Positions 1 through 64,000 of a stretch of DNA of 64,000 nt are shown one piece after another. Made by a program: the position numbers and the translations under genes. Numbering within the stretch: the first letter of the stretch is position 1; every line of letters starts with the position of its first letter. Source of the stretch: Nannocystaceae bacterium (GTDB lineage: Bacteria > Myxococcota_A > Polyangia > Nannocystales > Nannocystaceae); contig JAIBBS010000013.1 of the NCBI GenBank assembly GCA_019694555.1, positions 1 through 64,000 on the forward strand. Reading direction: 5' to 3'. The notes beneath the pieces are model-generated. The model ran no database searches. It saw only the letters and a list, made by a program, of their open reading frames with translations, and was not told where the DNA came from.

Positions 1-510
1 CGGTCCCACCGCGACGCCGGGTGCGATCCGGATCGCCGCGCGCAGCGGGCTGCGTCGACGCGGCGGCGGCGAGGGTGTCGGCGTGCGTGCGGGCTCGGGC
101 TCTGTGCGCGGGGGTGGCTGCGGCTGCGGCTGCGGCTCGGGCGGCGGTGGATCGTCCGCGGGCTCCGGCGGCGCGACGTTCGGATCGATGAACGCTGCGA
201 GCGCGTACGCGGCAGCGTCGGCCACGACCTCGCAACGCGACGCCTGCAGCGTGCGCGTGGTGTCGTCGATGGTCACGCGCGCCAACCACGACGCGCCCTG
301 TTGCGACAGCGTCACCGCGGCGCGCAGATCGGGATCGCCGGCGGCACCGGTGCTGCGACCGAGGAACCGCTCGATGCGCGCGTGGCCCCCGGCAGCGTCG
401 GGACAGCCCTCCGGTGCCTCCCACGCCAGCTCGAACGCGGCCGCGGCCGGCTTCGCCGGCGCGCCGCCGACCGGCGCGAGCAAGGCCAGCGCCAGCGCGA
501 TCGCGCTCAT
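1..510 (-). CDS. Partial exported protein, N-terminal 170 residues
   Basis: The frame is open from the ATG at 508-510 down to the left window edge, so the C-terminus is missing. The product starts with a short hydrophobic leader (MSAIALALALLAPVGG), then a compact segment with a Trp-Glu-Ala-Pro-Glu-Gly-Cys motif near residues 29-35 and a second Cys near residue 96, then a Pro/Glu/Gln-rich linker from about residue 115. This architecture (secreted domain, proline linker, more C-terminal sequence) suggests a periplasmic or envelope-anchored protein. I do not recognise a family and infer only export. It lies 34 bp downstream of the FN3-like lipoprotein gene on the same strand and may share its transcript. 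Confidence 0.7.
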   Translation of the reverse strand, partial: MSAIALALALLAPVGGAPAKPAAAAFELAWEAPEGCPDAAGGHARIERFLGRSTGAAGDPDLRAAVTLSQQGASWLARVTIDDTTRTLQASRCEVVADAAAYALAAFIDPNVAPPEPADDPPPPEPQPQPQPPPRTEPEPARTPTPSPPPRRRSPLRAAIRIAPGVAVGP

Positions 511-544
511 CCCCGGCCCTCGACGCCGGTGCGCGCGGCTGGCC

Positions 545-910
545 TCATTCGATGGTGACGCCGACCTCGTCCGACCACTGCTCGCCGTCGTCGTTGCGCG
601 CGCCCACGCGGTAGCGCCAGCTGCCCGCGGTCACGGTGTCGTCGTGGTACTGCGTGGTGTCGAACGGCACGGTCGCGATCTCCTCGAACTCGCCACCGTC
701 GGCGGCCCGCTCGATCGCGAACTCGTCCTCGTCGTCGGACGCGTCCTGCCACGTCAGGTGTGCGCCACCGGGCACCGCGGCGGCCTCGAACGCCCGCGGC
801 GCCGCGGGGCCCTGCGGCGCGTCGGCATCGTCGCACGCGGGCAGCGGTGCCAACACACCGAGCGCGAGCGAGACGACGCGAACGGACGGGATCGGGTGGA
901 TGCGGATCAT
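545..910 (-). CDS. Small lipoprotein with fibronectin type III-like domain
   Basis: A 121-residue protein with a lipoprotein signal peptide ending LAPLPAC (lipidated Cys26) followed by acidic residues. Residues about 40-120 look like one fibronectin type III fold: a Leu-Thr-Trp strand, a Tyr-Arg-Val strand near residue 100, and a Trp-Ser-Asp segment near the end. Such domains mediate adhesion or protein contact at the cell surface. The ATG is preceded by an AGGAG Shine-Dalgarno sequence. It sits 27 bp downstream of the multicopper oxidase gene on the same strand, so the two are probably co-transcribed and may act together in the periplasm; that link is inference. Confidence 0.75.
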   Translation of the reverse strand: MIRIHPIPSVRVVSLALGVLAPLPACDDADAPQGPAAPRAFEAAAVPGGAHLTWQDASDDEDEFAIERAADGGEFEEIATVPFDTTQYHDDTVTAGSWRYRVGARNDDGEQWSDEVGVTIE

Positions 911-937
911 GGGGGCTCCTCGCGGTGGGCTCGGGCG

Positions 938-2362
938 TCACGGCATCACGTGCAGCATCGTCATCATGCCACGCTCCGCGTGCTCGAGGATGTGGCAGTG
1001 GACCATCCACTGCCCGATGTTGTCGAAGCGGGCCACGAGCTCGACGCTGGCGTCCCGCGGGATGTTGATGGTGTCCTTCCAGCCCGCGGCCACGTCGGGC
1101 ACGCCGCTGGGATCGAGGGTCTGGAAGAACAGCCCGTGCACGTGCAGCGGGTGATCCATCTGCGCATCGTTGCGGACGCGCCAGCGCTCGACCGTGCCCG
1201 CCGGCACCATGATCGGCAGGGTCTCGGGGAACGCGAGGCCGTCGATGTAGAAGCGCGGATCGCTGGCGTCCTCGTCGTCCTCCGACAGCACCAGCGTGCG
1301 GGTCGACGCCGGACCGGGCACCGGCAGCGGCGCGATGTCGGGCCCGACCCACACCAGCGGTGGCGCCGACTCGCCCGGGTCCTGCAGCACCACGTCCATC
1401 AGCGGCAGCGGGCCGGGGTCGGGGACGTCGTGACCGCGATCGGTGTGCAGCGTCTCGAGCAGCAGCGCGGTGTCGGGCGCGGCCGGCAGCTCGACCGCGA
1501 GCTCGCGTCGCTCGCCCGGCACCAGCAGCACGGTGTCGAGCTCGCGCGCGGCCGGCAGCGGACCGCCGTCGCTGGCCAGCTCGAGCCAGCGCGCGCCCTG
1601 CAGGCGCAGCCGGAAGTAGCGCCCGTTGGCGGCGTTGACGAAGCGCCAGCGCTCGCGCGTGCCGGCGCCGGCCTGCAGCGTCGGCCGTCGCACGCCGTCG
1701 ACCAGCAGCACGTTGCCCTGGCGCCCGAGCATGAGATCGAGCGCGTCGGTGGTGCTCGAGAGCGTGCCGTCGGCCTCGAGCTTGACGTCGTCGAGCACGA
1801 ACACGCGGTCGGCTTCGAAGTCTTCGGCGCTGGCGACGTCGTCTTCGACCACGAGCGCGCCGTACAGTCCGCGCTCGATCTGCGTCGCGGCGTCGACGTG
1901 GGGATGGAACCAGAACGTGCCCGCGTCGCGGGCCTCGAAGCGGTAGGTGAAGCTGCCGCCCGGCGGCACCGGCACCTGCGCGCTGGGCGTGCCGTCCTGC
2001 GTCGCGGGCACGCGCAGGCCGTGCCAGTGGATCGTCGTCTCCACCGGCAGTGCGTTGCGCAGCTCGATCTCGATCATCGTGCCGCGCGCGACTCGAACCA
2101 AGGGCCCGGGCACGCGCGCGACCGCGTCGGGATCACCACCGTCGCGGTAGGCCCACACCGCGGCCGGCCCGGCGGGCAGATAGTCGAGCACCGCCGGCTC
2201 GGCCACGAGGATCGCGCGCAGCCGCCCGGGGTCGGGATCGAGATCGGTGATCTCGGCCAGCACGGGTGCGGCTGCCTCGTCCGCGTCGGACTCGGGCGCC
2301 GGCGCGCACGCGAGCACGAGCCCCAGGGCCGAACCGATCGTCGCTCGCGCGCGCAGCAGCAC
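938..2362 (-). CDS. Multicopper oxidase lipoprotein
   Basis: A 474-residue multicopper oxidase of the CueO/laccase type, which oxidises a substrate (cuprous ion, phenol or metal) while reducing O2 to water. All four copper-binding motifs are present: HWHG (112-115), FHPH (153-156), HPLHVHG (404-410) and HCHILEH (455-461), with a likely axial Met466 for the type 1 copper. The signal peptide ends LVLAC (Cys19), so the enzyme is a periplasm-facing lipoprotein instead of the more common Tat-exported form; no twin arginine is visible. The start is GTG. A weak promoter can be drawn upstream (CTGACG, 17 nt, TCAACT at 2371-2376), which would leave almost no leader. The specific substrate cannot be told from sequence. 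Confidence 0.93.
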   Translation of the reverse strand: MLLRARATIGSALGLVLACAPAPESDADEAAAPVLAEITDLDPDPGRLRAILVAEPAVLDYLPAGPAAVWAYRDGGDPDAVARVPGPLVRVARGTMIEIELRNALPVETTIHWHGLRVPATQDGTPSAQVPVPPGGSFTYRFEARDAGTFWFHPHVDAATQIERGLYGALVVEDDVASAEDFEADRVFVLDDVKLEADGTLSSTTDALDLMLGRQGNVLLVDGVRRPTLQAGAGTRERWRFVNAANGRYFRLRLQGARWLELASDGGPLPAARELDTVLLVPGERRELAVELPAAPDTALLLETLHTDRGHDVPDPGPLPLMDVVLQDPGESAPPLVWVGPDIAPLPVPGPASTRTLVLSEDDEDASDPRFYIDGLAFPETLPIMVPAGTVERWRVRNDAQMDHPLHVHGLFFQTLDPSGVPDVAAGWKDTINIPRDASVELVARFDNIGQWMVHCHILEHAERGMMTMLHVMP

Positions 2363-2422
2363 CGCCCCGGAGTTGACCGGCGGCCCGCGTTTCCGTCAGG
2401 GATTCTTCCGCGCGCCCCCGCG

Positions 2423-2902
2423 TCACTCGCCCAGGCACGTCATCCAGCCCGCACACTGCGCATCGAGGCACGCGACGAACGTGGCTTCCCGCGAGTCGCA
2501 GCAGCCGTCGGCGGGGTTGCCGTTCTCGTCGTAGCAGCCCGAGACGTAGCAGGTCTCGAGGCTGTCGTACTCCATCGCGCAGATGCCCGCGTCGACGCAC
2601 GCCTCGCGCGTGTCGGCGAGACAGCCCTGGCACGCGTCGCCCAGCGGGTCGAGCTGGCAGATCGCGTCGCCGCCATCGCCGCTGCCGTCGCCGCCGCCAC
2701 TGCCATCGCCACCGCCATCGGCGGACGCGGACGCGGACGCGCCGGTGTCGCCCGGGCCGCCGTCGCTGCCGGTCGCGCTCGACGCCCCCTCGGAGCCGGA
2801 TCCACCGCCGTCCTCGTCACCGCGATCACCGTCGTCGCAGGCGAAACCGTCGAGCAGCGCGAGCACGAGCGCGCACGTGCGCGCAGACCAGGGGCGTGAC
2901 AT
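2423..2902 (-). CDS. Cys-rich lipoprotein with Ser/Gly/Asp linker
   Basis: The frame can be extended upstream, but the ATG at 2900-2902 is chosen because GGAGG precedes it at normal spacing and it starts a clean lipoprotein signal (lipidated Cys22). The mature protein of about 138 residues begins CDDGDRGDEDGG, runs through a Gly/Ser/Ala/Asp linker to about residue 78, and ends in a compact module with about ten cysteines (CQLDPLGDACQGC ... CMTCLGE-like spacing). The cysteines suggest a disulfide-stabilised extracellular domain. No known family is recognised. It is divergent from the next lipoprotein gene across 146 bp. Confidence 0.75.
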   Translation of the reverse strand: MSRPWSARTCALVLALLDGFACDDGDRGDEDGGGSGSEGASSATGSDGGPGDTGASASASADGGGDGSGGGDGSGDGGDAICQLDPLGDACQGCLADTREACVDAGICAMEYDSLETCYVSGCYDENGNPADGCCDSREATFVACLDAQCAGWMTCLGE

Positions 2903-3048
2903 GGCAGAAGACCTCCGCGGGCCGCCGCGCGGCCCTCGGATCCGGGACGAGGGTCGGGCCCGCGGTGGCGCATCGCCGACGCGCGCGGCCAGACCGCGTT
3001 CGATCCCCCTGGCGAAGCGGCCGCGTTCCGGTGCACGATCGCGCAAGG

Positions 3049-3618
3049 ATGCGCGTCCTCGCCCTGCTGCACGGAGTCCTCGCGGTCGCGCCGTGGGCGC
3101 TTGCGGCGTGCAAGGAGCCCAACCCCGACTTCATGCCGGACGCGTCGAGCACCGGCGGCTCCGACTCGCAGGGCGAGACCAGCACCGCGAGCACGACCGG
3201 CGTCAGCGATGCGACGACGATCGGCAGCTCGTTCACGGTCTCGTCGACCACGGCGAGCAGCGAGACCACCGACGATCCCACCACCACCGAACCCGGATCG
3301 ACGGGCGCTTCGACCACCACCGATCCGACCACCGGTGGCGGCTCCGATCCCACCTACCCCGCGTGCGATGCCGACACGCCGACGATGTGCCCGCGCGGCT
3401 TCGACGAGTGCATCCCGGTCCAAGCCGGGGGCTGGTGCACGGTGCACTGCGAGGATCCGAGTACCTGCCCGGTGCCCGTCAGCGGCAACGCCGAGGTCGT
3501 GTGCGCGGGCCCCAGCGGGAACCAGTGCGCGCTCGATTGCGGCGGCGGCAAGACCTGCCCCGACGGGATGGGCTGCACGCACATCCAGGGCACGATCTAC
3601 CGCTGCGTCTGGTCCTGA
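3049..3618 (+). CDS. Thr/Ser-linker lipoprotein with Cys-rich C-terminus
   Basis: The start is ATG 3049, preceded by AAGG and giving a 21-residue lipoprotein signal ending LAAC. About 80 residues of Thr/Ser/Gly/Asp linker follow, then a C-terminal module with ten or more cysteines in short loops (CPRGFDEC, CTVHC, CALDCGGGKTC, CTHIQG). It resembles the extracellular Cys-rich modules of other lipoproteins here (2423-2902, 32248-33069) in layout but not in clear sequence identity. The function is unknown; surface exposure on a flexible stalk is the likely picture. Confidence 0.75.
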   Translation: MRVLALLHGVLAVAPWALAACKEPNPDFMPDASSTGGSDSQGETSTASTTGVSDATTIGSSFTVSSTTASSETTDDPTTTEPGSTGASTTTDPTTGGGSDPTYPACDADTPTMCPRGFDECIPVQAGGWCTVHCEDPSTCPVPVSGNAEVVCAGPSGNQCALDCGGGKTCPDGMGCTHIQGTIYRCVWS

Positions 3619-3715
3619 TCGTCGTCGCGCGCAATTGCGGCGCGTGTCCACCGGTGCCGGCGAGCAGTTTTTCGGCGGCGCGCACCGGCAGCGGCCCGCT
3701 ACGCTGATCGCTGCC

Positions 3716-4165
3716 ATGGGCGAGCTGGTCAGCGAGTTCCTCAACCGTGCGGTGCGCGAGGTCATGACCACCGACCCCGCGACCGTGCACCCGACGCAAC
3801 ACCTGTCGGTGGTCCGACACGCGATGATGGCCTCGCACGGCCACCACGTGCCGGTCGTCGACGAGGGTCGCTTCATCGGCCTGCTCGCGCCCGCCGATCT
3901 GCTGCGGGTGCTGCCCGCCAACGCCTACGAGCAAGCCCCCGAGGTCGTCGACCGCATGCTCGATCGCGTGACGGTGCGCGCGGCGATGCAGGAGGACGTC
4001 GTCACCGTCGGGCCCAACCTCGCGCTGCGCGACGCGGCGCGACAGCTCATGGGCGGCGGCTTCCACTGTCTGCCGGTGGTCGACGATCGCCGGCACCTGC
4101 TGGGGCTGCTGACGACCAGCGATCTGGTGCGCGCGCTGCTCGACGCCGGCGACCACCGTCGCTGA
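3716..4165 (+). CDS. Protein with two CBS domains
   Basis: A 149-residue cytoplasmic protein made almost entirely of a CBS-domain pair (about residues 14-65 and 80-140), each with the typical MTTDPATV / EDVVTVGPN opening and a VPVVD / LPVVDD strand followed by GLL. CBS pairs (Bateman modules) bind adenosine nucleotides such as AMP, ATP or SAM and act as energy or ligand sensors. There is no attached enzyme domain, so it probably regulates a separate partner. A TACGCT box at 3700-3705 lies 10 nt before the ATG and no Shine-Dalgarno is visible, which fits leaderless expression. The neighbours give no clue to the partner. Confidence 0.88.
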   Translation: MGELVSEFLNRAVREVMTTDPATVHPTQHLSVVRHAMMASHGHHVPVVDEGRFIGLLAPADLLRVLPANAYEQAPEVVDRMLDRVTVRAAMQEDVVTVGPNLALRDAARQLMGGGFHCLPVVDDRRHLLGLLTTSDLVRALLDAGDHRR

Positions 4166-4181
4166 GACGCGCGCGGGCGCC

Positions 4182-5234
4182 TCACAACGTGAGCGTGCGT
4201 TCGTACTGCGGCTCGCCGTCGCGATCGAAGAACACGCCGGTGAAGCTGTCGTCGACGATCTCCACCCACAGGAAGCCCTCGACGGTGTTGTCGTCCCAGT
4301 GGGTCGGGTTCGCGTCACGACGCGGCAGCTCGGTCAGCTGCGCGCCGGCGCCCGAGACCAGGAACTCGGTGCCGCAGCGCGACGCGAGCCACTGCCGGTC
4401 GTGGTCGTGGCCGCACAGGTAGACGTGGGCCTTGCCGCACACGTCCGACGCGAAGAACTCGGCGACCGACTCGCCGCCCAGCGTGCCGCCCAGGCCCTCG
4501 TAGTGGCCGGCGTTGCCGTGGCGGCCGTTGGACACGTACGGGTGGTGGCCGAACATCACGACCCAGCGATCCTTCACCGCCGCGAGGTCGGCGCGCACGA
4601 ACGCTCGCTGCAGATCGACCTCGTGGTCCCAGAACAGCTGCGAGGTATCCAGCGCGATGAAGTGCACGTTGGCGTGGTCGAACGCGTAGTACGGCGCCGG
4701 CAACGACCACTTCTCGCTGCGCTCGCTGTACTCGATCTGCGGTTGGTTGCGGATCCAGTCGTTGCCCAGCGCGCCGTAGTCGTGGTTGCCCAACGCGACG
4801 TGGAAGACCAGGTCGACCGGTGCGTAGGGCTCCTCGAACTTGGTCTGGAACTGGCGATCGGACGCATCGGTCACGCCGACCTCGTAGAGGTTGTCGCCCA
4901 GGTACAGCGCGAAGTCGCAGCCGCGCTCCTCGCAGACCTTCGCGATCGCGCGGCCGACCGCGAACTGGGCCTCGTTGCCCTCGCCGGCGTCGCCGAGCGC
5001 GACGAAGCGGGTCTCGCCACGGCCCACTTCGGTCCATGGCCCCGGTGGAACGGTGCCGCCGCGTTGCGGCGCCTCGCCGTCCGATTCCGCGCCGGCCTCC
5101 TCGCGCGCCGGGCCGCCCTCGTCGAGTGCGGTCGAGCCGGCGCCGTCGAGCGTGGCCGCATCGGCCTGCGGCGCTGGCAGGGCCTCGCTGCAGGCACAAC
5201 AGCACAGCGCCGCGATCGCCCCCACGAGCCGCAT
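4182..5234 (-). CDS. Purple acid phosphatase-like metallophosphoesterase lipoprotein
   Basis: A 350-residue secreted metallophosphoesterase similar in motif layout to the tartrate-resistant (type 5) acid phosphatases, which hydrolyse phosphomonoesters with a binuclear metal centre. Motifs: GDAGEG (81-86), GDNLYEVG (113-120), GNHDY (149-153), GHHP (229-232) and GHDHD (275-279). The signal peptide MRLVGAIAALCCCAC marks a lipoprotein, followed by an acidic low-complexity linker to about residue 65. The frame is open far upstream, but ATG 5232-5234 starts the signal peptide and has a TACCGT box 7 nt upstream (5242-5247 on this strand), which decides the start. The substrate is unknown. Confidence 0.9.
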   Translation of the reverse strand: MRLVGAIAALCCCACSEALPAPQADAATLDGAGSTALDEGGPAREEAGAESDGEAPQRGGTVPPGPWTEVGRGETRFVALGDAGEGNEAQFAVGRAIAKVCEERGCDFALYLGDNLYEVGVTDASDRQFQTKFEEPYAPVDLVFHVALGNHDYGALGNDWIRNQPQIEYSERSEKWSLPAPYYAFDHANVHFIALDTSQLFWDHEVDLQRAFVRADLAAVKDRWVVMFGHHPYVSNGRHGNAGHYEGLGGTLGGESVAEFFASDVCGKAHVYLCGHDHDRQWLASRCGTEFLVSGAGAQLTELPRRDANPTHWDDNTVEGFLWVEIVDDSFTGVFFDRDGEPQYERTLTL

Positions 5235-5426
5235 CGGCGCCACGGTACCGCCCGGGACGCCGGTCGGGGCGATCCGTCGCATCGCGCAGCGATGAGGAAA
5301 GTCTCCGCACGCACGCAATGCCACCGCGACGGGCGCGTACGCGCGTCCGCGAGCAGCCTCGAAACCGCCGCGCAATCGCAGGCCCTTGTGCCCACGGGCA
5401 CGCTCGGGGCAGTGTCCGCGCCACCG

Positions 5427-7670
5427 ATGTCGCCTCCCCGCCCGCGCCTCGCCCTGTGGATCTCGCTGTTGGCTTCGACGCTGACGCTGCTGGTCGCCAC
5501 GCCGCGCCCGGCCCACGCCGCGCTGCAGCGCGGCGCGAGCATGGACGAGGACGACGACGGCGGCGGTGGTGACGACGCGCCCGCACCCGCACCCGGTGGC
5601 GACGACGACGGTGGCGGTGGTGGTGGTGGTGACGACGGCGACGCCAAGGCCGGTGACGACGGCGACGCCAAGGCCGGTGACGACGGCGACGCCAAGGCCG
5701 GTGACGACGGCGACGCCAAGGCCGGTGACGACGGCGACGCCAAGGCCGACGACGGCGACGCCAAGGCCGACGACGGCGACGCCAAGGCCGACGACGGCGA
5801 CGCCAAGGCCGACGACGGCGACGCAGCGCCCGCCGAGGGCGGCGACGAGGCCAAGGCCGACGGCGGCGACGACGGCGACGCCAAGGCCGGTGACGACGGC
5901 GACGAAGCCAAGGCCGACGGCGGCGACGCAGACGAGGCCGACGACGACGGCGCAGCGGCGGCCGAGGGCGGTGGCGTCGGGGACGACGACGGCGCCGAGC
6001 TCGAGGCGCTGGCCGAGGGCGACGCGAGCGAAGAGGCGATCGAGAAGGCCATCGCGGGACTCGAGAGCGACGAGCTCGTCGGCATCGACGGCGAGAAGGT
6101 CGATCCCGAGGTCGCGGCGATGCTGGCCGAGGACTTCGAGGGTCCGCTGACGGAGCAGCAGGAGGACAACGTGCTCTCGGCGTGGGACTCGGTCGACGGC
6201 GTCGAGCTCGACGCCGAGATCCGCGGCGAGCTCAAGGGCCTGCCGGCCGAGCAGTTCGAAGCGCTGGCGGAGATCAGCCCCAAGGAGCTCGGCGCCGCCG
6301 ACGAGATCACGCCCGCCTTCGCGGAGCAGCTCGAGAGTCAGGCCGAGGCCGTCGGTGGGCTCTCGGCCGACGCGCTCGATGCGTTGACCAAGGTCTTCAT
6401 CGAGACCCTGCGCAAGAAGCTGGGCCAGGTGCGCCAGAAGGTGCTCGAGCGCACCATCGAGAAGGTCCGGGTCAAGCAGGAGGAGAAGCTCGGCAAGCTG
6501 ATCACGCTGTTGCTGCTGCTCAGCCCTGCCGGGCTGCTGCTGCTGGCGATGCCGCTGGTGCTCAAGAAGAAGTACCCCAACCAGGGCCCGACGCTGTGGC
6601 GCGCCAGCGCCATCGCGGCGGTCGCGTTCACCGGCGCGATGATCATGTTCACCGGCCTGCTGTACGTGCTGCGCGTGGTGCAGAACGAGGCCGGCATGCA
6701 GACCAACCCGCAGATCCGGGTGGTCGAGGCCTCGTTCGACGCGGTCGACCGCAACCTCGACGAAATCGCGGCGCTGCCGGGCCTGCTCGAGGTGCCGCTG
6801 CAGCAGCTGATGGCCGGTCAGGTCGACGCACTCGAGGTCGCGATCCTGCAGAACGTGCAGTCGTTCAAGGAGGACGTCACCGTCTTCAAGAACGTCGCGG
6901 AGATGTTCAAGAGCGTGAACTGGCTGTTCGGCTGGGTCGCGATCGCGATGACCATCCTGACCATCGTGCTGTTCTTGCTGACGATACGCCCGACGTTGAC
7001 CGAGATCGTCAAGCTGCCCGCGCGCGCCGCCGCCGGTGAGGTCGCGCCGGGTCAGGTCGTGGGCATGGTCGGCCGCCGCATCGGCAACGAGCTGATCGCG
7101 ACGCTGGCGGTCGCCGGCATCGCGGTGGTCATCGCGCTGGTCTCCGGCGTCATCGAGGCACGCCTGGTCGGCCCGGCCATGGACGTGTTCGTGATGCAGT
7201 TCCTGGTCGACATGCAGTACGTGTTCGTCGAGAAGTCGTTCTCGACCGCCTACGTCTACGTCTCGATGGGCTCGGTGGTCGCGTTCCTGGTGCTCAACAT
7301 CGCGGTGGTCGTGCTCGCCGGCGGTTTCTACGTCGGCAAGTCGCAGAAGATCATGCGCCTGCGCATGCACGACAAGATGCCGCTGTCGGAGCACAAGAAG
7401 TTCTTCCTGTGGGGCTCGCTGGGGCTGCTGTGGGCGCTGCTGCTGCCCTACGTGGTCGTGCGCATCGTGCTGCCGGTGTCGGAGTGGATCGTCGACTCGG
7501 GCACCAGCGGCGAGTTCAACTGGGGCCGCGTGTTGGTCGCGGGCCCACTGATGCTGGCGCTGGGCTTCATCGTGCTGTTCATCGCCGGCCAGGGCCTGCG
7601 CGGCATGCTCTACGCGATGAAGTACAAGGTGCCCAAGCCCGGCGCCGTGGGCGTGCCCGCGCGCGCGTGA
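5427..7670 (+). CDS. Large membrane protein with Asp-rich tandem repeat and seven helices
   Basis: A 747-residue protein with a cleavable signal peptide (cleavage likely after AHA at residue 33), then about 160 residues of Asp/Gly/Ala/Lys low complexity built on the unit GDDGDAKA, then an acidic helical region (to about residue 330), and about seven transmembrane helices in the C-terminal half (for example LLLLLSPAGLLLLAMPLVL and VAIAMTILTIVLFLL). The very acidic repeat would sit outside the inner membrane and could bind cations. I recognise no family; the helical layout could suit a channel or scaffold. The ATG follows no obvious Shine-Dalgarno. The MBOAT gene starts 19 bp downstream and is probably co-transcribed. 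Confidence 0.8.
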   Translation: MSPPRPRLALWISLLASTLTLLVATPRPAHAALQRGASMDEDDDGGGGDDAPAPAPGGDDDGGGGGGGDDGDAKAGDDGDAKAGDDGDAKAGDDGDAKAGDDGDAKADDGDAKADDGDAKADDGDAKADDGDAAPAEGGDEAKADGGDDGDAKAGDDGDEAKADGGDADEADDDGAAAAEGGGVGDDDGAELEALAEGDASEEAIEKAIAGLESDELVGIDGEKVDPEVAAMLAEDFEGPLTEQQEDNVLSAWDSVDGVELDAEIRGELKGLPAEQFEALAEISPKELGAADEITPAFAEQLESQAEAVGGLSADALDALTKVFIETLRKKLGQVRQKVLERTIEKVRVKQEEKLGKLITLLLLLSPAGLLLLAMPLVLKKKYPNQGPTLWRASAIAAVAFTGAMIMFTGLLYVLRVVQNEAGMQTNPQIRVVEASFDAVDRNLDEIAALPGLLEVPLQQLMAGQVDALEVAILQNVQSFKEDVTVFKNVAEMFKSVNWLFGWVAIAMTILTIVLFLLTIRPTLTEIVKLPARAAAGEVAPGQVVGMVGRRIGNELIATLAVAGIAVVIALVSGVIEARLVGPAMDVFVMQFLVDMQYVFVEKSFSTAYVYVSMGSVVAFLVLNIAVVVLAGGFYVGKSQKIMRLRMHDKMPLSEHKKFFLWGSLGLLWALLLPYVVVRIVLPVSEWIVDSGTSGEFNWGRVLVAGPLMLALGFIVLFIAGQGLRGMLYAMKYKVPKPGAVGVPARA
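5628..5810 (+). repeat. Tandem repeat encoding (GDDGDAKA)n then (DDGDAKA)n
   Basis: Five near-identical 24-bp units (5628-5747) are followed by three 21-bp units (5748-5810) and a degenerate fourth. Both unit lengths are multiples of three, so gain or loss of units would keep the reading frame of the surrounding gene. The 21-bp unit equals the 24-bp unit minus its leading GGT codon. Confidence 0.95.
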
Positions 7671-7689
7671 TTCTGCGATCCTGGCGGCG

Positions 7690-8622
7690 ATGCCCGCGAG
7701 CGTGGTGCTGATCCCCGTGCTCGCGGCCGCCGTGCTCGGCTGGGCCTGGCGGCTGCGACACGGCCACGGCGCGCCGTGGCCGGGGATGCTCGCGGCCTAC
7801 GCGATGCCCTTCGCGGTGCCGCACGCGTGGCCGTACCCGCGGCTGGTGTTCTCGGTGCTCGCGATCACGCTGTCGATGAAGTGCTGGGCGCTGGTCCACG
7901 GCGGACCCGCCGATCCGCGCGCGACCACGCGGCTGCGATCGCTGGCGCTGTGGCTGTTGCTGCCGCCCGAGGTCCGCTGGCCCACCGACGCGTCCACCGC
8001 CGACATCGCGGTCGCGCGCGGCCGTGCGCGGCTGCGTCGCGCGGCCGCCAAGGCCCCGGCGATCGCGGCGCTGCTGTGGCTGCACCTGCACTGGCCCGGC
8101 TTGCACGACGACGCGCTGCACGAGGGCATCTGGGCGCTGTGGATGACGTGGCTGTGCGGCTCGAGCATCGCCGACCTCGGCTCGGGTGTGGTGATGCAGT
8201 GGGGCCTCGCGGTCGACGAGAGCTTCGACAGCCCGCCGCTGGCCCGCTCGCCGCGCGAGTTCTGGGCCAAGCGCTGGAACCTGATCGTCGCGGGCTTCTT
8301 CGCGCGACACGTGTTCGCACAGGTCGGCGGCCGACGTCGGCCGCTGCGCGCCACGGTGATCGTGTTCGTCGGCAGCGGGCTCATGCACGAGCTGTTCGTC
8401 GCCGCGTGTGTCGGCGGTGTGCCCCAGCGCGTGGGCTGGATGACGGCCTTCTTCGCGCTGCACGGCGCCGGCGTGCTCGTGCAGATGCGGCTCGATCGCC
8501 GCCGGCGCCGCCGGCCGCCGCGGCTGCCCGCCGCGGTCGCGATCGCCTTGCACGTCGCGTGGCTCAGCGTCACGGCGCCGCTGTTCTTCGGCCCCCTGGG
8601 CGAGCTGTTCACGACGCGCTGA
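7690..8622 (+). CDS. MBOAT / wax-synthase-type membrane acyltransferase
   Basis: A 310-residue polytopic membrane protein with the signature of the wax-synthase branch of the membrane-bound O-acyltransferases: SPREFWAKRWN (about 187-197) and the catalytic-type His233 in GSGLMHELF. Family members transfer an acyl group from acyl-CoA to a hydroxyl group (fatty alcohol, sterol or glycan). The length fits the short bacterial members. Basic and hydrophobic stretches alternate along the whole chain. It follows the repeat-containing membrane protein by 19 bp. The acceptor cannot be predicted; wax ester, triterpenol ester or envelope glycan are all possible. Confidence 0.82.
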   Translation: MPASVVLIPVLAAAVLGWAWRLRHGHGAPWPGMLAAYAMPFAVPHAWPYPRLVFSVLAITLSMKCWALVHGGPADPRATTRLRSLALWLLLPPEVRWPTDASTADIAVARGRARLRRAAAKAPAIAALLWLHLHWPGLHDDALHEGIWALWMTWLCGSSIADLGSGVVMQWGLAVDESFDSPPLARSPREFWAKRWNLIVAGFFARHVFAQVGGRRRPLRATVIVFVGSGLMHELFVAACVGGVPQRVGWMTAFFALHGAGVLVQMRLDRRRRRRPPRLPAAVAIALHVAWLSVTAPLFFGPLGELFTTR

Positions 8623-8653
8623 CGTGCGCCGCGGGCCGTGTACCATCGTCGAC

Positions 8654-9274
8654 ATGGCTTGGTACTCCGGCTCGATCCAAGTTCTCGCCCTGTTGGGGCT
8701 CGCACTGACCTGCGCCTGTGGCGACGACACCACCGCCGACGACGGTGCCCAGGGCAGCGAGGGCGGCAGCGACGGCTCGGGCTCCGCGTCCGCGTCTGCG
8801 TCGGCATCCGCCTCCGCGTCGGGCTCGGGCTCGGCCAGCGCGTCGGGCTCGGCGTCGGGCAGTGCGTCGGGCTCGGCGTCGGGCACCGGCGACGGCAGCG
8901 GCAGCGGCAGCGACGGCTCGGGCGGCACCACCGGCGAGGGCTGCGACTGCAGCTCGGGCGCCAACGTGCCGGTGTGCGGCGTCGACGGCATGGACTACGA
9001 CGCGGCCTGCGGCATCGAGTGCGTGCCGGTCGCGATCGCGTGCATGCAGGCGTGCCCGTGCCCGCAGCTGCAGTGCGGCATCCCGTGCGACCCCGACGAT
9101 CGCGTGTGCACCACGACCGTCGGCGGCATCCCCGACACACCGCCGAGCTACAGCTGCGATCCGGTGCCGGCGTCGTGCGACGGCATGACCCCCAGCTGCG
9201 CCTGCGTCGCGACCGCGTGCGACTGCACCGAGGCGCCGCCGGGCTACTTCCAGGTCACCTGCAACGCGCCGTGA
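8654..9274 (+). CDS. Lipoprotein with Ser/Ala/Gly linker and Kazal-like domain
   Basis: A 206-residue lipoprotein (signal ending LALTCAC) starting at ATG 8654, with a TACCAT box at 8641-8646, 7 nt upstream. Residues about 24-92 are a Ser-Ala/Ser-Gly repeat linker. Residues about 97-136 match the Kazal serine-protease-inhibitor pattern: a Cys pair, VPVCGVDGMDYDAACGIEC, then Cys-x-x-x-Cys-Pro-Cys. A second Cys-rich segment follows to the C-terminus with a different spacing. Kazal modules insert a loop into serine proteases; here that would give a surface-tethered protease inhibitor. The P1 loop is short, so inhibitory activity is uncertain. Confidence 0.8.
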   Translation: MAWYSGSIQVLALLGLALTCACGDDTTADDGAQGSEGGSDGSGSASASASASASASGSGSASASGSASGSASGSASGTGDGSGSGSDGSGGTTGEGCDCSSGANVPVCGVDGMDYDAACGIECVPVAIACMQACPCPQLQCGIPCDPDDRVCTTTVGGIPDTPPSYSCDPVPASCDGMTPSCACVATACDCTEAPPGYFQVTCNAP

Positions 9275-9290
9275 CGGCGCCGCGCCGCGC

Positions 9291-10433
9291 TCACTCGCCG
9301 TCGCCGCCCTCGGGCACCTCGATCGGAATCGTGGGCACCTCGAGGTCGATCGTGGGCGTGCCCGGCTGCCCCGGGCTCGTCGTGCTCGGCGTCGCGGGTG
9401 CGACCGCGCCGGGCTTGTACTCGGGCAGCTTGCCCAGCACGCGGCCGATGTAGCGCGGCCCCTTGGGCGAAGACACCACCTCGACGCAGCTCTCGACGGT
9501 CGCGATGCCCATGGCCCAGCGCTGCGCGGCCTGGTTCTCCATCGCGGCCGGGTTGGGCGAGCCGTCGGGGTTGGGCGCCGCCGGCGTGGCCACCGACGAG
9601 TACGCCTTCATCTTGAGATCGAAGCCGGCGCGATCACGGGCGCTGCGCTCGTTCTTCATCTCGCGCGAGGTCCCCACGAAGAACACGAAGCCGGGCTCGC
9701 TGGGCGGCGCATCGACCCACGCGCCGCAGCTCGAGGTCGCGCGGTTGTTGGGCGTCTGCGTGACCTTGAACGCGAAGTACACCGGGTTGGGAAACTCGAT
9801 CGCCTGCGTCCAGCTCTTCTCGCGCGAGGCCTGTCCCGCACCGCTGACCCCGTTGGTGGGGTTGGTGCCCTGACCCTGGATCTGCGCCGCGCTGCTGTCC
9901 TCGCGGTACACCGCGCCGGTGCCCTGCAGGAACTCGCCGATGAAGCGGTCGGTGCACTGATCGGGCTTCTCCTTGCAGCACTGCTCGAACGCCGCGGGGT
10001 CGGTGATGTCCGCGACCATCTTGCCGGTGAGCGTGTACTCGACCTTGACCTCGCGGTTCTTGCTGGCCGAGGCGTTGGCGCTGGCGATCACCGGCACTCC
10101 GATGCGCGCGGCGACCTCGGTCGAGACCGCCATGTGCTCGGTGAACTTGACGCCGCCACCCTCGATGAAGCGGTACTTCACGTACTGCGAGCAGGTCAGC
10201 GGCATTGCCGAGCCCTCGTCGATGTCGGTCGCGTTGCGCGGCACGAAGCGCCCGAGATAGATCGAAGGATCGGTGTCGAACGAGTTGCGCAGGAACACGT
10301 TCGACATCGGAGCCTGGCTCGGGCCCTTGTCGGCCATCGAGCCGGCGCAGGCGGGCTGCAGCACGGCGAGAGCGAGGGCCACGGAGGCGACGCGACGGAG
10401 CTGGGTGGGGGTCGACACGGCGGGCGCGACCAT
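9291..10433 (-). CDS. Lipoprotein of unknown function
   Basis: A 380-residue lipoprotein with a signal ending LQPAC (Cys29), starting at ATG 10431-10433. The mature part is a mixed alpha/beta sequence with a Cys-Cys pair near residue 180 (EQCCKEKPDQC) and scattered Cys, and it ends in a Pro/Thr/Gly-rich tail with repeated Glu-Val-Pro-Thr-Ile-Pro steps. No catalytic motif or known domain was recognised. It is convergent with the Kazal lipoprotein (16 bp apart) and divergent from the CorA-like gene. Confidence 0.7.
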   Translation of the reverse strand: MVAPAVSTPTQLRRVASVALALAVLQPACAGSMADKGPSQAPMSNVFLRNSFDTDPSIYLGRFVPRNATDIDEGSAMPLTCSQYVKYRFIEGGGVKFTEHMAVSTEVAARIGVPVIASANASASKNREVKVEYTLTGKMVADITDPAAFEQCCKEKPDQCTDRFIGEFLQGTGAVYREDSSAAQIQGQGTNPTNGVSGAGQASREKSWTQAIEFPNPVYFAFKVTQTPNNRATSSCGAWVDAPPSEPGFVFFVGTSREMKNERSARDRAGFDLKMKAYSSVATPAAPNPDGSPNPAAMENQAAQRWAMGIATVESCVEVVSSPKGPRYIGRVLGKLPEYKPGAVAPATPSTTSPGQPGTPTIDLEVPTIPIEVPEGGDGE

Positions 10434-10568
10434 AGTCGAATCCCCCGCGCCCGCGCGCGCCCACGGGGTGCAAAGTCGGGGCGCGGCAGTGACTCCCATC
10501 ACCGGCAGCCGCACCGTGGCACGGGACCGCGCGGGCATGCCGGGCTTGGGCGACACTGTTGTCCGATC

Positions 10569-11363
10569 ATGGCGAGCCCGATCCCGCACAACTGGCAGGT
10601 CCCCAAGCTCTTTCGCGATCGCATGGGCGCGCACGCGGGCCGACAGCGCTGCATGAGCGCCGACGGTCACCTGCTGCTGGTGCTGCACGACCCGCCGGAT
10701 CCGTCACGGCACGCACGCCGCGACGCGAAGCTGTTCTGGCGCGAGCCCGGCGGTGCGTGGCACTGCAGCGCCGGCGGCCCACCGACCATCGCGCCGCTGC
10801 GCGCCCACGTCGACGCGTTCCTGGAGATCGCGGGCAAGCTCGAGGCCACCGCCGGCAACGCCGTGACCGCCGACGACTGGTACGGCCTGATCCTCGCGAG
10901 CGGACCCCTGATGCGGCTGACCCGGAACCTCGCCGACGCACTGCAGGACGCGCGCGAGGTCAGCGGCCACGACCACGACCTCATCACGGTGCGCGACAAC
11001 GCGCTGGACGCCGCGCGGGCATTCGAGCTGCTCTACGCGAGCGCACGCGAGGGCCTCGAGTACACGCTCGCGCGGCGCAGCGAGGAGCAGGCACGCCAGG
11101 GCGAGCACATGCTCGCGTCGGCCCACCGGCTCAACCTCATCGCCGCGGTGTTCCTGCCCGCGACCGCGATCGCGACGATCTTCGGCATGAACTTCCGCCA
11201 CGGCCTCGAGGGGATCGACGGGCCGTGGCTGTTCTGGCTCTTCACCGCGATCGCGCTGGCGCTGGGCGTGGTCATCCGCGCGACCCTGCCGCGCCCGCCG
11301 GCCGCGACGCCGATCGCGCCGCCGCGTGCGAACGCGGCCAAGACCAAGCCCAAGGCCAAGTGA
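10569..11363 (+). CDS. CorA-like divalent cation transporter family protein
   Basis: A 264-residue protein with the CorA signature at its C-terminus: a long helix ending in the first membrane helix, the GMN motif at residues 206-208 (FGMNF), a short loop, and a second membrane helix (WLFWLFTAIALALG). CorA proteins are homopentameric Mg2+/Co2+ channels of the inner membrane. The soluble N-terminal domain, about 180 residues, is shorter than in E. coli CorA, and the conserved Glu of the loop (MPEL in typical CorA) appears replaced by HGLEG. The C-terminus is a Lys/Ala/Pro tail. Transport is likely but the ion is unclear. Confidence 0.8.
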   Translation: MASPIPHNWQVPKLFRDRMGAHAGRQRCMSADGHLLLVLHDPPDPSRHARRDAKLFWREPGGAWHCSAGGPPTIAPLRAHVDAFLEIAGKLEATAGNAVTADDWYGLILASGPLMRLTRNLADALQDAREVSGHDHDLITVRDNALDAARAFELLYASAREGLEYTLARRSEEQARQGEHMLASAHRLNLIAAVFLPATAIATIFGMNFRHGLEGIDGPWLFWLFTAIALALGVVIRATLPRPPAATPIAPPRANAAKTKPKAK

Positions 11364-11423
11364 GTCACCGCGCACGCGGCCGCTCTTTCGCGCGCACGCC
11401 GGCGTGCGCGATGCTCCGCCGAG

Positions 11424-12476
11424 ATGATCGATCGTCGCGCCCGACTCTTGTCGCTGCTCGCCTGCGTCACCGCGCCCGCCTGCGGTGACGACGACGGCAC
11501 CCAAGCCGCCGACACCAGCGGCCCCGGCAGCACCGGCGCGAGCACCAGCGGCGGCAGCGACAGCGGCTCTGCCACCGCGGCCGACAGCAGCGCGAGCTCG
11601 GGCAGCGACGGCGGCAGCAGCAGCAGCGACGGCGGCTCCACCACCGGCGCGCCCGACGTGCCGCCTCTGGGTCCGTGGCGTGTGATGAGCTTCAACATCA
11701 TGTGCTCGGCGTGCACGCCCGACGGCTTCGAGCCGTGGGACGATCGCGTGCCGCACACCGGCGACACCATCCGCCGCCACGACCCCGATCTGCTCGGGGT
11801 CCAGGAGCTGTTCTCCGGCGCCGAGGTGGCACAGATCGAGGCCGAGCTGCCCGACTACACCTCGATCTGGTGGGTCAAGCCCGACCCCGACAGCCTCGAC
11901 TACGCCGACGCGGCGATCTTCTATCGCACCGGCATGTTCGAGGAGGTCGAGCACGGCTTCTACTGGCTCTCGCCCAACCCCGACGAGCCCTACTCGACCG
12001 GCTTCGCGGCGCCGCAGCTGCCGCGCCTGGTGGTGTGGGCGCGCCTGCACGCGGTCGACGAGGACTTCGACTTCGTGTTCGCGACCACGCACTTCGACAA
12101 CAACGCGCCGTCGCAGGAGCTCAGCGCACCGCTGGTGCTCGAGCGCACCGCGAGCATGGCCGGCATGCTGCCGGTGGTGATGGTCGGCGACTTCAACTCC
12201 GATCCCTCCGACCTCGCGTACACGATCCTCACCGAGGGCGTCGACGGGGCCGGGCCGCACTTCGACGACAGCTTCGTGCTGGCCGACGACTGGAGCTCCG
12301 ACTCGAACCTGGAGCCGCCGCCGGAGTACGACCCGAGCCTGCGCATCGATCACATCTTCGTCGCGGGCGCGCCGTGGCAGGCCAGCGGCTGGATCGTGGA
12401 CCAGTGGGGCTACGGCCCCAACGACCACTACACCTCCGATCACTTCGCCATCGCGGTCGAGCTTTCGGTACGCTGA
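11424..12476 (+). CDS. Endonuclease/exonuclease/phosphatase-fold lipoprotein
   Basis: A 350-residue lipoprotein (Cys20 after VTAPA) with a Ser/Gly/Asp linker to about residue 76 and an EEP-fold hydrolase domain after it. Motifs seen: MSFNIM (88-93), VQELF with metal-binding Glu128, GDFNSDP (255-261), IDHIF (308-312) and the final SDHF with general-base His340. Relatives cleave nucleic acids, inositol phosphates or sphingomyelin; the extracellular location favours a secreted nuclease or phosphodiesterase. The catalytic residues look intact. The next lipoprotein gene starts 4 bp after the stop. Confidence 0.87.
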   Translation: MIDRRARLLSLLACVTAPACGDDDGTQAADTSGPGSTGASTSGGSDSGSATAADSSASSGSDGGSSSSDGGSTTGAPDVPPLGPWRVMSFNIMCSACTPDGFEPWDDRVPHTGDTIRRHDPDLLGVQELFSGAEVAQIEAELPDYTSIWWVKPDPDSLDYADAAIFYRTGMFEEVEHGFYWLSPNPDEPYSTGFAAPQLPRLVVWARLHAVDEDFDFVFATTHFDNNAPSQELSAPLVLERTASMAGMLPVVMVGDFNSDPSDLAYTILTEGVDGAGPHFDDSFVLADDWSSDSNLEPPPEYDPSLRIDHIFVAGAPWQASGWIVDQWGYGPNDHYTSDHFAIAVELSVR

Positions 12477-12480
12477 TCGC

Positions 12481-12906
12481 ATGCGCGCGCTGGCGCTGGT
12501 CGCGATCGTGCTGAGCAGCGGTTGCGTCTGCACCGCGGTGCGCCTGCTGAGCCACGACGAGTCCGAGCCGGTGCCGCTGTGGCCGAGCCTGACGGTGCGC
12601 GTGCGCGACGGCAGCGGCGCCGCGGTGCCGCGCGCCCGCGTGATGCTGCACGCCGACCGGCTGGGCCGCGGCCCCACGCTCGCGCAGGTCAGTGACCGCG
12701 ACGGCATCGCGACCATCGAGGCCGTGAGCCAGCAGGAGCAGGCCGACCTGGGCCCGTGGCGCTGGTCGCTGTGCGTCGACGCGCCGGGCCACGGTACCGC
12801 CACGACCGCGGTGCACGAGGGCGGCACGCTCGAGCTGGTGCTGCAGCCACCGCACCGCCCCTGCACCGTCGCGGCCCACGACGCGGAGGTCCATGCCTCG
12901 CCGTGA
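12481..12906 (+). CDS. Small lipoprotein with carboxypeptidase-regulatory-like fold
   Basis: A 141-residue lipoprotein (signal ending SSGC, Cys15). The body looks like one Ig-like carboxypeptidase regulatory domain: a Leu-Thr-Val-Arg-Val-Arg-Asp strand, Ala-Ala-Val-Pro-Arg-Ala-Arg-Val, then SDRDGIATIEAV, which is the usual Thr-Asp-x-x-Gly-x-Ala hairpin. A TACGCT box at 12469-12474, inside the end of the preceding gene, lies 6 nt before the ATG. It overlaps the next gene by 14 bp. Paired with its neighbour it seems to be one half of a duplicated lipoprotein pair of unknown role. Confidence 0.72.
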   Translation: MRALALVAIVLSSGCVCTAVRLLSHDESEPVPLWPSLTVRVRDGSGAAVPRARVMLHADRLGRGPTLAQVSDRDGIATIEAVSQQEQADLGPWRWSLCVDAPGHGTATTAVHEGGTLELVLQPPHRPCTVAAHDAEVHASP

Positions 12907-13324
12907 GCTCGCGTGGCTGCTGGCGCTGACGCCCGGCGGCTGCACCACCGAGGACGTGACGGTGCTGCCCGCGGTCGAGGTGCACGTGCGCACCGCCGCG
13001 GGCGAGGCCGTGGCCGGCGCGCGCGTGCTGATCCAGGCCGAGCAACAGCCGTACGGCACGCCGCTGGATCCGCTCGCGATCGCGGTCACCGACCACGAAG
13101 GCACCGCACGCTTCGAGGCGCTCAGCGAGCGCGTCACGCAGCAGCTGTGGCTCATGCACGGCGTGACCGCGTACAGCCACGAGTACTGCGTCGAGCACCC
13201 GCTGCACGGCGTCGACGCCGGCCGACTCGACCGCCACGACGCGCTCGACGTGGTGCTCGCGGGCAAGGATCGCGGCGGCGTGTGCATCCGCGAGGGCAGT
13301 CGGCTGCAGATCGACCGCCCGTGA
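12893..13324 (+). CDS. Small lipoprotein, likely paralogue of the preceding gene
   Basis: A 143-residue lipoprotein (signal ending TPGGC, Cys17) starting 14 bp inside the previous gene, so translation is probably coupled. The domain repeats the layout of its neighbour: VEVHVRTAAGEAVAGARVLI followed by a TDHEGTARFEAL hairpin, typical of the carboxypeptidase regulatory-like fold. C-terminal Cys residues could form a disulfide. The function is unknown; tandem duplication is inferred from the shared order of motifs. Confidence 0.7.
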   Translation: MPRRELAWLLALTPGGCTTEDVTVLPAVEVHVRTAAGEAVAGARVLIQAEQQPYGTPLDPLAIAVTDHEGTARFEALSERVTQQLWLMHGVTAYSHEYCVEHPLHGVDAGRLDRHDALDVVLAGKDRGGVCIREGSRLQIDRP

Positions 13325-13333
13325 GCGCGCGCG

Positions 13334-13371
13334 GGCTCCGTCGATGGCGAGCAAGCTCCGCGACGGGAGCC
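13334..13371. terminator. Imperfect hairpin between convergent genes
   Basis: GGCTCCGTCG (13334-13343) and CGACGGGAGCC (13361-13371) are inverted repeats with one bulged base and a 17-nt loop, located between the stops of two convergent genes. There is no U-tract on either strand, so a terminator role is only suggested by position. Confidence 0.35.
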
Positions 13372-13393
13372 GTCAGCATCCGCGGGCGGCCTC

Positions 13394-14260
13394 TCAACCC
13401 GCGGGCGGCAAGGCCGGCGGGTTCGGGATCGCGTCGAAGTGCTCGAACGGTCGCTCGAACCACGCGCGCAGGATCTTGACCATCTTGGCCGCGTGTACGC
13501 CGTCGACCACGCGATGGTCGAAGGTCGCGAACAGCTGCATGGTCTTGCCGACCGCGAGCTTGCCCTCGCGCACCACCGGCGCGTCGTCGACCGAGCCCAT
13601 CGCGACCAGGATCGGTACGCGCGAGAACGGCACCAGCGGCACGTACGCGCCCTGCAGTCCCAGCGAGCCGATGTTGGTGATCATCGCGCCGCCGAAGGGA
13701 TCGCGCGGGATGCCGGCCCAGCCCAGGTCGAGGTTGAGCGTGTAATTGAGGAAGGACAGCAGCCGCATGGTCCAGCCGATCATCGCGCCGGGGATCCGCA
13801 GCAGCCCGCCGCGGCTGCGCTCGAGCGCCTGGGTCTTGTCGCGGGCGCGGACCTTCGCGGCGTTGCGCTCGAACTCGGTGACGATGTCCGCCAGCGGCTT
13901 GCGCTCGGGTGCGTCGACCTTCACGCCCGACAGATCGATCGCGCCGGTGGTCGGATCCTCGATCGCGACCTGGAAGAACAGCCCGATCTCGCGGCGCAGG
14001 TAGATGCGATTCCATCGCAGGATCGCGTTGGCCTCGGGCACGCCCTGCAGCACCGCGCCCATCGCCTTGGCCATCAGGTGCGTGACCGTCAGCCGCAGTC
14101 CGGTCGCGGCGCGGAACGCCTCGAGGTAGCGCAGGGTCTCGTCCATCGGCAGCGTGAGCGCGCCGTAGATCGACGGGTCGTAGGCGGTCTTCCAGGTCCC
14201 GAGCGAGATGTGGCGGAAGGGGCTCAGGCGCGCCCGGCCCGAGAGCTCGATGTTCGGCAT
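13394..14260 (-). CDS. Stand-alone 2-oxoacid dehydrogenase E2-type acyltransferase domain
   Basis: A 288-residue protein that consists only of the catalytic acyltransferase domain of dihydrolipoamide acyltransferases. The active-site motif DHRVVDG is intact (His249, Asp253), and the DPTTGAIDLSGVKV and GGAMITNIGSLG segments match the family. There is no lipoyl domain, peripheral-subunit-binding domain or linker, and no E1/E3 gene nearby. It may act as an acyltransferase outside a dehydrogenase complex, or borrow a lipoyl domain in trans. The start ATG 14258-14260 is chosen because upstream sequence is Arg/Pro-rich and intergenic in character. Confidence 0.85.
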   Translation of the reverse strand: MPNIELSGRARLSPFRHISLGTWKTAYDPSIYGALTLPMDETLRYLEAFRAATGLRLTVTHLMAKAMGAVLQGVPEANAILRWNRIYLRREIGLFFQVAIEDPTTGAIDLSGVKVDAPERKPLADIVTEFERNAAKVRARDKTQALERSRGGLLRIPGAMIGWTMRLLSFLNYTLNLDLGWAGIPRDPFGGAMITNIGSLGLQGAYVPLVPFSRVPILVAMGSVDDAPVVREGKLAVGKTMQLFATFDHRVVDGVHAAKMVKILRAWFERPFEHFDAIPNPPALPPAG

Positions 14261-14296
14261 CCCCGACAGCGTCGTCCGCGCGCGGCGCCGCGGGGG

Positions 14297-14307
14297 AAAA
14301 AAAATTT
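14297..14307. promoter_or_regulatory. A-tract in divergent intergenic region
   Basis: AAAAAAAATTT stands out in roughly 70% GC DNA between the divergent starts at 14260 and 14394. Such tracts bend DNA and can act as promoter UP elements; no -10/-35 pair could be placed confidently. Confidence 0.4.
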
Positions 14308-14393
14308 CGCGGACCCACGGACAAGCCCCGCTGCTGCGGGAACACCCAGGTCGAGACGGTGCCGCGAGGCGCCGCGAGCGGGGGATCGACGCG

Positions 14394-16544
14394 ATGCAGA
14401 CGCCCATTGCACACGACCGACGGCAGCCTGGCCGCCGCGCCCGACCCGGGAGCGGCCTGCTCGGCGCGCTCGCGCTGCTGACCGGCTGCTACCAGGGCCT
14501 GGGCGGCGGGGCTGCGCACGACGAGGGCGCCGACGACGGCGCGGGGAGCTCGGGCGGTGCCGGCGATGCGACCGCGGGCGCGGACGGCAGCGACGGCGGT
14601 GGCGAGGACGACGGCGGCAGCGACAGCGGCGGCGAGATGCCGGTGCCGTTCGAGCCGCTGCCGCCCGAGGCCGCGCTGGCCAAGGTGAAGGACTTCCTCA
14701 CCGGCCTGCCGCCCGACAGCGCCGAGCAGGCCGCGTACCTGCTCGACCGCGGCGCACTGCCGACGTTGGTCGATCGCTGGATGGACACGCCGCAGTTCCA
14801 GGCGCGCGCGCTCGAGATCTTCGAGCAGCTGTTCCAGCAGCAGGCCTCGGGCGAGAACCTCGCGGAGATCCTCGACGACACGCCCGGTCGCGTGAACGGC
14901 ATGAACACCCGCTCGGACGGGCGCCTGCTGCCGAGCATCTCCGCGGGCTTCGCCGCGACGGTGTGGAACACCGTCGATCAGGGCCACCCGTTCACCGACA
15001 TCCTGACCACGCGCACGTTCATGCTCAACGTGCCGCAGATGGTCCTGCTCTCGTACATCGACGCGGCACCGCGCGACGACGAGGGCGAGGATCTGCCGTC
15101 GTGGCTGCTGCAGCGCTACCCCGGCTTCGACGTCGGCGTGGCCTGGACCGGCAACGCGATCCCGCTGGGCCAGACGCTCAACCCCGAGTCGGCCAACTTC
15201 ATGACCTTCTGGCTCGACGAGGTCCCCGACGCCGATTGCCAGGCCAAGCTCGACGACCGCAGCACCGGCCGCGCGGCCATGCTCGACGCGCTCGAGCTGC
15301 TGTTCCGCATCGCGCCCGGCAACCTCTCGTGCGTGACCGGCCCGGTCATCTTCACCGACGAGGACTGGGCGCTGCGCCCGGTCACGCTGCGGGTCGCGGA
15401 CCAGGGCGAGGACCCGACCGCGTTCTTCGATCTCGCGAGCATGCGCAACGGCACCGAGCTGGTGCTGCAGTCCGAGCGCGTGGGCTTCTTCACCACGCTG
15501 GGCTTCTCCACCAACTGGCTCACCAACGACTCCAACCAACACCGCGTCAACGCCAACCAGGCGCTGATCGTGGGCCTGGGCCGCACCTTCGATCCCGCCA
15601 ACGTGTTCGTGCCCGCCGACGGCGCGACCATCGACGAGGGCCACGCCGAGCCCGGCACGCCCTGCTACTCGTGCCACAAGGACCTCGATCCGCTGCGCGA
15701 CTTCCTGCGCCAGAGCTACACCTACGAGGGCTCGGCGCGCCCCGCCAGCGAGATGACGTCGATCCCCGGCAGCGCGTTCTTCTCGCTCGACGGCAGCGAC
15801 CCGGTCGAGGGCACCGGCGTCGGCGACCTCGCCGATGCCATGGCCGCGCACCCGCGCTTCGCCGCCGCGTGGACCGAGAAGCTGTGCACGATGGTGAACT
15901 CGACCGCGTGCGACCCGATGGATCCCGAGCTGACCCGCATCGCCGGCGTGTTCGCGGACTCCGGGCACGACTTCCGCGTGCTCGTGCGCGAGCTGGTGAC
16001 CTCGCCGCTGGTGACGTTCCAGGACCGCACCACCACCGGCGAGAGCTTCGGCAGCCTGGTGCTGCCGGTGTCGCAGGACCGCTTCTGTCGCCGCATGAGC
16101 CTGCGCCTGGGCATCGACGACGTGTGCAACCTCGACGGTCTCGTCGATGCCCCCGCCGCGCTGGCCAAGCGCCTGCGGGCGCTGGCCGACGGCGTACCGC
16201 CGGTGTCCTACGGCCGCGCGGCGCTGCTGCCGTTCGTCAACACCGCACCGGACGTGTTCTCGGTGGCCTCGATCGAGCGCGTGTGCCAGATCGTCGCCGA
16301 GCACTGGTACGGCGACGTCGACGGCGCGCTGTGGACCCCGGGCCAGCGCGAGGCCGTGCTCGATCACCTCGTCGCCAGCGTGATGGGCGTGCCGCCGGCC
16401 GACCCGCGCTCGGCCGCGCTGCGCACGGTGTTGTCCGACCACTGGGACCTCGCGCTCGAGGACGGTGCGAGCGACGTCGACGCGCTGCGCTCGACCTTCA
16501 TGACCGCGTGTGCCTCTGCGCCCGCCGCCGCGACGGCGCTGTGA
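14394..16544 (+). CDS. CxxCH-containing lipoprotein, DUF1592/DUF1588-like
   Basis: A 716-residue lipoprotein (signal ending LLTGC, Cys32) with a Gly/Asp/Ser linker to about residue 82. One haem-binding motif CYSCHKDLDPL lies at residues 424-434, followed by helical segments. The single CxxCH followed by Asp-Pro, and a downstream exported partner gene, are the pattern of the DUF1592/DUF1588/DUF1585 cytochrome-like proteins of planctomycetes and myxobacteria; the assignment is by motif and context only. A role in periplasmic electron transfer or polymer oxidation is inference. The ATG 14394 starts the signal peptide. Confidence 0.72.
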   Translation: MQTPIAHDRRQPGRRARPGSGLLGALALLTGCYQGLGGGAAHDEGADDGAGSSGGAGDATAGADGSDGGGEDDGGSDSGGEMPVPFEPLPPEAALAKVKDFLTGLPPDSAEQAAYLLDRGALPTLVDRWMDTPQFQARALEIFEQLFQQQASGENLAEILDDTPGRVNGMNTRSDGRLLPSISAGFAATVWNTVDQGHPFTDILTTRTFMLNVPQMVLLSYIDAAPRDDEGEDLPSWLLQRYPGFDVGVAWTGNAIPLGQTLNPESANFMTFWLDEVPDADCQAKLDDRSTGRAAMLDALELLFRIAPGNLSCVTGPVIFTDEDWALRPVTLRVADQGEDPTAFFDLASMRNGTELVLQSERVGFFTTLGFSTNWLTNDSNQHRVNANQALIVGLGRTFDPANVFVPADGATIDEGHAEPGTPCYSCHKDLDPLRDFLRQSYTYEGSARPASEMTSIPGSAFFSLDGSDPVEGTGVGDLADAMAAHPRFAAAWTEKLCTMVNSTACDPMDPELTRIAGVFADSGHDFRVLVRELVTSPLVTFQDRTTTGESFGSLVLPVSQDRFCRRMSLRLGIDDVCNLDGLVDAPAALAKRLRALADGVPPVSYGRAALLPFVNTAPDVFSVASIERVCQIVAEHWYGDVDGALWTPGQREAVLDHLVASVMGVPPADPRSAALRTVLSDHWDLALEDGASDVDALRSTFMTACASAPAAATAL

Positions 16545-16578
16545 TCCACCGACACGACCACCAGCAAGCGAGCTCGCC

Positions 16579-17874
16579 ATGATGAACCGACGTCACCTGC
16601 TGCGAAACGCCCTCGGCCTGTCGGGCATGGGTCTGCTGTCGATCGCCACCGGCCTGCCGGCGGCGTTCCTGCGCCAACCGCTGGCCCACGCCGGCGAGGG
16701 CGACGACATGATCGACCCCGACCGCGCGCAGTACCTCGTGCTGTCGGCGCGCGAGAACGGCGACCCCTTCAACGCCAACGCACCCGGCACCTACGGCGTC
16801 GCCGGCGTGGTCCACCCCGCGGGCGCGGCCATGGCCGCGACCGCGCTGCAGCTCGGTGCGGTCTCGACCACCGCGGCCAAGCCGTGGTCGACCATGCCGC
16901 AGTGGGCGCTCGACCGCGCGTCGTTCATCCACCACGCGACCAAGACCCAGGTCCACGGCCACCTGGTGAAGGTGCTGCAGCTGCTGGGCGATGCCTACCG
17001 CAGCGAGACCATCACCTCGATCTTCGCCAAGCACCTGGGCCCGGTGCTCGGCACCGTCGGCACCACGCCGGTGCCGGTGGGTCCGGTGACGATGACCTAC
17101 GAAGGCCGCACGCTGCCGCAGCTCAAGCCGACCACGCTCAAGGAGCTGCTGGTCGCCGACGACAGCCCGCTGCTGGGCCTGCAGGACCTGCGTGATCAGG
17201 CGCTCGACGAGATCCACCTGCTGCTGCGTCAGCACGGCAACGCCGCGCAGCGCCGCTTCATGAGCGACCACAGCAACGCGCGCGCCGACGTGCGCACGCT
17301 GTCCGAGGGCGCCGCCGACCTGCTCAGCGCGGTCGAGGACGACAGCCCGCTCGCGCAGGTCTACGCCGCGGTCGCGCTGATCAAGCTCAAGCTGACGCCG
17401 GTGGTCGCGATCGCGATCCCGTTCGGCAGCGACAACCACTCCGACGCCGGGCTGGCCAAGGAGACCACCGAGACCACCTCCGGCGTAGCCACCATCGCGG
17501 CGCTGATGGACCTGCTGCAGGCCCAGGGTCTGCAGGACAACGTCACCTTCGCCTCGCTCAACGTCTTCGGTCGCACGCTCAAGAAGCAGGGCACCAGCGG
17601 CCGCACCCACCTGGCCAAGCACCACGTCACGATGATGATGGGCCGCCACGTGATGGGCAGCGTCATCGGCGGACCCAAGGCTGCGGCCGACGACTACGAG
17701 GCCAAGCCCATCGACAGCATGACCGGCATGGGCAGCGACAGCGGCGACATCAGCTACGAGGACGGCCTGCCCTCGGTGGCCAAGACGCTGGGCGCGGCGC
17801 TGGGGCTGCCCGACGCGACGCTCGACTACGAGATCCTCAAGGGCAAGGTCATCTCGGCCGCACTGGCGGAGTGA
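16579..17874 (+). CDS. Tat-exported protein, DUF1501/DUF1552-like partner
   Basis: A 431-residue protein starting MMNRRHLLRNALGLSGMG, a twin-arginine signal peptide, with cleavage likely near AHA at residue 36. The mature region contains a run of His residues (FIHHATKTQVHGH, KHHVTMMMGRH) and Asp/Gly patches that could bind metal. The gene starts 35 bp after the CxxCH lipoprotein; CxxCH/DUF1592-like and Tat-exported DUF1501/DUF1552-like proteins are commonly paired. Tat export fits a cofactor-containing or early-folding protein. The biochemical function of these families is not established. Confidence 0.7.
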   Translation: MMNRRHLLRNALGLSGMGLLSIATGLPAAFLRQPLAHAGEGDDMIDPDRAQYLVLSARENGDPFNANAPGTYGVAGVVHPAGAAMAATALQLGAVSTTAAKPWSTMPQWALDRASFIHHATKTQVHGHLVKVLQLLGDAYRSETITSIFAKHLGPVLGTVGTTPVPVGPVTMTYEGRTLPQLKPTTLKELLVADDSPLLGLQDLRDQALDEIHLLLRQHGNAAQRRFMSDHSNARADVRTLSEGAADLLSAVEDDSPLAQVYAAVALIKLKLTPVVAIAIPFGSDNHSDAGLAKETTETTSGVATIAALMDLLQAQGLQDNVTFASLNVFGRTLKKQGTSGRTHLAKHHVTMMMGRHVMGSVIGGPKAAADDYEAKPIDSMTGMGSDSGDISYEDGLPSVAKTLGAALGLPDATLDYEILKGKVISAALAE

Positions 17875-17935
17875 CGGCGTCGCGACGCGGGGCCGGCCGC
17901 GGGAACTTCTGCGGCCCGGGTATGTCGATGCGGGC

Positions 17936-19201
17936 GTGGTGACGCCACGCGCGGGGCTGTTGGGACTGCTGCTCGCCTGCGCCTGCGCGCCGCACGACAC
18001 CGCGGTGCCCGTCGCGCAGCGGCAGTGGCCGCTGCCCGATGGCGCCTGCGCGCCCGCGTCGAACGCGGGCGACGGTGACGACGGGTGGCAATCGCGACGA
18101 TGGGAGGGGCTCACGTTCGACGCCTGGCTGGAGCTGTCACGGCACGGCCGCTGGCCGCACGACTTCGAGGCGCTGACGTGGCTGGCCCAGGCGCAGCGCG
18201 AGCGGGTCCGGGGCCTGGAGTTCGGCACTCCGATCGCGCCCACGCTCGCGGAGGTCCGTGGCATTCGCGCCGCGATCGACCGCATCGAAGCTGCACAACC
18301 CGAGGCGGTGCTCGACGCGGCGATCGCCCTGCACACGCCCGCGGAGCTCTCGACGCCGCTGCTCGGGGCGCTGGCGCAGGTCCCCGAGGCCACGCCGCGG
18401 CTCACCGCGGCGCTGGCGTGCGAGCTGCCGCAGATGGCATTCGCCGATCCGCTGCGCCGCATGCCCGACCCGCGCGCGCTGCAAGCGGTGGCCAGCTGGC
18501 CGTCGTGGCGGGTGCAGCTGCGCGTGATCGCGATGCTGCGCGAACGCGGCGCGGACGGTGACGGCGCGGTGCTCGACACACTCGCGCAATCCCACTGGTC
18601 GCTCGTCGTGCGCACCGCCGCGGTGCGCAGTCTCGAGGAGGTCACCGCGCTCGCCCGCGCCGGCCAGCACGGCGTGGGCCGCTGCGAGGTCGTGCCGGCG
18701 ACGGTCGAACACCGCGGCGAGCCGCTCGCGCTCGAGCCCCTGCCGTTGCCGCCACGCGAGCGCGACGCGTTGCCGACCGCCTTCGTGGTGCTCGACGACG
18801 AGCTCGTGGACCTGCGTGCGGCCGCGACCGCCGCGGCGCGGCTGGGTGAGTCGTGGTTGTTCGGGATCGACCGTGGCGAATTCGACGGCGGCCTGTTCGT
18901 GCTGGCACCCGGCGCGGAGCGGCCGCGCCGACTCACGGACGAGCCGGTGCGCGCGATCCTCGACGACGGCGTCGGCCTCGTCGTGCTCACCGGCGAGGAC
19001 CACCTCGGCGCCGGACGAGCCCGCGTGCTCGCGCTCGACCTGCGCGCCGACGGCACGCCCGCGCTGCGACACCTCTTCGAGCTGCCCGCGGTTCCGCGGG
19101 CGCTGGCGGTCACCGCCGATCACACGCTCGTGGTCGCGACCGAGGCCGGCGTGATCGCGCGCAGCCCCGACGGCACGGTGACGCTGTCGCCGTGCCCGTG
19201 A
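17936..19201 (+). CDS. Lipoprotein with HEAT-like and propeller-like parts
   Basis: A 421-residue lipoprotein with a GTG start and signal LLGLLLACAC. Residues about 90-240 are Ala/Leu-rich helices (TPLLGALAQVPEATPRLTAAL and similar) that resemble HEAT repeats. The last third is beta-rich with short repeats (GLVVLTGEDHL, TLVVATEAGVI) like propeller blades. No enzyme motif is visible. It stands alone between the Tat-exported protein gene (61 bp upstream) and a convergent gene 9 bp away. The function is unknown. Confidence 0.7.
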   Translation: MVTPRAGLLGLLLACACAPHDTAVPVAQRQWPLPDGACAPASNAGDGDDGWQSRRWEGLTFDAWLELSRHGRWPHDFEALTWLAQAQRERVRGLEFGTPIAPTLAEVRGIRAAIDRIEAAQPEAVLDAAIALHTPAELSTPLLGALAQVPEATPRLTAALACELPQMAFADPLRRMPDPRALQAVASWPSWRVQLRVIAMLRERGADGDGAVLDTLAQSHWSLVVRTAAVRSLEEVTALARAGQHGVGRCEVVPATVEHRGEPLALEPLPLPPRERDALPTAFVVLDDELVDLRAAATAAARLGESWLFGIDRGEFDGGLFVLAPGAERPRRLTDEPVRAILDDGVGLVVLTGEDHLGAGRARVLALDLRADGTPALRHLFELPAVPRALAVTADHTLVVATEAGVIARSPDGTVTLSPCP

Positions 19202-19210
19202 CCGCAGCGC

Positions 19211-20587
19211 TCAGCCGGCCGGGTCGATGTACTGCGTGAGGTCGCCGCCGCCGAGCTCGTAGAAGGTCTGACCCAGCGAGCCGACCCAGAAGTGGTTCAG
19301 CGCGCCGAAGCCGAAGCCCTCGACCGGGGCGCCGGTGTTCTCGACGTAGCTGAAGAGGTTCTCCTGGATCCACCCCTGCTCGCGATCGAAGCGGTACTGA
19401 CCGATGAAGTTGCTGGTCATGTCCGAGACGTACACGTACGGCGTGGCGGTGGTCTGGTCGACCACGACCTCCATGCCGTCCATGTGATCGCCGGCCAGCA
19501 CCGGGAACTCGAAGGCGTAGCCCCAGGTCTGGGTGTCGGCGTCGTACTGGAACACGCGCCGCGCGGCCTCGTTGCCCGAGTACCACACGTCGTTGATCTC
19601 GTCGTAGCCCAGAAACGCGATCCACGGATACAGCGTCGAGCCGATCCACGTCGGCATCGGTGCGACTTGGCTGACCGTGCCGGTCGCGAGATCGTACTCG
19701 CTGACGTTGTTGGGCCCCGAGTACACCAGCGACGTCGCGGTCGCGTAGGTCTCCATGATGTTGGGGAACGCGCCGGGGTTGGTCAGCGGGAACGACTCCA
19801 CGAAGGTGAAGATGCGCTCCTCGATCGGCCCCTGCGCGTCGGGGTAGTCGGGGTGCTGGTTGGGCTCGAGCACGCCGTCGTTGTCGGAGTCGTCGAGCGT
19901 GACGTCGTAGACGCCGACGGTCAGCTGACTGAAGTTCATCATCGCGACGAAGTAGATGCGGTTGCCGTAGCTGTCGACGTCGCTGACCTGCGAGAAGCCC
20001 TGCGAGGTGACGTCGAGCGACGAGTACTGGTAGTACTCGCCGGTCGGCGTGATGTCGCCGATGGGCGCCAGCGGCACGCACATGCCCAACGCGGCGTCGC
20101 AGACCTGCTGCGACGCGGGATCGCAGGTGCTGTCGATCTGCCACGTCGGCGCGGGGCCGTTGGTGTTGCACGACATCACGTGCGGGCCCTTGCACGCGTA
20201 CTCGCCCGGGAGGCACGCGACGCAGCCCTCGCCGTCGATGCACAGATCCGGCAGGCAGTTCATCACGTCGATGGCATTGCCGGTGCCGTCGCACTCGATC
20301 GCGGTGGTGTCCTTGCAGTAGATGCCGGCGGGCTGGTCGAGGCACTCGCCGCTGCTGGGGCCGAGGTCGAACTTGGTGTGGCCCTCGTCCGCGACCGAGT
20401 CCGCGGAGCCGTCGCCGGTGCCGGGGCCGGTGCCGGGTCCGGCACTGGTGCCGTCGCCGCTGGTGTCGACGGGCAGCGTCGCGGTGCCGGTCAGCGTGGT
20501 CGTGCCGGTCTGCTCGGGCGTGGCGGTGGACTGCCCGCAGCCGACCAGCGCCAGGATTGCGATCGCATTGCGCCTCGTCCTCGACAT
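19211..20587 (-). CDS. Lipoprotein with Cys-rich module and beta-propeller-like domain
   Basis: A 458-residue lipoprotein (Cys17 after LALVG). A Thr/Gly/Ser linker to about residue 62 precedes an eight-to-ten-Cys module (about 70-160: CLDQPAGIYCKD, CIDGEGCVAC, CKGPHVMSC) and then a beta-rich domain with Trp/Tyr/Asp-Asp repeats (VWYSGNEAARRVFQYDADTQ, YVYVSDMTSNFIGQYRFD) that looks like a propeller. GGAGG precedes the ATG at 20585-20587, and a TAGACT box lies at 20621-20626 on this strand, so this gene has a normal leader. Function unknown; similar in layout to 24292-25632. Confidence 0.75.
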   Translation of the reverse strand: MSRTRRNAIAILALVGCGQSTATPEQTGTTTLTGTATLPVDTSGDGTSAGPGTGPGTGDGSADSVADEGHTKFDLGPSSGECLDQPAGIYCKDTTAIECDGTGNAIDVMNCLPDLCIDGEGCVACLPGEYACKGPHVMSCNTNGPAPTWQIDSTCDPASQQVCDAALGMCVPLAPIGDITPTGEYYQYSSLDVTSQGFSQVSDVDSYGNRIYFVAMMNFSQLTVGVYDVTLDDSDNDGVLEPNQHPDYPDAQGPIEERIFTFVESFPLTNPGAFPNIMETYATATSLVYSGPNNVSEYDLATGTVSQVAPMPTWIGSTLYPWIAFLGYDEINDVWYSGNEAARRVFQYDADTQTWGYAFEFPVLAGDHMDGMEVVVDQTTATPYVYVSDMTSNFIGQYRFDREQGWIQENLFSYVENTGAPVEGFGFGALNHFWVGSLGQTFYELGGGDLTQYIDPAG

Positions 20588-20650
20588 ACACACCTCCGCG
20601 GCCGAGCACCGCCTGCCCAAAGTCTACGCCGCTGCGCAGCGGGCCGGAAC

Positions 20651-20672
20651 CGGGGCGACGAGGGTCGCCCCG
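20651..20672 (-). terminator. Strong hairpin without U-tract
   Basis: CGGGGCGAC and GTCGCCCCG form a perfect 9-bp stem with a 4-nt loop. It lies about 110 nt downstream of the vWA-lipoprotein stop and upstream of the next gene on the same strand. No T-run follows, so termination is not certain. Confidence 0.35.
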
Positions 20673-20778
20673 AGCGGCGGCAGATCGGGCCGGCGGCGGC
20701 GGCAGCCATCGATGCCCAGCGTTGGGGCCTGCGGCCCACGCCTCGCGTGAGCCCGCGGGCGAGCCCGGCGCCGGGGGC

Positions 20779-21618
20779 TCACGGAACGCCGCACGCCAAT
20801 GCGATCGCCTCGAGCGCGCGCTCGAAGGTCGCGTCGTAGCTCGGCGCGCACACCGAGCCCCCGACTGCGTAACCGAAGACGTCGGTGAGCTCGCGTAGCC
20901 GCACCGCGGCGCGCGCGTGCTCGCACTCGCCGGTGCGCGCGGCCGACAGCGTCACGACCACGAGGTTCCGATCGTCGTCGTGCTTGGCCTCGGCCAGGGC
21001 AATGTACGCGGACAACGGATCCGTCGCGATGTCGCCGTCGGTGACGAACACCAGCACCTGCAGCGCCTCGGCCCGCGCGAAGCCCTCGTTACACTGACCC
21101 ACGGACGTCAGCGGCGCAGTGATCGCCGCAACGGCAGCGGTCGCGGCAGCGTCCGCGCCGGGCCCCTCGGTGCCGATGCGCATCGCACAACCGAGTGCCT
21201 CGGGATCGGAGCCGTGCACGAAGTTGTCGAGCGCACCATGGTGCGGCCACGGCCCGCAGGCGCGCCGGCTCGAGCGCGCGCCGCCGGTCTCGACCACGAG
21301 CCCACCCGCCTCGCGGCAGTAGGCGTTGTTCCAGGAGTAGGGCCCGCTCGCGATCACCCCCACGTGCAGGCTCCGCAGCTGCTGGATGCTGTCGGGCAGG
21401 CCGGCGACCAGCACCTCGTGGTCGCGCGCGAGCGTGCGCTGGTGGTCGAACATGCTGCGACTGCCGTCGACCACGAACAGCAGGTCGATCGCTTCGCAGC
21501 GCCGCCGCTCGACCGCGGCGTCGGCGTCGCCCTCACGGCCCTCGTCCGCCCATGCCGCCATCTCGGTGCGCCCGCACGCGACGACTGCGAGCGAAAGCGC
21601 CAACGACGTCGACCGCAC
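20779..21618 (-). CDS. von Willebrand factor A-domain lipoprotein
   Basis: A 279-residue lipoprotein (GTG start; Cys15 after AVVA). The vWA domain begins at about residue 44 with the MIDAS metal-binding motif DGSRS (51-55), and VLVFVTDGD supplies the later Asp. The central insert has several Cys. vWA lipoproteins bind other proteins through a bridging Mg2+ and often sit at the cell surface; the partner is unknown here. The domain seems complete. It lies between two other minus-strand genes with separate intergenic gaps (191 and 64 bp), so it may be its own unit. Confidence 0.85.
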   Translation of the reverse strand: MRSTSLALSLAVVACGRTEMAAWADEGREGDADAAVERRRCEAIDLLFVVDGSRSMFDHQRTLARDHEVLVAGLPDSIQQLRSLHVGVIASGPYSWNNAYCREAGGLVVETGGARSSRRACGPWPHHGALDNFVHGSDPEALGCAMRIGTEGPGADAAATAAVAAITAPLTSVGQCNEGFARAEALQVLVFVTDGDIATDPLSAYIALAEAKHDDDRNLVVVTLSAARTGECEHARAAVRLRELTDVFGYAVGGSVCAPSYDATFERALEAIALACGVP

Positions 21619-21682
21619 GTGGGGTCACAACCGCGCGCGCCCGCGGGCCTTACAGCGCGGCGCCGAGCCCCAGCGACGCGGA

Positions 21683-22894
21683 TCACTCCCCGATGTGGCC
21701 GAGCTTCGCGACCTTGGTGGCGAGGTAGCGCTCGTTGTGCGGGTTCTTGCCCGCGTGCAGCGGCACGCGCTCGACCACCTCCATCGCGTAGCCCGACAGG
21801 CCCGCGATCTTGCGCGGGTTGTTGGTCAGCAGCCGCAGGCGTCGCACGCCGAGGTGGTGCAGCATCTGCGCACCGATGCCGTAGTCGCGCAGATCGGCGG
21901 GGAACGACAGCCGCAGGTTGGCCTCGACCGTGTCGGTCTGCGCGTCCTCGTCCTGCAGCGCGTAGGCGCGGATCTTGTTGAGCAGGCCGATGCCGCGGCC
22001 CTCCTGCCGCAGGTACACCAGCACACCGCGGCCCTCGGCGGCGATGGCCGCGATCGCGGCGTCGCGCTGGGCGCCGCAGTCGCAGCGCAACGAGTGCAAC
22101 GCGTCGCCGGTGAGGCACTCGGAGTGCATGCGCACGAGCACCGGCGCGCCGTCGTCGATGGTGCCCATGGTCAGCGCGACGTGCTCGTTGTTGCCGAGCT
22201 CGTCCTTGAAGCCGTGCAGCATGAAGACGCCGTGGTCGGTGGGCAGGCGCGCCGACGCGACGTGACGGACGAAGCGATCGTGCTGCAGGCGGTACGCGAT
22301 GAGATCGGCGATGGTGCCCACGCGCAGGCCGTGCTGCCGCGCGAACTCGAGGATCGCCGGCAGCCGCATCATCGTGCCGTCGTCGTGCATCAGCTCGCTG
22401 ACCGCGGCGGCGGGCGGCAGCCCGGCCAGCCGCGCGAGATCCACCGCGGCCTCGGTGTGGCCGGCGCGGCGCAGCACGCCGCCCTCGCGGGCGCGCAGCG
22501 GGAACACGTGCCCGGGCCGCACCAGGTCGCGCGCGGTCACGCCCGGCTTCACGGTCGTGCGGATGGTCAGCGCGCGATCGCGGGCGGAGATGCCGGTGTC
22601 GATGCCCTCGGCGGCCTCGATCGACACGGTGTACGCGGTGCCGCGCTTGGCGGAGTTGTGCTGCACCATCGGCGGCAGATCGAGGTGATCGGCGAGCACG
22701 TTGTCCATCGCCAGGCAGATCACGCCACCGGTGTGACGGATCGTGAACGCGATGTTCTGCTCGCTGGCGTGCTGGGCCGCGATGATGATGTCGCCCTCGT
22801 TCTCGCGGGCCTCGTCGTCGACGACGATGATCGGGCGCCCCGCGCGGAACTCCGCGAGCAGTTCCGCAGTGCTGGATAGACCTTCGGCGACCAC
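21683..22894 (-). CDS. ribBA: Bifunctional riboflavin biosynthesis protein RibBA
   Basis: A 403-residue fusion of 3,4-dihydroxy-2-butanone-4-phosphate synthase (RibB, about 1-205) and GTP cyclohydrolase II (RibA, about 206-403), which supply the two branches of riboflavin synthesis from ribulose-5-phosphate and GTP. RibB motifs: [10 protein letters not shown] (26-35) and [10 protein letters not shown] (143-152). RibA motifs: zinc ligands Cys260, Cys271 and Cys273 in [25 protein letters not shown] (296-304) and NNPRKI. The start is GTG. No FMN riboswitch consensus was recognised in the 160-bp upstream gap, and no other rib gene is nearby. Confidence 0.96.
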
Positions 22895-23056
22895 GCGTTT
22901 GCCCCCCGGGCGACGCAGAGCATGGCCGGTTTGGCGCCCCTGTCAAACGCCGCGGCGTCGCGATCGCGGCGAGGCGACCGCGGTGCCACCACCGTCGTCG
23001 GCGCACGCACGCGACCGCTTTGGCGACGGCGCGACCTCGTGTACAGTGCGCACGCC

Positions 23057-23824
23057 ATGCTCCGCGCGACCCGCTCGCCACTTCGCACCGCGCTGCAGCG
23101 CTCGCTCGCAGCACCCTGTGCGCTTGCGCTCGGCCTCGCATCGACGCCGCACGCCGCTGCAGCGATGCACGCGCCCGCGGTGGTCGACGACGCGGCCGCG
23201 CCGGACGCGACCGCACCGAGCCCCGAGCCGACGAGCACCGCGACCGCACCCGCGGACGCGAGCCCCGACGACGCGAGCCCCGACGCCGCGAGCCCCGACG
23301 CCACGACCGGGCGCGATGCGAGCGACGACGCGAGCGCATCGCCCGAGCCGACCCCCGCGGCCGCGAAGCGCTCGCCGAGCCCGCGCAAGCCCGCCGTGCC
23401 GACGCCAGAGCCCGCGGCGAAGGACGACGAGGACGACGAGGCGCTGCCGCAGGCGATGACGCGCATGGAGGCCACCGGCTGGTGGGTGCTCTTCGGCGGC
23501 GTCGCGGTCGGTACGCTCGCGGGCGTGCTCGCGGGCCTGGCGGAGCGCCAAGAGGATCGCGCGCTGCGACTGTCGGTGCGCTACGACCTCGAGACCGGCG
23601 AACAACCGCGCTACGCCGACGTGCAGCGCGAGTACGAGGACACGCTGCAGAAGGGACGCGCGCAGGCCGGCGGCGCGCTCGCGCTCGCGATCATCGGCGC
23701 CTCGGCGATCGTCGCGGGCATCACGATCACGGCGGTCGGACGCGCGCGCGCGGTCCGTGCGGCCAAGGGCAAGCAGGCCCACCGCTTCGATCTGCGCGGT
23801 GGCTCGCTGGCGGTGAGGTTCTGA
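23057..23824 (+). CDS. Exported membrane protein with Pro/Ala linker and two C-terminal helices
   Basis: A 255-residue protein starting at ATG 23057, with a TACAGT box at 23042-23047, 9 nt upstream. The N-terminal signal peptide (likely cleavage after HAAAA, about residue 37) is followed by about 100 residues of Ala/Ser/Pro/Asp linker, then two membrane helices (WWVLFGGVAVGTLAGVLAGL and ALALAIIGASAIVAGITITA) separated by a charged loop of about 45 residues, and a basic tail ending in Arg-Phe. The layout repeats in 60892-61692 and 63441-64000. The stop overlaps the next start (TGATG), so the two are coupled. Function unknown. Confidence 0.72.
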   Translation: MLRATRSPLRTALQRSLAAPCALALGLASTPHAAAAMHAPAVVDDAAAPDATAPSPEPTSTATAPADASPDDASPDAASPDATTGRDASDDASASPEPTPAAAKRSPSPRKPAVPTPEPAAKDDEDDEALPQAMTRMEATGWWVLFGGVAVGTLAGVLAGLAERQEDRALRLSVRYDLETGEQPRYADVQREYEDTLQKGRAQAGGALALAIIGASAIVAGITITAVGRARAVRAAKGKQAHRFDLRGGSLAVRF

Positions 23825-24285
23825 TGCGACGGTGGATCGGCGCTCTATTCTTGGGTGCGCTCGGAGCCTGCTTCGACGCGCCCGCGGCAGCGGTGATGTT
23901 CAGCTGCGATCCGGCGAGCGAGCCGGCGTGCCCCGCGGGCTACAGCTGCGAGCTCGACGGTTGTTGTCACGCCGATGGCTCCGACGTGGCGGCGCACCTG
24001 GGCGAGTGCAAGCTCGGTGGAGCCGGCACCGAGACGACGACCGCGACCACCACCGCGTCCACCACCGACAGCACCACCGCGGGCAGCTCGTCGGGCTCGG
24101 GCACGAGCACGACCGACGCGAGCACGAGCACCACGACGACTGCGGGCTCGAGCTCGGAGGGCAGCAGCAGCAGCGACGGCTCGACCACCGACGCGTCGAG
24201 CAGCGGCGGCAGCTCGACTGGCGGCAGCTCGAGCGGCGGCAGCTCGGGCGGCGGCAGCTCGGGCGGCGGCAGCTCCGGGATGTGA
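23824..24285 (+). CDS. Short lipoprotein with Thr/Ser/Gly-rich tail
   Basis: A 153-residue lipoprotein (signal ending LGAC, Cys16). Residues 25-65 form a small Cys-rich module (CDPASEPACPAGYSC, CCHADG) and the remaining about 85 residues are an almost pure Thr/Ser then Ser/Gly repeat with a Gly-Gly-Ser-Ser-Gly period. Unusually the low-complexity part is C-terminal instead of following the lipidated Cys. The start overlaps the stop of the preceding gene by 1 bp. Function unknown. Confidence 0.7.
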   Translation: MRRWIGALFLGALGACFDAPAAAVMFSCDPASEPACPAGYSCELDGCCHADGSDVAAHLGECKLGGAGTETTTATTTASTTDSTTAGSSSGSGTSTTDASTSTTTTAGSSSEGSSSSDGSTTDASSSGGSSTGGSSSGGSSGGGSSGGGSSGM

Positions 24286-24291
24286 GCCCGA

Positions 24292-25632
24292 TCAGCCCGC
24301 GGGGCCACCGGCCGCGCTGAGCGCGAAGCCGGTCATGTCGCTGTACGTGTACGGCCCGACCAGGCCGACGAAGGTGTCGATCTGCTGCGTGACGGGATCG
24401 ACGCGATAGGCCTCGGCCGCGTACGACACCGCCCAGACGTTGCCCTGGAAGTCGATGCTGATGCCCTTGGCGTACTGCGGGATCGGGATGGTCTGCTGCA
24501 CCGCCAGCGTCTCGACGTCGATGCCCACGAGGTTGGTGCCGGTGAAGTTCTGGTCGTAGCCGCCGACCCACAGGATGCCGTTGGCGTCGACCATGCAGCC
24601 GCCGCCCGAGGCGTTGGCCGTGGTGTTCGCGGCCCAGGTCTCGGTGGCGGGATCGAAGCGCGCGAGCGCCGAGGCGCAGGTCCACGGCCGGCCCTCGCCG
24701 TCGACGGTCATGCCGTAGCCGGGTTGGTTCATCGGCCACGTCTGCACCGAGAAGTCGTCGATGTCGACGCGCACGAGGTAGCCCTGGCTGAGCTGGCTGC
24801 CCCAGAAGTTGCCCTCGTTGTCGACCGCGGCGCCGTAGATGCCGTAGAAGTTCGGCGCCACGCCCGGGATCGGGATGGTCTGCTCGACCGTGCCGGTCTC
24901 GCCGTCGATGAGGATCACGTCGATCGACGCGTTGGCGCCCGAGGTCCACAGCTTGGTGTTCTCGTAGCGGCAGGTCGACTCGCTGAACTGCCCCTGCGTC
25001 CACGCGACCGGGCGCTGCGAGGCGTAGTTGAACGGCACGAACCACGCCACGCAGTCGTCGGGCCACGGCTTGACGTCTGCACCACCGGTCGAGGTGTTGC
25101 CGCCGGCGCAGTCCTCGGCGCGCGCGAGGATCTTGGTCACGCCGCTGAGGCGGTTCGCGACCGCCATGTCGCCGTTGAGGTTGACCGAGGTGCGCGAGGG
25201 ACTGCCGGCGCTGTCGGAGCGCACGACGTAGCGGCCCTCTTCGATCAGCGTCTCGGTGTTGATCTTCGACACCGTGCCTTGGGTGCTGTTGGCGACCCAG
25301 ATGTACGAGAAGTCCGCCGCGCCGCCGCCCTTGCCACCGCCACCGGTGCCGCAGGTGGCGTTGTAGTCGGGGAACGCGATGTCGAACTTCGGCGCGTGGC
25401 CGTCGCCACCGTCGGCGGACGCGTCGCCGGATCCATCCGCGCTCGCGGCGGTGCCGTCGTGCCCACCGCTCTCGCTCGCACTCGCGCTCGCCGAGGCGCT
25501 GCCCGGCGTCGTGAGCACACCGCCGGACTCACCCTCGGCCCCGTCGCCGCCACGCGCACCGCCATCTGCGCATGCGGCGGCGCACAGACCGAGCGACAGA
25601 CAAAGGCCCCAGCGGGTGTGCGTGCGTTCCAT
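24292..25632 (-). CDS. Beta-propeller lipoprotein (NHL/Vgb-like)
   Basis: A 446-residue lipoprotein (Cys21). After a Ser/Ala/Gly/Asp linker to about residue 80 the protein is built of repeated blades such as YIWVANSTQGTVSKIN, GNFWGSQLSQGYLVRVD, GILWVGGYDQNFTGTN and GNVWAVSYAAEAYRVD, typical of six- or seven-bladed propellers related to virginiamycin-B lyase and NHL repeats. GGGAGG before ATG 25630-25632 decides the start; a TAGCGT box lies at 25652-25657 on this strand. Catalytic residues of the lyase are not evident, so a binding role is more likely. Confidence 0.8.
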   Translation of the reverse strand: MERTHTRWGLCLSLGLCAAACADGGARGGDGAEGESGGVLTTPGSASASASASESGGHDGTAASADGSGDASADGGDGHAPKFDIAFPDYNATCGTGGGGKGGGAADFSYIWVANSTQGTVSKINTETLIEEGRYVVRSDSAGSPSRTSVNLNGDMAVANRLSGVTKILARAEDCAGGNTSTGGADVKPWPDDCVAWFVPFNYASQRPVAWTQGQFSESTCRYENTKLWTSGANASIDVILIDGETGTVEQTIPIPGVAPNFYGIYGAAVDNEGNFWGSQLSQGYLVRVDIDDFSVQTWPMNQPGYGMTVDGEGRPWTCASALARFDPATETWAANTTANASGGGCMVDANGILWVGGYDQNFTGTNLVGIDVETLAVQQTIPIPQYAKGISIDFQGNVWAVSYAAEAYRVDPVTQQIDTFVGLVGPYTYSDMTGFALSAAGGPAG

Positions 25633-25849
25633 GGTCCCCTCCCAGGATTTCACGCTACCAGAACGGGTGGAACCGCGGAGCGGGTCGCGCCACCGGTCGT
25701 CGGGGGTTTGCGCGGGGGGTGCGGGCCCCGGCGCCGTCGGCCGAGGACCCCGCCGCCTCGCTGGCCGGCGCCGCCTCTGGGCGGCCCCGCGGCCGCGCCG
25801 GGCCGCCGGGGTCCGACGCGCGGCCCGGCCGTGCTATCTCCCCCGCGAC

Positions 25850-26575
25850 GTGGGTCTCAAGGATCTCTTCGGCGGGGGCGGGCGCGGCAAGTCGCGCGTC
25901 GACAAGTTCGTCAAGGTCATCACCAACCCGTACACCCAGTCCGCCGATCGCTACCACGCGATGCAGCAGCTGCTCGACGACGGCTCGGTCGAGGCCTGGG
26001 TCGGGTTGATGAAGCGCTTCACCATCGTCTCGACCAAGAGCATCGAGGACGAAGAAGAGAAGGGCTGGGCCTACCGCGAGCTCGCCGCCAAGGGCGACAA
26101 GGTCCTGCCGGCGCTGCGGCAGTTCTGCACCGAGGCCGAGAACGTCGCGTGGGCGCTGCGCATCCTCGAGGACGTCGCCAACGGACCGCAGGAGTGGGAG
26201 GTGCTCGACGCGATGCTCGAGCGCCATCCGCCCGAGTACGCGCGCGATCCCAAGACCAAGCTGCAGCTGCTCACGCACGTCGCGGAGATCGACGACGCGC
26301 GCGTGGTGCCGATCCTGATCCGCTACCTCGGCGACCCCGAGGAGAACATCCGCTTCTTCTGCGTCGAGCAGCTGGTCGACATCGGCGACGAGGACGCGAA
26401 GGCACCGCTGGTCGAGCGCCTGGTGCACGACGCCGAGGACTCGGTGCGTCTGCGGACGCGCATCCTCGAAGGCCTCGCGACGTTGGGCTGGGACGTGGCG
26501 CAGTGGCAGAGCGCGGTCGTGCCGCACCTGGGGAACGAGCACGCGCTCAAGGCCGGCAAGATCGTGCGTCGCTGA
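25850..26575 (+). CDS. HEAT-repeat protein
   Basis: A 241-residue cytoplasmic protein with a GTG start. The N-terminus is Gly-Leu-Lys-Asp-Leu-Phe-Gly4 with a basic patch, then helical repeats: VLPALRQFCTEAENVAWALR, VVPILIRYLGDPEENIRFFC and KAPLVERLVHDAEDSVRLR are HEAT-like units. HEAT solenoids are protein-binding scaffolds. No enzyme domain is seen. The upstream 217 bp is free of genes and very GC-rich, with CTATCTC at 25834-25840 just before the start as a possible weak -10 element. The next gene is 149 bp away. Confidence 0.8.
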   Translation: MGLKDLFGGGGRGKSRVDKFVKVITNPYTQSADRYHAMQQLLDDGSVEAWVGLMKRFTIVSTKSIEDEEEKGWAYRELAAKGDKVLPALRQFCTEAENVAWALRILEDVANGPQEWEVLDAMLERHPPEYARDPKTKLQLLTHVAEIDDARVVPILIRYLGDPEENIRFFCVEQLVDIGDEDAKAPLVERLVHDAEDSVRLRTRILEGLATLGWDVAQWQSAVVPHLGNEHALKAGKIVRR

Positions 26576-26724
26576 CGCGCGCGGGTGTGAGCGGATCGAC
26601 GCGCGGTCCCGTCTCGCCCCACGCCAGCTCGCCAGCGGGCCGCATCGAGCGTCGCCGCGCTCGGGCCGCGAGCTCCGCAGCCGTTGCGCGCCCCACTGTC
26701 GGCCGCCGCCGCCATGCTGCCACG

Positions 26725-27156
26725 ATGATGGCACCGCGAACGGCGTTCGAACCGGTCCCGCCGCCTCCGGCCCCGCCCGCGTTCGCCGGCGACGACCCGT
26801 TCGCGCCGTTGCCCCTGCTCACGATGGAGCCCGACGACGACGACGGCGCGTGGTCGCTGCTGCACCGCGAGGCCCCGCCCTACTCGCGGCCGCTGTCGCC
26901 GGGCAGCGAGCAGCGCGTGACCATCGAGCTGCCCGCGATCGCACTGCTGCCCGCGGCCACGGATCCGGTGTCGATCGCGTCGCTGCTCGAGCAGGCGCTC
27001 GACGCGATGCTGCGCAAGGACCACCACGCGGCGCTGCGGATCTACCTCGCCGCGCAGCGGCTCGCGCCGGAGGATCGCACCATCGTCGCGAACATCGAGC
27101 GGTTGCAGCTGCTGCTGCGGCGCGCGCGTGACGACGCTCGCACGGCGCGGTCGTAG
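26725..27156 (+). CDS. Hypothetical protein with TPR-like C-terminal helix pair
   Basis: A 143-residue protein. The first 60 residues are rich in Pro/Ala/Asp and probably disordered; residues about 87-135 (IASLLEQALDAMLRKDHHAAL, then YLAAQRLAPEDRTIVANIERL) look like one to two tetratricopeptide helices. It has no signal peptide. The start is uncertain between the adjacent ATGs at 26725 and 26728. It precedes carB by 153 bp. Function unknown; TPR segments usually bind a protein partner. Confidence 0.62.
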   Translation: MMAPRTAFEPVPPPPAPPAFAGDDPFAPLPLLTMEPDDDDGAWSLLHREAPPYSRPLSPGSEQRVTIELPAIALLPAATDPVSIASLLEQALDAMLRKDHHAALRIYLAAQRLAPEDRTIVANIERLQLLLRRARDDARTARS

Positions 27157-27309
27157 CAGCCCCAGCGCCCAACCTGCGGCGCCCGTCGCCGCACACGGGC
27201 CGCGCGCCGCTCGCCCCGGCGTGCCGGAGAGCCCCCCGGTCGCGCCTGCGCGGCGCGCTCGCGCCCCCCTTTCCACCCCCCCGCAACTCGGGCACGCTGC
27301 GCCCCGCCC

Positions 27310-30576
<3,267 letters not shown>

Positions 30577-30774
30577 GCACCTGTCCGCGGATGCTGGCGG
30601 GCGCTCGTCGCCGATGCGACCGGACGGTGAGGGTCCCGCGACCGGCTCGGCCGGGCACCGGGATGAGGACGCCCAGCGTGCTCGCCATGGACCGACCGGC
30701 CCACGGGCCGATGCGATCCACGCCGCGCCCACGCCGCTGGCGGCAGCCGCGGGCGACTGTTATCGTCGCGCGCC

Positions 30775-31263
30775 ATGGCGGACGACAGCGTTCCCATCAC
30801 GCCAGCGGGCCTCGAGCGCCTGCGCGCCGAGCTCAAGCACATCAAGGAGGTCGACCGCCCCGAGAACGTGCGCGAGATCGAGACCGCGCGCGAACACGGG
30901 GATCTGCGCGAGAACGCCGAGTACCACGCGGCCAAGGAGCGCCAGGCCGCGCTCGAGGGCCGCATGCGCTTCCTCGAGCACCGCATCGGCCACGCCGAGG
31001 TCATCGACCCCGCGACCATCAAGAGCACCCGCATCGGCTTCGGCGCGACCGTGACCGTGCTGGACCTCGATACCGACGAACAGACCGTCTACGCCATCGT
31101 CGGCGAGGACGAGGCCGACGCCGACCGCGGCCGCTTGTCGATCCGCTCGCCGATCGTGCGCGCGCTGATCGGCAAGTCCAAGGGCGACGAGGTCACGCTG
31201 CAGCTGCCCAAGGGCGCGCGCGAGCTCGAGGTCGTCAAGGTCGAGTACGTGCCGCTGTCATGA
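30775..31263 (+). CDS. greA: Transcription elongation factor GreA
   Basis: A 162-residue protein with the complete GreA layout: an N-terminal coiled coil (about 1-75, including GDLRENAEYHAAKERQ, where the tip acidic residues stimulate RNA cleavage by RNA polymerase) and a C-terminal FKBP-like domain with SPIVRALIGKSKGDEV. GreA rescues backtracked RNA polymerase. A TATCGT box at 30761-30766 lies 8 nt before the ATG and no Shine-Dalgarno is seen. Its stop overlaps the start of the following lipoprotein gene (ATGA), an odd partner for a core transcription factor. Confidence 0.97.
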   Translation: MADDSVPITPAGLERLRAELKHIKEVDRPENVREIETAREHGDLRENAEYHAAKERQAALEGRMRFLEHRIGHAEVIDPATIKSTRIGFGATVTVLDLDTDEQTVYAIVGEDEADADRGRLSIRSPIVRALIGKSKGDEVTLQLPKGARELEVVKVEYVPLS

Positions 31264-31709
31264 GCAGCTCCCGCACCCGCGCCGTCGCGCTCGCGCTGCT
31301 CGGCGCGCTGTGCTGCGCCTGCCGCTCGGGCGTGGGCGACAACTGCGTGTGCAAGAGCGACTGCCGCCCGGGCCTGGTGTGCGCGCAGAACGGCTCGCCG
31401 ATCACGACCGAGTGCGCCCACGGTGATCTCAACGCCGCGCCGGCGGTGTGCATCGAAGAGGACCAGGGCCCCGACAACGCCACGAGCCTGGGCGATCCGC
31501 CGGTGTACTTCGACGTCGGCGGCAAGCGCGACTTCTCGCCGCCGGGTGCGGACAGCAGCGGTGCTGCGAGCTCCGACGGCAGCGGCGCGAGCTCGGGCAC
31601 GAGCGCGAGCGGCAGCTCGTCCACCACCGACGCGAGCAGCAGCAGCGGCGCCGGCAGCAGCGGCTCGGGCAGCAGCTCGGGTGCGACCGCGGGCTCGAGC
31701 GGGACCTGA
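31260..31709 (+). CDS. Small Cys-rich lipoprotein coupled to greA
   Basis: A 149-residue lipoprotein (signal ending LCCAC). A short N-terminal module contains CVCKSDCRPGLVC and two further Cys; the C-terminal 60 residues are Ser/Gly/Ala/Thr low complexity. The ATG overlaps the greA stop in an ATGA, which suggests translational coupling and expression along with greA. Function unknown. The layout (Cys module first, Ser-rich tail last) is shared with 23824-24285. Confidence 0.7.
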   Translation: MSSSRTRAVALALLGALCCACRSGVGDNCVCKSDCRPGLVCAQNGSPITTECAHGDLNAAPAVCIEEDQGPDNATSLGDPPVYFDVGGKRDFSPPGADSSGAASSDGSGASSGTSASGSSSTTDASSSSGAGSSGSGSSSGATAGSSGT

Positions 31710-31724
31710 GCCGCGGAGCCGAGG

Positions 31725-32177
31725 GTGACCGCGACCGAACCCGCGCACTGGCTGCTGCGCCTGCCCCCGCAGGCGTGGATCGACGCTGCACGCACCGAGC
31801 TCGACGCGCTGCAGCGACGGCTCGCATCCGAGCCCGATCCGCGCCGCGCCGTGGTCGCGCATGCGCGGCGCGCGGGCGGCATGGCGCTCAACGGCGTGCT
31901 CGCGGCGTGGGCCCACGACGACGCCACGATCGCGGCCGAACCCGAGGCACCGTGGGGTCGCTCGTACGTCGATCACCTGCAGCACGTCGCCGCCGGCCGC
32001 ACCGGCCCGCTGCCCGAGTCGGTCGCGACGCTGGCCGCGGCGATCCTCGCGGTGCCGATGGCGCGACCGGAGCTCGTGGGCCTGGGCACGCGGCGACACG
32101 CGGATCTGCACACGCTGGCGCAGGCCACCGCCGCGCTGGTCGAGGCCTGCGCCACGGCGCTGCCGGCCGCGGTGTAA
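31725..32177 (+). CDS. Hypothetical helical protein
   Basis: A 150-residue protein with a GTG start, 15 bp after the preceding stop. It is Ala/Arg/Leu-rich and predicted helical by eye, with conserved-looking His/Arg residues (ARRAGGMALNGVLAAW, TRRHADLHTLAQATAAL). No signal peptide or known domain was recognised. HEPN-like helical bundles have a similar composition, but no RxxxxH catalytic motif is convincing. It probably belongs to the greA transcript. Confidence 0.6.
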   Translation: MTATEPAHWLLRLPPQAWIDAARTELDALQRRLASEPDPRRAVVAHARRAGGMALNGVLAAWAHDDATIAAEPEAPWGRSYVDHLQHVAAGRTGPLPESVATLAAAILAVPMARPELVGLGTRRHADLHTLAQATAALVEACATALPAAV

Positions 32178-32188
32178 GCCGGGCGCGC

Positions 32189-32205
32189 CGGGATCATTGA
32201 TCCCG
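32189..32205. promoter_or_regulatory. 17-bp perfect palindrome
   Basis: CGGGATCATTGATCCCG has 8-bp arms around one central base. It lies 12 nt after a stop codon and about 50 nt upstream of the expected transcription start of the next lipoprotein gene (TAGCCT box at 32235-32240). It could be an operator; as an RNA hairpin it would have only a 6-bp stem with a 5-nt loop. Confidence 0.45.
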
Positions 32206-32247
32206 CGTCGCTGGCCGCACTCGCGGTCCCGCGCTAGCCTGCACGCC

Positions 32248-33069
32248 ATGGCTTCACTGCACCGATCCACCGCGCTCGCGTCGCTGTTGCTGCTGTCCGG
32301 TGCGTGTCAGCGCCTCGACGTGAGCGGCGACGACACGCTGGGTTCGGCGGGCGATGACAGCTCGACCTCGTTCGGCGGCGGCAGCAACGTCGACGCCACC
32401 GGCAACGACGCCAACGACTCCAACGAGGCCGACTCGAGCGGCGGCGGGCCCATGCTCGACTGCGATCCCGTGCAGCAGACCGGCTGCAGCGACGGCGAGA
32501 AGTGCACCGTCGTGCTGCAGGCCGGCGAGCCCAGCTTCACCTGCGTGGCCGACACCGCCGATCTCGATCCGCTCGGCAGCTGCACGCCCGCGCTGGGCAC
32601 CGGCGTCGACGGCTGTCCCGGCGGCTACGCCTGCCTCGGACCCGAGGACGCCGACGGCGTGTGCGTGCCGCTGTGCCTGAGCTCGAACGACTGCGCCGAC
32701 GGCGTGTGCCTGGCCGAGTCGCAGCACGCGATCCAGTTCTGCGCGCAGGAGTGCTCGCCGTTCGAAGGCGGGTGCATCTCGCCGCTGTCGTGTCGTCGCA
32801 GCGAGGATCGCTTCGCGTGCAGCTTCCCGCAGCTCGACGACGTCGGCGGCCAGGCCGAGCCGTGCACCGCCAAGAACGACGCCGGCTGCGGCGAGGGCTA
32901 CGTGTGTCTGCCCGGTGCGCTCGTGCCCGAGTGCAGTGGCGACAGCTGCTGCACCGCGGTCTGCGACATCGACGCGGACAGCTGCGACGCGCCCTCGACC
33001 TGCAACACGCTGTTCGAAGCGCCGGCACCGGGCTCGGAGTCGATCGGCGCGTGCTTCGTGCCCAGCTGA
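32248..33069 (+). CDS. Cys-rich lipoprotein
   Basis: A 273-residue lipoprotein (signal ending LLSGAC, Cys20). A Gly/Asp/Ser/Asn linker to about residue 70 precedes about 200 residues holding more than twenty cysteines in repeated short loops (CSDGEKC, CPGGYAC, CLSSNDC, CGEGYVC, CCTAVC). The Cys-x-x-Gly-Tyr-x-Cys pattern resembles EGF/dickkopf-like disulfide modules seen in many myxobacterial surface proteins. A TAGCCT box lies 7 nt before the ATG. Function unknown, probably extracellular binding. Confidence 0.78.
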   Translation: MASLHRSTALASLLLLSGACQRLDVSGDDTLGSAGDDSSTSFGGGSNVDATGNDANDSNEADSSGGGPMLDCDPVQQTGCSDGEKCTVVLQAGEPSFTCVADTADLDPLGSCTPALGTGVDGCPGGYACLGPEDADGVCVPLCLSSNDCADGVCLAESQHAIQFCAQECSPFEGGCISPLSCRRSEDRFACSFPQLDDVGGQAEPCTAKNDAGCGEGYVCLPGALVPECSGDSCCTAVCDIDADSCDAPSTCNTLFEAPAPGSESIGACFVPS

Positions 33070-33086
33070 GCCCACCCGCCGCCGCG

Positions 33087-33770
33087 TCACGGCAACGGCA
33101 ACGCCAACGGCACGCAACCCGACGCGGGCCCGGGCACGATCGTCAGCGGCTTGCGCGACAGCTCGACCGTGCCCTGCCGTGCGAGCAGCTCGCGCGGCAC
33201 CTCCTGGCCCTGCGCCGCGGGCAAGCGCGCCTGCGCGAGCAGGCCCAGCTTGGTGCCGCACTGCGACGGCACCAACGCGTGACCGGGGCCCAGCGCGGTC
33301 GAGTCCTCGACCACCGCCGCACCGCCGCCGGCCCACAGATCGACGAACACCAGCGCATCGAGCCCGACGACGAAGCCCAGCTGCACGCCGACGGGGACCT
33401 CGCTCTGCGCGCCCGGCTCGGTCACCACCACCATCGGACCCAGCGGCGTCATCACGCCCTCGAACGCGCACGCGGCCACGCGACAGGTCGCGCGCTCGCC
33501 GGTGGCGGTGGGCGTGGGCTGCAGCGAGCTGCTCGACAGCTGCATGCGCTCGCCCTGCAGCGCGAGCCACATCGGACAGCCGTCGGGCGCCGACCACTGC
33601 GCGACCACGCCGGTCGGCGCCGGCACCTCGTTGCACACCGGCGCGATGAGCTTGGGCTCCGCGGGCGGTGCTGCAGCCTCGGTGGGCTCGGGCGGCTTCT
33701 CGCACGCCGCCAGGGTCGCCAGCAGCAGCCCCGCGATCGCGCGGCGTGATCGAGACGCGGCGCGTCTCAT
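33087..33770 (-). CDS. Lipoprotein of unknown function whose start lies in a repeat
   Basis: A 227-residue lipoprotein with an Arg-rich N-terminus (MRRAASRSRR) and lipobox LAAC (Cys23), then a Pro/Ala/Glu linker and a beta-rich body with four Cys. Its ATG and first seven codons lie in a 20-bp repeat copy at 33752-33771. The signal peptide is longer and more basic than in neighbouring lipoproteins, as expected if the repeat was captured as the N-terminus. No known domain is recognised. Confidence 0.7.
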   Translation of the reverse strand: MRRAASRSRRAIAGLLLATLAACEKPPEPTEAAAPPAEPKLIAPVCNEVPAPTGVVAQWSAPDGCPMWLALQGERMQLSSSSLQPTPTATGERATCRVAACAFEGVMTPLGPMVVVTEPGAQSEVPVGVQLGFVVGLDALVFVDLWAGGGAAVVEDSTALGPGHALVPSQCGTKLGLLAQARLPAAQGQEVPRELLARQGTVELSRKPLTIVPGPASGCVPLALPLP

Positions 33771-33902
33771 CGACGCCTACCAAGCAATGGGGAAGGGCGG
33801 CCCGCCCTTCCCCTCCGTCGGGCCGAGCCCGCCGGAGCCTCCCCTGCCCTCATCGCTTCGCTCCTTGCCCGCAGTCGTGGATGAGACGCGGCGCGTCTCA
33901 TC
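33752..33902. repeat. Palindromic element with 20-bp flanking direct repeats
   Basis: GAGACGCGGCGCGTCTCATC occurs identically at 33752-33771 and 33883-33902, in direct orientation and itself palindromic at its core. Between the copies lies a 25-bp perfect palindrome (33789-33813) and GC-rich sequence with short inverted repeats. No reading frame fits the interval. This layout suggests a small non-autonomous mobile or REP-like element. Confidence 0.6.
33789..33813. repeat. 25-bp perfect palindrome
   Basis: GGGGAAGGGCGG and CCGCCCTTCCCC flank one central C. It could form a 10-12 bp RNA hairpin. It has no U-tract on the plus strand and only a poor one on the minus strand (ATTGCTT). Confidence 0.6.
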
Positions 33903-33905
33903 CAC
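33877..33905 (-). terminator. Long inverted repeat just downstream of a stop codon
   Basis: GTGGATGAGACGCG and CGCGTCTCATCCAC are perfect 14-bp arms around one G. It begins 3 nt after the stop of 33909-34511 on the minus strand, a terminator-like position, but no U-run follows. It includes one copy of the 20-bp repeat. Confidence 0.45.
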
Positions 33906-33908
33906 CGC

Positions 33909-34511
33909 TCAGTTGGTCTTGGCCTTGATCACGACCTCGCCACCTTGGTTGGTGAGCGCGGAGATCGGCGAGATGTTCTCGGCGATCCAGATCTGGTCGT
34001 CCTGGCCGTTGTAGCCGGTGGGCAGCTGCGGCGAGACGCGCACCGTGGGGTCCTGGCAATCCGCGGTGACGGCGGTCGGCAGCGGCCCGAACAGCAGCAC
34101 GCGACCCTCGAGCGGACCCTGCACCGCGTACTCGACGGTGAGGTGCGGCGTGCCCATCGACAGCTCTTGGTTGATGTCGATGATCGAGCAGTCGGCCTGC
34201 GAGCGCTCGAGGTCCTCGCACAGGCGATCCTTCCACGCCTCGCCACCGTCGTCGTGCGTGCCGAACACCAGGCCGCCATCGGGGCCGCCTTGCTGCGCGT
34301 CGGGGTTCGCGTCGTAGTAGTCGCGCAGGCAGGTCTCGTAGTCCATCGAGACGATCGCGCGCGCGGTCGAGACGTACGGGTCCATGGCCTGCGACTCACC
34401 GCGCACGAACTTGAGCTTGATGTAGCCGTTGGTGAGGGGCGTCGGATCGTCGGTGCAACCCGAGACGACGACGGCGGCGAACACAGCGGCAGCGAGACGG
34501 ACGGAGCTCAT
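33909..34511 (-). CDS. Lipoprotein of unknown function
   Basis: A 200-residue lipoprotein (signal ending VVSGC, Cys19). The mature protein contains CLRDYYDANPDAQQGGPDGG and three further Cys, with an otherwise ordinary soluble composition and no low-complexity linker, unlike most lipoproteins here. No domain is recognised. A CAGACT box lies 10 nt upstream of the ATG. It ends beside the palindromic element. Confidence 0.72.
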   Translation of the reverse strand: MSSVRLAAAVFAAVVVSGCTDDPTPLTNGYIKLKFVRGESQAMDPYVSTARAIVSMDYETCLRDYYDANPDAQQGGPDGGLVFGTHDDGGEAWKDRLCEDLERSQADCSIIDINQELSMGTPHLTVEYAVQGPLEGRVLLFGPLPTAVTADCQDPTVRVSPQLPTGYNGQDDQIWIAENISPISALTNQGGEVVIKAKTN

Positions 34512-34676
34512 CGTGGGCCCGAGTCTGGCAGGTTCGCGCCGCCCGCTCCACTTGCCGGACTGCTTTCGTGCGCAGAGCCTTGCGCACAGGGTGGCAGGGC
34601 GGCGGCGGGGCCCCGCGGCGAGGGACGCGAGCTCGCCAGAGCGAGCGCTGCAGCCGGCTTCGCGGCGGTTTTCGAG

Positions 34677-34696
34677 GCTGTGACGGGGATCACAGC
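34677..34696. promoter_or_regulatory. CRP/FNR-family type operator
   Basis: GCTGTGACGGGGATCACAGC is a perfect palindrome with the CRP core TGTGA-N6-TCACA. Its centre is 61.5 bp upstream of 34748, the expected start of transcription from the TAGCGT box, which is the classic class I CRP activator position. No good -35 hexamer is seen, as expected for an activator-dependent promoter. Confidence 0.65.
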
Positions 34697-34735
34697 TGGG
34701 CCGGCGCCTGCGGCGTCCCCGGATCCCCGTCGTGC

Positions 34736-34741
34736 TAGCGT
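34736..34741 (+). promoter_or_regulatory. -10 box TAGCGT of the cyclase/epoxidase operon
   Basis: TAGCGT lies 6 nt before the TTG start at 34748. The region 17 bp upstream (about 34713-34718) has no TTGACA-like hexamer. Confidence 0.5.
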
Positions 34742-34747
34742 CCCGCG

Positions 34748-36706
34748 TTGCGGTTGTCGCGCAGCTTCGCCCTTCGCACCATGCTCACCGCCGTTCCTCC
34801 CGCCTCTGCACGCGCATCGTCCTCGCGAACCCACGGCACCGTCGTTCGCGGCGCCCCGCTCGATCAGACGCTCGCGCGGCTCGACGCCTGGCTCGAGCCG
34901 TGGCGCGAGCGGGTGCGCGAGCGGGCCGAGACCGGTTCGCGCCGCGATCGTGCGGAGCAGGAACCGCCGTGGGCACTGCAGGTCCCCGACGTCGGACCCA
35001 GCGCCGAGGTGCTGCTGGCCGATCGCCTGCTGCATGCGCTGCTGCCCGCCGAGCGCGAGGGTCTGCTGACGTGGATCCGCGAGAGCCAGCACGAGTCGGG
35101 CGCGTGGCTCGACGTGCACGGGCGCCCGGATCTGTCGATCACGGCGCTGGCCTACTGGGCGCTCGCGGACGCCGGCGACGACCGCAGCGCCGAGGCCATG
35201 GTCAAGGCCGTGCGGGTGGTGCACGCGCTGGGCGGGGCCCAACGCGCCAACTTCGAGGTGCGGCTGTGGCTCGCGATGGCGGGCCAGATCGACTGGTCGT
35301 GGCTGCCCGCGATCCCGGCGGAGCTGTTCCTGCTGCCGGGCTCGATGCCGCTGTCGCCGGCCCGCTTCTCGCCGTGGGCCCGCGGTGTGCTCACGCCGTA
35401 TCTGCTGATCGCGCGGGCGCCCGCGCGGCTGCACCTCGCCGATGCCTCCGAGCTGCTGCTGCGCCGCGGCAACGAAGCGCTGGTGGCCCCGCGGCTGACG
35501 CGACCGGGCCTCGCGGGCGATCTGCTGCAGGCGTTCGATCGCACCGTGAAGCTGTCGCGCAAGCTGCCGCGCGGACCGCTGCCCCGCTGGGCGCAGCAGC
35601 GCGCGCAGGCGTTCATCGACGGCGCGCAGCAGGAACACGGCGGGTGGTTCTCGGCCCGGCCGACGCTGCTGTCGTTGCTGGCGCTGCGGGTGATGGGCGC
35701 GCGCTCCGATGATCCCCGCATCGCCCGCGGCCTCGCGTACCTGCGCGCGGCCCGGGGTCGCGTGCTCACGCCTGGCGGCACGGTCGCGCTGGCGCAGGGC
35801 CTGCTCGCCGCGCCGATGGGCGTGTGCGCGGGGCTGCTCGGCACCGGCCTGCTGCCGACCGATGCGGCGTGGCTGGTGCGCGAGCAGCTGCACGATCGCG
35901 GGCCGTGGCAGGCGCGTGCCGACGCGCCGGCCGGCGGTTGGCCGCTCGAGCCCGGCGCACGGGCGCACCTCGATCTCGCGGCGACGCTCGCCGTGCTCGA
36001 GACGCTCGCGCAGCTGCGTCCCGAGGATGCCGGCGCACCGGCGGCGTGGTCTGCCGCCCGCCGTGCGAGCGCGGTGCTGCTGGCGATGCAAGAGGGCAGC
36101 GGCGCGTTCGCTCGCTTCGAGCGCGGCGAGACCGAGGTGTTCATGCAGCGGCTGCCGTGGACCGACGGCGATCTGCTGGCCTACGGCCGCGATGGCGATG
36201 CCACGCACGTGCAGCTCACCGCCGATGCGCTCACGCGACTGTGTGCGGTGGGGTTGCGGGCCGAGGACGATCGCGTCGCCCGCGGCATCGCGTGGCTGCG
36301 CCAGGCCGCGACGCGCCGCGATCCCCCGGGCTTGTCGACCAGCTGCGCCATCGCGCGCGCGGCCGCGGTGCTGTTGCCCGAGTCCGACGATCTGCGGGTG
36401 CAGACGGAGCGTCGCATCCGCAATCGTCAGCGCGACGACGGCAGCTTCGGCTCGCTGCTCGACACGGCGCTGGCGCTGCGCGCCCTGGTGGAGCTCGGCC
36501 ACACCTGCGTGCAGACCCAGCGCGCGGTGCGGCACATCATGGGCGCGGTCGAGCAGGCCGACGCCGGTCTCGGTCTGCAAGCCTTCGGCGGCGGCTTCGG
36601 CCTGTCGCCCGACACCGTCGATCCGACCGCGGCCGCGCGACACTGCGTGGCTGCGCTTCGCGCCTACGCCGTCGCGGCGTCGGCCGTCACGGAGCTGCGC
36701 GCATGA
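34748..36706 (+). CDS. Squalene-hopene/oxidosqualene cyclase family protein, atypical active site
   Basis: A 652-residue protein of about the length of bacterial squalene-hopene cyclases. The N-terminal half follows the family closely (residues 128-222: DLSITALAYWALADAGDD, LGGAQRANFEVRLWLAMAGQ, PAELFLLPG). QW-like repeats are at QHESGAW (114-120), QQEHGGW (294-300), QEGSGAF and QRDDGSFG. Where cyclases have GGW...DVDDT the sequence reads GGW...HLDLAAT (407-413), so only the first Asp of DxDD seems kept and the catalytic one is Ala in an ungapped alignment. It may be a cyclase with different chemistry or a binding protein. A TTG start at 34748 fits the -10 box; ATG 34781 is an alternative. The stop overlaps the next gene (ATGA). 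Confidence 0.82.
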   Translation: MRLSRSFALRTMLTAVPPASARASSSRTHGTVVRGAPLDQTLARLDAWLEPWRERVRERAETGSRRDRAEQEPPWALQVPDVGPSAEVLLADRLLHALLPAEREGLLTWIRESQHESGAWLDVHGRPDLSITALAYWALADAGDDRSAEAMVKAVRVVHALGGAQRANFEVRLWLAMAGQIDWSWLPAIPAELFLLPGSMPLSPARFSPWARGVLTPYLLIARAPARLHLADASELLLRRGNEALVAPRLTRPGLAGDLLQAFDRTVKLSRKLPRGPLPRWAQQRAQAFIDGAQQEHGGWFSARPTLLSLLALRVMGARSDDPRIARGLAYLRAARGRVLTPGGTVALAQGLLAAPMGVCAGLLGTGLLPTDAAWLVREQLHDRGPWQARADAPAGGWPLEPGARAHLDLAATLAVLETLAQLRPEDAGAPAAWSAARRASAVLLAMQEGSGAFARFERGETEVFMQRLPWTDGDLLAYGRDGDATHVQLTADALTRLCAVGLRAEDDRVARGIAWLRQAATRRDPPGLSTSCAIARAAAVLLPESDDLRVQTERRIRNRQRDDGSFGSLLDTALALRALVELGHTCVQTQRAVRHIMGAVEQADAGLGLQAFGGGFGLSPDTVDPTAAARHCVAALRAYAVAASAVTELRA

Positions 36707-38208
36707 AACCCACGGGAGCCCACTACGACGTCGTCATCGTCGGCGCAGGCCTGGCCGGCTGCGCCGTTGCCCGCGCGCTGACGCGGGCGGACACCACCGC
36801 GCGCCGTCGCATCCTGGTGGTCGATCGCTACCCCGGCGTGCACCCGCGCTTCTCGGGCGAGTGGATCCATCCCCGCGGCGCGGCCGTGCTCGATGCGCTG
36901 GGCTTCGGCGACGCGCTGCGTGCGGCCGGGGCCATCGACGTCGACGGCTTCGCGGTGTTCGAGCACGCCGACGCGACGCCGGTCGAGCTGCCCTACGCCG
37001 ACGTCACGACCGAGGTGCCGCAGGGCCTGTCGGTGCACCACAAGGTGCTGGTGCGGACCATGCGGCGCGCGCTGGCCGACGATCGCATCGAGCTGGTCGA
37101 GGGCCTCGCGGCCTGCGAGCTGCGCCGCGACGGTGACGGCCGCATCTGCGGCGTGGTGTTCGAGGACGGCGAGGGCCACACCTGCGAGGTCGCGTGCGAC
37201 GTGCTGATCGCGGCCGACGGCAAGGGCAGCACGGTGCGCAAGCTCGCCGGCATCGCCGATCGACGCGACACCGTCGGCTTCACCGCCGGCGTCGAGGTCG
37301 TCGACGCGACGCTGCCGGTGCCGGGCCATGCCCACGTCATGCTCGGCGCGTGGGGTCCGGTGCTCGCGTACCCGATCCTGCGGCGCGCCGACGGCAGCAT
37401 CGTCACGCGCGTCACCTTCGATCTGCCCAAGGACCTGCCGGTCAAGGGCGAGGCGATCAAGCAGTACCTGCTGCGCGCGTTCGTGCCGTTCATCCCCGCG
37501 CCACTGTCGGGCCAGGTCGCCGCCGCGATCGTCGCGCGTCGCGGCCCGCTCGAGATGGCGCCGACGGTCGACCTGCCGGCACCGCCGGCGGTGCAGCCCG
37601 GGCTCGCGCTGGTCGGTGACGCCGCGGGTTGCTCGCACCCGATCACCGCCAGCGGCATGACCATGTGCCTGCGCGACGCCGAGACCCTGGGCGAGCAGGC
37701 ACGCCGACGCGCCGACGCGCCGATGGGCGAGCCGTGGCTCGACGACGAGTCGCTGCATCGCTACTGCGTCGAGCACGATCGCTACGTGCCCACGCGGCAG
37801 GCGCTCGCGACCGCGATCTACGAAGCGTTCCGCGGCGAGACCGAGGGCGCACGCGCGATCCGTCGCGCGCTGTTCGACTACTGGCACAGCGGCGCGACCG
37901 CGCGCCGGCGATCGATGTCGCTGCTGTCGTGCGCGGAGCGGCGACCGTCGGTGTTCCTCTCGGAGTACCTGCGCGCGGCCGGCCACGCGCTGGGCGGCAG
38001 CTTCGTGCCGCGCCACGCGTGGCACTTCCCGGTCGCCGATCGCATGCGCCAGGCTCGCGGCGCCGCCTCGCTGGCGCGCGACAAGCTGGGTCTGGTCGCC
38101 AACGTGGTCTGGGCCCAGCTGCGGCCCGGCTGGCTGCGCCACTCGTGGGCGCGGCTGCCGTGGCCCCGCCGGCCCGACGAGACCGAACCGATCGCCGGCC
38201 GCGACTGA
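36703..38208 (+). CDS. Squalene-epoxidase-like FAD monooxygenase
   Basis: A 501-residue group E flavin monooxygenase-like protein. It has the FAD Rossmann motif VIVGAGLAGC (11-20), GEWIHPRGAAVLDALGFGD (52-70; squalene epoxidases have GE-L-QPGG-x-x-L-x-x-LG), the DG motif ADGKGSTVR (171-179), and GDAAGCSHPITASGMTM (305-321), close to the GDA-x-x-x-RHPLTGGGMT motif of squalene epoxidases. The C-terminal LFDYWHSG ... LLSCAERRP segment also parallels that family. It would insert oxygen into a polyprenyl double bond at the membrane. The start overlaps the cyclase-family gene by 4 bp, so the pair is translated together. A geranylgeranyl-reductase-type activity is an alternative. Confidence 0.82.
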   Translation: MKPTGAHYDVVIVGAGLAGCAVARALTRADTTARRRILVVDRYPGVHPRFSGEWIHPRGAAVLDALGFGDALRAAGAIDVDGFAVFEHADATPVELPYADVTTEVPQGLSVHHKVLVRTMRRALADDRIELVEGLAACELRRDGDGRICGVVFEDGEGHTCEVACDVLIAADGKGSTVRKLAGIADRRDTVGFTAGVEVVDATLPVPGHAHVMLGAWGPVLAYPILRRADGSIVTRVTFDLPKDLPVKGEAIKQYLLRAFVPFIPAPLSGQVAAAIVARRGPLEMAPTVDLPAPPAVQPGLALVGDAAGCSHPITASGMTMCLRDAETLGEQARRRADAPMGEPWLDDESLHRYCVEHDRYVPTRQALATAIYEAFRGETEGARAIRRALFDYWHSGATARRRSMSLLSCAERRPSVFLSEYLRAAGHALGGSFVPRHAWHFPVADRMRQARGAASLARDKLGLVANVVWAQLRPGWLRHSWARLPWPRRPDETEPIAGRD

Positions 38209-38334
38209 ATTGCAAGCCGTCCACGGCCCCTGCCGCACGACGGGCCTGGCCGCCTGCGGGACGGCCGCGCGGCGCCCCGGGCCCGAAGCGCCCGCTGGGC
38301 GGCCGCGCCGAGCCCACGTGTCCCCATCGCCCCC

Positions 38335-38364
38335 TTGGTGCCGGGACAACAGGACTGCTAGGCT
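38335..38364 (+). promoter_or_regulatory. Sigma-70-like promoter of the response regulator gene
   Basis: TTGGTG (38335-38340) and TAGGCT (38359-38364) are 18 bp apart; the GTG start follows 9 nt after the -10 box. Confidence 0.5.
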
Positions 38365-38373
38365 AGCCCAACT

Positions 38374-39630
38374 GTGGGCGCACGCGTCCTCGTCGTCGAT
38401 GACGATCCGTGGATCCTCCGGATGGTCAGCGCGACCCTGGAGAAGAAGAGCTACGTCGTCGACACCGCACGCGAGGGCCGACAGGCGCTCGAGCGCGCGC
38501 GTGCGATCCGACCCGACGTGATCATCTCCGACGTGATGATGCCGGTGATGGACGGCTGGACCTTCGTCCAACAGCTGCGCGCGATCCCACAGCTTGCGAC
38601 GATCCCGGTCATCTTCCTCACCGCGCTCGGCAAGGACGAGGCACGGCTGCGCGAGCTGGGACTTTCGCCCGACGACTACCTCGCCAAGCCGTTTCGCTTC
38701 GCCGATCTCGAAAAGCGCGTGGCCTCGGCGCTGGCCAACAACCAAGGTGCGGGCAGCTACCAGACCAACTCGGGCGCGTTCCCCAGCACGGCCACGCCTG
38801 CGCCGGGCATGCCCGCAGCCGCAGCACCGCGCGAGACCACGCCGCCGCCCGGTCCCGGTCGCGACGCTGCACCGGAGGCACCGCCGCCGTATCCGCCGCC
38901 GTATCCGTATCCGCCGCCACCGGGCTATCCGCCGCAGCCTGCCGGCTACCCGCCGCAGCCGTATCCGCCGTATCCCGGCTTCCCTGCGGGTGCGCCGTAT
39001 CCGTATCCGCCGGGCTATCCCGCACCGCCGCCGGGCTACCCGCCCGCGGCCGCGCCGTATCCGTATCCGCCGCCTCCGGCCGCGCCCGCACCCGCACCGC
39101 CGGTCGCGGCACCGATCCCACCGACGCCGCTGCCGACGACGGTGCCGCACGTCGGCCCCGGCGCGGCCACGCCGACCGCACCGCTGCCGAGCGTCGCTCC
39201 GGTCGCGAGCCCACGCGTGGGCCCGCCGGTGGTCGAGCAGCCCTCGCACGTCACGCCCTCGGGCTCGTTCCCGGCGCAGCGTCGCACCACCGCGATGAGC
39301 GGTCGGCTCGAGCAGCTGGGCCTGTCGAGCCTGCTCGTGATGATGGAGATGGAGCGCAAGGACGGCGTCATCACGCTCAAGGAGCTCGAGTCGGGCGCGG
39401 TCGGCCGCATCTTCCTGCGCACCGGCCAGGTGGTCTCGGCGCGCATCGATGCGCGGCCCGATCTCGACGGACGCCAGTCGGTCTACACGATGCTCACGTG
39501 GCGCGCGGGCGCGTTCTCCTTCAACGCGATGGAGGTCGACATGGAGGACACCGTGCAGGCGACCACGACGCATCTGTTGATGGAAGGCGCGCGGCTCATC
39601 GACGAGGCCAACCGCGGCAGCGATGTCTGA
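38374..39630 (+). CDS. Response regulator with Pro/Tyr linker and DUF4388 (PATAN-like) domain
   Basis: A 418-residue protein with a GTG start. Residues 1-120 form a receiver domain with acidic pocket Asp9-Asp10, phospho-acceptor Asp53, Thr83 and Lys105 all present. Residues about 165-255 are a Pro/Tyr/Gly repeat of the type PYPPPPGYPPQP. Residues about 295-418 match the DUF4388 domain found after receivers in myxobacteria (GRLEQLGLSSLLVMMEMERK, GRIFLRTGQVVSARI). No DNA-binding or enzyme domain is seen, so it signals through protein contacts, for example in motility or polarity. The next gene overlaps by 8 bp. Confidence 0.9.
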   Translation: MGARVLVVDDDPWILRMVSATLEKKSYVVDTAREGRQALERARAIRPDVIISDVMMPVMDGWTFVQQLRAIPQLATIPVIFLTALGKDEARLRELGLSPDDYLAKPFRFADLEKRVASALANNQGAGSYQTNSGAFPSTATPAPGMPAAAAPRETTPPPGPGRDAAPEAPPPYPPPYPYPPPPGYPPQPAGYPPQPYPPYPGFPAGAPYPYPPGYPAPPPGYPPAAAPYPYPPPPAAPAPAPPVAAPIPPTPLPTTVPHVGPGAATPTAPLPSVAPVASPRVGPPVVEQPSHVTPSGSFPAQRRTTAMSGRLEQLGLSSLLVMMEMERKDGVITLKELESGAVGRIFLRTGQVVSARIDARPDLDGRQSVYTMLTWRAGAFSFNAMEVDMEDTVQATTTHLLMEGARLIDEANRGSDV

Positions 39631-40195
39631 GCCACGCGACACGCCCGCGCGCGGCGACGGCGACGAGCTCGGCGCGGCGCCGCGGCGCGCTGCACCGACG
39701 CGCGGCAGCGACGACGAGCTGCTCCGCGATCCGCCCGCCGGTGCCCCACCGGGCGGGCTCGACGGCTACCGCGCGGGTCGACGCCTGCGGCTGGCGTTGC
39801 TCGCGGTCGGTGCCATCGGCGTGGCCGCGACCGCATGGTGGATCGTCGACGCGCGACGCACCGCCGAGGCGCAGGCGCGCGCGCCCAAGCTGCCGTCGTA
39901 CACGCTCTCGCCCGACGTCGACCCGTCGGCCCGCACGCGGCGGATGGTCTGGACCGAGGGGCCCGCGCGGCTGGGCCTCGCGCGCGAACAACCCGGGGTC
40001 GAAGAAATCGTGCTGCCCGATCGCCGCATCGTGCTCGCGCCCGGCCACGACGTCGCGCAGCTCAAGCTCGACGTGCAAGACGGCAAGACCGTCGAGCTCA
40101 AGGTGCTGGTGGGAGAGATCGTGCAGCTGCCGCCGGAGCCAGACCCGACGGCAACGGCAGCAACGCCGCCAGCTCCGGCGGCCACGGGGCCGTGA
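39623..40195 (+). CDS. Single-pass membrane protein of unknown function
   Basis: A 190-residue protein starting 8 bp inside the response-regulator gene. The N-terminal 48 residues are charged and disordered, one membrane helix follows (LALLAVGAIGVAATAWWIV, about 57-75), and about 90 residues of periplasmic sequence end in a Pro/Ala/Thr tail. The coupling suggests a link to the regulator. Its 3' end overlaps the convergent pseudouridine synthase gene by 98 bp. No known domain. Confidence 0.68.
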   Translation: MSEPRDTPARGDGDELGAAPRRAAPTRGSDDELLRDPPAGAPPGGLDGYRAGRRLRLALLAVGAIGVAATAWWIVDARRTAEAQARAPKLPSYTLSPDVDPSARTRRMVWTEGPARLGLAREQPGVEEIVLPDRRIVLAPGHDVAQLKLDVQDGKTVELKVLVGEIVQLPPEPDPTATAATPPAPAATGP

Positions 40196-41153
40196 ACTCG
40201 ACCTCGTCGCCGGTGTGCGGGTGCGGCAGCCGCAGGCGCCACGCGTGCAGGGCCTGGCGCGCGACGCCGAGGTCCTGCGCCAGTGCGTCCATCAGCCGTC
40301 CGTGATCGACGACGTCGAGGAACGCCTGCTCGTCGATGCCGTAGAGCTTGTCGCCGAGCACCGCGTGCCCCACGTGCGCGAGGTGGACGCGGATCTGGTG
40401 TTGCCGGCCGGTGTGCGGCTGCACCTGCACCAAGGTGACCGGCGCGCCCTCGAAGCTGCCGTGGCACAGCGGCGTCACGTCGCTGCGCGCGGGCAGGCCG
40501 CCATCGGCCAGCGCGCGCGGGCCCATCTTGATGCGCACGCGTGAGCCCAGCGCCGGCCCCAGCGGCACGTCGATGGTGCCGGCCTCGCGCAGCTCGCCGT
40601 GCACGAGCGCGAGGTAGCGCTTGTCGACCGCGCGCTGCTGGAACGCGCGCTTGAGCGCGCTGGCGCTGCGGCCCCGCTGTCCGAACGCGATCACGCCCGA
40701 GGTCTCGCGATCGAGGCGGTGTGCCATCTCCCAGCCATGGTCCGCGCCCAGCGCAGCGCGCAGGACCGCGGTCAGGGTGTGACGGTGGTAGCGCGCGCTG
40801 GGGTGCACCGTGAGGCCCGCGGGCTTGTCGAGCACGAGCAGCGCGTCGTCGCGATGCAGCACCGCGGCCCGCAGCGGCGCGGGCGGCTCCGCCGGCGCGG
40901 GCCTGCGTAACACCAGCAACTGTCCCAGGCGTACGCGTGAGCCCGCCCGCAGCAACTCCCCGGGGCGATCGGGGCAGCGCACGGCGCCCGAGGCAATGAT
41001 CGACTGGATGCGTGTACGCGAGAGCCGCCTGATCTTCGCGGTGAGAAACCGATCCAGCCGCGCACCATCGCTGCACGCGTCGACCACCAGCGGGATGTCG
41101 ATCCACGTCGGCGCGGCGGCCTCGGGCTCGGTGCGGTATACTGGCAGGGTCAT
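40098..41153 (-). CDS. RluA-family RNA pseudouridine synthase
   Basis: A 351-residue pseudouridine synthase that isomerises uridine in rRNA or tRNA. An S4 domain occupies about residues 25-80 (DGARLDRFLTAKIRRLSRTRIQ), and the catalytic domain contains HRLDRETSGV with the catalytic Asp, and LVQVQPHTGRQHQIRVHL. The most upstream reasonable ATG (41151-41153) overlaps the ATG of the divergent gene in CATG. A GTG at 41085-41087 (VDACSDGARLD) is an alternative and would leave room for a promoter. The subfamily (RluA, RluC or RluD) is not clear. Confidence 0.92.
   Translation of the reverse strand: MTLPVYRTEPEAAAPTWIDIPLVVDACSDGARLDRFLTAKIRRLSRTRIQSIIASGAVRCPDRPGELLRAGSRVRLGQLLVLRRPAPAEPPAPLRAAVLHRDDALLVLDKPAGLTVHPSARYHRHTLTAVLRAALGADHGWEMAHRLDRETSGVIAFGQRGRSASALKRAFQQRAVDKRYLALVHGELREAGTIDVPLGPALGSRVRIKMGPRALADGGLPARSDVTPLCHGSFEGAPVTLVQVQPHTGRQHQIRVHLAHVGHAVLGDKLYGIDEQAFLDVVDHGRLMDALAQDLGVARQALHAWRLRLPHPHTGDEVEFTAPWPPELAALLPLPSGLAPAAAARSLPPAP
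41137..41142 (+). promoter_or_regulatory. -10 box TATACT
   Basis: The most consensus-like of the TAnnnT boxes here; the ATG at 41152 follows after 9 nt. It overlaps GTATAC, so the opposite strand also reads TATACC. Confidence 0.5.
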
Positions 41154-41757
41154 GGAATCGAAGTCGTCGGTGCCTGTGCAGTCCAGCTCGGACGAGTCCG
41201 CGCGTCGCAAGAACACGCCCATCGTCGTGGGCGCGGTGGCGCTGGCCGCGGTCGTGGTCGCCATCGCGGCGTGGCCCCGCAGCAAGGGTGCCGAGGACGG
41301 CGAGAAGCGCAAGGGCAACGCGGCCAGCCGCGCGGCGGGCGAGCCCGGCGGTGCCGCAGGCACGCGCGCCGGCGGCGGGGTCGCGGCCCGCAGCTACGAC
41401 GAACCCACCCAGGCGCGCGGCTCGGGCCGCATCAACCCCGCGGTGCGGCTGCCCGCGGTCGGCATGGCGCCACCGTCGGAGCCGGCCAAGGACGAGGGCC
41501 CGCCGACCTTCAACTCGAAGGCCGAAGAGATCGCGTGGTACGAGAAGCAGCTGGTGTTGGCGCAGAAGCGGCTCGAGGATCGCAAGACCTTCTACGACCG
41601 CCTGCCGGGCACGCGCGAGCGCATCGAGAAGGGCCCCGATCCCGTGCGCGCGCTCGAGACCTTCGAAGGCCGCAAGAAGGTCGTCGAGGAGAACTACGCG
41701 CAGGCGCAGGCACAGGTCGCGGAGATCGAGCGCAAGCTCTCCGAGCTCAAGGGGTGA
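41152..41757 (+). CDS. Membrane-anchored coiled-coil protein
   Basis: A 201-residue protein with one N-terminal membrane helix (TPIVVGAVALAAVVVAIAAW, about residues 22-41), a Gly/Arg/Ala linker, and a C-terminal coiled coil from about residue 123 (AEEIAWYEKQLVLAQKRLED ... VVEENYAQAQAQVAEIERKL). There is no cleavable signal peptide, so the coiled coil faces the periplasm. The function is unknown; coiled coils of this sort often span or organise the envelope. Its 3' end overlaps the convergent sfsA by 11 bp. Confidence 0.75.
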   Translation: MESKSSVPVQSSSDESARRKNTPIVVGAVALAAVVVAIAAWPRSKGAEDGEKRKGNAASRAAGEPGGAAGTRAGGGVAARSYDEPTQARGSGRINPAVRLPAVGMAPPSEPAKDEGPPTFNSKAEEIAWYEKQLVLAQKRLEDRKTFYDRLPGTRERIEKGPDPVRALETFEGRKKVVEENYAQAQAQVAEIERKLSELKG

Positions 41758-42691
41758 TCGTCGGCCCGCGCTGCAGCTGCACCGGCAGCACACGATCGAG
41801 CACGATGTGCGGACGCGGGCTGCCGTCGCGGCCGCGACCAACGCGGATCCGGGCCGCGAGCGCGTAGACCTCGACGCCCGCAGCGACCGCCCGACGCAGC
41901 GCCGCGGCGTAGGCCGGATCGATCACGTCCGCCAGCGCGAAGGCATCGACGTCGCCGCGCATCACCGCGAACACGACGGCGGCCCGCTGCCCGCGACGCA
42001 CGACCTCGACCAACGCCGCGAGCTGCCGGACACCGCGCTCGGTCGGCGCGTCGGGGAAGCAGGCCCACCGTCGCACTGGCCCTGGTGCATCGATGCGCCA
42101 TGTCGTGGCCTTGACCTCGATCCACGCGCTGCGCGGCGCGTCTGCTCGTCGTCGCAGCAGCGCGCGCGCGGCCTCGCGATCGCCGGGCGCGAGCGTCAGG
42201 TCGCAGCGGTGCTGCACCGTCGCATGGCGATCGACCCGCGGGAGCTCGAGCTCGCGGTGGACCTGCGTGAAGCCGGCGAGCGCGGGCACGCGTCCGGCCG
42301 CGATCGCCGCCTGCACCAGCCGCGGCGCCGTGGCGCTCTCGACCGCCACCCACGCGCGGCCGTGGCGGACCAAGATCCAGGTCCACCGCAGCGCGCGATG
42401 GGCCCCGTCGCGGCGGGCGAGCACCACGCGGGCACCGACCGTGGCGCAACCGGTCAGCCGGCCGGTGTTGGGACAGTGCGCGACGAGCCGTGCGGCGCCG
42501 GCCTGCACGTCGACGAAGAAGCGCTTGCGTCGACCCAGCAGCGTGCCTGCGATCGCGTCGGGCAAGCGCGTGGACGCGGGGTCCCCGACCGCCGCGCGCG
42601 AGGCCGCCGCGGGCGGCGGCGCCGGGCGACCCCGACCGCCGCCTGCTCGGGACCGGCGCGTTCGCACGGCTGCGGGCATGGGCCGAGCCAA
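41747..42691 (-). CDS. sfsA: SfsA family protein
   Basis: The family motifs of SfsA (sugar fermentation stimulation protein, proposed nuclease-fold DNA-binding protein) are present: GTLLGRRKRFFVDV (about 49-62), HCPNTGRLTGC (about 72-82), and WIEVKATTW in the C-terminal half with the Glu-x-Lys of a restriction-endonuclease-like core. The 314 residues exceed the usual length (about 235) through an Arg/Pro/Ala-rich N-terminal extension, which may not be translated; no clearly better start codon exists between residue 5 and the family start. The physiological role of SfsA is not settled. Confidence 0.85.
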   Translation of the reverse strand: MARPMPAAVRTRRSRAGGGRGRPAPPPAAASRAAVGDPASTRLPDAIAGTLLGRRKRFFVDVQAGAARLVAHCPNTGRLTGCATVGARVVLARRDGAHRALRWTWILVRHGRAWVAVESATAPRLVQAAIAAGRVPALAGFTQVHRELELPRVDRHATVQHRCDLTLAPGDREAARALLRRRADAPRSAWIEVKATTWRIDAPGPVRRWACFPDAPTERGVRQLAALVEVVRRGQRAAVVFAVMRGDVDAFALADVIDPAYAAALRRAVAAGVEVYALAARIRVGRGRDGSPRPHIVLDRVLPVQLQRGPTITP

Positions 42692-42714
42692 GTGATATCG
42701 TGATCACCCTCGCC

Positions 42715-43263
42715 GTGTCGGCCCCTTCCCGCGTCGTTCCCACGCTCCCGCTGCGGTGGCTCGCGTGCCTGCTCACCGTGTCCGCCTGCGTCGACCCGCC
42801 CCACGGTGCGCGTGAGCGCGAGGCACCGGTCGCGGCCAAGACCAGCCCGCGTCGCACCGCGAGCGCGCCGTCGAACGGCTTCGGGGACGGCATCGCGTGG
42901 CAGTCGCTCGACGCCGGCCTCGCGGCCGCGAAGGACTCCGGCGATCCGATGCTGCTGGTGGTGCACGCCAGCTGGTGTCCGAAGTGCAAGGACCTCAAGG
43001 CCGCGTTCGCCGACGAGGAGCTGGTCGCGCTCTCGGATCGCTTCGTGATGGTCAACATCGACCAGGACGCGGTGCCGCGCGCCGCCGACTTCGGCCCCGA
43101 CGGCAACTACGTCCCGCGCGTGATCGTGGTCGACCCCGCGAGCGGTCGCCCCGACACCTCGCTCGTCAACGAGCGGCGCAACCGCACGATCTACTACTAC
43201 AGCCCCGCCGACGACCTGGTCGGGACCATGAAGAAGGCGCTGACACGCTATGGCAAGACCTGA
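42715..43263 (+). CDS. Thioredoxin-fold lipoprotein
   Basis: A 182-residue lipoprotein (signal ending TVSAC, Cys25) with one thioredoxin-like domain. The active-site motif is ASWCPKC with Cys88 and Cys91 and a following KDL helix; the cis-Pro loop is at NYVPRVIVV. It resembles the thioredoxin_7/DsbD-gamma group and would act as a periplasmic disulfide reductase or isomerase. The GTG at 42715 is chosen because it gives a clean signal peptide and lies 13 nt after a TATCGT box (42696-42701); GTG 42700 is possible. It overlaps the protease gene by 14 bp, so they are coupled. Confidence 0.87.
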   Translation: MSAPSRVVPTLPLRWLACLLTVSACVDPPHGAREREAPVAAKTSPRRTASAPSNGFGDGIAWQSLDAGLAAAKDSGDPMLLVVHASWCPKCKDLKAAFADEELVALSDRFVMVNIDQDAVPRAADFGPDGNYVPRVIVVDPASGRPDTSLVNERRNRTIYYYSPADDLVGTMKKALTRYGKT

Positions 43264-45145
43264 ACGCGCGCTGCTGGGAATCGCGATGGCGCTGGCGCTG
43301 GCGGGCTGCGGCCGCGCCGAGGCCCGCCCCGACGGTGCCGCGACGCGAAGAGAGGCCCGTCGCGAGGCCCGCGAGGCCCGTCGCGAGGCCGCGGCGCTCG
43401 GCGACACGATGCCGGTCTCCGCGATCAAGCCCGGCATGAAGGGCTACGCGGTCACGGTGTTCTCGGGCACCGAGACCGACCGCTTCGACATCGAGGTCAT
43501 CGACACCATCGACAACTACCTGCCGCACCAGGACGCGGTGCTGTTCCGCTCGAGCGATCCGCGGCTCGAGCACAGCGGCATCGTCGGCGGCATGTCGGGC
43601 AGTCCCATCTACATCGAGGGCAAGCTGGTCGGCGCGCTGTCGTACGGCTGGCGCTTCAACAAGGACGCCGTCGGCGCGCTCACGCCGATCGCGAACATGC
43701 TCGAGGTCGGCGCGCTGCCGTACCGCCCCGACGTGCTGCCGCACCCCAAGGGCGCGACGCGGACCGGCGCACAGGCGTGGGCCGACACGATGCTGGGCCT
43801 GCGCGCCGAGCCGCTGCCACCGCGACGCCGCGCGCAGGAGCTCGATCCCGCCGAGGGCCTCACGCAGCTGACGGTGCCGTTGTCGGTCGCGGGCCTGGGC
43901 CCCGATGCGACCCGCATGCTGGTCGACAGCTTCGGTCTGGTGCCGGTGCGCGGTGGCGGCAGCGGTGCCGCGAAGGCGCCGGCGGCCGCGAGCCCGCGCG
44001 CGTGGAAGCCCGGCGACTCGCTGTCGGTCGTGCTGGTGCGCGGCGACAGCTCGGTCGCGGGCAACGGCACCATCACGTGGGTCGGACCCAAGGGCGATCG
44101 CCTGCTCGCGTTCGGTCACTCGATGTTCAACGACGGGCCCACCAACGTGCCCTTCGCCGACGCGCGCGTGCACACCATCCTCAACAGCGTCGAGCGCTCG
44201 GTGAAGCTGTCGTCGCCGCTGACGATCCAGGGCCTGATGTACCAGGACCGTCAGCCCGCGATCGCGCTGCGCACCGATCTGCGTGCGCCGATGATCCCGG
44301 TCAAGGCCGTGATCCAGGGCCCCGACCACGACCTGCCGCCGCGCAGCTACGACAACGAGGTCGCCGTCGGCGTGAACCTCACGCCCAACCTGGTGGCGGT
44401 GGTGCTGGCCGAGGGCGTCGACGAGGCCGCGCGCGACGCGACCGAGGTCGTGGTCAAGCTGCACAGCAAGGTCTCGATCGAGACCTCCGCGGGCCCGCGC
44501 GATCTCGAGTTCGACGAAGAGGTGTTCTTCCCGCAGGGCGTGCTCGGCCGCGCGCTCGCGGGCAGCCGCTCCATCGCCGCGCTCTCGGCCACGCTCGACA
44601 ATCCCTTCGAGGTCGGCTCGATCCGCAAGGTCGAGCACGACGTCGAGCTGGTCTACGGCGCACCGGTCGAGACGCTCGAGAGCGTGCGGCTGCGCGACTC
44701 CGAGGTCCGCGCAGGCGACGTGGTCGAGCTCGAGCTCACGCTCAAGGGCTGGCGCGGCGACGAGCGCACCGAGACCATCGCGCTGCGGATCCCCGACGAC
44801 GCCGCGGGCGAGGAGATCCAGATCGAGATCGCCGGTGGCGACTACGTGCGGCCGTACCGCCCGCTGCCGGGCGACCTCGACGACCTCATCACCACCATCG
44901 CGGCGTTTTATCCCAGCCGCACCATCGTGGCGTCGATCTACCGCGAGCACGAGGGCCTCTCGACCAAGCACGGGCTGCTCAACGAGCTGCCCGACAGCGT
45001 GCTCGAGACGCTCTCGGATCAGAGCTCGACGCAGAACGCCGTGCGCTTCAAGCAGATGGCGCGACGCGTCCTGCCGACCAAGCACATCATCGAAGGCCTG
45101 CACACCGTGCGCGTCGACGTGTACTCGCCGCGACCCAGCCGGTGA
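43250..45145 (+). CDS. SpoIVB-like (S55-type) protease lipoprotein
   Basis: A 631-residue lipoprotein (signal ending LALAGC, Cys20) with an Arg/Glu/Ala repeat to about residue 48. The serine-protease motif GGMSGSPIYIEGKLVGALSYGW (here 113-134; nucleophile likely Ser116) is that of the S55/SpoIVB peptidases. A second family-like motif AFGHSMFNDGP follows at His290, after the Ser motif, whereas in SpoIVB the His precedes the Ser. The C-terminal 200 residues are beta-rich. It probably cleaves an envelope or periplasmic substrate. It sits between the thioredoxin-fold lipoprotein (14-bp overlap) and a propeller protein (26-bp gap). Confidence 0.82.
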   Translation: MARPERALLGIAMALALAGCGRAEARPDGAATRREARREAREARREAAALGDTMPVSAIKPGMKGYAVTVFSGTETDRFDIEVIDTIDNYLPHQDAVLFRSSDPRLEHSGIVGGMSGSPIYIEGKLVGALSYGWRFNKDAVGALTPIANMLEVGALPYRPDVLPHPKGATRTGAQAWADTMLGLRAEPLPPRRRAQELDPAEGLTQLTVPLSVAGLGPDATRMLVDSFGLVPVRGGGSGAAKAPAAASPRAWKPGDSLSVVLVRGDSSVAGNGTITWVGPKGDRLLAFGHSMFNDGPTNVPFADARVHTILNSVERSVKLSSPLTIQGLMYQDRQPAIALRTDLRAPMIPVKAVIQGPDHDLPPRSYDNEVAVGVNLTPNLVAVVLAEGVDEAARDATEVVVKLHSKVSIETSAGPRDLEFDEEVFFPQGVLGRALAGSRSIAALSATLDNPFEVGSIRKVEHDVELVYGAPVETLESVRLRDSEVRAGDVVELELTLKGWRGDERTETIALRIPDDAAGEEIQIEIAGGDYVRPYRPLPGDLDDLITTIAAFYPSRTIVASIYREHEGLSTKHGLLNELPDSVLETLSDQSSTQNAVRFKQMARRVLPTKHIIEGLHTVRVDVYSPRPSR

Positions 45146-45171
45146 TCCCCGCTGCCCTGCCCCATCCGACC

Positions 45172-47367
45172 ATGTCCGACGACTCCAAGCCCACTGCAAC
45201 GCTCCTGCGCCTGTGCGCGTGCCTGGCCGCGACCACCCTGGCGGCACTGCCGATGACGGCGCGCGCCGGCGGCACGCGCACCTGGGACATCTCCAGCCAC
45301 ACCGAATTCGACAAGGGCGACGCCGAGGGTGCCGCGCTCGAGAGCTCGGGCCGCGTCACCGTGGGCTTCACGCCCGCGCGCGGCGAGCTGCCGGGCACGA
45401 CCGCGTTCACCTGCCTGTCGACCAAGGCCGGCGTGCTCGTCGGCACCGCCGACGCGGCGACGATCCAGCGCGTGGTCCCGGGCAAGCGCGCCAAGCCCAG
45501 CCGCAAGGCCGAGACCACCGGCAAGGACGGCGACGGCGCCAAGTCCAAGGCCAAGCCCGAGGACGAGATCCCGCCCGCGCTGGTCATCGCGCCCGTCGCC
45601 AAGCTCGACGGCGTCGTCGTCAGCGCGATGGTCGAGCTGCCCGGCGGCGACGTCGTCGCGGCGACCGTGCCCGGCGGCAAGCTCGTGCGCGTCGACGGCA
45701 AGGGCAAGGTCACGCCGTTCGCGTCGCTCGAGGGCGTGGAGCAGATCTGGGCGCTGGCGATCCACGACGGCAAGCTGCTCGTCGGCACCGGCCCCAAGGG
45801 CGAGCTGTGGTCGATGACGCTCGCGGGCAAGGACGCCAAGATCGTGCTCGACGCCGAGGAGAAGGACGTGCTCGCGCTCGCCAGCGTGGGCAAGGACGTC
45901 GTCGTCGGCGTGGCGCCGCAGGCCAAGCTCTACCGCGTCTCGGGCGATCTCGGCGGCGAGCTGCTGTACGACTTCCCCGGCGACGAGGTCCGCGCGCTCG
46001 CGTTGACGCGCACCGGCCTGGTCGCGGTGATCAACACGTTCGCCGATCGCAAGCTGTCGAGCCTCGACGCGCTGACCAAGACGCTCGATCGCACCAGCCT
46101 GGTGGGCCAGCCGCCGGCGGGTTCGCTCGACGGCGAGCGATCGATGCAGGCCGCCGGCAAGGTGCTGCACGTCGAGCTCGGGGCCAGCCGCGATCTGTCG
46201 CGCACGCTCGAGGCGCCGTGGGAGACGTGGCTCGAGCGCGATCGGCAGTACTTCACCGCTGCGCTCGCACTCGACGACGTCGGCACGGTGCTGGTGTCGT
46301 CGTCCGACGACGCCAAGGTCTATCGCGTCCGCGGCCCCCGCGACGTCGCGACCGTCGCCGACCTCGAGGAACGGCAGGCGACCGCGCTGTGCCGCGGACC
46401 CAAGGGCGAGGTCATCGCGGCCGCGGCCCACGGCGCGGCGGTCTACGAGCTCGGCGCGGCGCCGGCCAAGCGCGCCCGCTACGTCACCGACGTGCTCGAC
46501 ACCTCGCAGCCTGCGAGCTTCGGCACCGTGCGCCTGCGCGGTCACGGCACGCTGGCGCTGCGCGCCCGCAGCGGTCCGTCGGACGAGCCCGACAAGCGCT
46601 GGAGCCCGTGGCGCGAGGTCCCGCTGACGCGCGAGGCCGGTGGCTGGCGCGGCAACCTCGGCGCGCTGCCCCACCGCCGCCACCTGCAGCTCGAGGTCGT
46701 GCTCGCCGCCCCGGGATCGGAGCTGCGCGCGATCGAGGCCTTCTATGCGCCCGAGAACCTCGCGCCGCTGCTCACGCGCGTCGACGTCGAGCGCCCGGGC
46801 ATCGACGAGGGCGACACCGATCCCAAGGTCACGATCTCGTGGAAGGTCGATGCCCGCGACGAGGACGACCTGGTCTACGACGTGCGCGTGCGCCCCGAGG
46901 GCGCCGGCGACGACGCGTGGATCGGCCTCAACCCCGAGGGCGAGCTGGTGACCAAGCGCGAGATCAAGTGGGACACCTCGAGCGTCCCCGACGGCGTCTA
47001 CGAGGTCGAGGTCACCGCCAGCGACGAGCCCAGCAACGGCACCCGTCGCGCGCGCACCGACGAGCTGGTCAGCGAGCCCTTCGTGGTCGACCGTCAGCGT
47101 CCGGCGATCTCGACGCCCAGCGTCAGCGGCGACGTGATCAAGGCGGTCGCGACCGACGCGAGCGGCTTCATCCACGACGTCTCGTTCGCGATCGACAACG
47201 GCCCGCTGCGCGCCGCCAGCCCCGCCGACGGGCTGTTCGACAGCGGCAGCGAGGCCTTCGAGATCGCGCTGCCGGCCGAGCTCGGCAAGGGCTCGCACCG
47301 CGTGGTGCTCAAGGCCCGCGACGGCGCGGGCAACAGCGCCTCGGTCGCGATCGTGGTCAAGCGCTGA
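45172..47367 (+). CDS. Exported beta-propeller protein with Ig-like C-terminal domains
   Basis: A 731-residue protein with a signal peptide (cleavage likely after TARA, residue 32). Residues about 100-430 contain repeated propeller strands (GKLLVGTGPKGELWSMTL, DVVVGVAPQAKLYRVSG, GTVLVSSSDDAKVYRVRG) and the rest is beta-sandwich-like, with DGVYEVEVTASD and HRVVLKARDGAGNSASVAIV resembling bacterial Ig/FN3-type domains. A GTG at 45142, overlapping the protease stop, is an alternative start. It is the third gene of the protease operon and might be its substrate, scaffold or sensor. No enzyme motif is seen. Confidence 0.8.
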   Translation: MSDDSKPTATLLRLCACLAATTLAALPMTARAGGTRTWDISSHTEFDKGDAEGAALESSGRVTVGFTPARGELPGTTAFTCLSTKAGVLVGTADAATIQRVVPGKRAKPSRKAETTGKDGDGAKSKAKPEDEIPPALVIAPVAKLDGVVVSAMVELPGGDVVAATVPGGKLVRVDGKGKVTPFASLEGVEQIWALAIHDGKLLVGTGPKGELWSMTLAGKDAKIVLDAEEKDVLALASVGKDVVVGVAPQAKLYRVSGDLGGELLYDFPGDEVRALALTRTGLVAVINTFADRKLSSLDALTKTLDRTSLVGQPPAGSLDGERSMQAAGKVLHVELGASRDLSRTLEAPWETWLERDRQYFTAALALDDVGTVLVSSSDDAKVYRVRGPRDVATVADLEERQATALCRGPKGEVIAAAAHGAAVYELGAAPAKRARYVTDVLDTSQPASFGTVRLRGHGTLALRARSGPSDEPDKRWSPWREVPLTREAGGWRGNLGALPHRRHLQLEVVLAAPGSELRAIEAFYAPENLAPLLTRVDVERPGIDEGDTDPKVTISWKVDARDEDDLVYDVRVRPEGAGDDAWIGLNPEGELVTKREIKWDTSSVPDGVYEVEVTASDEPSNGTRRARTDELVSEPFVVDRQRPAISTPSVSGDVIKAVATDASGFIHDVSFAIDNGPLRAASPADGLFDSGSEAFEIALPAELGKGSHRVVLKARDGAGNSASVAIVVKR

Positions 47368-47373
47368 CGCGCG

Positions 47374-48078
47374 TCAGCCCAACGCGGCCGCGATCTCGCG
47401 CAGCTTCGCGGGCGCGTCGCGATCGATCACGGCGCCGTGCGAGACGATGATGCGGCCGAGCTCGGGCTCGGCCGCGATGCGCTCGAGGCAGGCGCGGAAC
47501 GCCGGCTTGTCCGCGATGATGAGCCACTTCGCCAGCCGCGGCACCGAGGCGATGCCGGTCGGCGCCAGCAGGAAACCGAACACACCGCCGAGCTTGGGCA
47601 GGTTGTTGATCGCGTCGTTGACCACGACCGTGGTGCGCCCGGGCGAGTGCACCTGCATCCACCCCTCGCGCTGCTTGGTGCCGTCGAAGTGGGCCAGGCG
47701 CACGTCGTCGTCGGCCGGCGCGTCGTCGTAGCCGTGATCGACCGCGACGACCTGCTCGACGCGGCCGCGTGCGCCGGTCGGGCACACCACCTTCAGCTGG
47801 GGATAGCGCTGCTTGTAGATCCTCGCGTCGAGCCGGTGGAAGCCGTTGGGCACCACCAGCAGCCGCGGCTCGCCGAAGCCCTCGAGCCGCTTCATCTCGT
47901 CTTCGACCAACGCGATCGCGTTGTGGATGACCAGGCCGCCGTCCTTGCGACGAGCGACGGTCATCACGCGCGTGCCCTTGGCGCCGGGGATCTCGCCCTC
48001 GACGCGCCACAGGTTCGGCTCGAGCGTCTCGAGCGGCTTGTTGTCGTGGACCTGCCAGGTCGAAAACGGCTTTGCCAT
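47374..48078 (-). CDS. DUF4336-like / metallo-beta-lactamase-fold-related protein
   Basis: A 234-residue cytoplasmic protein. Segments such as LLVVPNGFHRLDARIYKQRYP, HSPGRTTVVVNDAINNLP and GRIIVSHGAVID recall the DUF4336 group, which has a metallo-beta-lactamase-like fold with an incomplete metal site; the full HxHxDH motif is absent. The ATG 48076-48078 is favoured over the upstream GTG because a TAGCGT box (48089-48094, minus strand) lies 10 nt before it and no Shine-Dalgarno is seen. The convergent propeller gene ends 7 bp away. Function unknown. Confidence 0.7.
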   Translation of the reverse strand: MAKPFSTWQVHDNKPLETLEPNLWRVEGEIPGAKGTRVMTVARRKDGGLVIHNAIALVEDEMKRLEGFGEPRLLVVPNGFHRLDARIYKQRYPQLKVVCPTGARGRVEQVVAVDHGYDDAPADDDVRLAHFDGTKQREGWMQVHSPGRTTVVVNDAINNLPKLGGVFGFLLAPTGIASVPRLAKWLIIADKPAFRACLERIAAEPELGRIIVSHGAVIDRDAPAKLREIAAALG

Positions 48079-48091
48079 CGCGGGGCTCACG

Positions 48092-49183
48092 CTACCGCGT
48101 GCGCGCGGCCAGCGATACCTCCGCCGCCGCGCGGCTGCGGGACACGCCGATCGCGGGCGCGACCTCGGCCGCGACCGCGATCAAGGTCTCGCGCAGCCAC
48201 GCGTGCGCGGGCTCGTGCTGCACCCGCTCGTGCCACAGCATCAGCATGCGAAAGCCCGGTACCGGCAGCGGCGGCGGCACCACCACCAGCGGCAGGTGCG
48301 GCACCAGGGTCGCCGCGACCCGCTGCGGCAGCGTGAGCACGAGATCGGTCTGCGCGACCACGAACGGCGCGACCATGAAGTGCGGCAGCGCCAACGCGAC
48401 GCGACGCGACAGGCCCATGGCCGCGAGCGCGTCGTCGACCGCACCGCCGGGCTTGCCGCGCGGCGCGATGAAGGCGTGGGACAGCCGCGCGAAGCTCTCC
48501 GCGGTCCAGCGCCGCCCCAGCGCGGGATGCCCCTTGCGCACCACACAGACGAACTGCTCTTCGAACAGCGGCCGCGTGCGGATGCCGGGGCGATCGTTGC
48601 CGGGTCGGTCGGGCCCGATCGCGAGATCGAAGTCGCCGCGACCCAGCGCATCGCCGAGATCGTCCTCGTAGGTCTTGAGCCACACGTCGATGCCCGGTGC
48701 GGAGCTCGCCAGCCGCGACATCAGCTCCGGCACCAGCACCAACTCGACGTAGTCGGCGGTGCCGACCACGAAGCGTCGCTGCGCCGTGCCGGGCTCGAAC
48801 CGCGGCGGCCCGGCGACCACGCGCCGCAGGATCGCGAGCGCGTCCTGCAGCGCCGGCGCCAGCGCGCGCGCGCGCGCGGTCGGGACCAGCCCGCCGGGCG
48901 CGCGCACCAACAACGGATCGCCCAGGGTCTGCCGCAACCGCGCCAGCGCGTGGCTGGTCGCCGACTGCGACAGGCCCAGCCGCACCGCGGCCGCGGTGAC
49001 GCTGCCGTGCTCGAGCAGGGCCTCGAGCACGACCAGCAGGTTGAGATCGACGCCGGCGAGGTTCGTGTCGGCGGCGGCGACCACCGCGGCCGTCGTGCGA
49101 GCGCGACCGCTGCCGCTGCGCGCCGCCGCTGGACGCGATGCGCCGCGGCCGGACCGCTTGTGCACCCGGTGCATGTCAGCCAT
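48092..49183 (-). CDS. LysR-type transcriptional regulator
   Basis: A 363-residue LysR-family regulator. The winged helix-turn-helix begins near residue 43 (GVDLNLLVVLEALLEHGSVTAAAVRLGLSQSATSHALARLR) and is followed by a periplasmic-binding-protein-like effector domain. The N-terminus has about 33 extra basic residues; GTG 49082-49084 would give a typical 330-residue protein, but ATG 49183 lies 11 nt after a TACAGT box and is preferred. It is divergent from the NmrA-type gene and very probably controls it, binding an inverted repeat in the shared promoter region. The effector is unknown. Confidence 0.92.
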   Translation of the reverse strand: MADMHRVHKRSGRGASRPAAARSGSGRARTTAAVVAAADTNLAGVDLNLLVVLEALLEHGSVTAAAVRLGLSQSATSHALARLRQTLGDPLLVRAPGGLVPTARARALAPALQDALAILRRVVAGPPRFEPGTAQRRFVVGTADYVELVLVPELMSRLASSAPGIDVWLKTYEDDLGDALGRGDFDLAIGPDRPGNDRPGIRTRPLFEEQFVCVVRKGHPALGRRWTAESFARLSHAFIAPRGKPGGAVDDALAAMGLSRRVALALPHFMVAPFVVAQTDLVLTLPQRVAATLVPHLPLVVVPPPLPVPGFRMLMLWHERVQHEPAHAWLRETLIAVAAEVAPAIGVSRSRAAAEVSLAARTR

Positions 49184-49200
49184 GAGGAACATGCACTGTA
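49169..49200. promoter_or_regulatory. Divergent promoter and likely LysR operator
   Basis: GTGCATG (49169-49175) and CATGCAC (49190-49196) are perfect inverted repeats 14 nt apart. TGTACA at the right end (around 49197-49202) gives TACAGT on the minus strand and TACAGA on the plus strand, so the two divergent -10 boxes overlap and lie next to the repeat. Confidence 0.55.
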
Positions 49201-49245
49201 CAGATGAAGGCGCCGCGCCACAATCCACCCACGGAGAGTCGTTCG

Positions 49246-50112
49246 ATGAGCTACATCGTCACGGGAGTCACGGGTCACACGGGTGCGGTCGTCGCGGATG
49301 CATTGCTTGCCCAAGGCAAGCGCGTGCGCGTGGTGGTGCGCGAGCGCAGCAAGGGCGACCGCTTCGCCGCGCGCGGAGCCGAGGTCGCGGTCGCCGACCT
49401 CGGCGATGCCGGCGCGCTGGCGCAGGCGCTAACGGGCGCCCAGGGGGCGTACCTGCTGGTGCCGCCCAACTTCGCCGCACCGTCGTTCCGCACCTACCAG
49501 CGTCAGACCGCCGACGCGATCGCGGCCGCGGCCAAGCAGTCGGGGCTGCCCCACCTGGTGCTGCTGTCCTCGATCGCGGCCGAGCGCGACGCCGGCACCG
49601 GTCCGATCGTGGGGCTGCACTACCTCGAGGGGCTGCTGCGCGCGCTCCCGCAGACGCGCTCGACCTTCATCCGCGCGGCGTACTTCATGGAGAACCTCGG
49701 CGGTTCGCTGTCGATGCTCGAGCAGGGCGTGATGCCGAGCTTCACACCCGCGAACATGGCGCTGGACATGATCGCCACCGCCGACATCGGCAAGCTCGCG
49801 GCGCAGCTGCTGGTCGAGGGCGCGAGCGCGACCTCGGTGGTCGAGCTCAGCGGCGGCCGCTACAGCCCCAGCGACGCGGCGGCCGCGGTCTCGGCGATCG
49901 TGGGCAAGCCCATCGCCGTCGCCGAGGCACCGCTCGAGGCGATGGTGCCGACGCTGACGGGGTTCGGCATGCCGACCGAGGTCGCGGAGCTGTACCGCGA
50001 GATGACCCAGGCGGCGATCGACGGCCGACTCGCGTTCGAGGGCGGCCACCGCCGCGTGCAGGGCACGACCCCGCTCGCGACGGTGCTGCGTCAGTTGCTC
50101 GGCAAGGCCTGA
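49246..50112 (+). CDS. NmrA/SDR-type NAD(P)-binding protein
   Basis: A 288-residue atypical short-chain dehydrogenase of the NmrA/QorB type. The Rossmann motif is VTGVTGHTGAVV (about residues 5-16), followed by VRVVVRERSKGDRFAARGAEV, where the basic residues after the second strand suggest NADPH. LLVPPNF and LVLLSSIAAERDAG cover the middle region. There is no Tyr-x3-Lys catalytic pair, so it may be a redox sensor or a quinone reductase. GGAGAG precedes ATG 49246, giving a leader of about 40 nt from the divergent promoter. Regulated by the adjacent LysR protein, by position. Confidence 0.9.
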   Translation: MSYIVTGVTGHTGAVVADALLAQGKRVRVVVRERSKGDRFAARGAEVAVADLGDAGALAQALTGAQGAYLLVPPNFAAPSFRTYQRQTADAIAAAAKQSGLPHLVLLSSIAAERDAGTGPIVGLHYLEGLLRALPQTRSTFIRAAYFMENLGGSLSMLEQGVMPSFTPANMALDMIATADIGKLAAQLLVEGASATSVVELSGGRYSPSDAAAAVSAIVGKPIAVAEAPLEAMVPTLTGFGMPTEVAELYREMTQAAIDGRLAFEGGHRRVQGTTPLATVLRQLLGKA

Positions 50113-50161
50113 TGCCCCGCGGCCGGCGGTGCGCGACCACGCGCACCGCCGTGGTCTGCGC

Positions 50162-52717
50162 TCACGGGCAGTTCCACTCGCCCAGATCGTCGATGTTCTC
50201 GGGCTGGGGGTTGGCCGCGATGATCGGCAGCCCGGTCCACTGCAGCGACGGATCGAAGGCGTCCGCGCCGTTGGTGTCGCCGGCGGTGACGTTGCAGTTG
50301 CGGCGCAGGTCCTCGTCGAGCGTACCGGTGCCGCCGCCGGCCCACTCGGCGCCGGGATTGAAGCCGAGCTGGCCGATGACGTCGACCGTGGTCATGTCGC
50401 AGTACAGCTCGAGCGCGTCGTTGCCGTTGAACGCCAGGCTCGCCAGCTGATCGCAGAACGGCTGCGCCGCCAGCGAGGTGTGGCACACCGTGAACACCTC
50501 GCCAGGCAGCACCAGTCCGACCAGCGGCAGCGACGAACCCGGCACCACCGCACCGTTGGCGTAGGTGCGGATCTGGCACGCCGCCAGGTTCACCGACTGC
50601 GCGCTGGGGTTGTACAGCTCGAGCACCTTGTTGTTGCTGGTGCCCTCGTAGTACTCGCTGAAGAACAGCACCGTCGGATCGCCCGCCGGGCTGGTGGTCA
50701 TCTGCCCGGCATCCGCCGCGGCATAGCCATCGGTGCTGCCGGTGCCGTCGCAGTACGTGAACGTCAGGCCGCCGTCACCGCTGAAGCGGTAGGCGAAGTC
50801 GTAGTCGCCCGGCAGCGGCAGCGTCATCGTGCCGACGTACTCGTCGTTGTTCGCGTCGGGGAAGCCCATGCCGACCCAACCCGGGTTGGGCGCGGCCGCG
50901 GTCCAGACCCAGCCCATGTCGAGCGAGGGATCGGTGCCGTCGGGGCCGTAGCCCACCGCCGCGACCACGTTGACCGCGGGGTCGTTGACGTTGGACTGGT
51001 CCGTGAGCCCCGCGATGTACAGCCGCCCGAACACGTCGACGCCGGCGCCCTCGAGGTCGTCGATGCTGGTCGGAAACTGCAGGTTGCAGTAGTCGATGGC
51101 GTAGGTCGGCGGCGAGCAGCTGTCGTTGGCCAGCCCGGGCGTGCCCAGGTCGGTCATGAAGTACGGCGTCATCGCGGCGCACCAGTTGCTGCCGTTGTCG
51201 TTGTCGACGGCGTTGGTCGCGACCGGATCGACCTGCATCGCCGCGCCCGACACGTCGGGGAAGTCCATGTCGTCGTAGGCCACGCGGTCGACGCTGTTGC
51301 CGACGCAGAACAGCTCGAGCTCGTCGGCGGAGTTGCCCAGCGCGAGACCGTCGTAGACGTAGTCCGGCACGAAGCCGGGGTTGTCGCTGCGGCCGAAGGT
51401 CCGCAGCTCGCCGGGCCCGATCACGAGGTCGCTGGTGATGTCGAAGTTGTCGACGCCATCGTCCTGGAACAGGCAGCCGCGCAGCTGGTAGGTCTCGGTC
51501 AGGCTGGGGTTGTAGATCTCGAACCACTCGCCGCCGGGATCGGGGATCGAGCTGGGGTCGCGCATGATCTCGGTGATCGCCACCGCCTCGACGCCGGGCA
51601 GCGGGAAGTCGGTGCACTGCGACTCGTCGTAGCCGCACGCGGCGTCGCAGCCGAGCACGCCACCGGTGTGTCCGAGCGTGAGGCAGTCCGCACCGTCGAG
51701 CGCGGTGCCATCGCACTGCTCGCCCGCGTCGACGATGTCGTTGCCACAGAAGTTGCAGCCGGAGGTGTCGAAGCCGCAGTCGGGCGCGCACGCCAGGCTG
51801 CCGCCGACGAAGCCGCCGGGCACGGTGGTGCAGTCGTTGCCCAGCAGGTCGTCGCCGTCGCACTGCTCGCTGCCCTGCGCGGCGCCGTCGCCACACAGCG
51901 TGCAGCCCGAGACATCGAAGCCGTCGCAGGCCTCGCTGCAGCCCAGCACGCCGCCGTCGAAGTCGCCCTGCGTCGCGCAGCTGTTGCCCGCGAGGTCGTC
52001 GCCGTCGCAGGTCTCGCTGCCGCCGACGTTGCCGTCGCCGCAGCAGGCGGTGAAGTCGAGCACGCAGCGGTCGGTGCAGCTGACCTCGCCGGCGCCGAAG
52101 CCCGCAGCGTCGCAGCTGGCCTTGTTCAGATCGGTGCCGTCGCACTCCTCGGTCTCACCGTTGATGGCCCCGTCACCGCAGCTGTAGGCGACACAGGCGC
52201 TGGTGTCGAACACACAGCTGGCGTCGCACGCGAGCGTGCCCTCGTCGAAGCCGAGGTCGGTGCAGGCGTTGTCGCCGAGATCGTCGCCGTCGCAGTCCTC
52301 GCGCGCGTCGATCATGCCGTTGCCGCAGGACGTGCAGCCGCTGGTGTCGAAGCCGTCGCACTGGGCGTTGCACGCCAGCGTGCCGCCGACGAAGCCCTCG
52401 GACTCGCAGGTCGCGTCGCCGACGTCGCTGCCGTCGCAGACCTCGTCGCCCTCGCGCACGTCGTTGCCGCAGGCGGGCCCGCCGGAGTCGCTGCCGCTGC
52501 TGCTGCTGTCGCCGGTGGCCGATGCGCTCGCGGATGCGGAGCTCGAACCCGAGGAGTCGGCCACGGTGATCGTGCCCGGCTCGCCCGAGGAGCTGCCCTC
52601 GGTCGCGCTGTCGCTGTCGGAGCCCATCGACGTGGCCGAGGCCCCGTCGTCACCGCAGGCGCTCGCCAAGGCGAGCAGCGCGGTCCACTGCAGGTGGGAA
52701 CGAACGTGCTTGTGCAT
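50162..52717 (-). CDS. Large lipoprotein: six Cys repeats and lamin-tail domains
   Basis: An 851-residue lipoprotein (Cys21 after ALASA) with a Ser/Ala/Asp linker to about residue 80. Six tandem Cys-rich repeats of about 47 residues follow (about 83-370), each of the form CG-(N/D)-x...CDG-x-x-L-x...C...G-x-L-x-C-x-x-x-C-x-FDTSGC, as in DUF4215-like repeats. Two lamin-tail (LTD) domains follow, at VAITEIMRDPSS...GEWFEIYNPS and VLFFSEYYEG...VLELYNPS. LTDs are common in secreted bacterial proteins and may bind surfaces or help anchor enzymes. GAGG precedes the ATG 52715-52717. Probably a surface adhesin or scaffold. Confidence 0.88.
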   Translation of the reverse strand: MHKHVRSHLQWTALLALASACGDDGASATSMGSDSDSATEGSSSGEPGTITVADSSGSSSASASASATGDSSSSGSDSGGPACGNDVREGDEVCDGSDVGDATCESEGFVGGTLACNAQCDGFDTSGCTSCGNGMIDAREDCDGDDLGDNACTDLGFDEGTLACDASCVFDTSACVAYSCGDGAINGETEECDGTDLNKASCDAAGFGAGEVSCTDRCVLDFTACCGDGNVGGSETCDGDDLAGNSCATQGDFDGGVLGCSEACDGFDVSGCTLCGDGAAQGSEQCDGDDLLGNDCTTVPGGFVGGSLACAPDCGFDTSGCNFCGNDIVDAGEQCDGTALDGADCLTLGHTGGVLGCDAACGYDESQCTDFPLPGVEAVAITEIMRDPSSIPDPGGEWFEIYNPSLTETYQLRGCLFQDDGVDNFDITSDLVIGPGELRTFGRSDNPGFVPDYVYDGLALGNSADELELFCVGNSVDRVAYDDMDFPDVSGAAMQVDPVATNAVDNDNGSNWCAAMTPYFMTDLGTPGLANDSCSPPTYAIDYCNLQFPTSIDDLEGAGVDVFGRLYIAGLTDQSNVNDPAVNVVAAVGYGPDGTDPSLDMGWVWTAAAPNPGWVGMGFPDANNDEYVGTMTLPLPGDYDFAYRFSGDGGLTFTYCDGTGSTDGYAAADAGQMTTSPAGDPTVLFFSEYYEGTSNNKVLELYNPSAQSVNLAACQIRTYANGAVVPGSSLPLVGLVLPGEVFTVCHTSLAAQPFCDQLASLAFNGNDALELYCDMTTVDVIGQLGFNPGAEWAGGGTGTLDEDLRRNCNVTAGDTNGADAFDPSLQWTGLPIIAANPQPENIDDLGEWNCP

Positions 52718-52781
52718 GGCAACCTCGCGCCGGCCCGAGGTGGGCCCCGGCGCGGCGCGAGGGTACCAAGCCGCGCGCGCG

Positions 52782-53201
52782 TCAGCGCGACTTCGTCTGG
52801 GCCTTCGGCGCAGCCTTCGCGGCCTTCTTGCCGCCGGCCGCAGGCTTCGCCGCCGGCGCCGCCTTCGTGCCGCGCTTGGCCGCACGCTGCAGGCTGCCCA
52901 GCAGATCGACGATGCGCGCGAGCGACAGCCGGCGCAGCTTGTCGCCGTACTCGTGATCCTTGGGCTGGCGCTTGAGCTCGAGGATCTGCTTCACGATCGC
53001 ATCGCGACCGCCCAGCTGCTTCACGCGCTCGCCGACGGCGACGAGGTGCAACAACTTGGCGTTGGAGACGTTGCGAAGACGTCGCTTGTGTTGCTCGGGG
53101 GACTCGCCGGCGCCGGCTTCGATGAGGCCCACGACGGCCTCGATCAGCTTGGTCTTGTCGCCGTAGCGCTCGGTCACGATCTGTTGCGGGGACTTGCTCA
53201 T
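52782..53201 (-). CDS. Hypothetical helical protein with Lys/Ala tail
   Basis: A 139-residue cytoplasmic protein. Residues 1-100 are helical and charged (TERYGDKTKLIEAVVGLIEA, HKRRLRNVSNAKLLHLVAVG), and the last 35 residues are a Lys/Ala/Pro tail like those of histone H1-type or HU-extension proteins. GAGG at normal spacing favours ATG 53199-53201 over the upstream in-frame ATG. Binding to nucleic acid is possible from the charge, but no known domain is recognised. Lys-rich composition differs from its neighbours. Confidence 0.7.
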   Translation of the reverse strand: MSKSPQQIVTERYGDKTKLIEAVVGLIEAGAGESPEQHKRRLRNVSNAKLLHLVAVGERVKQLGGRDAIVKQILELKRQPKDHEYGDKLRRLSLARIVDLLGSLQRAAKRGTKAAPAAKPAAGGKKAAKAAPKAQTKSR

Positions 53202-53344
53202 GGGGACCTCGGTCGTCGCCGCCATCGGCCTGCTGGGCCGCAGCTACGAGGGAGCTCGACCGCGCGGGTCGAGGCTGGGTTGGATCGGAGGATCCCGGCG
53301 AACCGACGCCGGGGCGGCGGAGCATCGCCCACGGCGCAACCAAT

Positions 53345-53370
53345 GAAAAGCCCCCTTGCGGGGGCTCTTC
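53345..53370 (-). terminator. Rho-independent terminator
   Basis: On the minus strand the sequence GAGCCCCCGCAAGGGGGCTTTTC forms a 7-bp GC-rich stem with a 4-nt loop followed by TTTT. It lies about 80 nt downstream of the lipoprotein gene 53450-54352 and is the clearest intrinsic terminator in the window. Confidence 0.85.
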
Positions 53371-53449
53371 GTGACCCGCCGGCGGGGCCGGTCGGGCGCT
53401 GCAGAACCGGCGCGGGGCGAACCCCGCGGCCCTGCCGGCTCGGCGCGAC

Positions 53450-54352
53450 TCACATCTTGGGCAGGCTCTCGCTGATCTTCTTGAGATCGTCGTCCGAGGC
53501 CTTCGCCGCGACGGTCACCGCGTTGCCGCTGGCGTCGATCTTCACGCTGTCGACCACGCCCTGGGGCACGCCCATCGAGCCGGCCATGCCCTTGACGCCC
53601 TCGAACTGCTTCTGCAGCTCGTCCTTCTTCTTGGTCGCCTCGTCCGCGCTGCCGAAGCCGACCGACGCCGCGATGGCGATGCCACCGGACAGATCGAGGC
53701 TACCCGCGACGTCCTTGGCACCCTCGGCCGGGCTGCCCTTGAGCATCTCCGCCGGCAGCGAGCCCGCGAACCAGATGTGCTTGCCGGTGTCGGCGCGGCC
53801 GATGACGTCCTTGAGCGCGCCGTCGAACACCGACTTGCCCTTGCCGTCGACGAGCTCCTTGACCGGGCCGGCCCAGTCCTTGGTCGCCACGACGATCGAA
53901 CCCTCGTTGACGATGTAGCCGACGCCGCCGTCGTCCATCGTCATCATCTTCTTGCCGTCCTTCTCCTCGATCTTGAACGCATCCTTGCCGGACTTCTCCT
54001 TCACCTTGCCGTTGATGCAGGTGAGGTTGTCCTCCTTGCCGATGCCGTCCGCGCTGATGACAGCCGCGAACTGGTTCTTGGTCGGGTCGGCACCGAAGGC
54101 GATGCTCTTCCACTTGTCGGTGCCGAGGTTGCAGGCCGTGGCCGCGTCCACGAACTCCTTGAACTCGCCCTTTTCGATCTTGTCCTTGTTGTCCGTGTAG
54201 GCCTTCGATCCAACGAGGGCCTTCACGTCGATGCCGCCGACCATCGTCGCGGCGTCAGGGATGAGCTTGGCCGAGTCGGCACCGCCGCCCTTGCAGGCAG
54301 CGACGCCCAGGAGGGCCAGCGTGAGGGTGGTGGTGACGAACGTCCGCTTCAT
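53450..54352 (-). CDS. Abundant-type lipoprotein of unknown function
   Basis: A 300-residue lipoprotein (signal ending GVAAC, Cys20). The mature protein is rich in Lys, Gly, Ala and Asp (SAKLIPDAATMVGGIDVKAL, SGKDAFKIEEKDGKKMMTMD) and has two Cys apart from the lipidated one. It uses AAG and GTC/GGC codons almost uniformly, unlike the Arg-rich neighbours, which suggests strong expression. A consensus-like promoter lies upstream and an intrinsic terminator downstream, so it is a single-gene unit. No known domain; a structural or binding lipoprotein is plausible. Confidence 0.78.
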   Translation of the reverse strand: MKRTFVTTTLTLALLGVAACKGGGADSAKLIPDAATMVGGIDVKALVGSKAYTDNKDKIEKGEFKEFVDAATACNLGTDKWKSIAFGADPTKNQFAAVISADGIGKEDNLTCINGKVKEKSGKDAFKIEEKDGKKMMTMDDGGVGYIVNEGSIVVATKDWAGPVKELVDGKGKSVFDGALKDVIGRADTGKHIWFAGSLPAEMLKGSPAEGAKDVAGSLDLSGGIAIAASVGFGSADEATKKKDELQKQFEGVKGMAGSMGVPQGVVDSVKIDASGNAVTVAAKASDDDLKKISESLPKM

Positions 54353-54360
54353 GGGGGTCC

Positions 54361-54389
54361 GTTCTAATCGAGGGGGGTGGGCCGTGCAA
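54361..54389 (-). promoter_or_regulatory. Sigma-70-like promoter
   Basis: On the minus strand TTGCAC (54384-54389) and TAGAAC (54361-54366) are separated by exactly 17 bp. The ATG follows the -10 box after 8 nt. A second CGTGCAAC copy lies about 60 bp further upstream. Confidence 0.7.
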
Positions 54390-54631
54390 CTGGAAAAGCG
54401 GCCCGTCGGCCGCGCGTTTCCTCGATTGGAACGCCGCGAAAAACCGTGCAACCGCCGTGATCCGAGTCCGTCCAGGCCGGTCTATCACGAGATCGTGAGG
54501 CCGCGCGCGCCCCCCTGTGCCGCACCGTCGCGGGCGCTCTCGCACCCCGACCGCACGCGCCAGCGCCTCACGAGAACGCCCGGGCGCCAGCGCTCACTGC
54601 CCGCGCGTGGCCTGGTAGCCTCTCGTCTGCC

Positions 54632-55342
54632 ATGCCCTGGAAGAAGTTCGACTTCAAGGGACAAGCGGTCTTCGTCCGCGTCCTGGCGAGCGGCAAGCCG
54701 ATCGTCCACCGCGGGCGCGTCGAGCTCCGCTATCGCCTCGGTACTGCGAAGTCGTACCGCGCGAGCCCGGACAACCTCGTCGACATCGGCGGCGAACTCG
54801 TCAGCGACGAAGAGATGGGCGGTGGCGCGCGCGAAACCACTGGAGCCAACCAGGTGTTGCGCGAGACCCCGGCGTCGCCCGTCGAGGACGACGCGATCAT
54901 CATCTACACCGATGGTGCGTGCTCTGGAAATCCCGGCCCCGCGGGCATCGGCGTGTTCCTGCAGCGCCCCGACGAGATCTTCGAGCTGTCGGAGTACATC
55001 GGCAGCGGCACCAACAACATTGCCGAGCTGACTGCAATCCTGCGCGGGCTGCAGCACCTGCGCGAGGACGAGGCCTCGCGGCAGATCCATCTCTACACCG
55101 ACAGCGGCTGGAGCCTGGGCGTGCTGGTGCAGGGCTGGAAGGCCAAGACCAACCTCGAGCTCATCGCGGAGATCAAGGAGCTGCTGACCAAGTTTCCGCG
55201 CATCGAGCTGCTCAAGATCCGTGGCCACGCCGGACTCGAGGGCAACGAAGAAGCCGACCGCCTCGCGACGATGGCGGTGCGCCGAGAGACCTCGATGACG
55301 CGCGCGCGCAAGCGGGTGCGCGGCGCCGAGTCGCCGGCCTGA
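54632..55342 (+). CDS. rnhA: Ribonuclease HI with N-terminal extension
   Basis: A 236-residue protein whose residues about 88-220 are an RNase HI domain that cuts the RNA strand of RNA-DNA hybrids. The active-site residues are all present: Asp94 (YTDGACSGNPG), Glu132 (NIAELTAI), Asp157 (YTDSGWS), His199 (GHAG) and Asp209 (NEEADRLA). The N-terminal 80 residues form an extra domain (WKKFDFKGQAVFVRVLASGK) that is not the usual hybrid-binding domain. The tail is basic. A TAGCCT box (54616-54621) lies 10 nt before the ATG and there is no Shine-Dalgarno. Confidence 0.95.
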   Translation: MPWKKFDFKGQAVFVRVLASGKPIVHRGRVELRYRLGTAKSYRASPDNLVDIGGELVSDEEMGGGARETTGANQVLRETPASPVEDDAIIIYTDGACSGNPGPAGIGVFLQRPDEIFELSEYIGSGTNNIAELTAILRGLQHLREDEASRQIHLYTDSGWSLGVLVQGWKAKTNLELIAEIKELLTKFPRIELLKIRGHAGLEGNEEADRLATMAVRRETSMTRARKRVRGAESPA

Positions 55343-55354
55343 GCCGCGGCGCGC

Positions 55355-56233
55355 TCACGCGTCGCACAGGCGCGTGCACGGACCGCGCGCGCGCAGGAAA
55401 CTCGCGAGCCGCTCGGTGCGCTGCGCCAGCGGTGTGCGCAGCTCGGGCTGCAGACGCACCAGCGCGGGGTGCAGACCGTCGTCGCGTTCGTCGGCCAGAT
55501 CGATGCCGTGCAGCTCGAGGTGCGCCCGCGGCTCCCGCAGTCCTGCCGCGCGGACCATCGCACGCGACCACGCCGGGCCCGCGAGCAGGAACGTCCCGAC
55601 CAGCGGCAGGCGCAGCGGTCCCATCGCGCTGATCGGCAGCTCGCGCAGCGCCACGTCGTCGCGCTGGTGATCCTCGCGCGGGCCCAGGAACGCGCCCAGC
55701 CCCCGCACCAGCGACTGCGAGCGCCGCCCGGCGGCGGCATGCAGCGCGACCACGGCGACCTTGGTCAACCAATACGACGGCGACGGCAGCGCCGAGCTGT
55801 CGTAGCGATAGCCCAGCGACGCCGCCGCGCGCAGCAGCTGCGTGTCGTGCACGTAGCCCGGCGCGCGAAAGCCCTGCGGCTGCGCACCGAGCTCGCGCAG
55901 CAGCGCGTCGCAGCGCGCGAGATCGCTGGCCTGCGCCTGCGCGCTCCAGCGCACCAGATCGTAGGCGTGCGCGTGGCTGTGGTTGCCGAGCTCGTGGCCG
56001 CCGGCCAGCGCGCGTCGCAGCATCGCGGCGCCGGCGGTGTCATGCTCGACGTCGCTGCCGATCACGAAGAAGGTCGCGCGGACGTCCAGCGCCTCGAACA
56101 GCGCGAGGAAGCGCGGCAGACACCGCTGCAGCACCACGCCGCGGCTGTGCGGCGGCGGTGGCGGCAAGCCGTGGATCGCGTGGTAGCAACCGATGCCATC
56201 GAGATCGACGCTGACGAGCGTCCGCTCAGGCAT
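55355..56233 (-). CDS. Polysaccharide deacetylase family protein
   Basis: A 292-residue NodB-fold carbohydrate esterase. Motif 1 is VSVDLDGIGC (metal and base Asp), motif 2 is GNHSHAHAYDL with the two metal His, and motif 3 is RAPGYV with the Arg that contacts the catalytic Asp. It has no signal peptide, so it may act on a cytoplasmic glycan or lipid-linked sugar. The ATG lies 8 bp inside the end of the GT2 gene, so the two are coupled. Removal of N-acetyl or formyl groups from an envelope glycan is the likely role; the exact substrate is unknown. Confidence 0.87.
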   Translation of the reverse strand: MPERTLVSVDLDGIGCYHAIHGLPPPPPHSRGVVLQRCLPRFLALFEALDVRATFFVIGSDVEHDTAGAAMLRRALAGGHELGNHSHAHAYDLVRWSAQAQASDLARCDALLRELGAQPQGFRAPGYVHDTQLLRAAASLGYRYDSSALPSPSYWLTKVAVVALHAAAGRRSQSLVRGLGAFLGPREDHQRDDVALRELPISAMGPLRLPLVGTFLLAGPAWSRAMVRAAGLREPRAHLELHGIDLADERDDGLHPALVRLQPELRTPLAQRTERLASFLRARGPCTRLCDA

Positions 56234-56981
56234 CGTCGAGGTGCTCCGCGGGCGGGGCCGGCTCGGGGCGGCCGCCACCGTGGATCGCGACCATCAGGCG
56301 CGCGACGTGGCGCAGCACCTTGGGCACGCGCCGCAGCAGCCGGATCGACGGCGCGCGCTTCTCCGCGACCTCGACCGGGACCTCGACCACGCGCAGGCCC
56401 GCGCGATGGGCCCGCACCACCAGCTCGCTCGCGAACACGTCGTGCTCGACCACGCACGCCTGCGCCACCGGCACCAGCGTCGTGCGCACGAACGCCTTGA
56501 GCCCGTGCGTGTCGGTGCCGCGGAAGCCCACGGTCACGCGCAGCATGCCGTTGTAGACCCGCGTGGCCGCGCGCCGTCGCCACGGCCGCGTGTCGTGGGC
56601 GCCGCGCATCGCCTTGCTGCCCACGACCATGTCGGCCTCGCCGGCGCGCAGCAGCGTCAGCGCGCGGGCGTGGAAGTCGACGTCGCACAGATCGATCTCC
56701 TCGCAGATCACGAAGCGACCGCGCGCGCGCCCGATGCCGCGCCGCAACGCGCCGCCGTAGTTGGGCTCGGGGTGACGCATGAGCGTGACCTCGGGGAAGC
56801 GGCCGTGCAGTGCATCGCCGATCTCCACGGTGCGGTCCTTGCTGCCGTTTTCCGCGAGGATGATCTCGAAGCGCCAGCCGTGTTCGCGCAGCGCTGCGTG
56901 CAGCGCGACCACGCTGGACTCGAGGATCGCCTCCTCGTTGTAGACCGGGATCACGACCGAGATCTCGGGTGCGTCGTTCAT
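56226..56981 (-). CDS. GT2 family glycosyltransferase (dolichyl-phosphate-sugar synthase-like)
   Basis: A 251-residue GT2 enzyme with the GT-A fold: ISVVIPVYNEEAI at the N-terminus, AENGSKDRTVEIGD, and EEIDLCDVDF in place of the usual DxD region. The size and lack of membrane helices fit polyprenyl-phosphate mannose/glucose synthases, which load a sugar onto a lipid carrier. It overlaps both neighbours (4 bp and 8 bp), forming a compact three-gene unit. A GT-C-type enzyme (59361-60908) that could use such a carrier lies nearby on the other strand; this link is inference. Confidence 0.88.
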   Translation of the reverse strand: MNDAPEISVVIPVYNEEAILESSVVALHAALREHGWRFEIILAENGSKDRTVEIGDALHGRFPEVTLMRHPEPNYGGALRRGIGRARGRFVICEEIDLCDVDFHARALTLLRAGEADMVVGSKAMRGAHDTRPWRRRAATRVYNGMLRVTVGFRGTDTHGLKAFVRTTLVPVAQACVVEHDVFASELVVRAHRAGLRVVEVPVEVAEKRAPSIRLLRRVPKVLRHVARLMVAIHGGGRPEPAPPAEHLDDA

Positions 56982-58333
56982 GCCTCGGCCCAGGCGGCCG
57001 CCTCCATCCCGTCGAGCAGTGCGTCTTCCATGGCGCTGTAGACCCACGCGCCGTAGCGGCCGCAGCTGCGGATGCCGCGGGTCGCGAGCCACGCGTGGAT
57101 CGTGGCGGTCGCGCCGGCGTGCGCGTCGTCGAACACCACGTAGGCATACTCGATGTCGCGCTGCTCCACGAACCGAACGTCGCCCGGGCTCGTGATCGCG
57201 CCCATCGCGGCCAGGGCCGCGACGATGGCGGGCTCGTCGGGCGCGCGCTCGCGGTCGGTCAGCTCGACGTAGAGCGCGCCGCAGCCTGGTGGCGCCATCG
57301 CCGGCGAGGCGTTGGAGAACGAGCCCACGCGGAAGAACGGCAGCTGCGGCTCGGGCACGTAGATCCAGTGCTCGGGCCGCGGCGTGGGCGTGCGGGTCGC
57401 GACGTTGAGGTAGCGCCAGCGGATCCACTGCAGCGCGGCACGAGCCTCGCGGACCTCGGGCGGCGCGTCGACGATGCGATCGATCAACTCGGGCAGCGGC
57501 AGCGTCGAGATCAGCCGCCGGTAGCGTTGCGCGCGGCCGCCACACTCGACGACCCGCCGCGCGCTGTCGATCGCGCCGACCTCGGTCCCCAGCCGCAGTG
57601 CGCTCGCATCGCGGGCGACCAGGCGCGCGGCCATGGCGGTCGCGAGGTGATCGATGCCGCCCGCGCGGGGATAGAGGAACCGCGCGTTGTAGCCGATGCC
57701 CTCCTGCACCATTCCGATCGCGCCGGCGAGGATCTGCGCCGGCTCGGGCACGGGGATGTAGCGCGTGACCCAGGCGCTGCTGAGCCGATCGGGCGCGACG
57801 CCCCAGAGCTTGGTGTTGTAGGGCACGAAGAAGTGCCGCGCGATGCCGGCACCGAAGCGATGCTCGGCGAACTGCTGCAGCGACGCGCGCTCGGGCAGCG
57901 GATCGCCGCGGCGGTGGGCCTCGAACAGGCCCACCAGGCACTCGTGCACCACCGGCAGCGGCAGGCCGAACAGGTTGGCCTGGAACGGGTACGGCAGCAT
58001 CGTGCCGTGGCTGTACACGCCGGTGCGGCGTTCGATCTCGACGAGATCTCCCGGCGCGAACAGGTCGTGCACCAGCGATCGCGTCCGCGCCTGCCGCAGA
58101 TGCAGCCAGTGACCCGTGATGTCGAAGGTGAAGCCCTCGCGGCGATCGCTGGCCGCCTTGCCGCCGACCCGGTGCTCGCGTTCGACCACGATCGCGGCGC
58201 CGCGGTGGTGCAGCGCGGTCGACAGACCCGTGAGGCCCGCGCCGAGGATCACGAGCGGTTCGTCGGGCGCAGCCGCGTCGGGCGCTGCGGCGGAGGGCTG
58301 CGCCCCCGGATCGCGATCGTCCACGGCCCCCAT
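56978..58333 (-). CDS. FAD-dependent amine-oxidase-like oxidoreductase
   Basis: A 451-residue flavoprotein related to the protoporphyrinogen oxidase / UDP-galactopyranose mutase / amine oxidase fold. The FAD motif is ILGAGLTGLSTALHH, followed by EREHRVGGKAASDRR and FDITGHWLHLR, where UDP-galactopyranose mutase-like proteins have a similar His-containing motif. VPYNTKLWGV is also typical of this group. The role could be sugar-nucleotide ring rearrangement or oxidation in the glycan pathway with its neighbours. The start ATG 58331-58333 precedes an acidic, Ala-rich N-terminus of about 25 residues. First gene of the unit. Confidence 0.82.
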   Translation of the reverse strand: MGAVDDRDPGAQPSAAAPDAAAPDEPLVILGAGLTGLSTALHHRGAAIVVEREHRVGGKAASDRREGFTFDITGHWLHLRQARTRSLVHDLFAPGDLVEIERRTGVYSHGTMLPYPFQANLFGLPLPVVHECLVGLFEAHRRGDPLPERASLQQFAEHRFGAGIARHFFVPYNTKLWGVAPDRLSSAWVTRYIPVPEPAQILAGAIGMVQEGIGYNARFLYPRAGGIDHLATAMAARLVARDASALRLGTEVGAIDSARRVVECGGRAQRYRRLISTLPLPELIDRIVDAPPEVREARAALQWIRWRYLNVATRTPTPRPEHWIYVPEPQLPFFRVGSFSNASPAMAPPGCGALYVELTDRERAPDEPAIVAALAAMGAITSPGDVRFVEQRDIEYAYVVFDDAHAGATATIHAWLATRGIRSCGRYGAWVYSAMEDALLDGMEAAAWAEA

Positions 58334-58403
58334 CCTACCCCCAGTTGCGTCCGTGGCCCGGCCATGGACAGCTCCCGGCCCGCCATTGCATGCTTTGGCC
58401 CGC

Positions 58404-59339
58404 ATGCAGCTGCAACACCTCGGCCGCTACCGCCTCGTCGCGCCGCTGCGTGTGGACAGCCGCAGCAGCCGCTCGTTCGTCGCGCAGCACGAGGACGAGC
58501 CCGACGAGGGCGCGCCGACCTACGTGGTCAAGCTGCTCGAGCCCGGGCGCGGCGCCGAGGGCGACGCCCGCCGCGCGCGCTTCGAGCACGAGAGCCGCCT
58601 GCTGCGCTCCTTCAACCATCCGTCGATCCCGACCGTGCACGCCAGCGGCGAGCAGGACGGCCTGCCGTACATCGTGATGGACCGCGTCGACGGCATCGAC
58701 CTCGCGTCGCTGTGCTTCGAGGGCGCAGGCGGCGGGCTCGGCCGTGACCTCGCGGTCTACGTGCTCGCGCAGATCGTCGACGCGGTGCGGCACATGCACG
58801 AGCTCGAGGTCGAGGACAACGACGAGGTCGTGTCGCTGGGCGTGGTCCATCGCGACCTCGGGCCGCACAACGTGCTGTGCTCGCGCAGCGGCGACGTGGT
58901 GCTGTGGGATTTCTCGGCCGCGCGCAGCCGCTGGCTCGCGCCCGAGTTCGACGACCGCAGCGCCGGCGACCCCGCCTACTGGGCGCCCGAGCGCCTCGAC
59001 GGCATCGCCGACGCCAAGACCGATCTGTTCGCGCTGGCGGTGATGCTGTGGGAGCTGCTGCGGGGCCAGCGTTGCCTCGCCGGCGCCGACGCGGCCGCGA
59101 CCCGCGACGCGGTCGCACGCTTCGACATCACCCAGCCCTCGCGCCGCGTGCCGGGACTGTCGCCCAAGCTCGGCGAGGTGCTGCGCCGCAACCTCGATCG
59201 CGATCCCGCCCGGCGCTACGACGACGCGTATCAGATGCTGCAGCGGCTGGCGCAGGCGCCCGAGGCCCAGGCGGCCGAGCGTTCGCGCGAGGCCTTGGCG
59301 ACGCTGGTGCAGGCGCGCATGGGCGCGCGCGCGGGCTGA
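58404..59339 (+). CDS. Ser/Thr protein kinase with variant DFG motif
   Basis: A 311-residue cytoplasmic kinase. Lys43 (VVKLLE) and Glu62 or Glu64 would form the ion pair, HRD is at 149-151 with Asn156 (HRDLGPHN), and the APE motif is WAPER. The DFG motif reads DFS (169-171) and the glycine loop has no glycine triad (RLVAPLRVDSRSSRSFVAQ), so ATP binding may be weak or altered. The usual transmembrane helix is missing. It could be an active atypical kinase or a pseudokinase. It precedes the GT-C-like gene by 21 bp. Confidence 0.85.
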   Translation: MQLQHLGRYRLVAPLRVDSRSSRSFVAQHEDEPDEGAPTYVVKLLEPGRGAEGDARRARFEHESRLLRSFNHPSIPTVHASGEQDGLPYIVMDRVDGIDLASLCFEGAGGGLGRDLAVYVLAQIVDAVRHMHELEVEDNDEVVSLGVVHRDLGPHNVLCSRSGDVVLWDFSAARSRWLAPEFDDRSAGDPAYWAPERLDGIADAKTDLFALAVMLWELLRGQRCLAGADAAATRDAVARFDITQPSRRVPGLSPKLGEVLRRNLDRDPARRYDDAYQMLQRLAQAPEAQAAERSREALATLVQARMGARAG

Positions 59340-59360
59340 GTCGAGCACGCGGGCGCGACC

Positions 59361-60908
59361 GTGATCCAGCCCGCCGACCCAACGCCCGAGCCGGCCACGC
59401 GCGTCGGGCTGCGCGAGCTGATCGCACCCTTGTCGCAGCAGCGACAGGTGGCGTGGAAGCTCGCGCTGGTGCTGCTGGGGACCTACGCGTACTTCGTGCC
59501 CGCGCCGGCGTGGAACCAGAACTCGCGCTTCGCCCTCACGCGCGCGCTGGTCGAGCGCGGCAGCACGCAGATCGATCCCGATCACGAGACCACCGGCGAC
59601 AAGAGCTACCGCGACGGCCACTGGTACTGCGACAAGGCCCCCGGCACCTCGTTCGCAGCGGTCGTGCCCTACGCCGTGGTCGCGACGCTGCGTCGGCTGG
59701 CCGGCGGCGCGCCGCCGGCGGTGACGGTGGTGCCGCAGGATCCGCGCGACCTCGCAGCCGGCCGCAGCCCGTCGGTGTCCGAGCGACAGCCCGGCGATCG
59801 GCTGGTCTACAACCGCAGCCACCGCATCGGGCTGTACTTCGCGGGGCTCGGCAGCGTCGGGTTGGTGTCGGTGCTCGGCGCGCTCGCGGCGTGGCTGGTC
59901 GCGCTGCGACTGGCCCGCGGTCACGTCGCGATCGCGACCGCGTGCGCGCTGGCGTGGGCGCTGGGCACCCCGGCGCTGCCGTACGCGACCGCGCTGTACG
60001 GCCACCAGCTGTGCGCGGCGCTCGTGATGCTCGGGTTCGCGGGCATCGTGTTGTCGCCGCGCGGCCGCGCGTCGCCGGGGCTGGCCGCGGGCATCGGCAC
60101 CGCGCTGGGTTTCGCGGTCGCGACCGAGTACACCGTCGCGCCGATCGCCGCCGGCTTGGCGCTGTGGTGGTGGCAGCGCCAGGATCTGCGCCGCGCGCTC
60201 GCACTGGGGCTGGGCGCGCTGCCGTGGGCGATCGCGCTGGCGATCTATCACGGCGTGGCCTTCGGCCATCCGCTGTCGACCGGCTACGACTGGGTGTGGC
60301 TGCCCGAGTTCGCCGCGGGCATGCAGGTGCGCTACGGCATCGGCGCGCCGCGCCCGTCGGTGTTGCTGGCGATCACCTTCGGGAGCTACCGCGGCCTGTT
60401 CTACCTCTCGCCGATCCTGCTGCTCGCGGTGTGGGGCCTGCTGGTGCGCGACGGCCCGCGCGCGCGGCTGGGCACCGACGCGGCCTTTGCCGCGGCGGCC
60501 TGCGGCGTGTACATGCTGCTGCTCAACGCCGGCTATTACATGTGGGACGGCGGCGCAGCGATCGGCCCGCGTCACGTGGTGCCGGCGCTGGGGCTGCTCG
60601 CGATCGGCCTGGTGCCCGCGCGCGAGCGCGTACCCACGGCCTTCGCGGTGCTCGCGATCGTCAGCGTCGCGCAGATGCTGCTCGCCACCGCGGCGATGCC
60701 GGAGGCGCCGCAGTTCGGCAATCCGTTGTGGGAGTTCGCGCTGGGCCGCGTGCTCGAACGTGCCGCCGCCACCGATGCGCTCGCCAGCAACCTCGGCTTG
60801 GTGCTGGGTCTGCCGGGCGCGTGGAGCCTGGTGCCGCTGCTGGGCCTGTGGGCGTGGGCGTGGCCGCTGGTGCGTCCGCGCGGCGACGCGATCAGAAGCG
60901 CCGCGTGA
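59361..60908 (+). CDS. Polytopic membrane protein, GT-C/PMT-like
   Basis: A 515-residue protein with a GTG start and about ten to eleven hydrophobic segments. The first periplasmic loop contains NQNSRFALTRALVERGSTQI, then an Asp/Thr/Asp pattern and WYCDKAPGTSF. This matches lipid-linked-sugar-using GT-C transferases (PMT/ArnT-like) in layout, where acidic residues of the first loop are catalytic. It may transfer a sugar from a polyprenyl carrier to an envelope acceptor. It follows a Ser/Thr kinase by 21 bp and overlaps the convergent TPR gene by 17 bp. Confidence 0.75.
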   Translation: MIQPADPTPEPATRVGLRELIAPLSQQRQVAWKLALVLLGTYAYFVPAPAWNQNSRFALTRALVERGSTQIDPDHETTGDKSYRDGHWYCDKAPGTSFAAVVPYAVVATLRRLAGGAPPAVTVVPQDPRDLAAGRSPSVSERQPGDRLVYNRSHRIGLYFAGLGSVGLVSVLGALAAWLVALRLARGHVAIATACALAWALGTPALPYATALYGHQLCAALVMLGFAGIVLSPRGRASPGLAAGIGTALGFAVATEYTVAPIAAGLALWWWQRQDLRRALALGLGALPWAIALAIYHGVAFGHPLSTGYDWVWLPEFAAGMQVRYGIGAPRPSVLLAITFGSYRGLFYLSPILLLAVWGLLVRDGPRARLGTDAAFAAAACGVYMLLLNAGYYMWDGGAAIGPRHVVPALGLLAIGLVPARERVPTAFAVLAIVSVAQMLLATAAMPEAPQFGNPLWEFALGRVLERAAATDALASNLGLVLGLPGAWSLVPLLGLWAWAWPLVRPRGDAIRSAA

Positions 60909-61692
60909 ACTGCAGCCCGACCAACCCCGGGCCCAGCATCGCGGAGGTCCCACCGGCGCGGGCGCTGTCTCGCTTCTTGAGCACCGCCAGCCGTACGGCA
61001 CCGCCGGCGATCGCACCGATGCCGACCGCCAGCAGGATGCCGCCGCCGATCTGGAACCCGCGCAGCTTGGTCGCGCGGTGATCGTACTCGCCGTAGTTGT
61101 CCGCACCCTTGAGCCACGACCACGAGCCCGCGAGCAACCCGATGCCGGCACCGACGCCCGCGACGCCCAGCGAGAGCAGCACGATGCCCGCGGGATCGCG
61201 GTTCCACGGCCGCGGCGGCTTGGCAGCCGGCGGCGGCGGCTCGTCGGCCGGCGGCGGCGGGTTCTCGGTGGTGTCGGGCTCGTCGCTGGTGTCGCCCGGC
61301 GTGGGCTCGTCGTCGGGCGGCAGCGGATCGTCGGCCGCGAGCGCCTCGGCGCAGCTCACGATGCCATCGCGCGCGGCCTCGGCCGACATCTCCGGCGGGT
61401 TGGTCGCGATGTAGCGCTTGTACAGCTTCACCGCGGCGGCACAGCGCCCGCGCTTTCGCTCGGCCTGCGCCCACGTGTACAAGAACGCGGGATCGTCCTG
61501 CTTGGCGTAGCCCTTCTTGTACTCCTCGACCGCGGTGTCGAAGTCACCCTTGCTGAACGCCGCGTTGCCGCGATCGAGGTGTGCCTTCGCCTCGGGATCG
61601 GTCGGCAGCGCCTGCGCGGCGGCAGGCCCCAGCGCGAGCCCGGTGGCGAGCAACCACGACAGCGCGCGCGCGGGCACGCGTCGCGGCGTCAC
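60892..61692 (-). CDS. Exported TPR protein with two C-terminal membrane helices
   Basis: A 266-residue protein. The GTG at 61690-61692 overlaps the kinase stop (GTGA) and gives a clean signal peptide (cleavage likely after AQA, residue 28), so it is chosen over the upstream ATG. Residues about 35-110 form TPR-like helices (AHLDRGNAAFSKGDFDTAVEEY). A Pro/Asp/Glu linker follows, then two membrane helices (AGIVLLSLGVAGVGAGIGLLAG and GGGILLAVGIGAIAGGAVRLA) and a tail ending Arg-Arg-Phe. Coupling suggests a periplasmic partner or reporter for the kinase. Its C-terminal layout matches 23057-23824 and 63441-64000. Confidence 0.8.
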   Translation of the reverse strand: MTPRRVPARALSWLLATGLALGPAAAQALPTDPEAKAHLDRGNAAFSKGDFDTAVEEYKKGYAKQDDPAFLYTWAQAERKRGRCAAAVKLYKRYIATNPPEMSAEAARDGIVSCAEALAADDPLPPDDEPTPGDTSDEPDTTENPPPPADEPPPPAAKPPRPWNRDPAGIVLLSLGVAGVGAGIGLLAGSWSWLKGADNYGEYDHRATKLRGFQIGGGILLAVGIGAIAGGAVRLAVLKKRDSARAGGTSAMLGPGLVGLQFTRRF

Positions 61693-63404
61693 ATCGGCGG
61701 CATTGGACTGTCGGGATCCCACTTGGGCTTCTTCGGCTCGGTGGCGGGCGGCTTCTTCGGCTCCGCCGGCTTGGGGGGCTTGCGCGTGGTCTTGCCGGCC
61801 GGCGTGGCCTGCTTGGGCTTGTCGCCGGGACGCTCGGCGTCCGCGCCCTCCAAGACTACTGCGGGTTCGTCCTCCGCGGCCAGCGTCGGCGACGGTGCGA
61901 CCGGAGGTGTCGCATCACCCGCGGGCCCCGCAGGCGTCTCGACGCGCACCGGCGCGGGCACGAGCACGACCGGTGGTGCCGCGGGTGTCGGCGTGGGCGC
62001 GGTGATCTCCGGCGGCACCTCGGCGCGCAACACCACCGGCGGTCCGGCAGCCGCTGCGCGATCGTCCGCGGCACCCGAGGTCGCCCACGCATAGGCGCCG
62101 CCCAGACCGACGGCCGCGACCACGGCTGCGGCCGCGCCGATCCACCACCGCGCGCGCGATGGCGGCGGCAGCTCGTCGGGGCCCAGCGCGCGCGTGGGTC
62201 CCTCGCTCTGCGTCAGCGTCGAGCGACTGACCGCCGACTCGACCCGCGGCGTCGGTGTGCGCAGGCGCAACTCGCTGGGGACCTCGCTGGCCTCGATGCC
62301 GTCGACCGAGGTCGCCTCGCTGTGGGACTCGGGCACCACCGCGATCGGGGCCTGCCCCGAGTTGGCGGCCTCGAAGCGCTCGGCCTGGATCTGCGCCGCG
62401 GTCTGCTGCATCTCCTCGGCGAAGAGCTCGCGCATGAACTTGGCCACGCGCGCCGACGACACCGGCAGCCGCGCCTCGCGGGCGAAGTCCTCGAGGTCGA
62501 TCTGCATGTCGACCGCACGCTGGTAGCGCTGCAGCGGATCGGCGTGCAGCGCCCGCATCACGATGCGCTCGAGCTCGGCCGGGTAGTCGGGTCGCACCGA
62601 CGACGGCAGCGGCACGTCGCCCTGCGCCACGCGATTGATGATCGCGATCTCGTTGTCGCCGGCGAACAGCCGCGTGCCCGTGGTCAGCTCCCACAGCAGC
62701 GTGCCGATCGAGAAGATGTCGCTGCGCCGATCGACCGGCTCGCCGCGGCACTGCTCCGGCGACATGTACGGGATCTTGCCCTTGAGCGTGCCCGCGACGG
62801 TGTTGCTCTGGAACGCGGCCGCCTTGGCGATGCCGAAGTCGACCAGCTTCACCGCGCCGTCGTAGGTGACCAGCACGTTCGAGGGCGAGACGTCGCGGTG
62901 CACGACGCCCAGCGCTTGACCATCGAGCCCGGTCTTGTCGTGGGCGTAGTCGAGACCCGCCGCGACGCCGGTGATGACGTGCAAGATGTGCTCGAGCGGG
63001 ATCGCAGTGCCGGTCTTGCGCGCGGCACGGACCAGCTTGCGCAGGTCTTGGCCCTGCACCCACTCCATCGTGAAGAAGTGGTGCCCCTGATCCTCACCGA
63101 TGTCGTAGACCTGCACGATGTTGGGGTGGTGCAGGGTCGCGGCGAGCCGCGCCTCGGTCAGGAACATCTTGATGAAGTCGTCGCTCTCGGCGTGCTGCGG
63201 CAGGATCCGCTTGAGCACCACGAGCTTCTCGAAGCCGTGCATCGCCGCGGCGCGCGCGAGGAACAGCTCCGCCATGCCTCCGGTCGCGAGCCGGCGCAGC
63301 AGTTGGTACTTGCCCACCCTGCCGGACTCCGAGATGACACGTGGATCCGCGGCCCCCAAGACGAGACGGTCTACCCCCGCGTTCGAGTGTACGGGCGGCC
63401 ACAC
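61689..63404 (-). CDS. Transmembrane Ser/Thr protein kinase
   Basis: A 571-residue PknB-type kinase with a GTG start. The catalytic domain (about 33-300) is complete: glycine loop LATGGMAELFLA, Lys65, Glu84, HRD 169-171 with Asn176 (HRDVSPSN, common in myxobacterial kinases), DFG 189-191, and SPEQ. A juxtamembrane linker of about 110 residues with several Ser/Thr leads to one membrane helix (WWIGAAAAVVAAVGLGGAYAWA, about 412-433) and a Pro/Lys/Ala-rich periplasmic tail that ends in Met-Pro-Pro-Met, with no sensor domain. The GTG start overlaps no other gene; the next gene is coupled through GTGA. Confidence 0.93.
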   Translation of the reverse strand: MWPPVHSNAGVDRLVLGAADPRVISESGRVGKYQLLRRLATGGMAELFLARAAAMHGFEKLVVLKRILPQHAESDDFIKMFLTEARLAATLHHPNIVQVYDIGEDQGHHFFTMEWVQGQDLRKLVRAARKTGTAIPLEHILHVITGVAAGLDYAHDKTGLDGQALGVVHRDVSPSNVLVTYDGAVKLVDFGIAKAAAFQSNTVAGTLKGKIPYMSPEQCRGEPVDRRSDIFSIGTLLWELTTGTRLFAGDNEIAIINRVAQGDVPLPSSVRPDYPAELERIVMRALHADPLQRYQRAVDMQIDLEDFAREARLPVSSARVAKFMRELFAEEMQQTAAQIQAERFEAANSGQAPIAVVPESHSEATSVDGIEASEVPSELRLRTPTPRVESAVSRSTLTQSEGPTRALGPDELPPPSRARWWIGAAAAVVAAVGLGGAYAWATSGAADDRAAAAGPPVVLRAEVPPEITAPTPTPAAPPVVLVPAPVRVETPAGPAGDATPPVAPSPTLAAEDEPAVVLEGADAERPGDKPKQATPAGKTTRKPPKPAEPKKPPATEPKKPKWDPDSPMPPM

Positions 63405-63440
63405 GATCCGATCAATGGAAACGGCCGCCGCCGGCGTGGC

Positions 63441-64000
63441 TCAGAACCGCCCGACGAAGCCGACGCCCGCGAAACCGGCCCCACGGGCCGTCCTGGGCAC
63501 GAGGGTGGGAGTGAACACCACACGCGCGGCCGCGGCCTCCTTGGCCTGACGGCGTCGCGGCACACCCACGCCCAGCAGGACCGAGCCGCCGACCACCGCC
63601 GCGGCACCGACGGCCGCGAGCGAGATCGTCAGCGGGCGATCCTCCTCCGAGCCGACGAACGCGAGCGCGCCCAGCAACAGCAGGCCGCCCAGGCCCAGCG
63701 AGATCGAGCCGCCGATGATCATGCTGCGACCGCTGCGGTACTGCTTCGCCAGCACCGGATCGGACTGGAGCACCTGCGCCATCGCGGCGTCGCGACGCTT
63801 CTTCTCGGCATTCTCGACGCCGTACAGCGACGGCGCCTGCTTCTTCTCCGCCTCGGCGATGCGCACATCGAGCTGGGCGATGCGCTCGTTGACGCGCTTG
63901 AACTCCGCGATCGTGCGCTCGTCGGGGTCGTTGAGCAGCTTGTAGGTGGTGAGGAAGTCCTGCAGCAGCGACTTGGCCTTGCGCAGACGCGTGACGTTCT
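63441..64000 (-). CDS. Partial protein with coiled coil and two membrane helices
   Basis: The frame is open to the right window edge, so the N-terminus is missing; at least 186 residues are present. It has a charged helical or coiled-coil segment (LRKAKSLLQDFLTTYKLL, RIAQLDVRIAEAEKK) and then two membrane helices (MIIGGSISLGLGGLLLLGAL and SLAAVGAAAVVGGSVLLGVG), a basic turn (PRRRQAK) and a tail ending GRF. It lies 36 bp upstream of the kinase gene on the same strand. The C-terminal module resembles those of 60892-61692 and 23057-23824. Function unknown. Confidence 0.72.
   Translation of the reverse strand, partial: NVTRLRKAKSLLQDFLTTYKLLNDPDERTIAEFKRVNERIAQLDVRIAEAEKKQAPSLYGVENAEKKRRDAAMAQVLQSDPVLAKQYRSGRSMIIGGSISLGLGGLLLLGALAFVGSEEDRPLTISLAAVGAAAVVGGSVLLGVGVPRRRQAKEAAAARVVFTPTLVPRTARGAGFAGVGFVGRF

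Follow-up and report, generated by a model that had tools for sequence, protein, structure and literature searches.

A clade of triterpene-cyclase-fold proteins without the catalytic acid, encoded with squalene epoxidase in Nannocystaceae and possibly serving as its non-catalytic partner

Bacteria of the family Nannocystaceae encode, directly upstream of a predicted squalene epoxidase (SE), the enzyme with which sterol synthesis begins, a protein that has kept the fold of squalene-hopene cyclase (SHC) and lost its catalytic acid. We call the cyclase-fold protein P1 and the epoxidase P2, and we favour, with about even confidence, the explanation that P1 is a pseudocyclase: with no catalysis of its own, it would keep squalene or oxidosqualene ready for P2, hand it over, or tune the activity of P2. 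The Nannocystaceae are sterol-making bacteria of soil and sea, with complex sterols that extend to cholesterol in Enhygromyxa salina, and they have been discussed as a possible source of the eukaryotic sterol genes. If true, a cyclase-fold partner devoid of its acid would be an unusual function for the triterpene-cyclase fold, and it would explain why the "cyclase" next to the squalene epoxidase in this family is not the sterol cyclase.

The pair lies in a stretch of 64,000 nucleotides from a Nannocystaceae bacterium, analysed as a whole and called the window here, with the following features:

33909..34511, minus strand: 200-aa lipoprotein with lipobox VSGC, family undescribed; divergent from P1
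34781..36706, plus strand: P1, 641 aa, with the SHC fold and no catalytic acid (from Pfam, the AF2 model and orthologues)
35972..35986, plus strand: DLAAT, P1 residues 398-402, where SHC has DVDDT 374-378 (from the alignment)
36107..36130, plus strand: FARFERGE, signature of the P1 family, residues 443-450, in place of WGAYDVDN of SHC (from the ortholog alignment)
36703..38208, plus strand: P2, 501-aa squalene epoxidase (FAD monooxygenase) (from PF08491, phmmer and the AF2 model)
38374..39630, plus strand: response-regulator-like open reading frame, downstream neighbour of P2

A sequence-only reading of the window had described the two genes as coupled, and this holds: they share a strand, the start codon of P2 overlaps the stop codon of P1 in an ATGA at 36703-36706, and the pair is not a chance arrangement, because it recurs throughout the Nannocystaceae. 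Translation of P1 from the TTG at 34748 gives 652 residues and from the ATG at 34781 gives 641; the latter is probably the start and the TTG less likely, as the orthologues begin with ML at the position of this ATG. The motif HLDLAAT described earlier is indeed present, and with this start its numbering shifts from 407-413 to 396-402.

Structure prediction and profile searches, proposed in the same reading as a check, place the best matches of P1 and P2 inside the SHC and squalene epoxidase families, respectively. P1 matches both Pfam domains of the SHC family above their cut-offs (SQHop_cyclase_N at 8e-50 and SQHop_cyclase_C at 1.4e-17), and its AF2 model (pLDDT 81, pTM 0.83) finds the SHC structure 2sqc as its best PDB match in Foldseek, with a TM score of 0.75. 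It scores far below the cut-off of the NCBI equivalog model for SHC, TIGR01507 (146 versus 431 bits), and below that for oxidosqualene cyclase, TIGR01787 (113 versus 322.7 bits), whose DCTAE motif is absent from P1.

With the SHC of Alicyclobacillus as the reference for residue numbers and the catalytic positions mapped by profile-profile alignment, DLAAT of P1 falls on D374-V-D376-D377-T378: P1 retains D374 and T378 and has alanine in place of both D376 and D377. The altered acid had been recognised correctly from the sequence, with D376 replaced by Ala and D374 retained, yet the loss is wider than was then thought, taking in D377 and most of the lining of the active site. Across 23 P1 orthologues D374 and T378 are invariant, column 377 holds only Ala, Ser, Thr or Gly and is acidic in none, and column 376 is occupied by Asp (6), Leu (5), Ala (4), Arg (3), Glu (2), Ser (1), His (1) and Lys (1). 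Column 376 ranks in the top 5% of the core P1 columns for variability and has changed state at least ten times on a P1 tree built without the columns in question. The partner residues of the acid, H451 and D447, are not conserved in the P1 family, and neither are Y267, W312, D313, F365, F437, W485 and W489; W133, W169 and P263 are retained (all in SHC numbering). The profile-profile alignment pairs H451 with D482 of P1, and residue 457, which had been considered as its equivalent, was discarded.

The family has in turn acquired features of its own. Fifty-four residues are invariant and specific to P1, several of them charged (PRG at 263-265, ERGE at 447-450, DDR at 496-498); F443, R445, E447, R448, G449 and E450, in P1 numbering, are invariant in all 17 aligned orthologues and differ from SHC. 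The dN/dS ratios of 0.16-0.24 for P1 and 0.15-0.24 for P2 reveal purifying selection on both, and since the P1 values are low and similar to those of P2, P1 is not decaying. A strain-specific mutation or a pseudogene as the origin of P1 was rejected, given that the whole clade shows the loss and that dN/dS stays near 0.2. By its sequence, P1 is being actively maintained despite the absence of the known catalytic machinery; lost catalytic positions, purifying selection and linkage to a partner of predicted activity are together what is expected of a pseudoenzyme.

P1 orthologues occur in 25 of the 29 genomes of the order, all of them Nannocystaceae, and a phylum-wide sample yielded no P1-type protein outside this family. 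When 84,980 bacterial and archaeal species genomes were scanned with P1-specific patterns, 23 loci were returned, of which 22 are P1 (Nannocystis, Plesiocystis pacifica, Enhygromyxa salina and Paraliomyxa among them) and one is an ordinary-looking SHC relative. When placed in a tree alongside SHCs and oxidosqualene cyclases, P1 forms a separate clade on a long stem of 1.8 changes per site. Three SHC-like proteins without DxDD from two other families (L169, L170 and L172) were considered as relatives and set aside: they keep D376 (as DxDST), belong to another clade and have no adjacent epoxidase.

In all 20 assessable loci P1 immediately precedes P2 and shares its strand, with a spacing of -20 to +82 nt except in one frameshifted assembly (L114, where both genes carry frameshifts) and with the ATGA overlap in seven loci besides the window. 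A P2-type epoxidase is present in 24 of the 25 P1 genomes, the exception being a genome that is 65% complete. The lipoprotein gene, whose product has no Pfam match, is found 181-454 bp upstream of P1 in 21 of 21 assessable loci, and together with the response-regulator-like open reading frame it bounds the P1-P2 cassette. We rejected it as a third functional partner, because its family also occurs in G006, a genome with neither sterol cyclase nor epoxidase, and because the site stays collinear where the pair is missing; it is probably a syntenic neighbour that marks the fixed site of the pair and stands outside the mechanism.

Genomes without P1 provide a natural test of what it accompanies. 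G003 and G013 possess an oxidosqualene cyclase and lack P1, and their epoxidases belong to other clades, that of G013 being fused to the cyclase; G006 (97% complete) and G007 (54% complete) have no epoxidase, cyclase or P1. From this gene content, P1 tracks the P2-type epoxidase and not sterol synthesis as such. In G003, G006 and G013 the genes that flank P1-P2 elsewhere are directly adjacent to each other and the region is otherwise collinear. In a carB tree G006 and G013 branch inside the family, suggesting that these two lost P1 and P2 together; the placement of G003 is uncertain.

P2 matches PF08491 at 1.4e-30 (106.8 bits versus a cut-off of 20.1) and human SQLE at 1e-33 in phmmer, and its AF2 model superposes on 6c6n with a TM score of 0.79 (E 9e-30), the next family trailing by a long way. 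With the SQLE fold and the FAD-binding motifs GxGxxG, DG and GD, it is, as judged from these comparisons, a genuine relative of squalene epoxidase; the earlier description of P2 as squalene-epoxidase-like is thus borne out, human SQLE being the best match by structure and by sequence. No other SE-family gene was found in the source genome, and no other strong one in any P1 genome that has P2, G011 giving a weak second match. The source genome encodes a separate oxidosqualene cyclase on another contig (C57) with an intact WPVSDCTAE motif, in which the Val before SD suggests lanosterol as the product, a criterion taken from PMC4919349 and PMC10152446. Of the 25 genomes with P1, 24 carry an unlinked cyclase with this motif, and the one without it, G019, is a draft of 88% completeness; the sterol cyclase is therefore encoded elsewhere and not by P1. 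ERG24-type reductases and squalene-synthase-family genes are present as well, and strains of Enhygromyxa and Plesiocystis produce sterols (PMC4919349, PMC10202945). As the only strong SE-family gene beside a separate intact sterol cyclase in a lineage with sterol-making relatives, P2 is probably, by elimination, the epoxidase of the sterol pathway; it is possible that a non-homologous enzyme takes this role instead.

We propose that P2 would make 2,3-oxidosqualene from squalene for the sterol pathway and that the unlinked cyclase would convert this product to the sterol skeleton. P1, produced together with P2 and probably in equal amounts, would keep the two-domain, membrane-binding fold of triterpene cyclases and would not start cyclisation by protonation. 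Presumably a membrane-associated protein with a hydrophobic cavity, it most likely keeps squalene and/or 2,3-oxidosqualene there and passes it to or from P2, or it may tune P2, in either case as an obligatory or a helping partner. Substrate binding, contact with P2 and the direction of the help are what we infer here. That P1 binds a polyprenyl substrate for the epoxidase had been one of several suggestions of the sequence-only reading, and with this presumed binding it fits best the linkage, the lost catalytic positions and the separate sterol cyclase. Some observations count against it: Asp at position 376 in 6 of 23 members may reflect ancestral or residual activity, the 54 invariant residues could make up a novel catalytic site instead of an interface, and other bacterial epoxidases have, to our knowledge, no P1-like partner.

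The data on linkage and loss suit just as well a P1 that acts as a sensor or feedback regulator, in which the former cyclase cavity would bind squalene, oxidosqualene or else a sterol and thereby switch P2 on or off, with P1 as its allosteric subunit. Co-translation at 1:1 fits a regulatory subunit; delivery and regulation, however, predict the same data seen here, and we know of no precedent for such a role in the triterpene-cyclase fold, so that we regard the regulator as rather unlikely. Unlikely, too, and a shade more so, is an active cyclase-fold enzyme in which a relocated acid (such as the invariant D398, E447 or E450) would turn squalene, oxidosqualene or a further polyprenyl substrate coming from P2 into a triterpenoid not yet known, the main proposal of the sequence-only reading. 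The strong conservation, the invariant Asp at 374, the P1-specific invariant acids and the retention of an aromatic residue at position 420, of W169 and of P263 all speak for such an enzyme, and with P2 it would form a self-contained two-step pathway. Yet most of the cation-stabilising lining and the hydrogen-bond partners of the acid are gone, the acid column drifts freely, the pair vanishes or is swapped along with the type of epoxidase, and the product of P2 is needed elsewhere, since P2 is the only strong epoxidase for the separate intact sterol cyclase. The related suggestion that epoxidase and cyclase together form a pathway to a new oxygenated triterpenoid founders on the intact cyclase on C57, which P2 alone among strong epoxidases could serve, and on the loss of H451, D447, W312, D313, F365, F437, W485 and W489 from P1. 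With a canonical cyclase elsewhere and the whole active site degraded, we did not retain a self-contained pathway as first choice, and we hold the new triterpenoid to be less likely than the pseudocyclase.

It could also be argued that P1 is an old cyclase with a separate structural or lipid-binding role, tied to P2 by history alone: the whole locus is vertically inherited, and the lipoprotein and response-regulator-like genes are collinear as well. Such a bystander is quite improbable in our view, as P1 and P2 are missing together where the other neighbours stay, their genes overlap or nearly overlap across deep branches, and P1 is absent from both genomes with a changed epoxidase type (G003 and G013). 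The doubt may instead be directed at P2, whose function is predicted from homology among many related FAD monooxygenases; it would then be an epoxidase or hydroxylase of another lipid that P1 handles. Human squalene epoxidase, however, is its best match in structure and sequence by a wide margin, P2 is the one strong SE-family gene where a sterol cyclase is also present, and species with known sterols carry the P2 type (PMC4919349, PMC10202945), which leaves this alternative with very little probability indeed.

The pair has probably been listed before under other names. P. pacifica and E. salina carry it (L105-L107), and Wei et al. (2016; PMC4919349) list in their Table 4, as lanosterol synthases, Ga0008035_04852, which lies beside epoxidase 04851, and PPSIR1_02843, near 02838; their Table 2 gives Ga0008035_02275 and PPSIR1_04883 as oxidosqualene cyclases. 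The former two are probably P1 orthologues, and the SE-adjacent "cyclase" may thus stand as the sterol cyclase in that Table 4. In the part of PMC6226438 consulted, "squalene/hopene cyclases" are counted in E. salina and P. pacifica with no mention of a missing acid. Our literature search turned up no description of a triterpene cyclase that lacks catalysis, of which an earlier mention may exist, and no functional study of P1 was apparent.

Compared with SHC (TIGR01507; 1sqc/2sqc), P1 shares the two-domain alpha-barrel fold, a conserved N-terminal domain, W133, W169, P263, D374, T378 and four QW-like repeats, two of them with Phe, but it has no DxDD, no H451/D447 pair and none of W312, F365, F437, W485 and W489, and it differs further in its own invariant motifs (FxRxERGE, PRG), its separate clade and the coupling of its gene to an epoxidase. 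Superfamily and fold are also common to P1 and oxidosqualene cyclase or lanosterol synthase (TIGR01787; 1w6k; TM 0.70), whereas P1 has no DCTAE and the DCTAE-type cyclase of this genome is the product of another gene, on contig C57. P2 shares with human SQLE (6c6n; PF08491) the fold, the FAD motifs and the GDAxxCxHPITASGMT region. It groups in one clade with SEs from two further families of the class; at what we take to be Tyr195 of human SQLE it has Phe, like nearly all bacterial SEs compared. Unlike the human enzyme, its gene is paired with P1, and not with a sterol cyclase. Bacterial SE-oxidosqualene cyclase pairs and fusions likewise encode the epoxidase with a cyclase-fold protein, but there the cyclase motif of the partner is intact, whereas that of P1 is lost and the sterol cyclase lies elsewhere. 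In other families of the phylum, fusions join epoxidases to cyclases (L185, L138, L139 and L148) or to QW-repeat and squalene-synthase modules (L187-L190), the QW-repeat match in the latter being short, at 54-115 columns, and not put forward as homology to P1 itself; comparison of these architectures hints that tethering of an epoxidase to a cyclase-fold or squalene-making module recurs in the phylum. We speculate, a little short of even confidence, that in the Nannocystaceae a clade of triterpene cyclases became a non-catalytic subunit of squalene epoxidase, as one case of this tethering in Myxococcota that would channel squalene to the O2-dependent step of sterol synthesis.

At sites that lack the pair, that is, the squalene-hopene cyclase (SHC)-fold protein without catalytic acid (P1) and the squalene epoxidase directly downstream (P2), the lipoprotein gene directly adjoins the response-regulator-like gene, giving a clean empty site (L206 in genome G006, L207 in G013 and L208 in G003). 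This lipoprotein gene is divergent to P1 at every assessable locus:

Window 33909-34511, minus strand: lipoprotein of an undescribed family (21 orthologous loci besides)

Cys residues are conserved across this family, which has no match in Pfam, is represented by paralogues in several genomes and is found also in the absence of sterol cyclase and epoxidase.

Squalene epoxidase and oxidosqualene cyclase share one open frame in several Myxococcota families:

L185:541-3975, minus strand: epoxidase-cyclase fusion, G013 (1145 aa)
L138, L139, L148: further such fusions

In a different family of the same class, a degenerate QW-repeat linker joins squalene epoxidase to a squalene/phytoene-synthase domain (1024-1215 aa), and a single chain is predicted to combine the squalene-making and squalene-epoxidising steps:

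L187:1232-4303, minus strand: epoxidase-linker-synthase fusion
L188:902-4216, minus strand: same
L189:623-3997, minus strand: same
L190:1526-5170, plus strand: same

A separate SHC-like clade carries DxDST in place of DxDD, retaining D376 with D377 replaced by Ser (Alicyclobacillus numbering), and its genes are not linked to the epoxidase (L169 in G181, L170 in G256, L172 in G283).

In the Nannocystis pusilla Na p29 assembly (L114), P1 and P2 alike are disrupted by frameshifts, which are probably sequencing errors.

The oxidosqualene cyclase locus tags that Wei et al. (2016; PMC4919349) give for Nannocystis exedens and Plesiocystis pacifica disagree between their Tables 2 and 4; those in Table 4 sit alongside the epoxidase gene and probably represent orthologues of P1.
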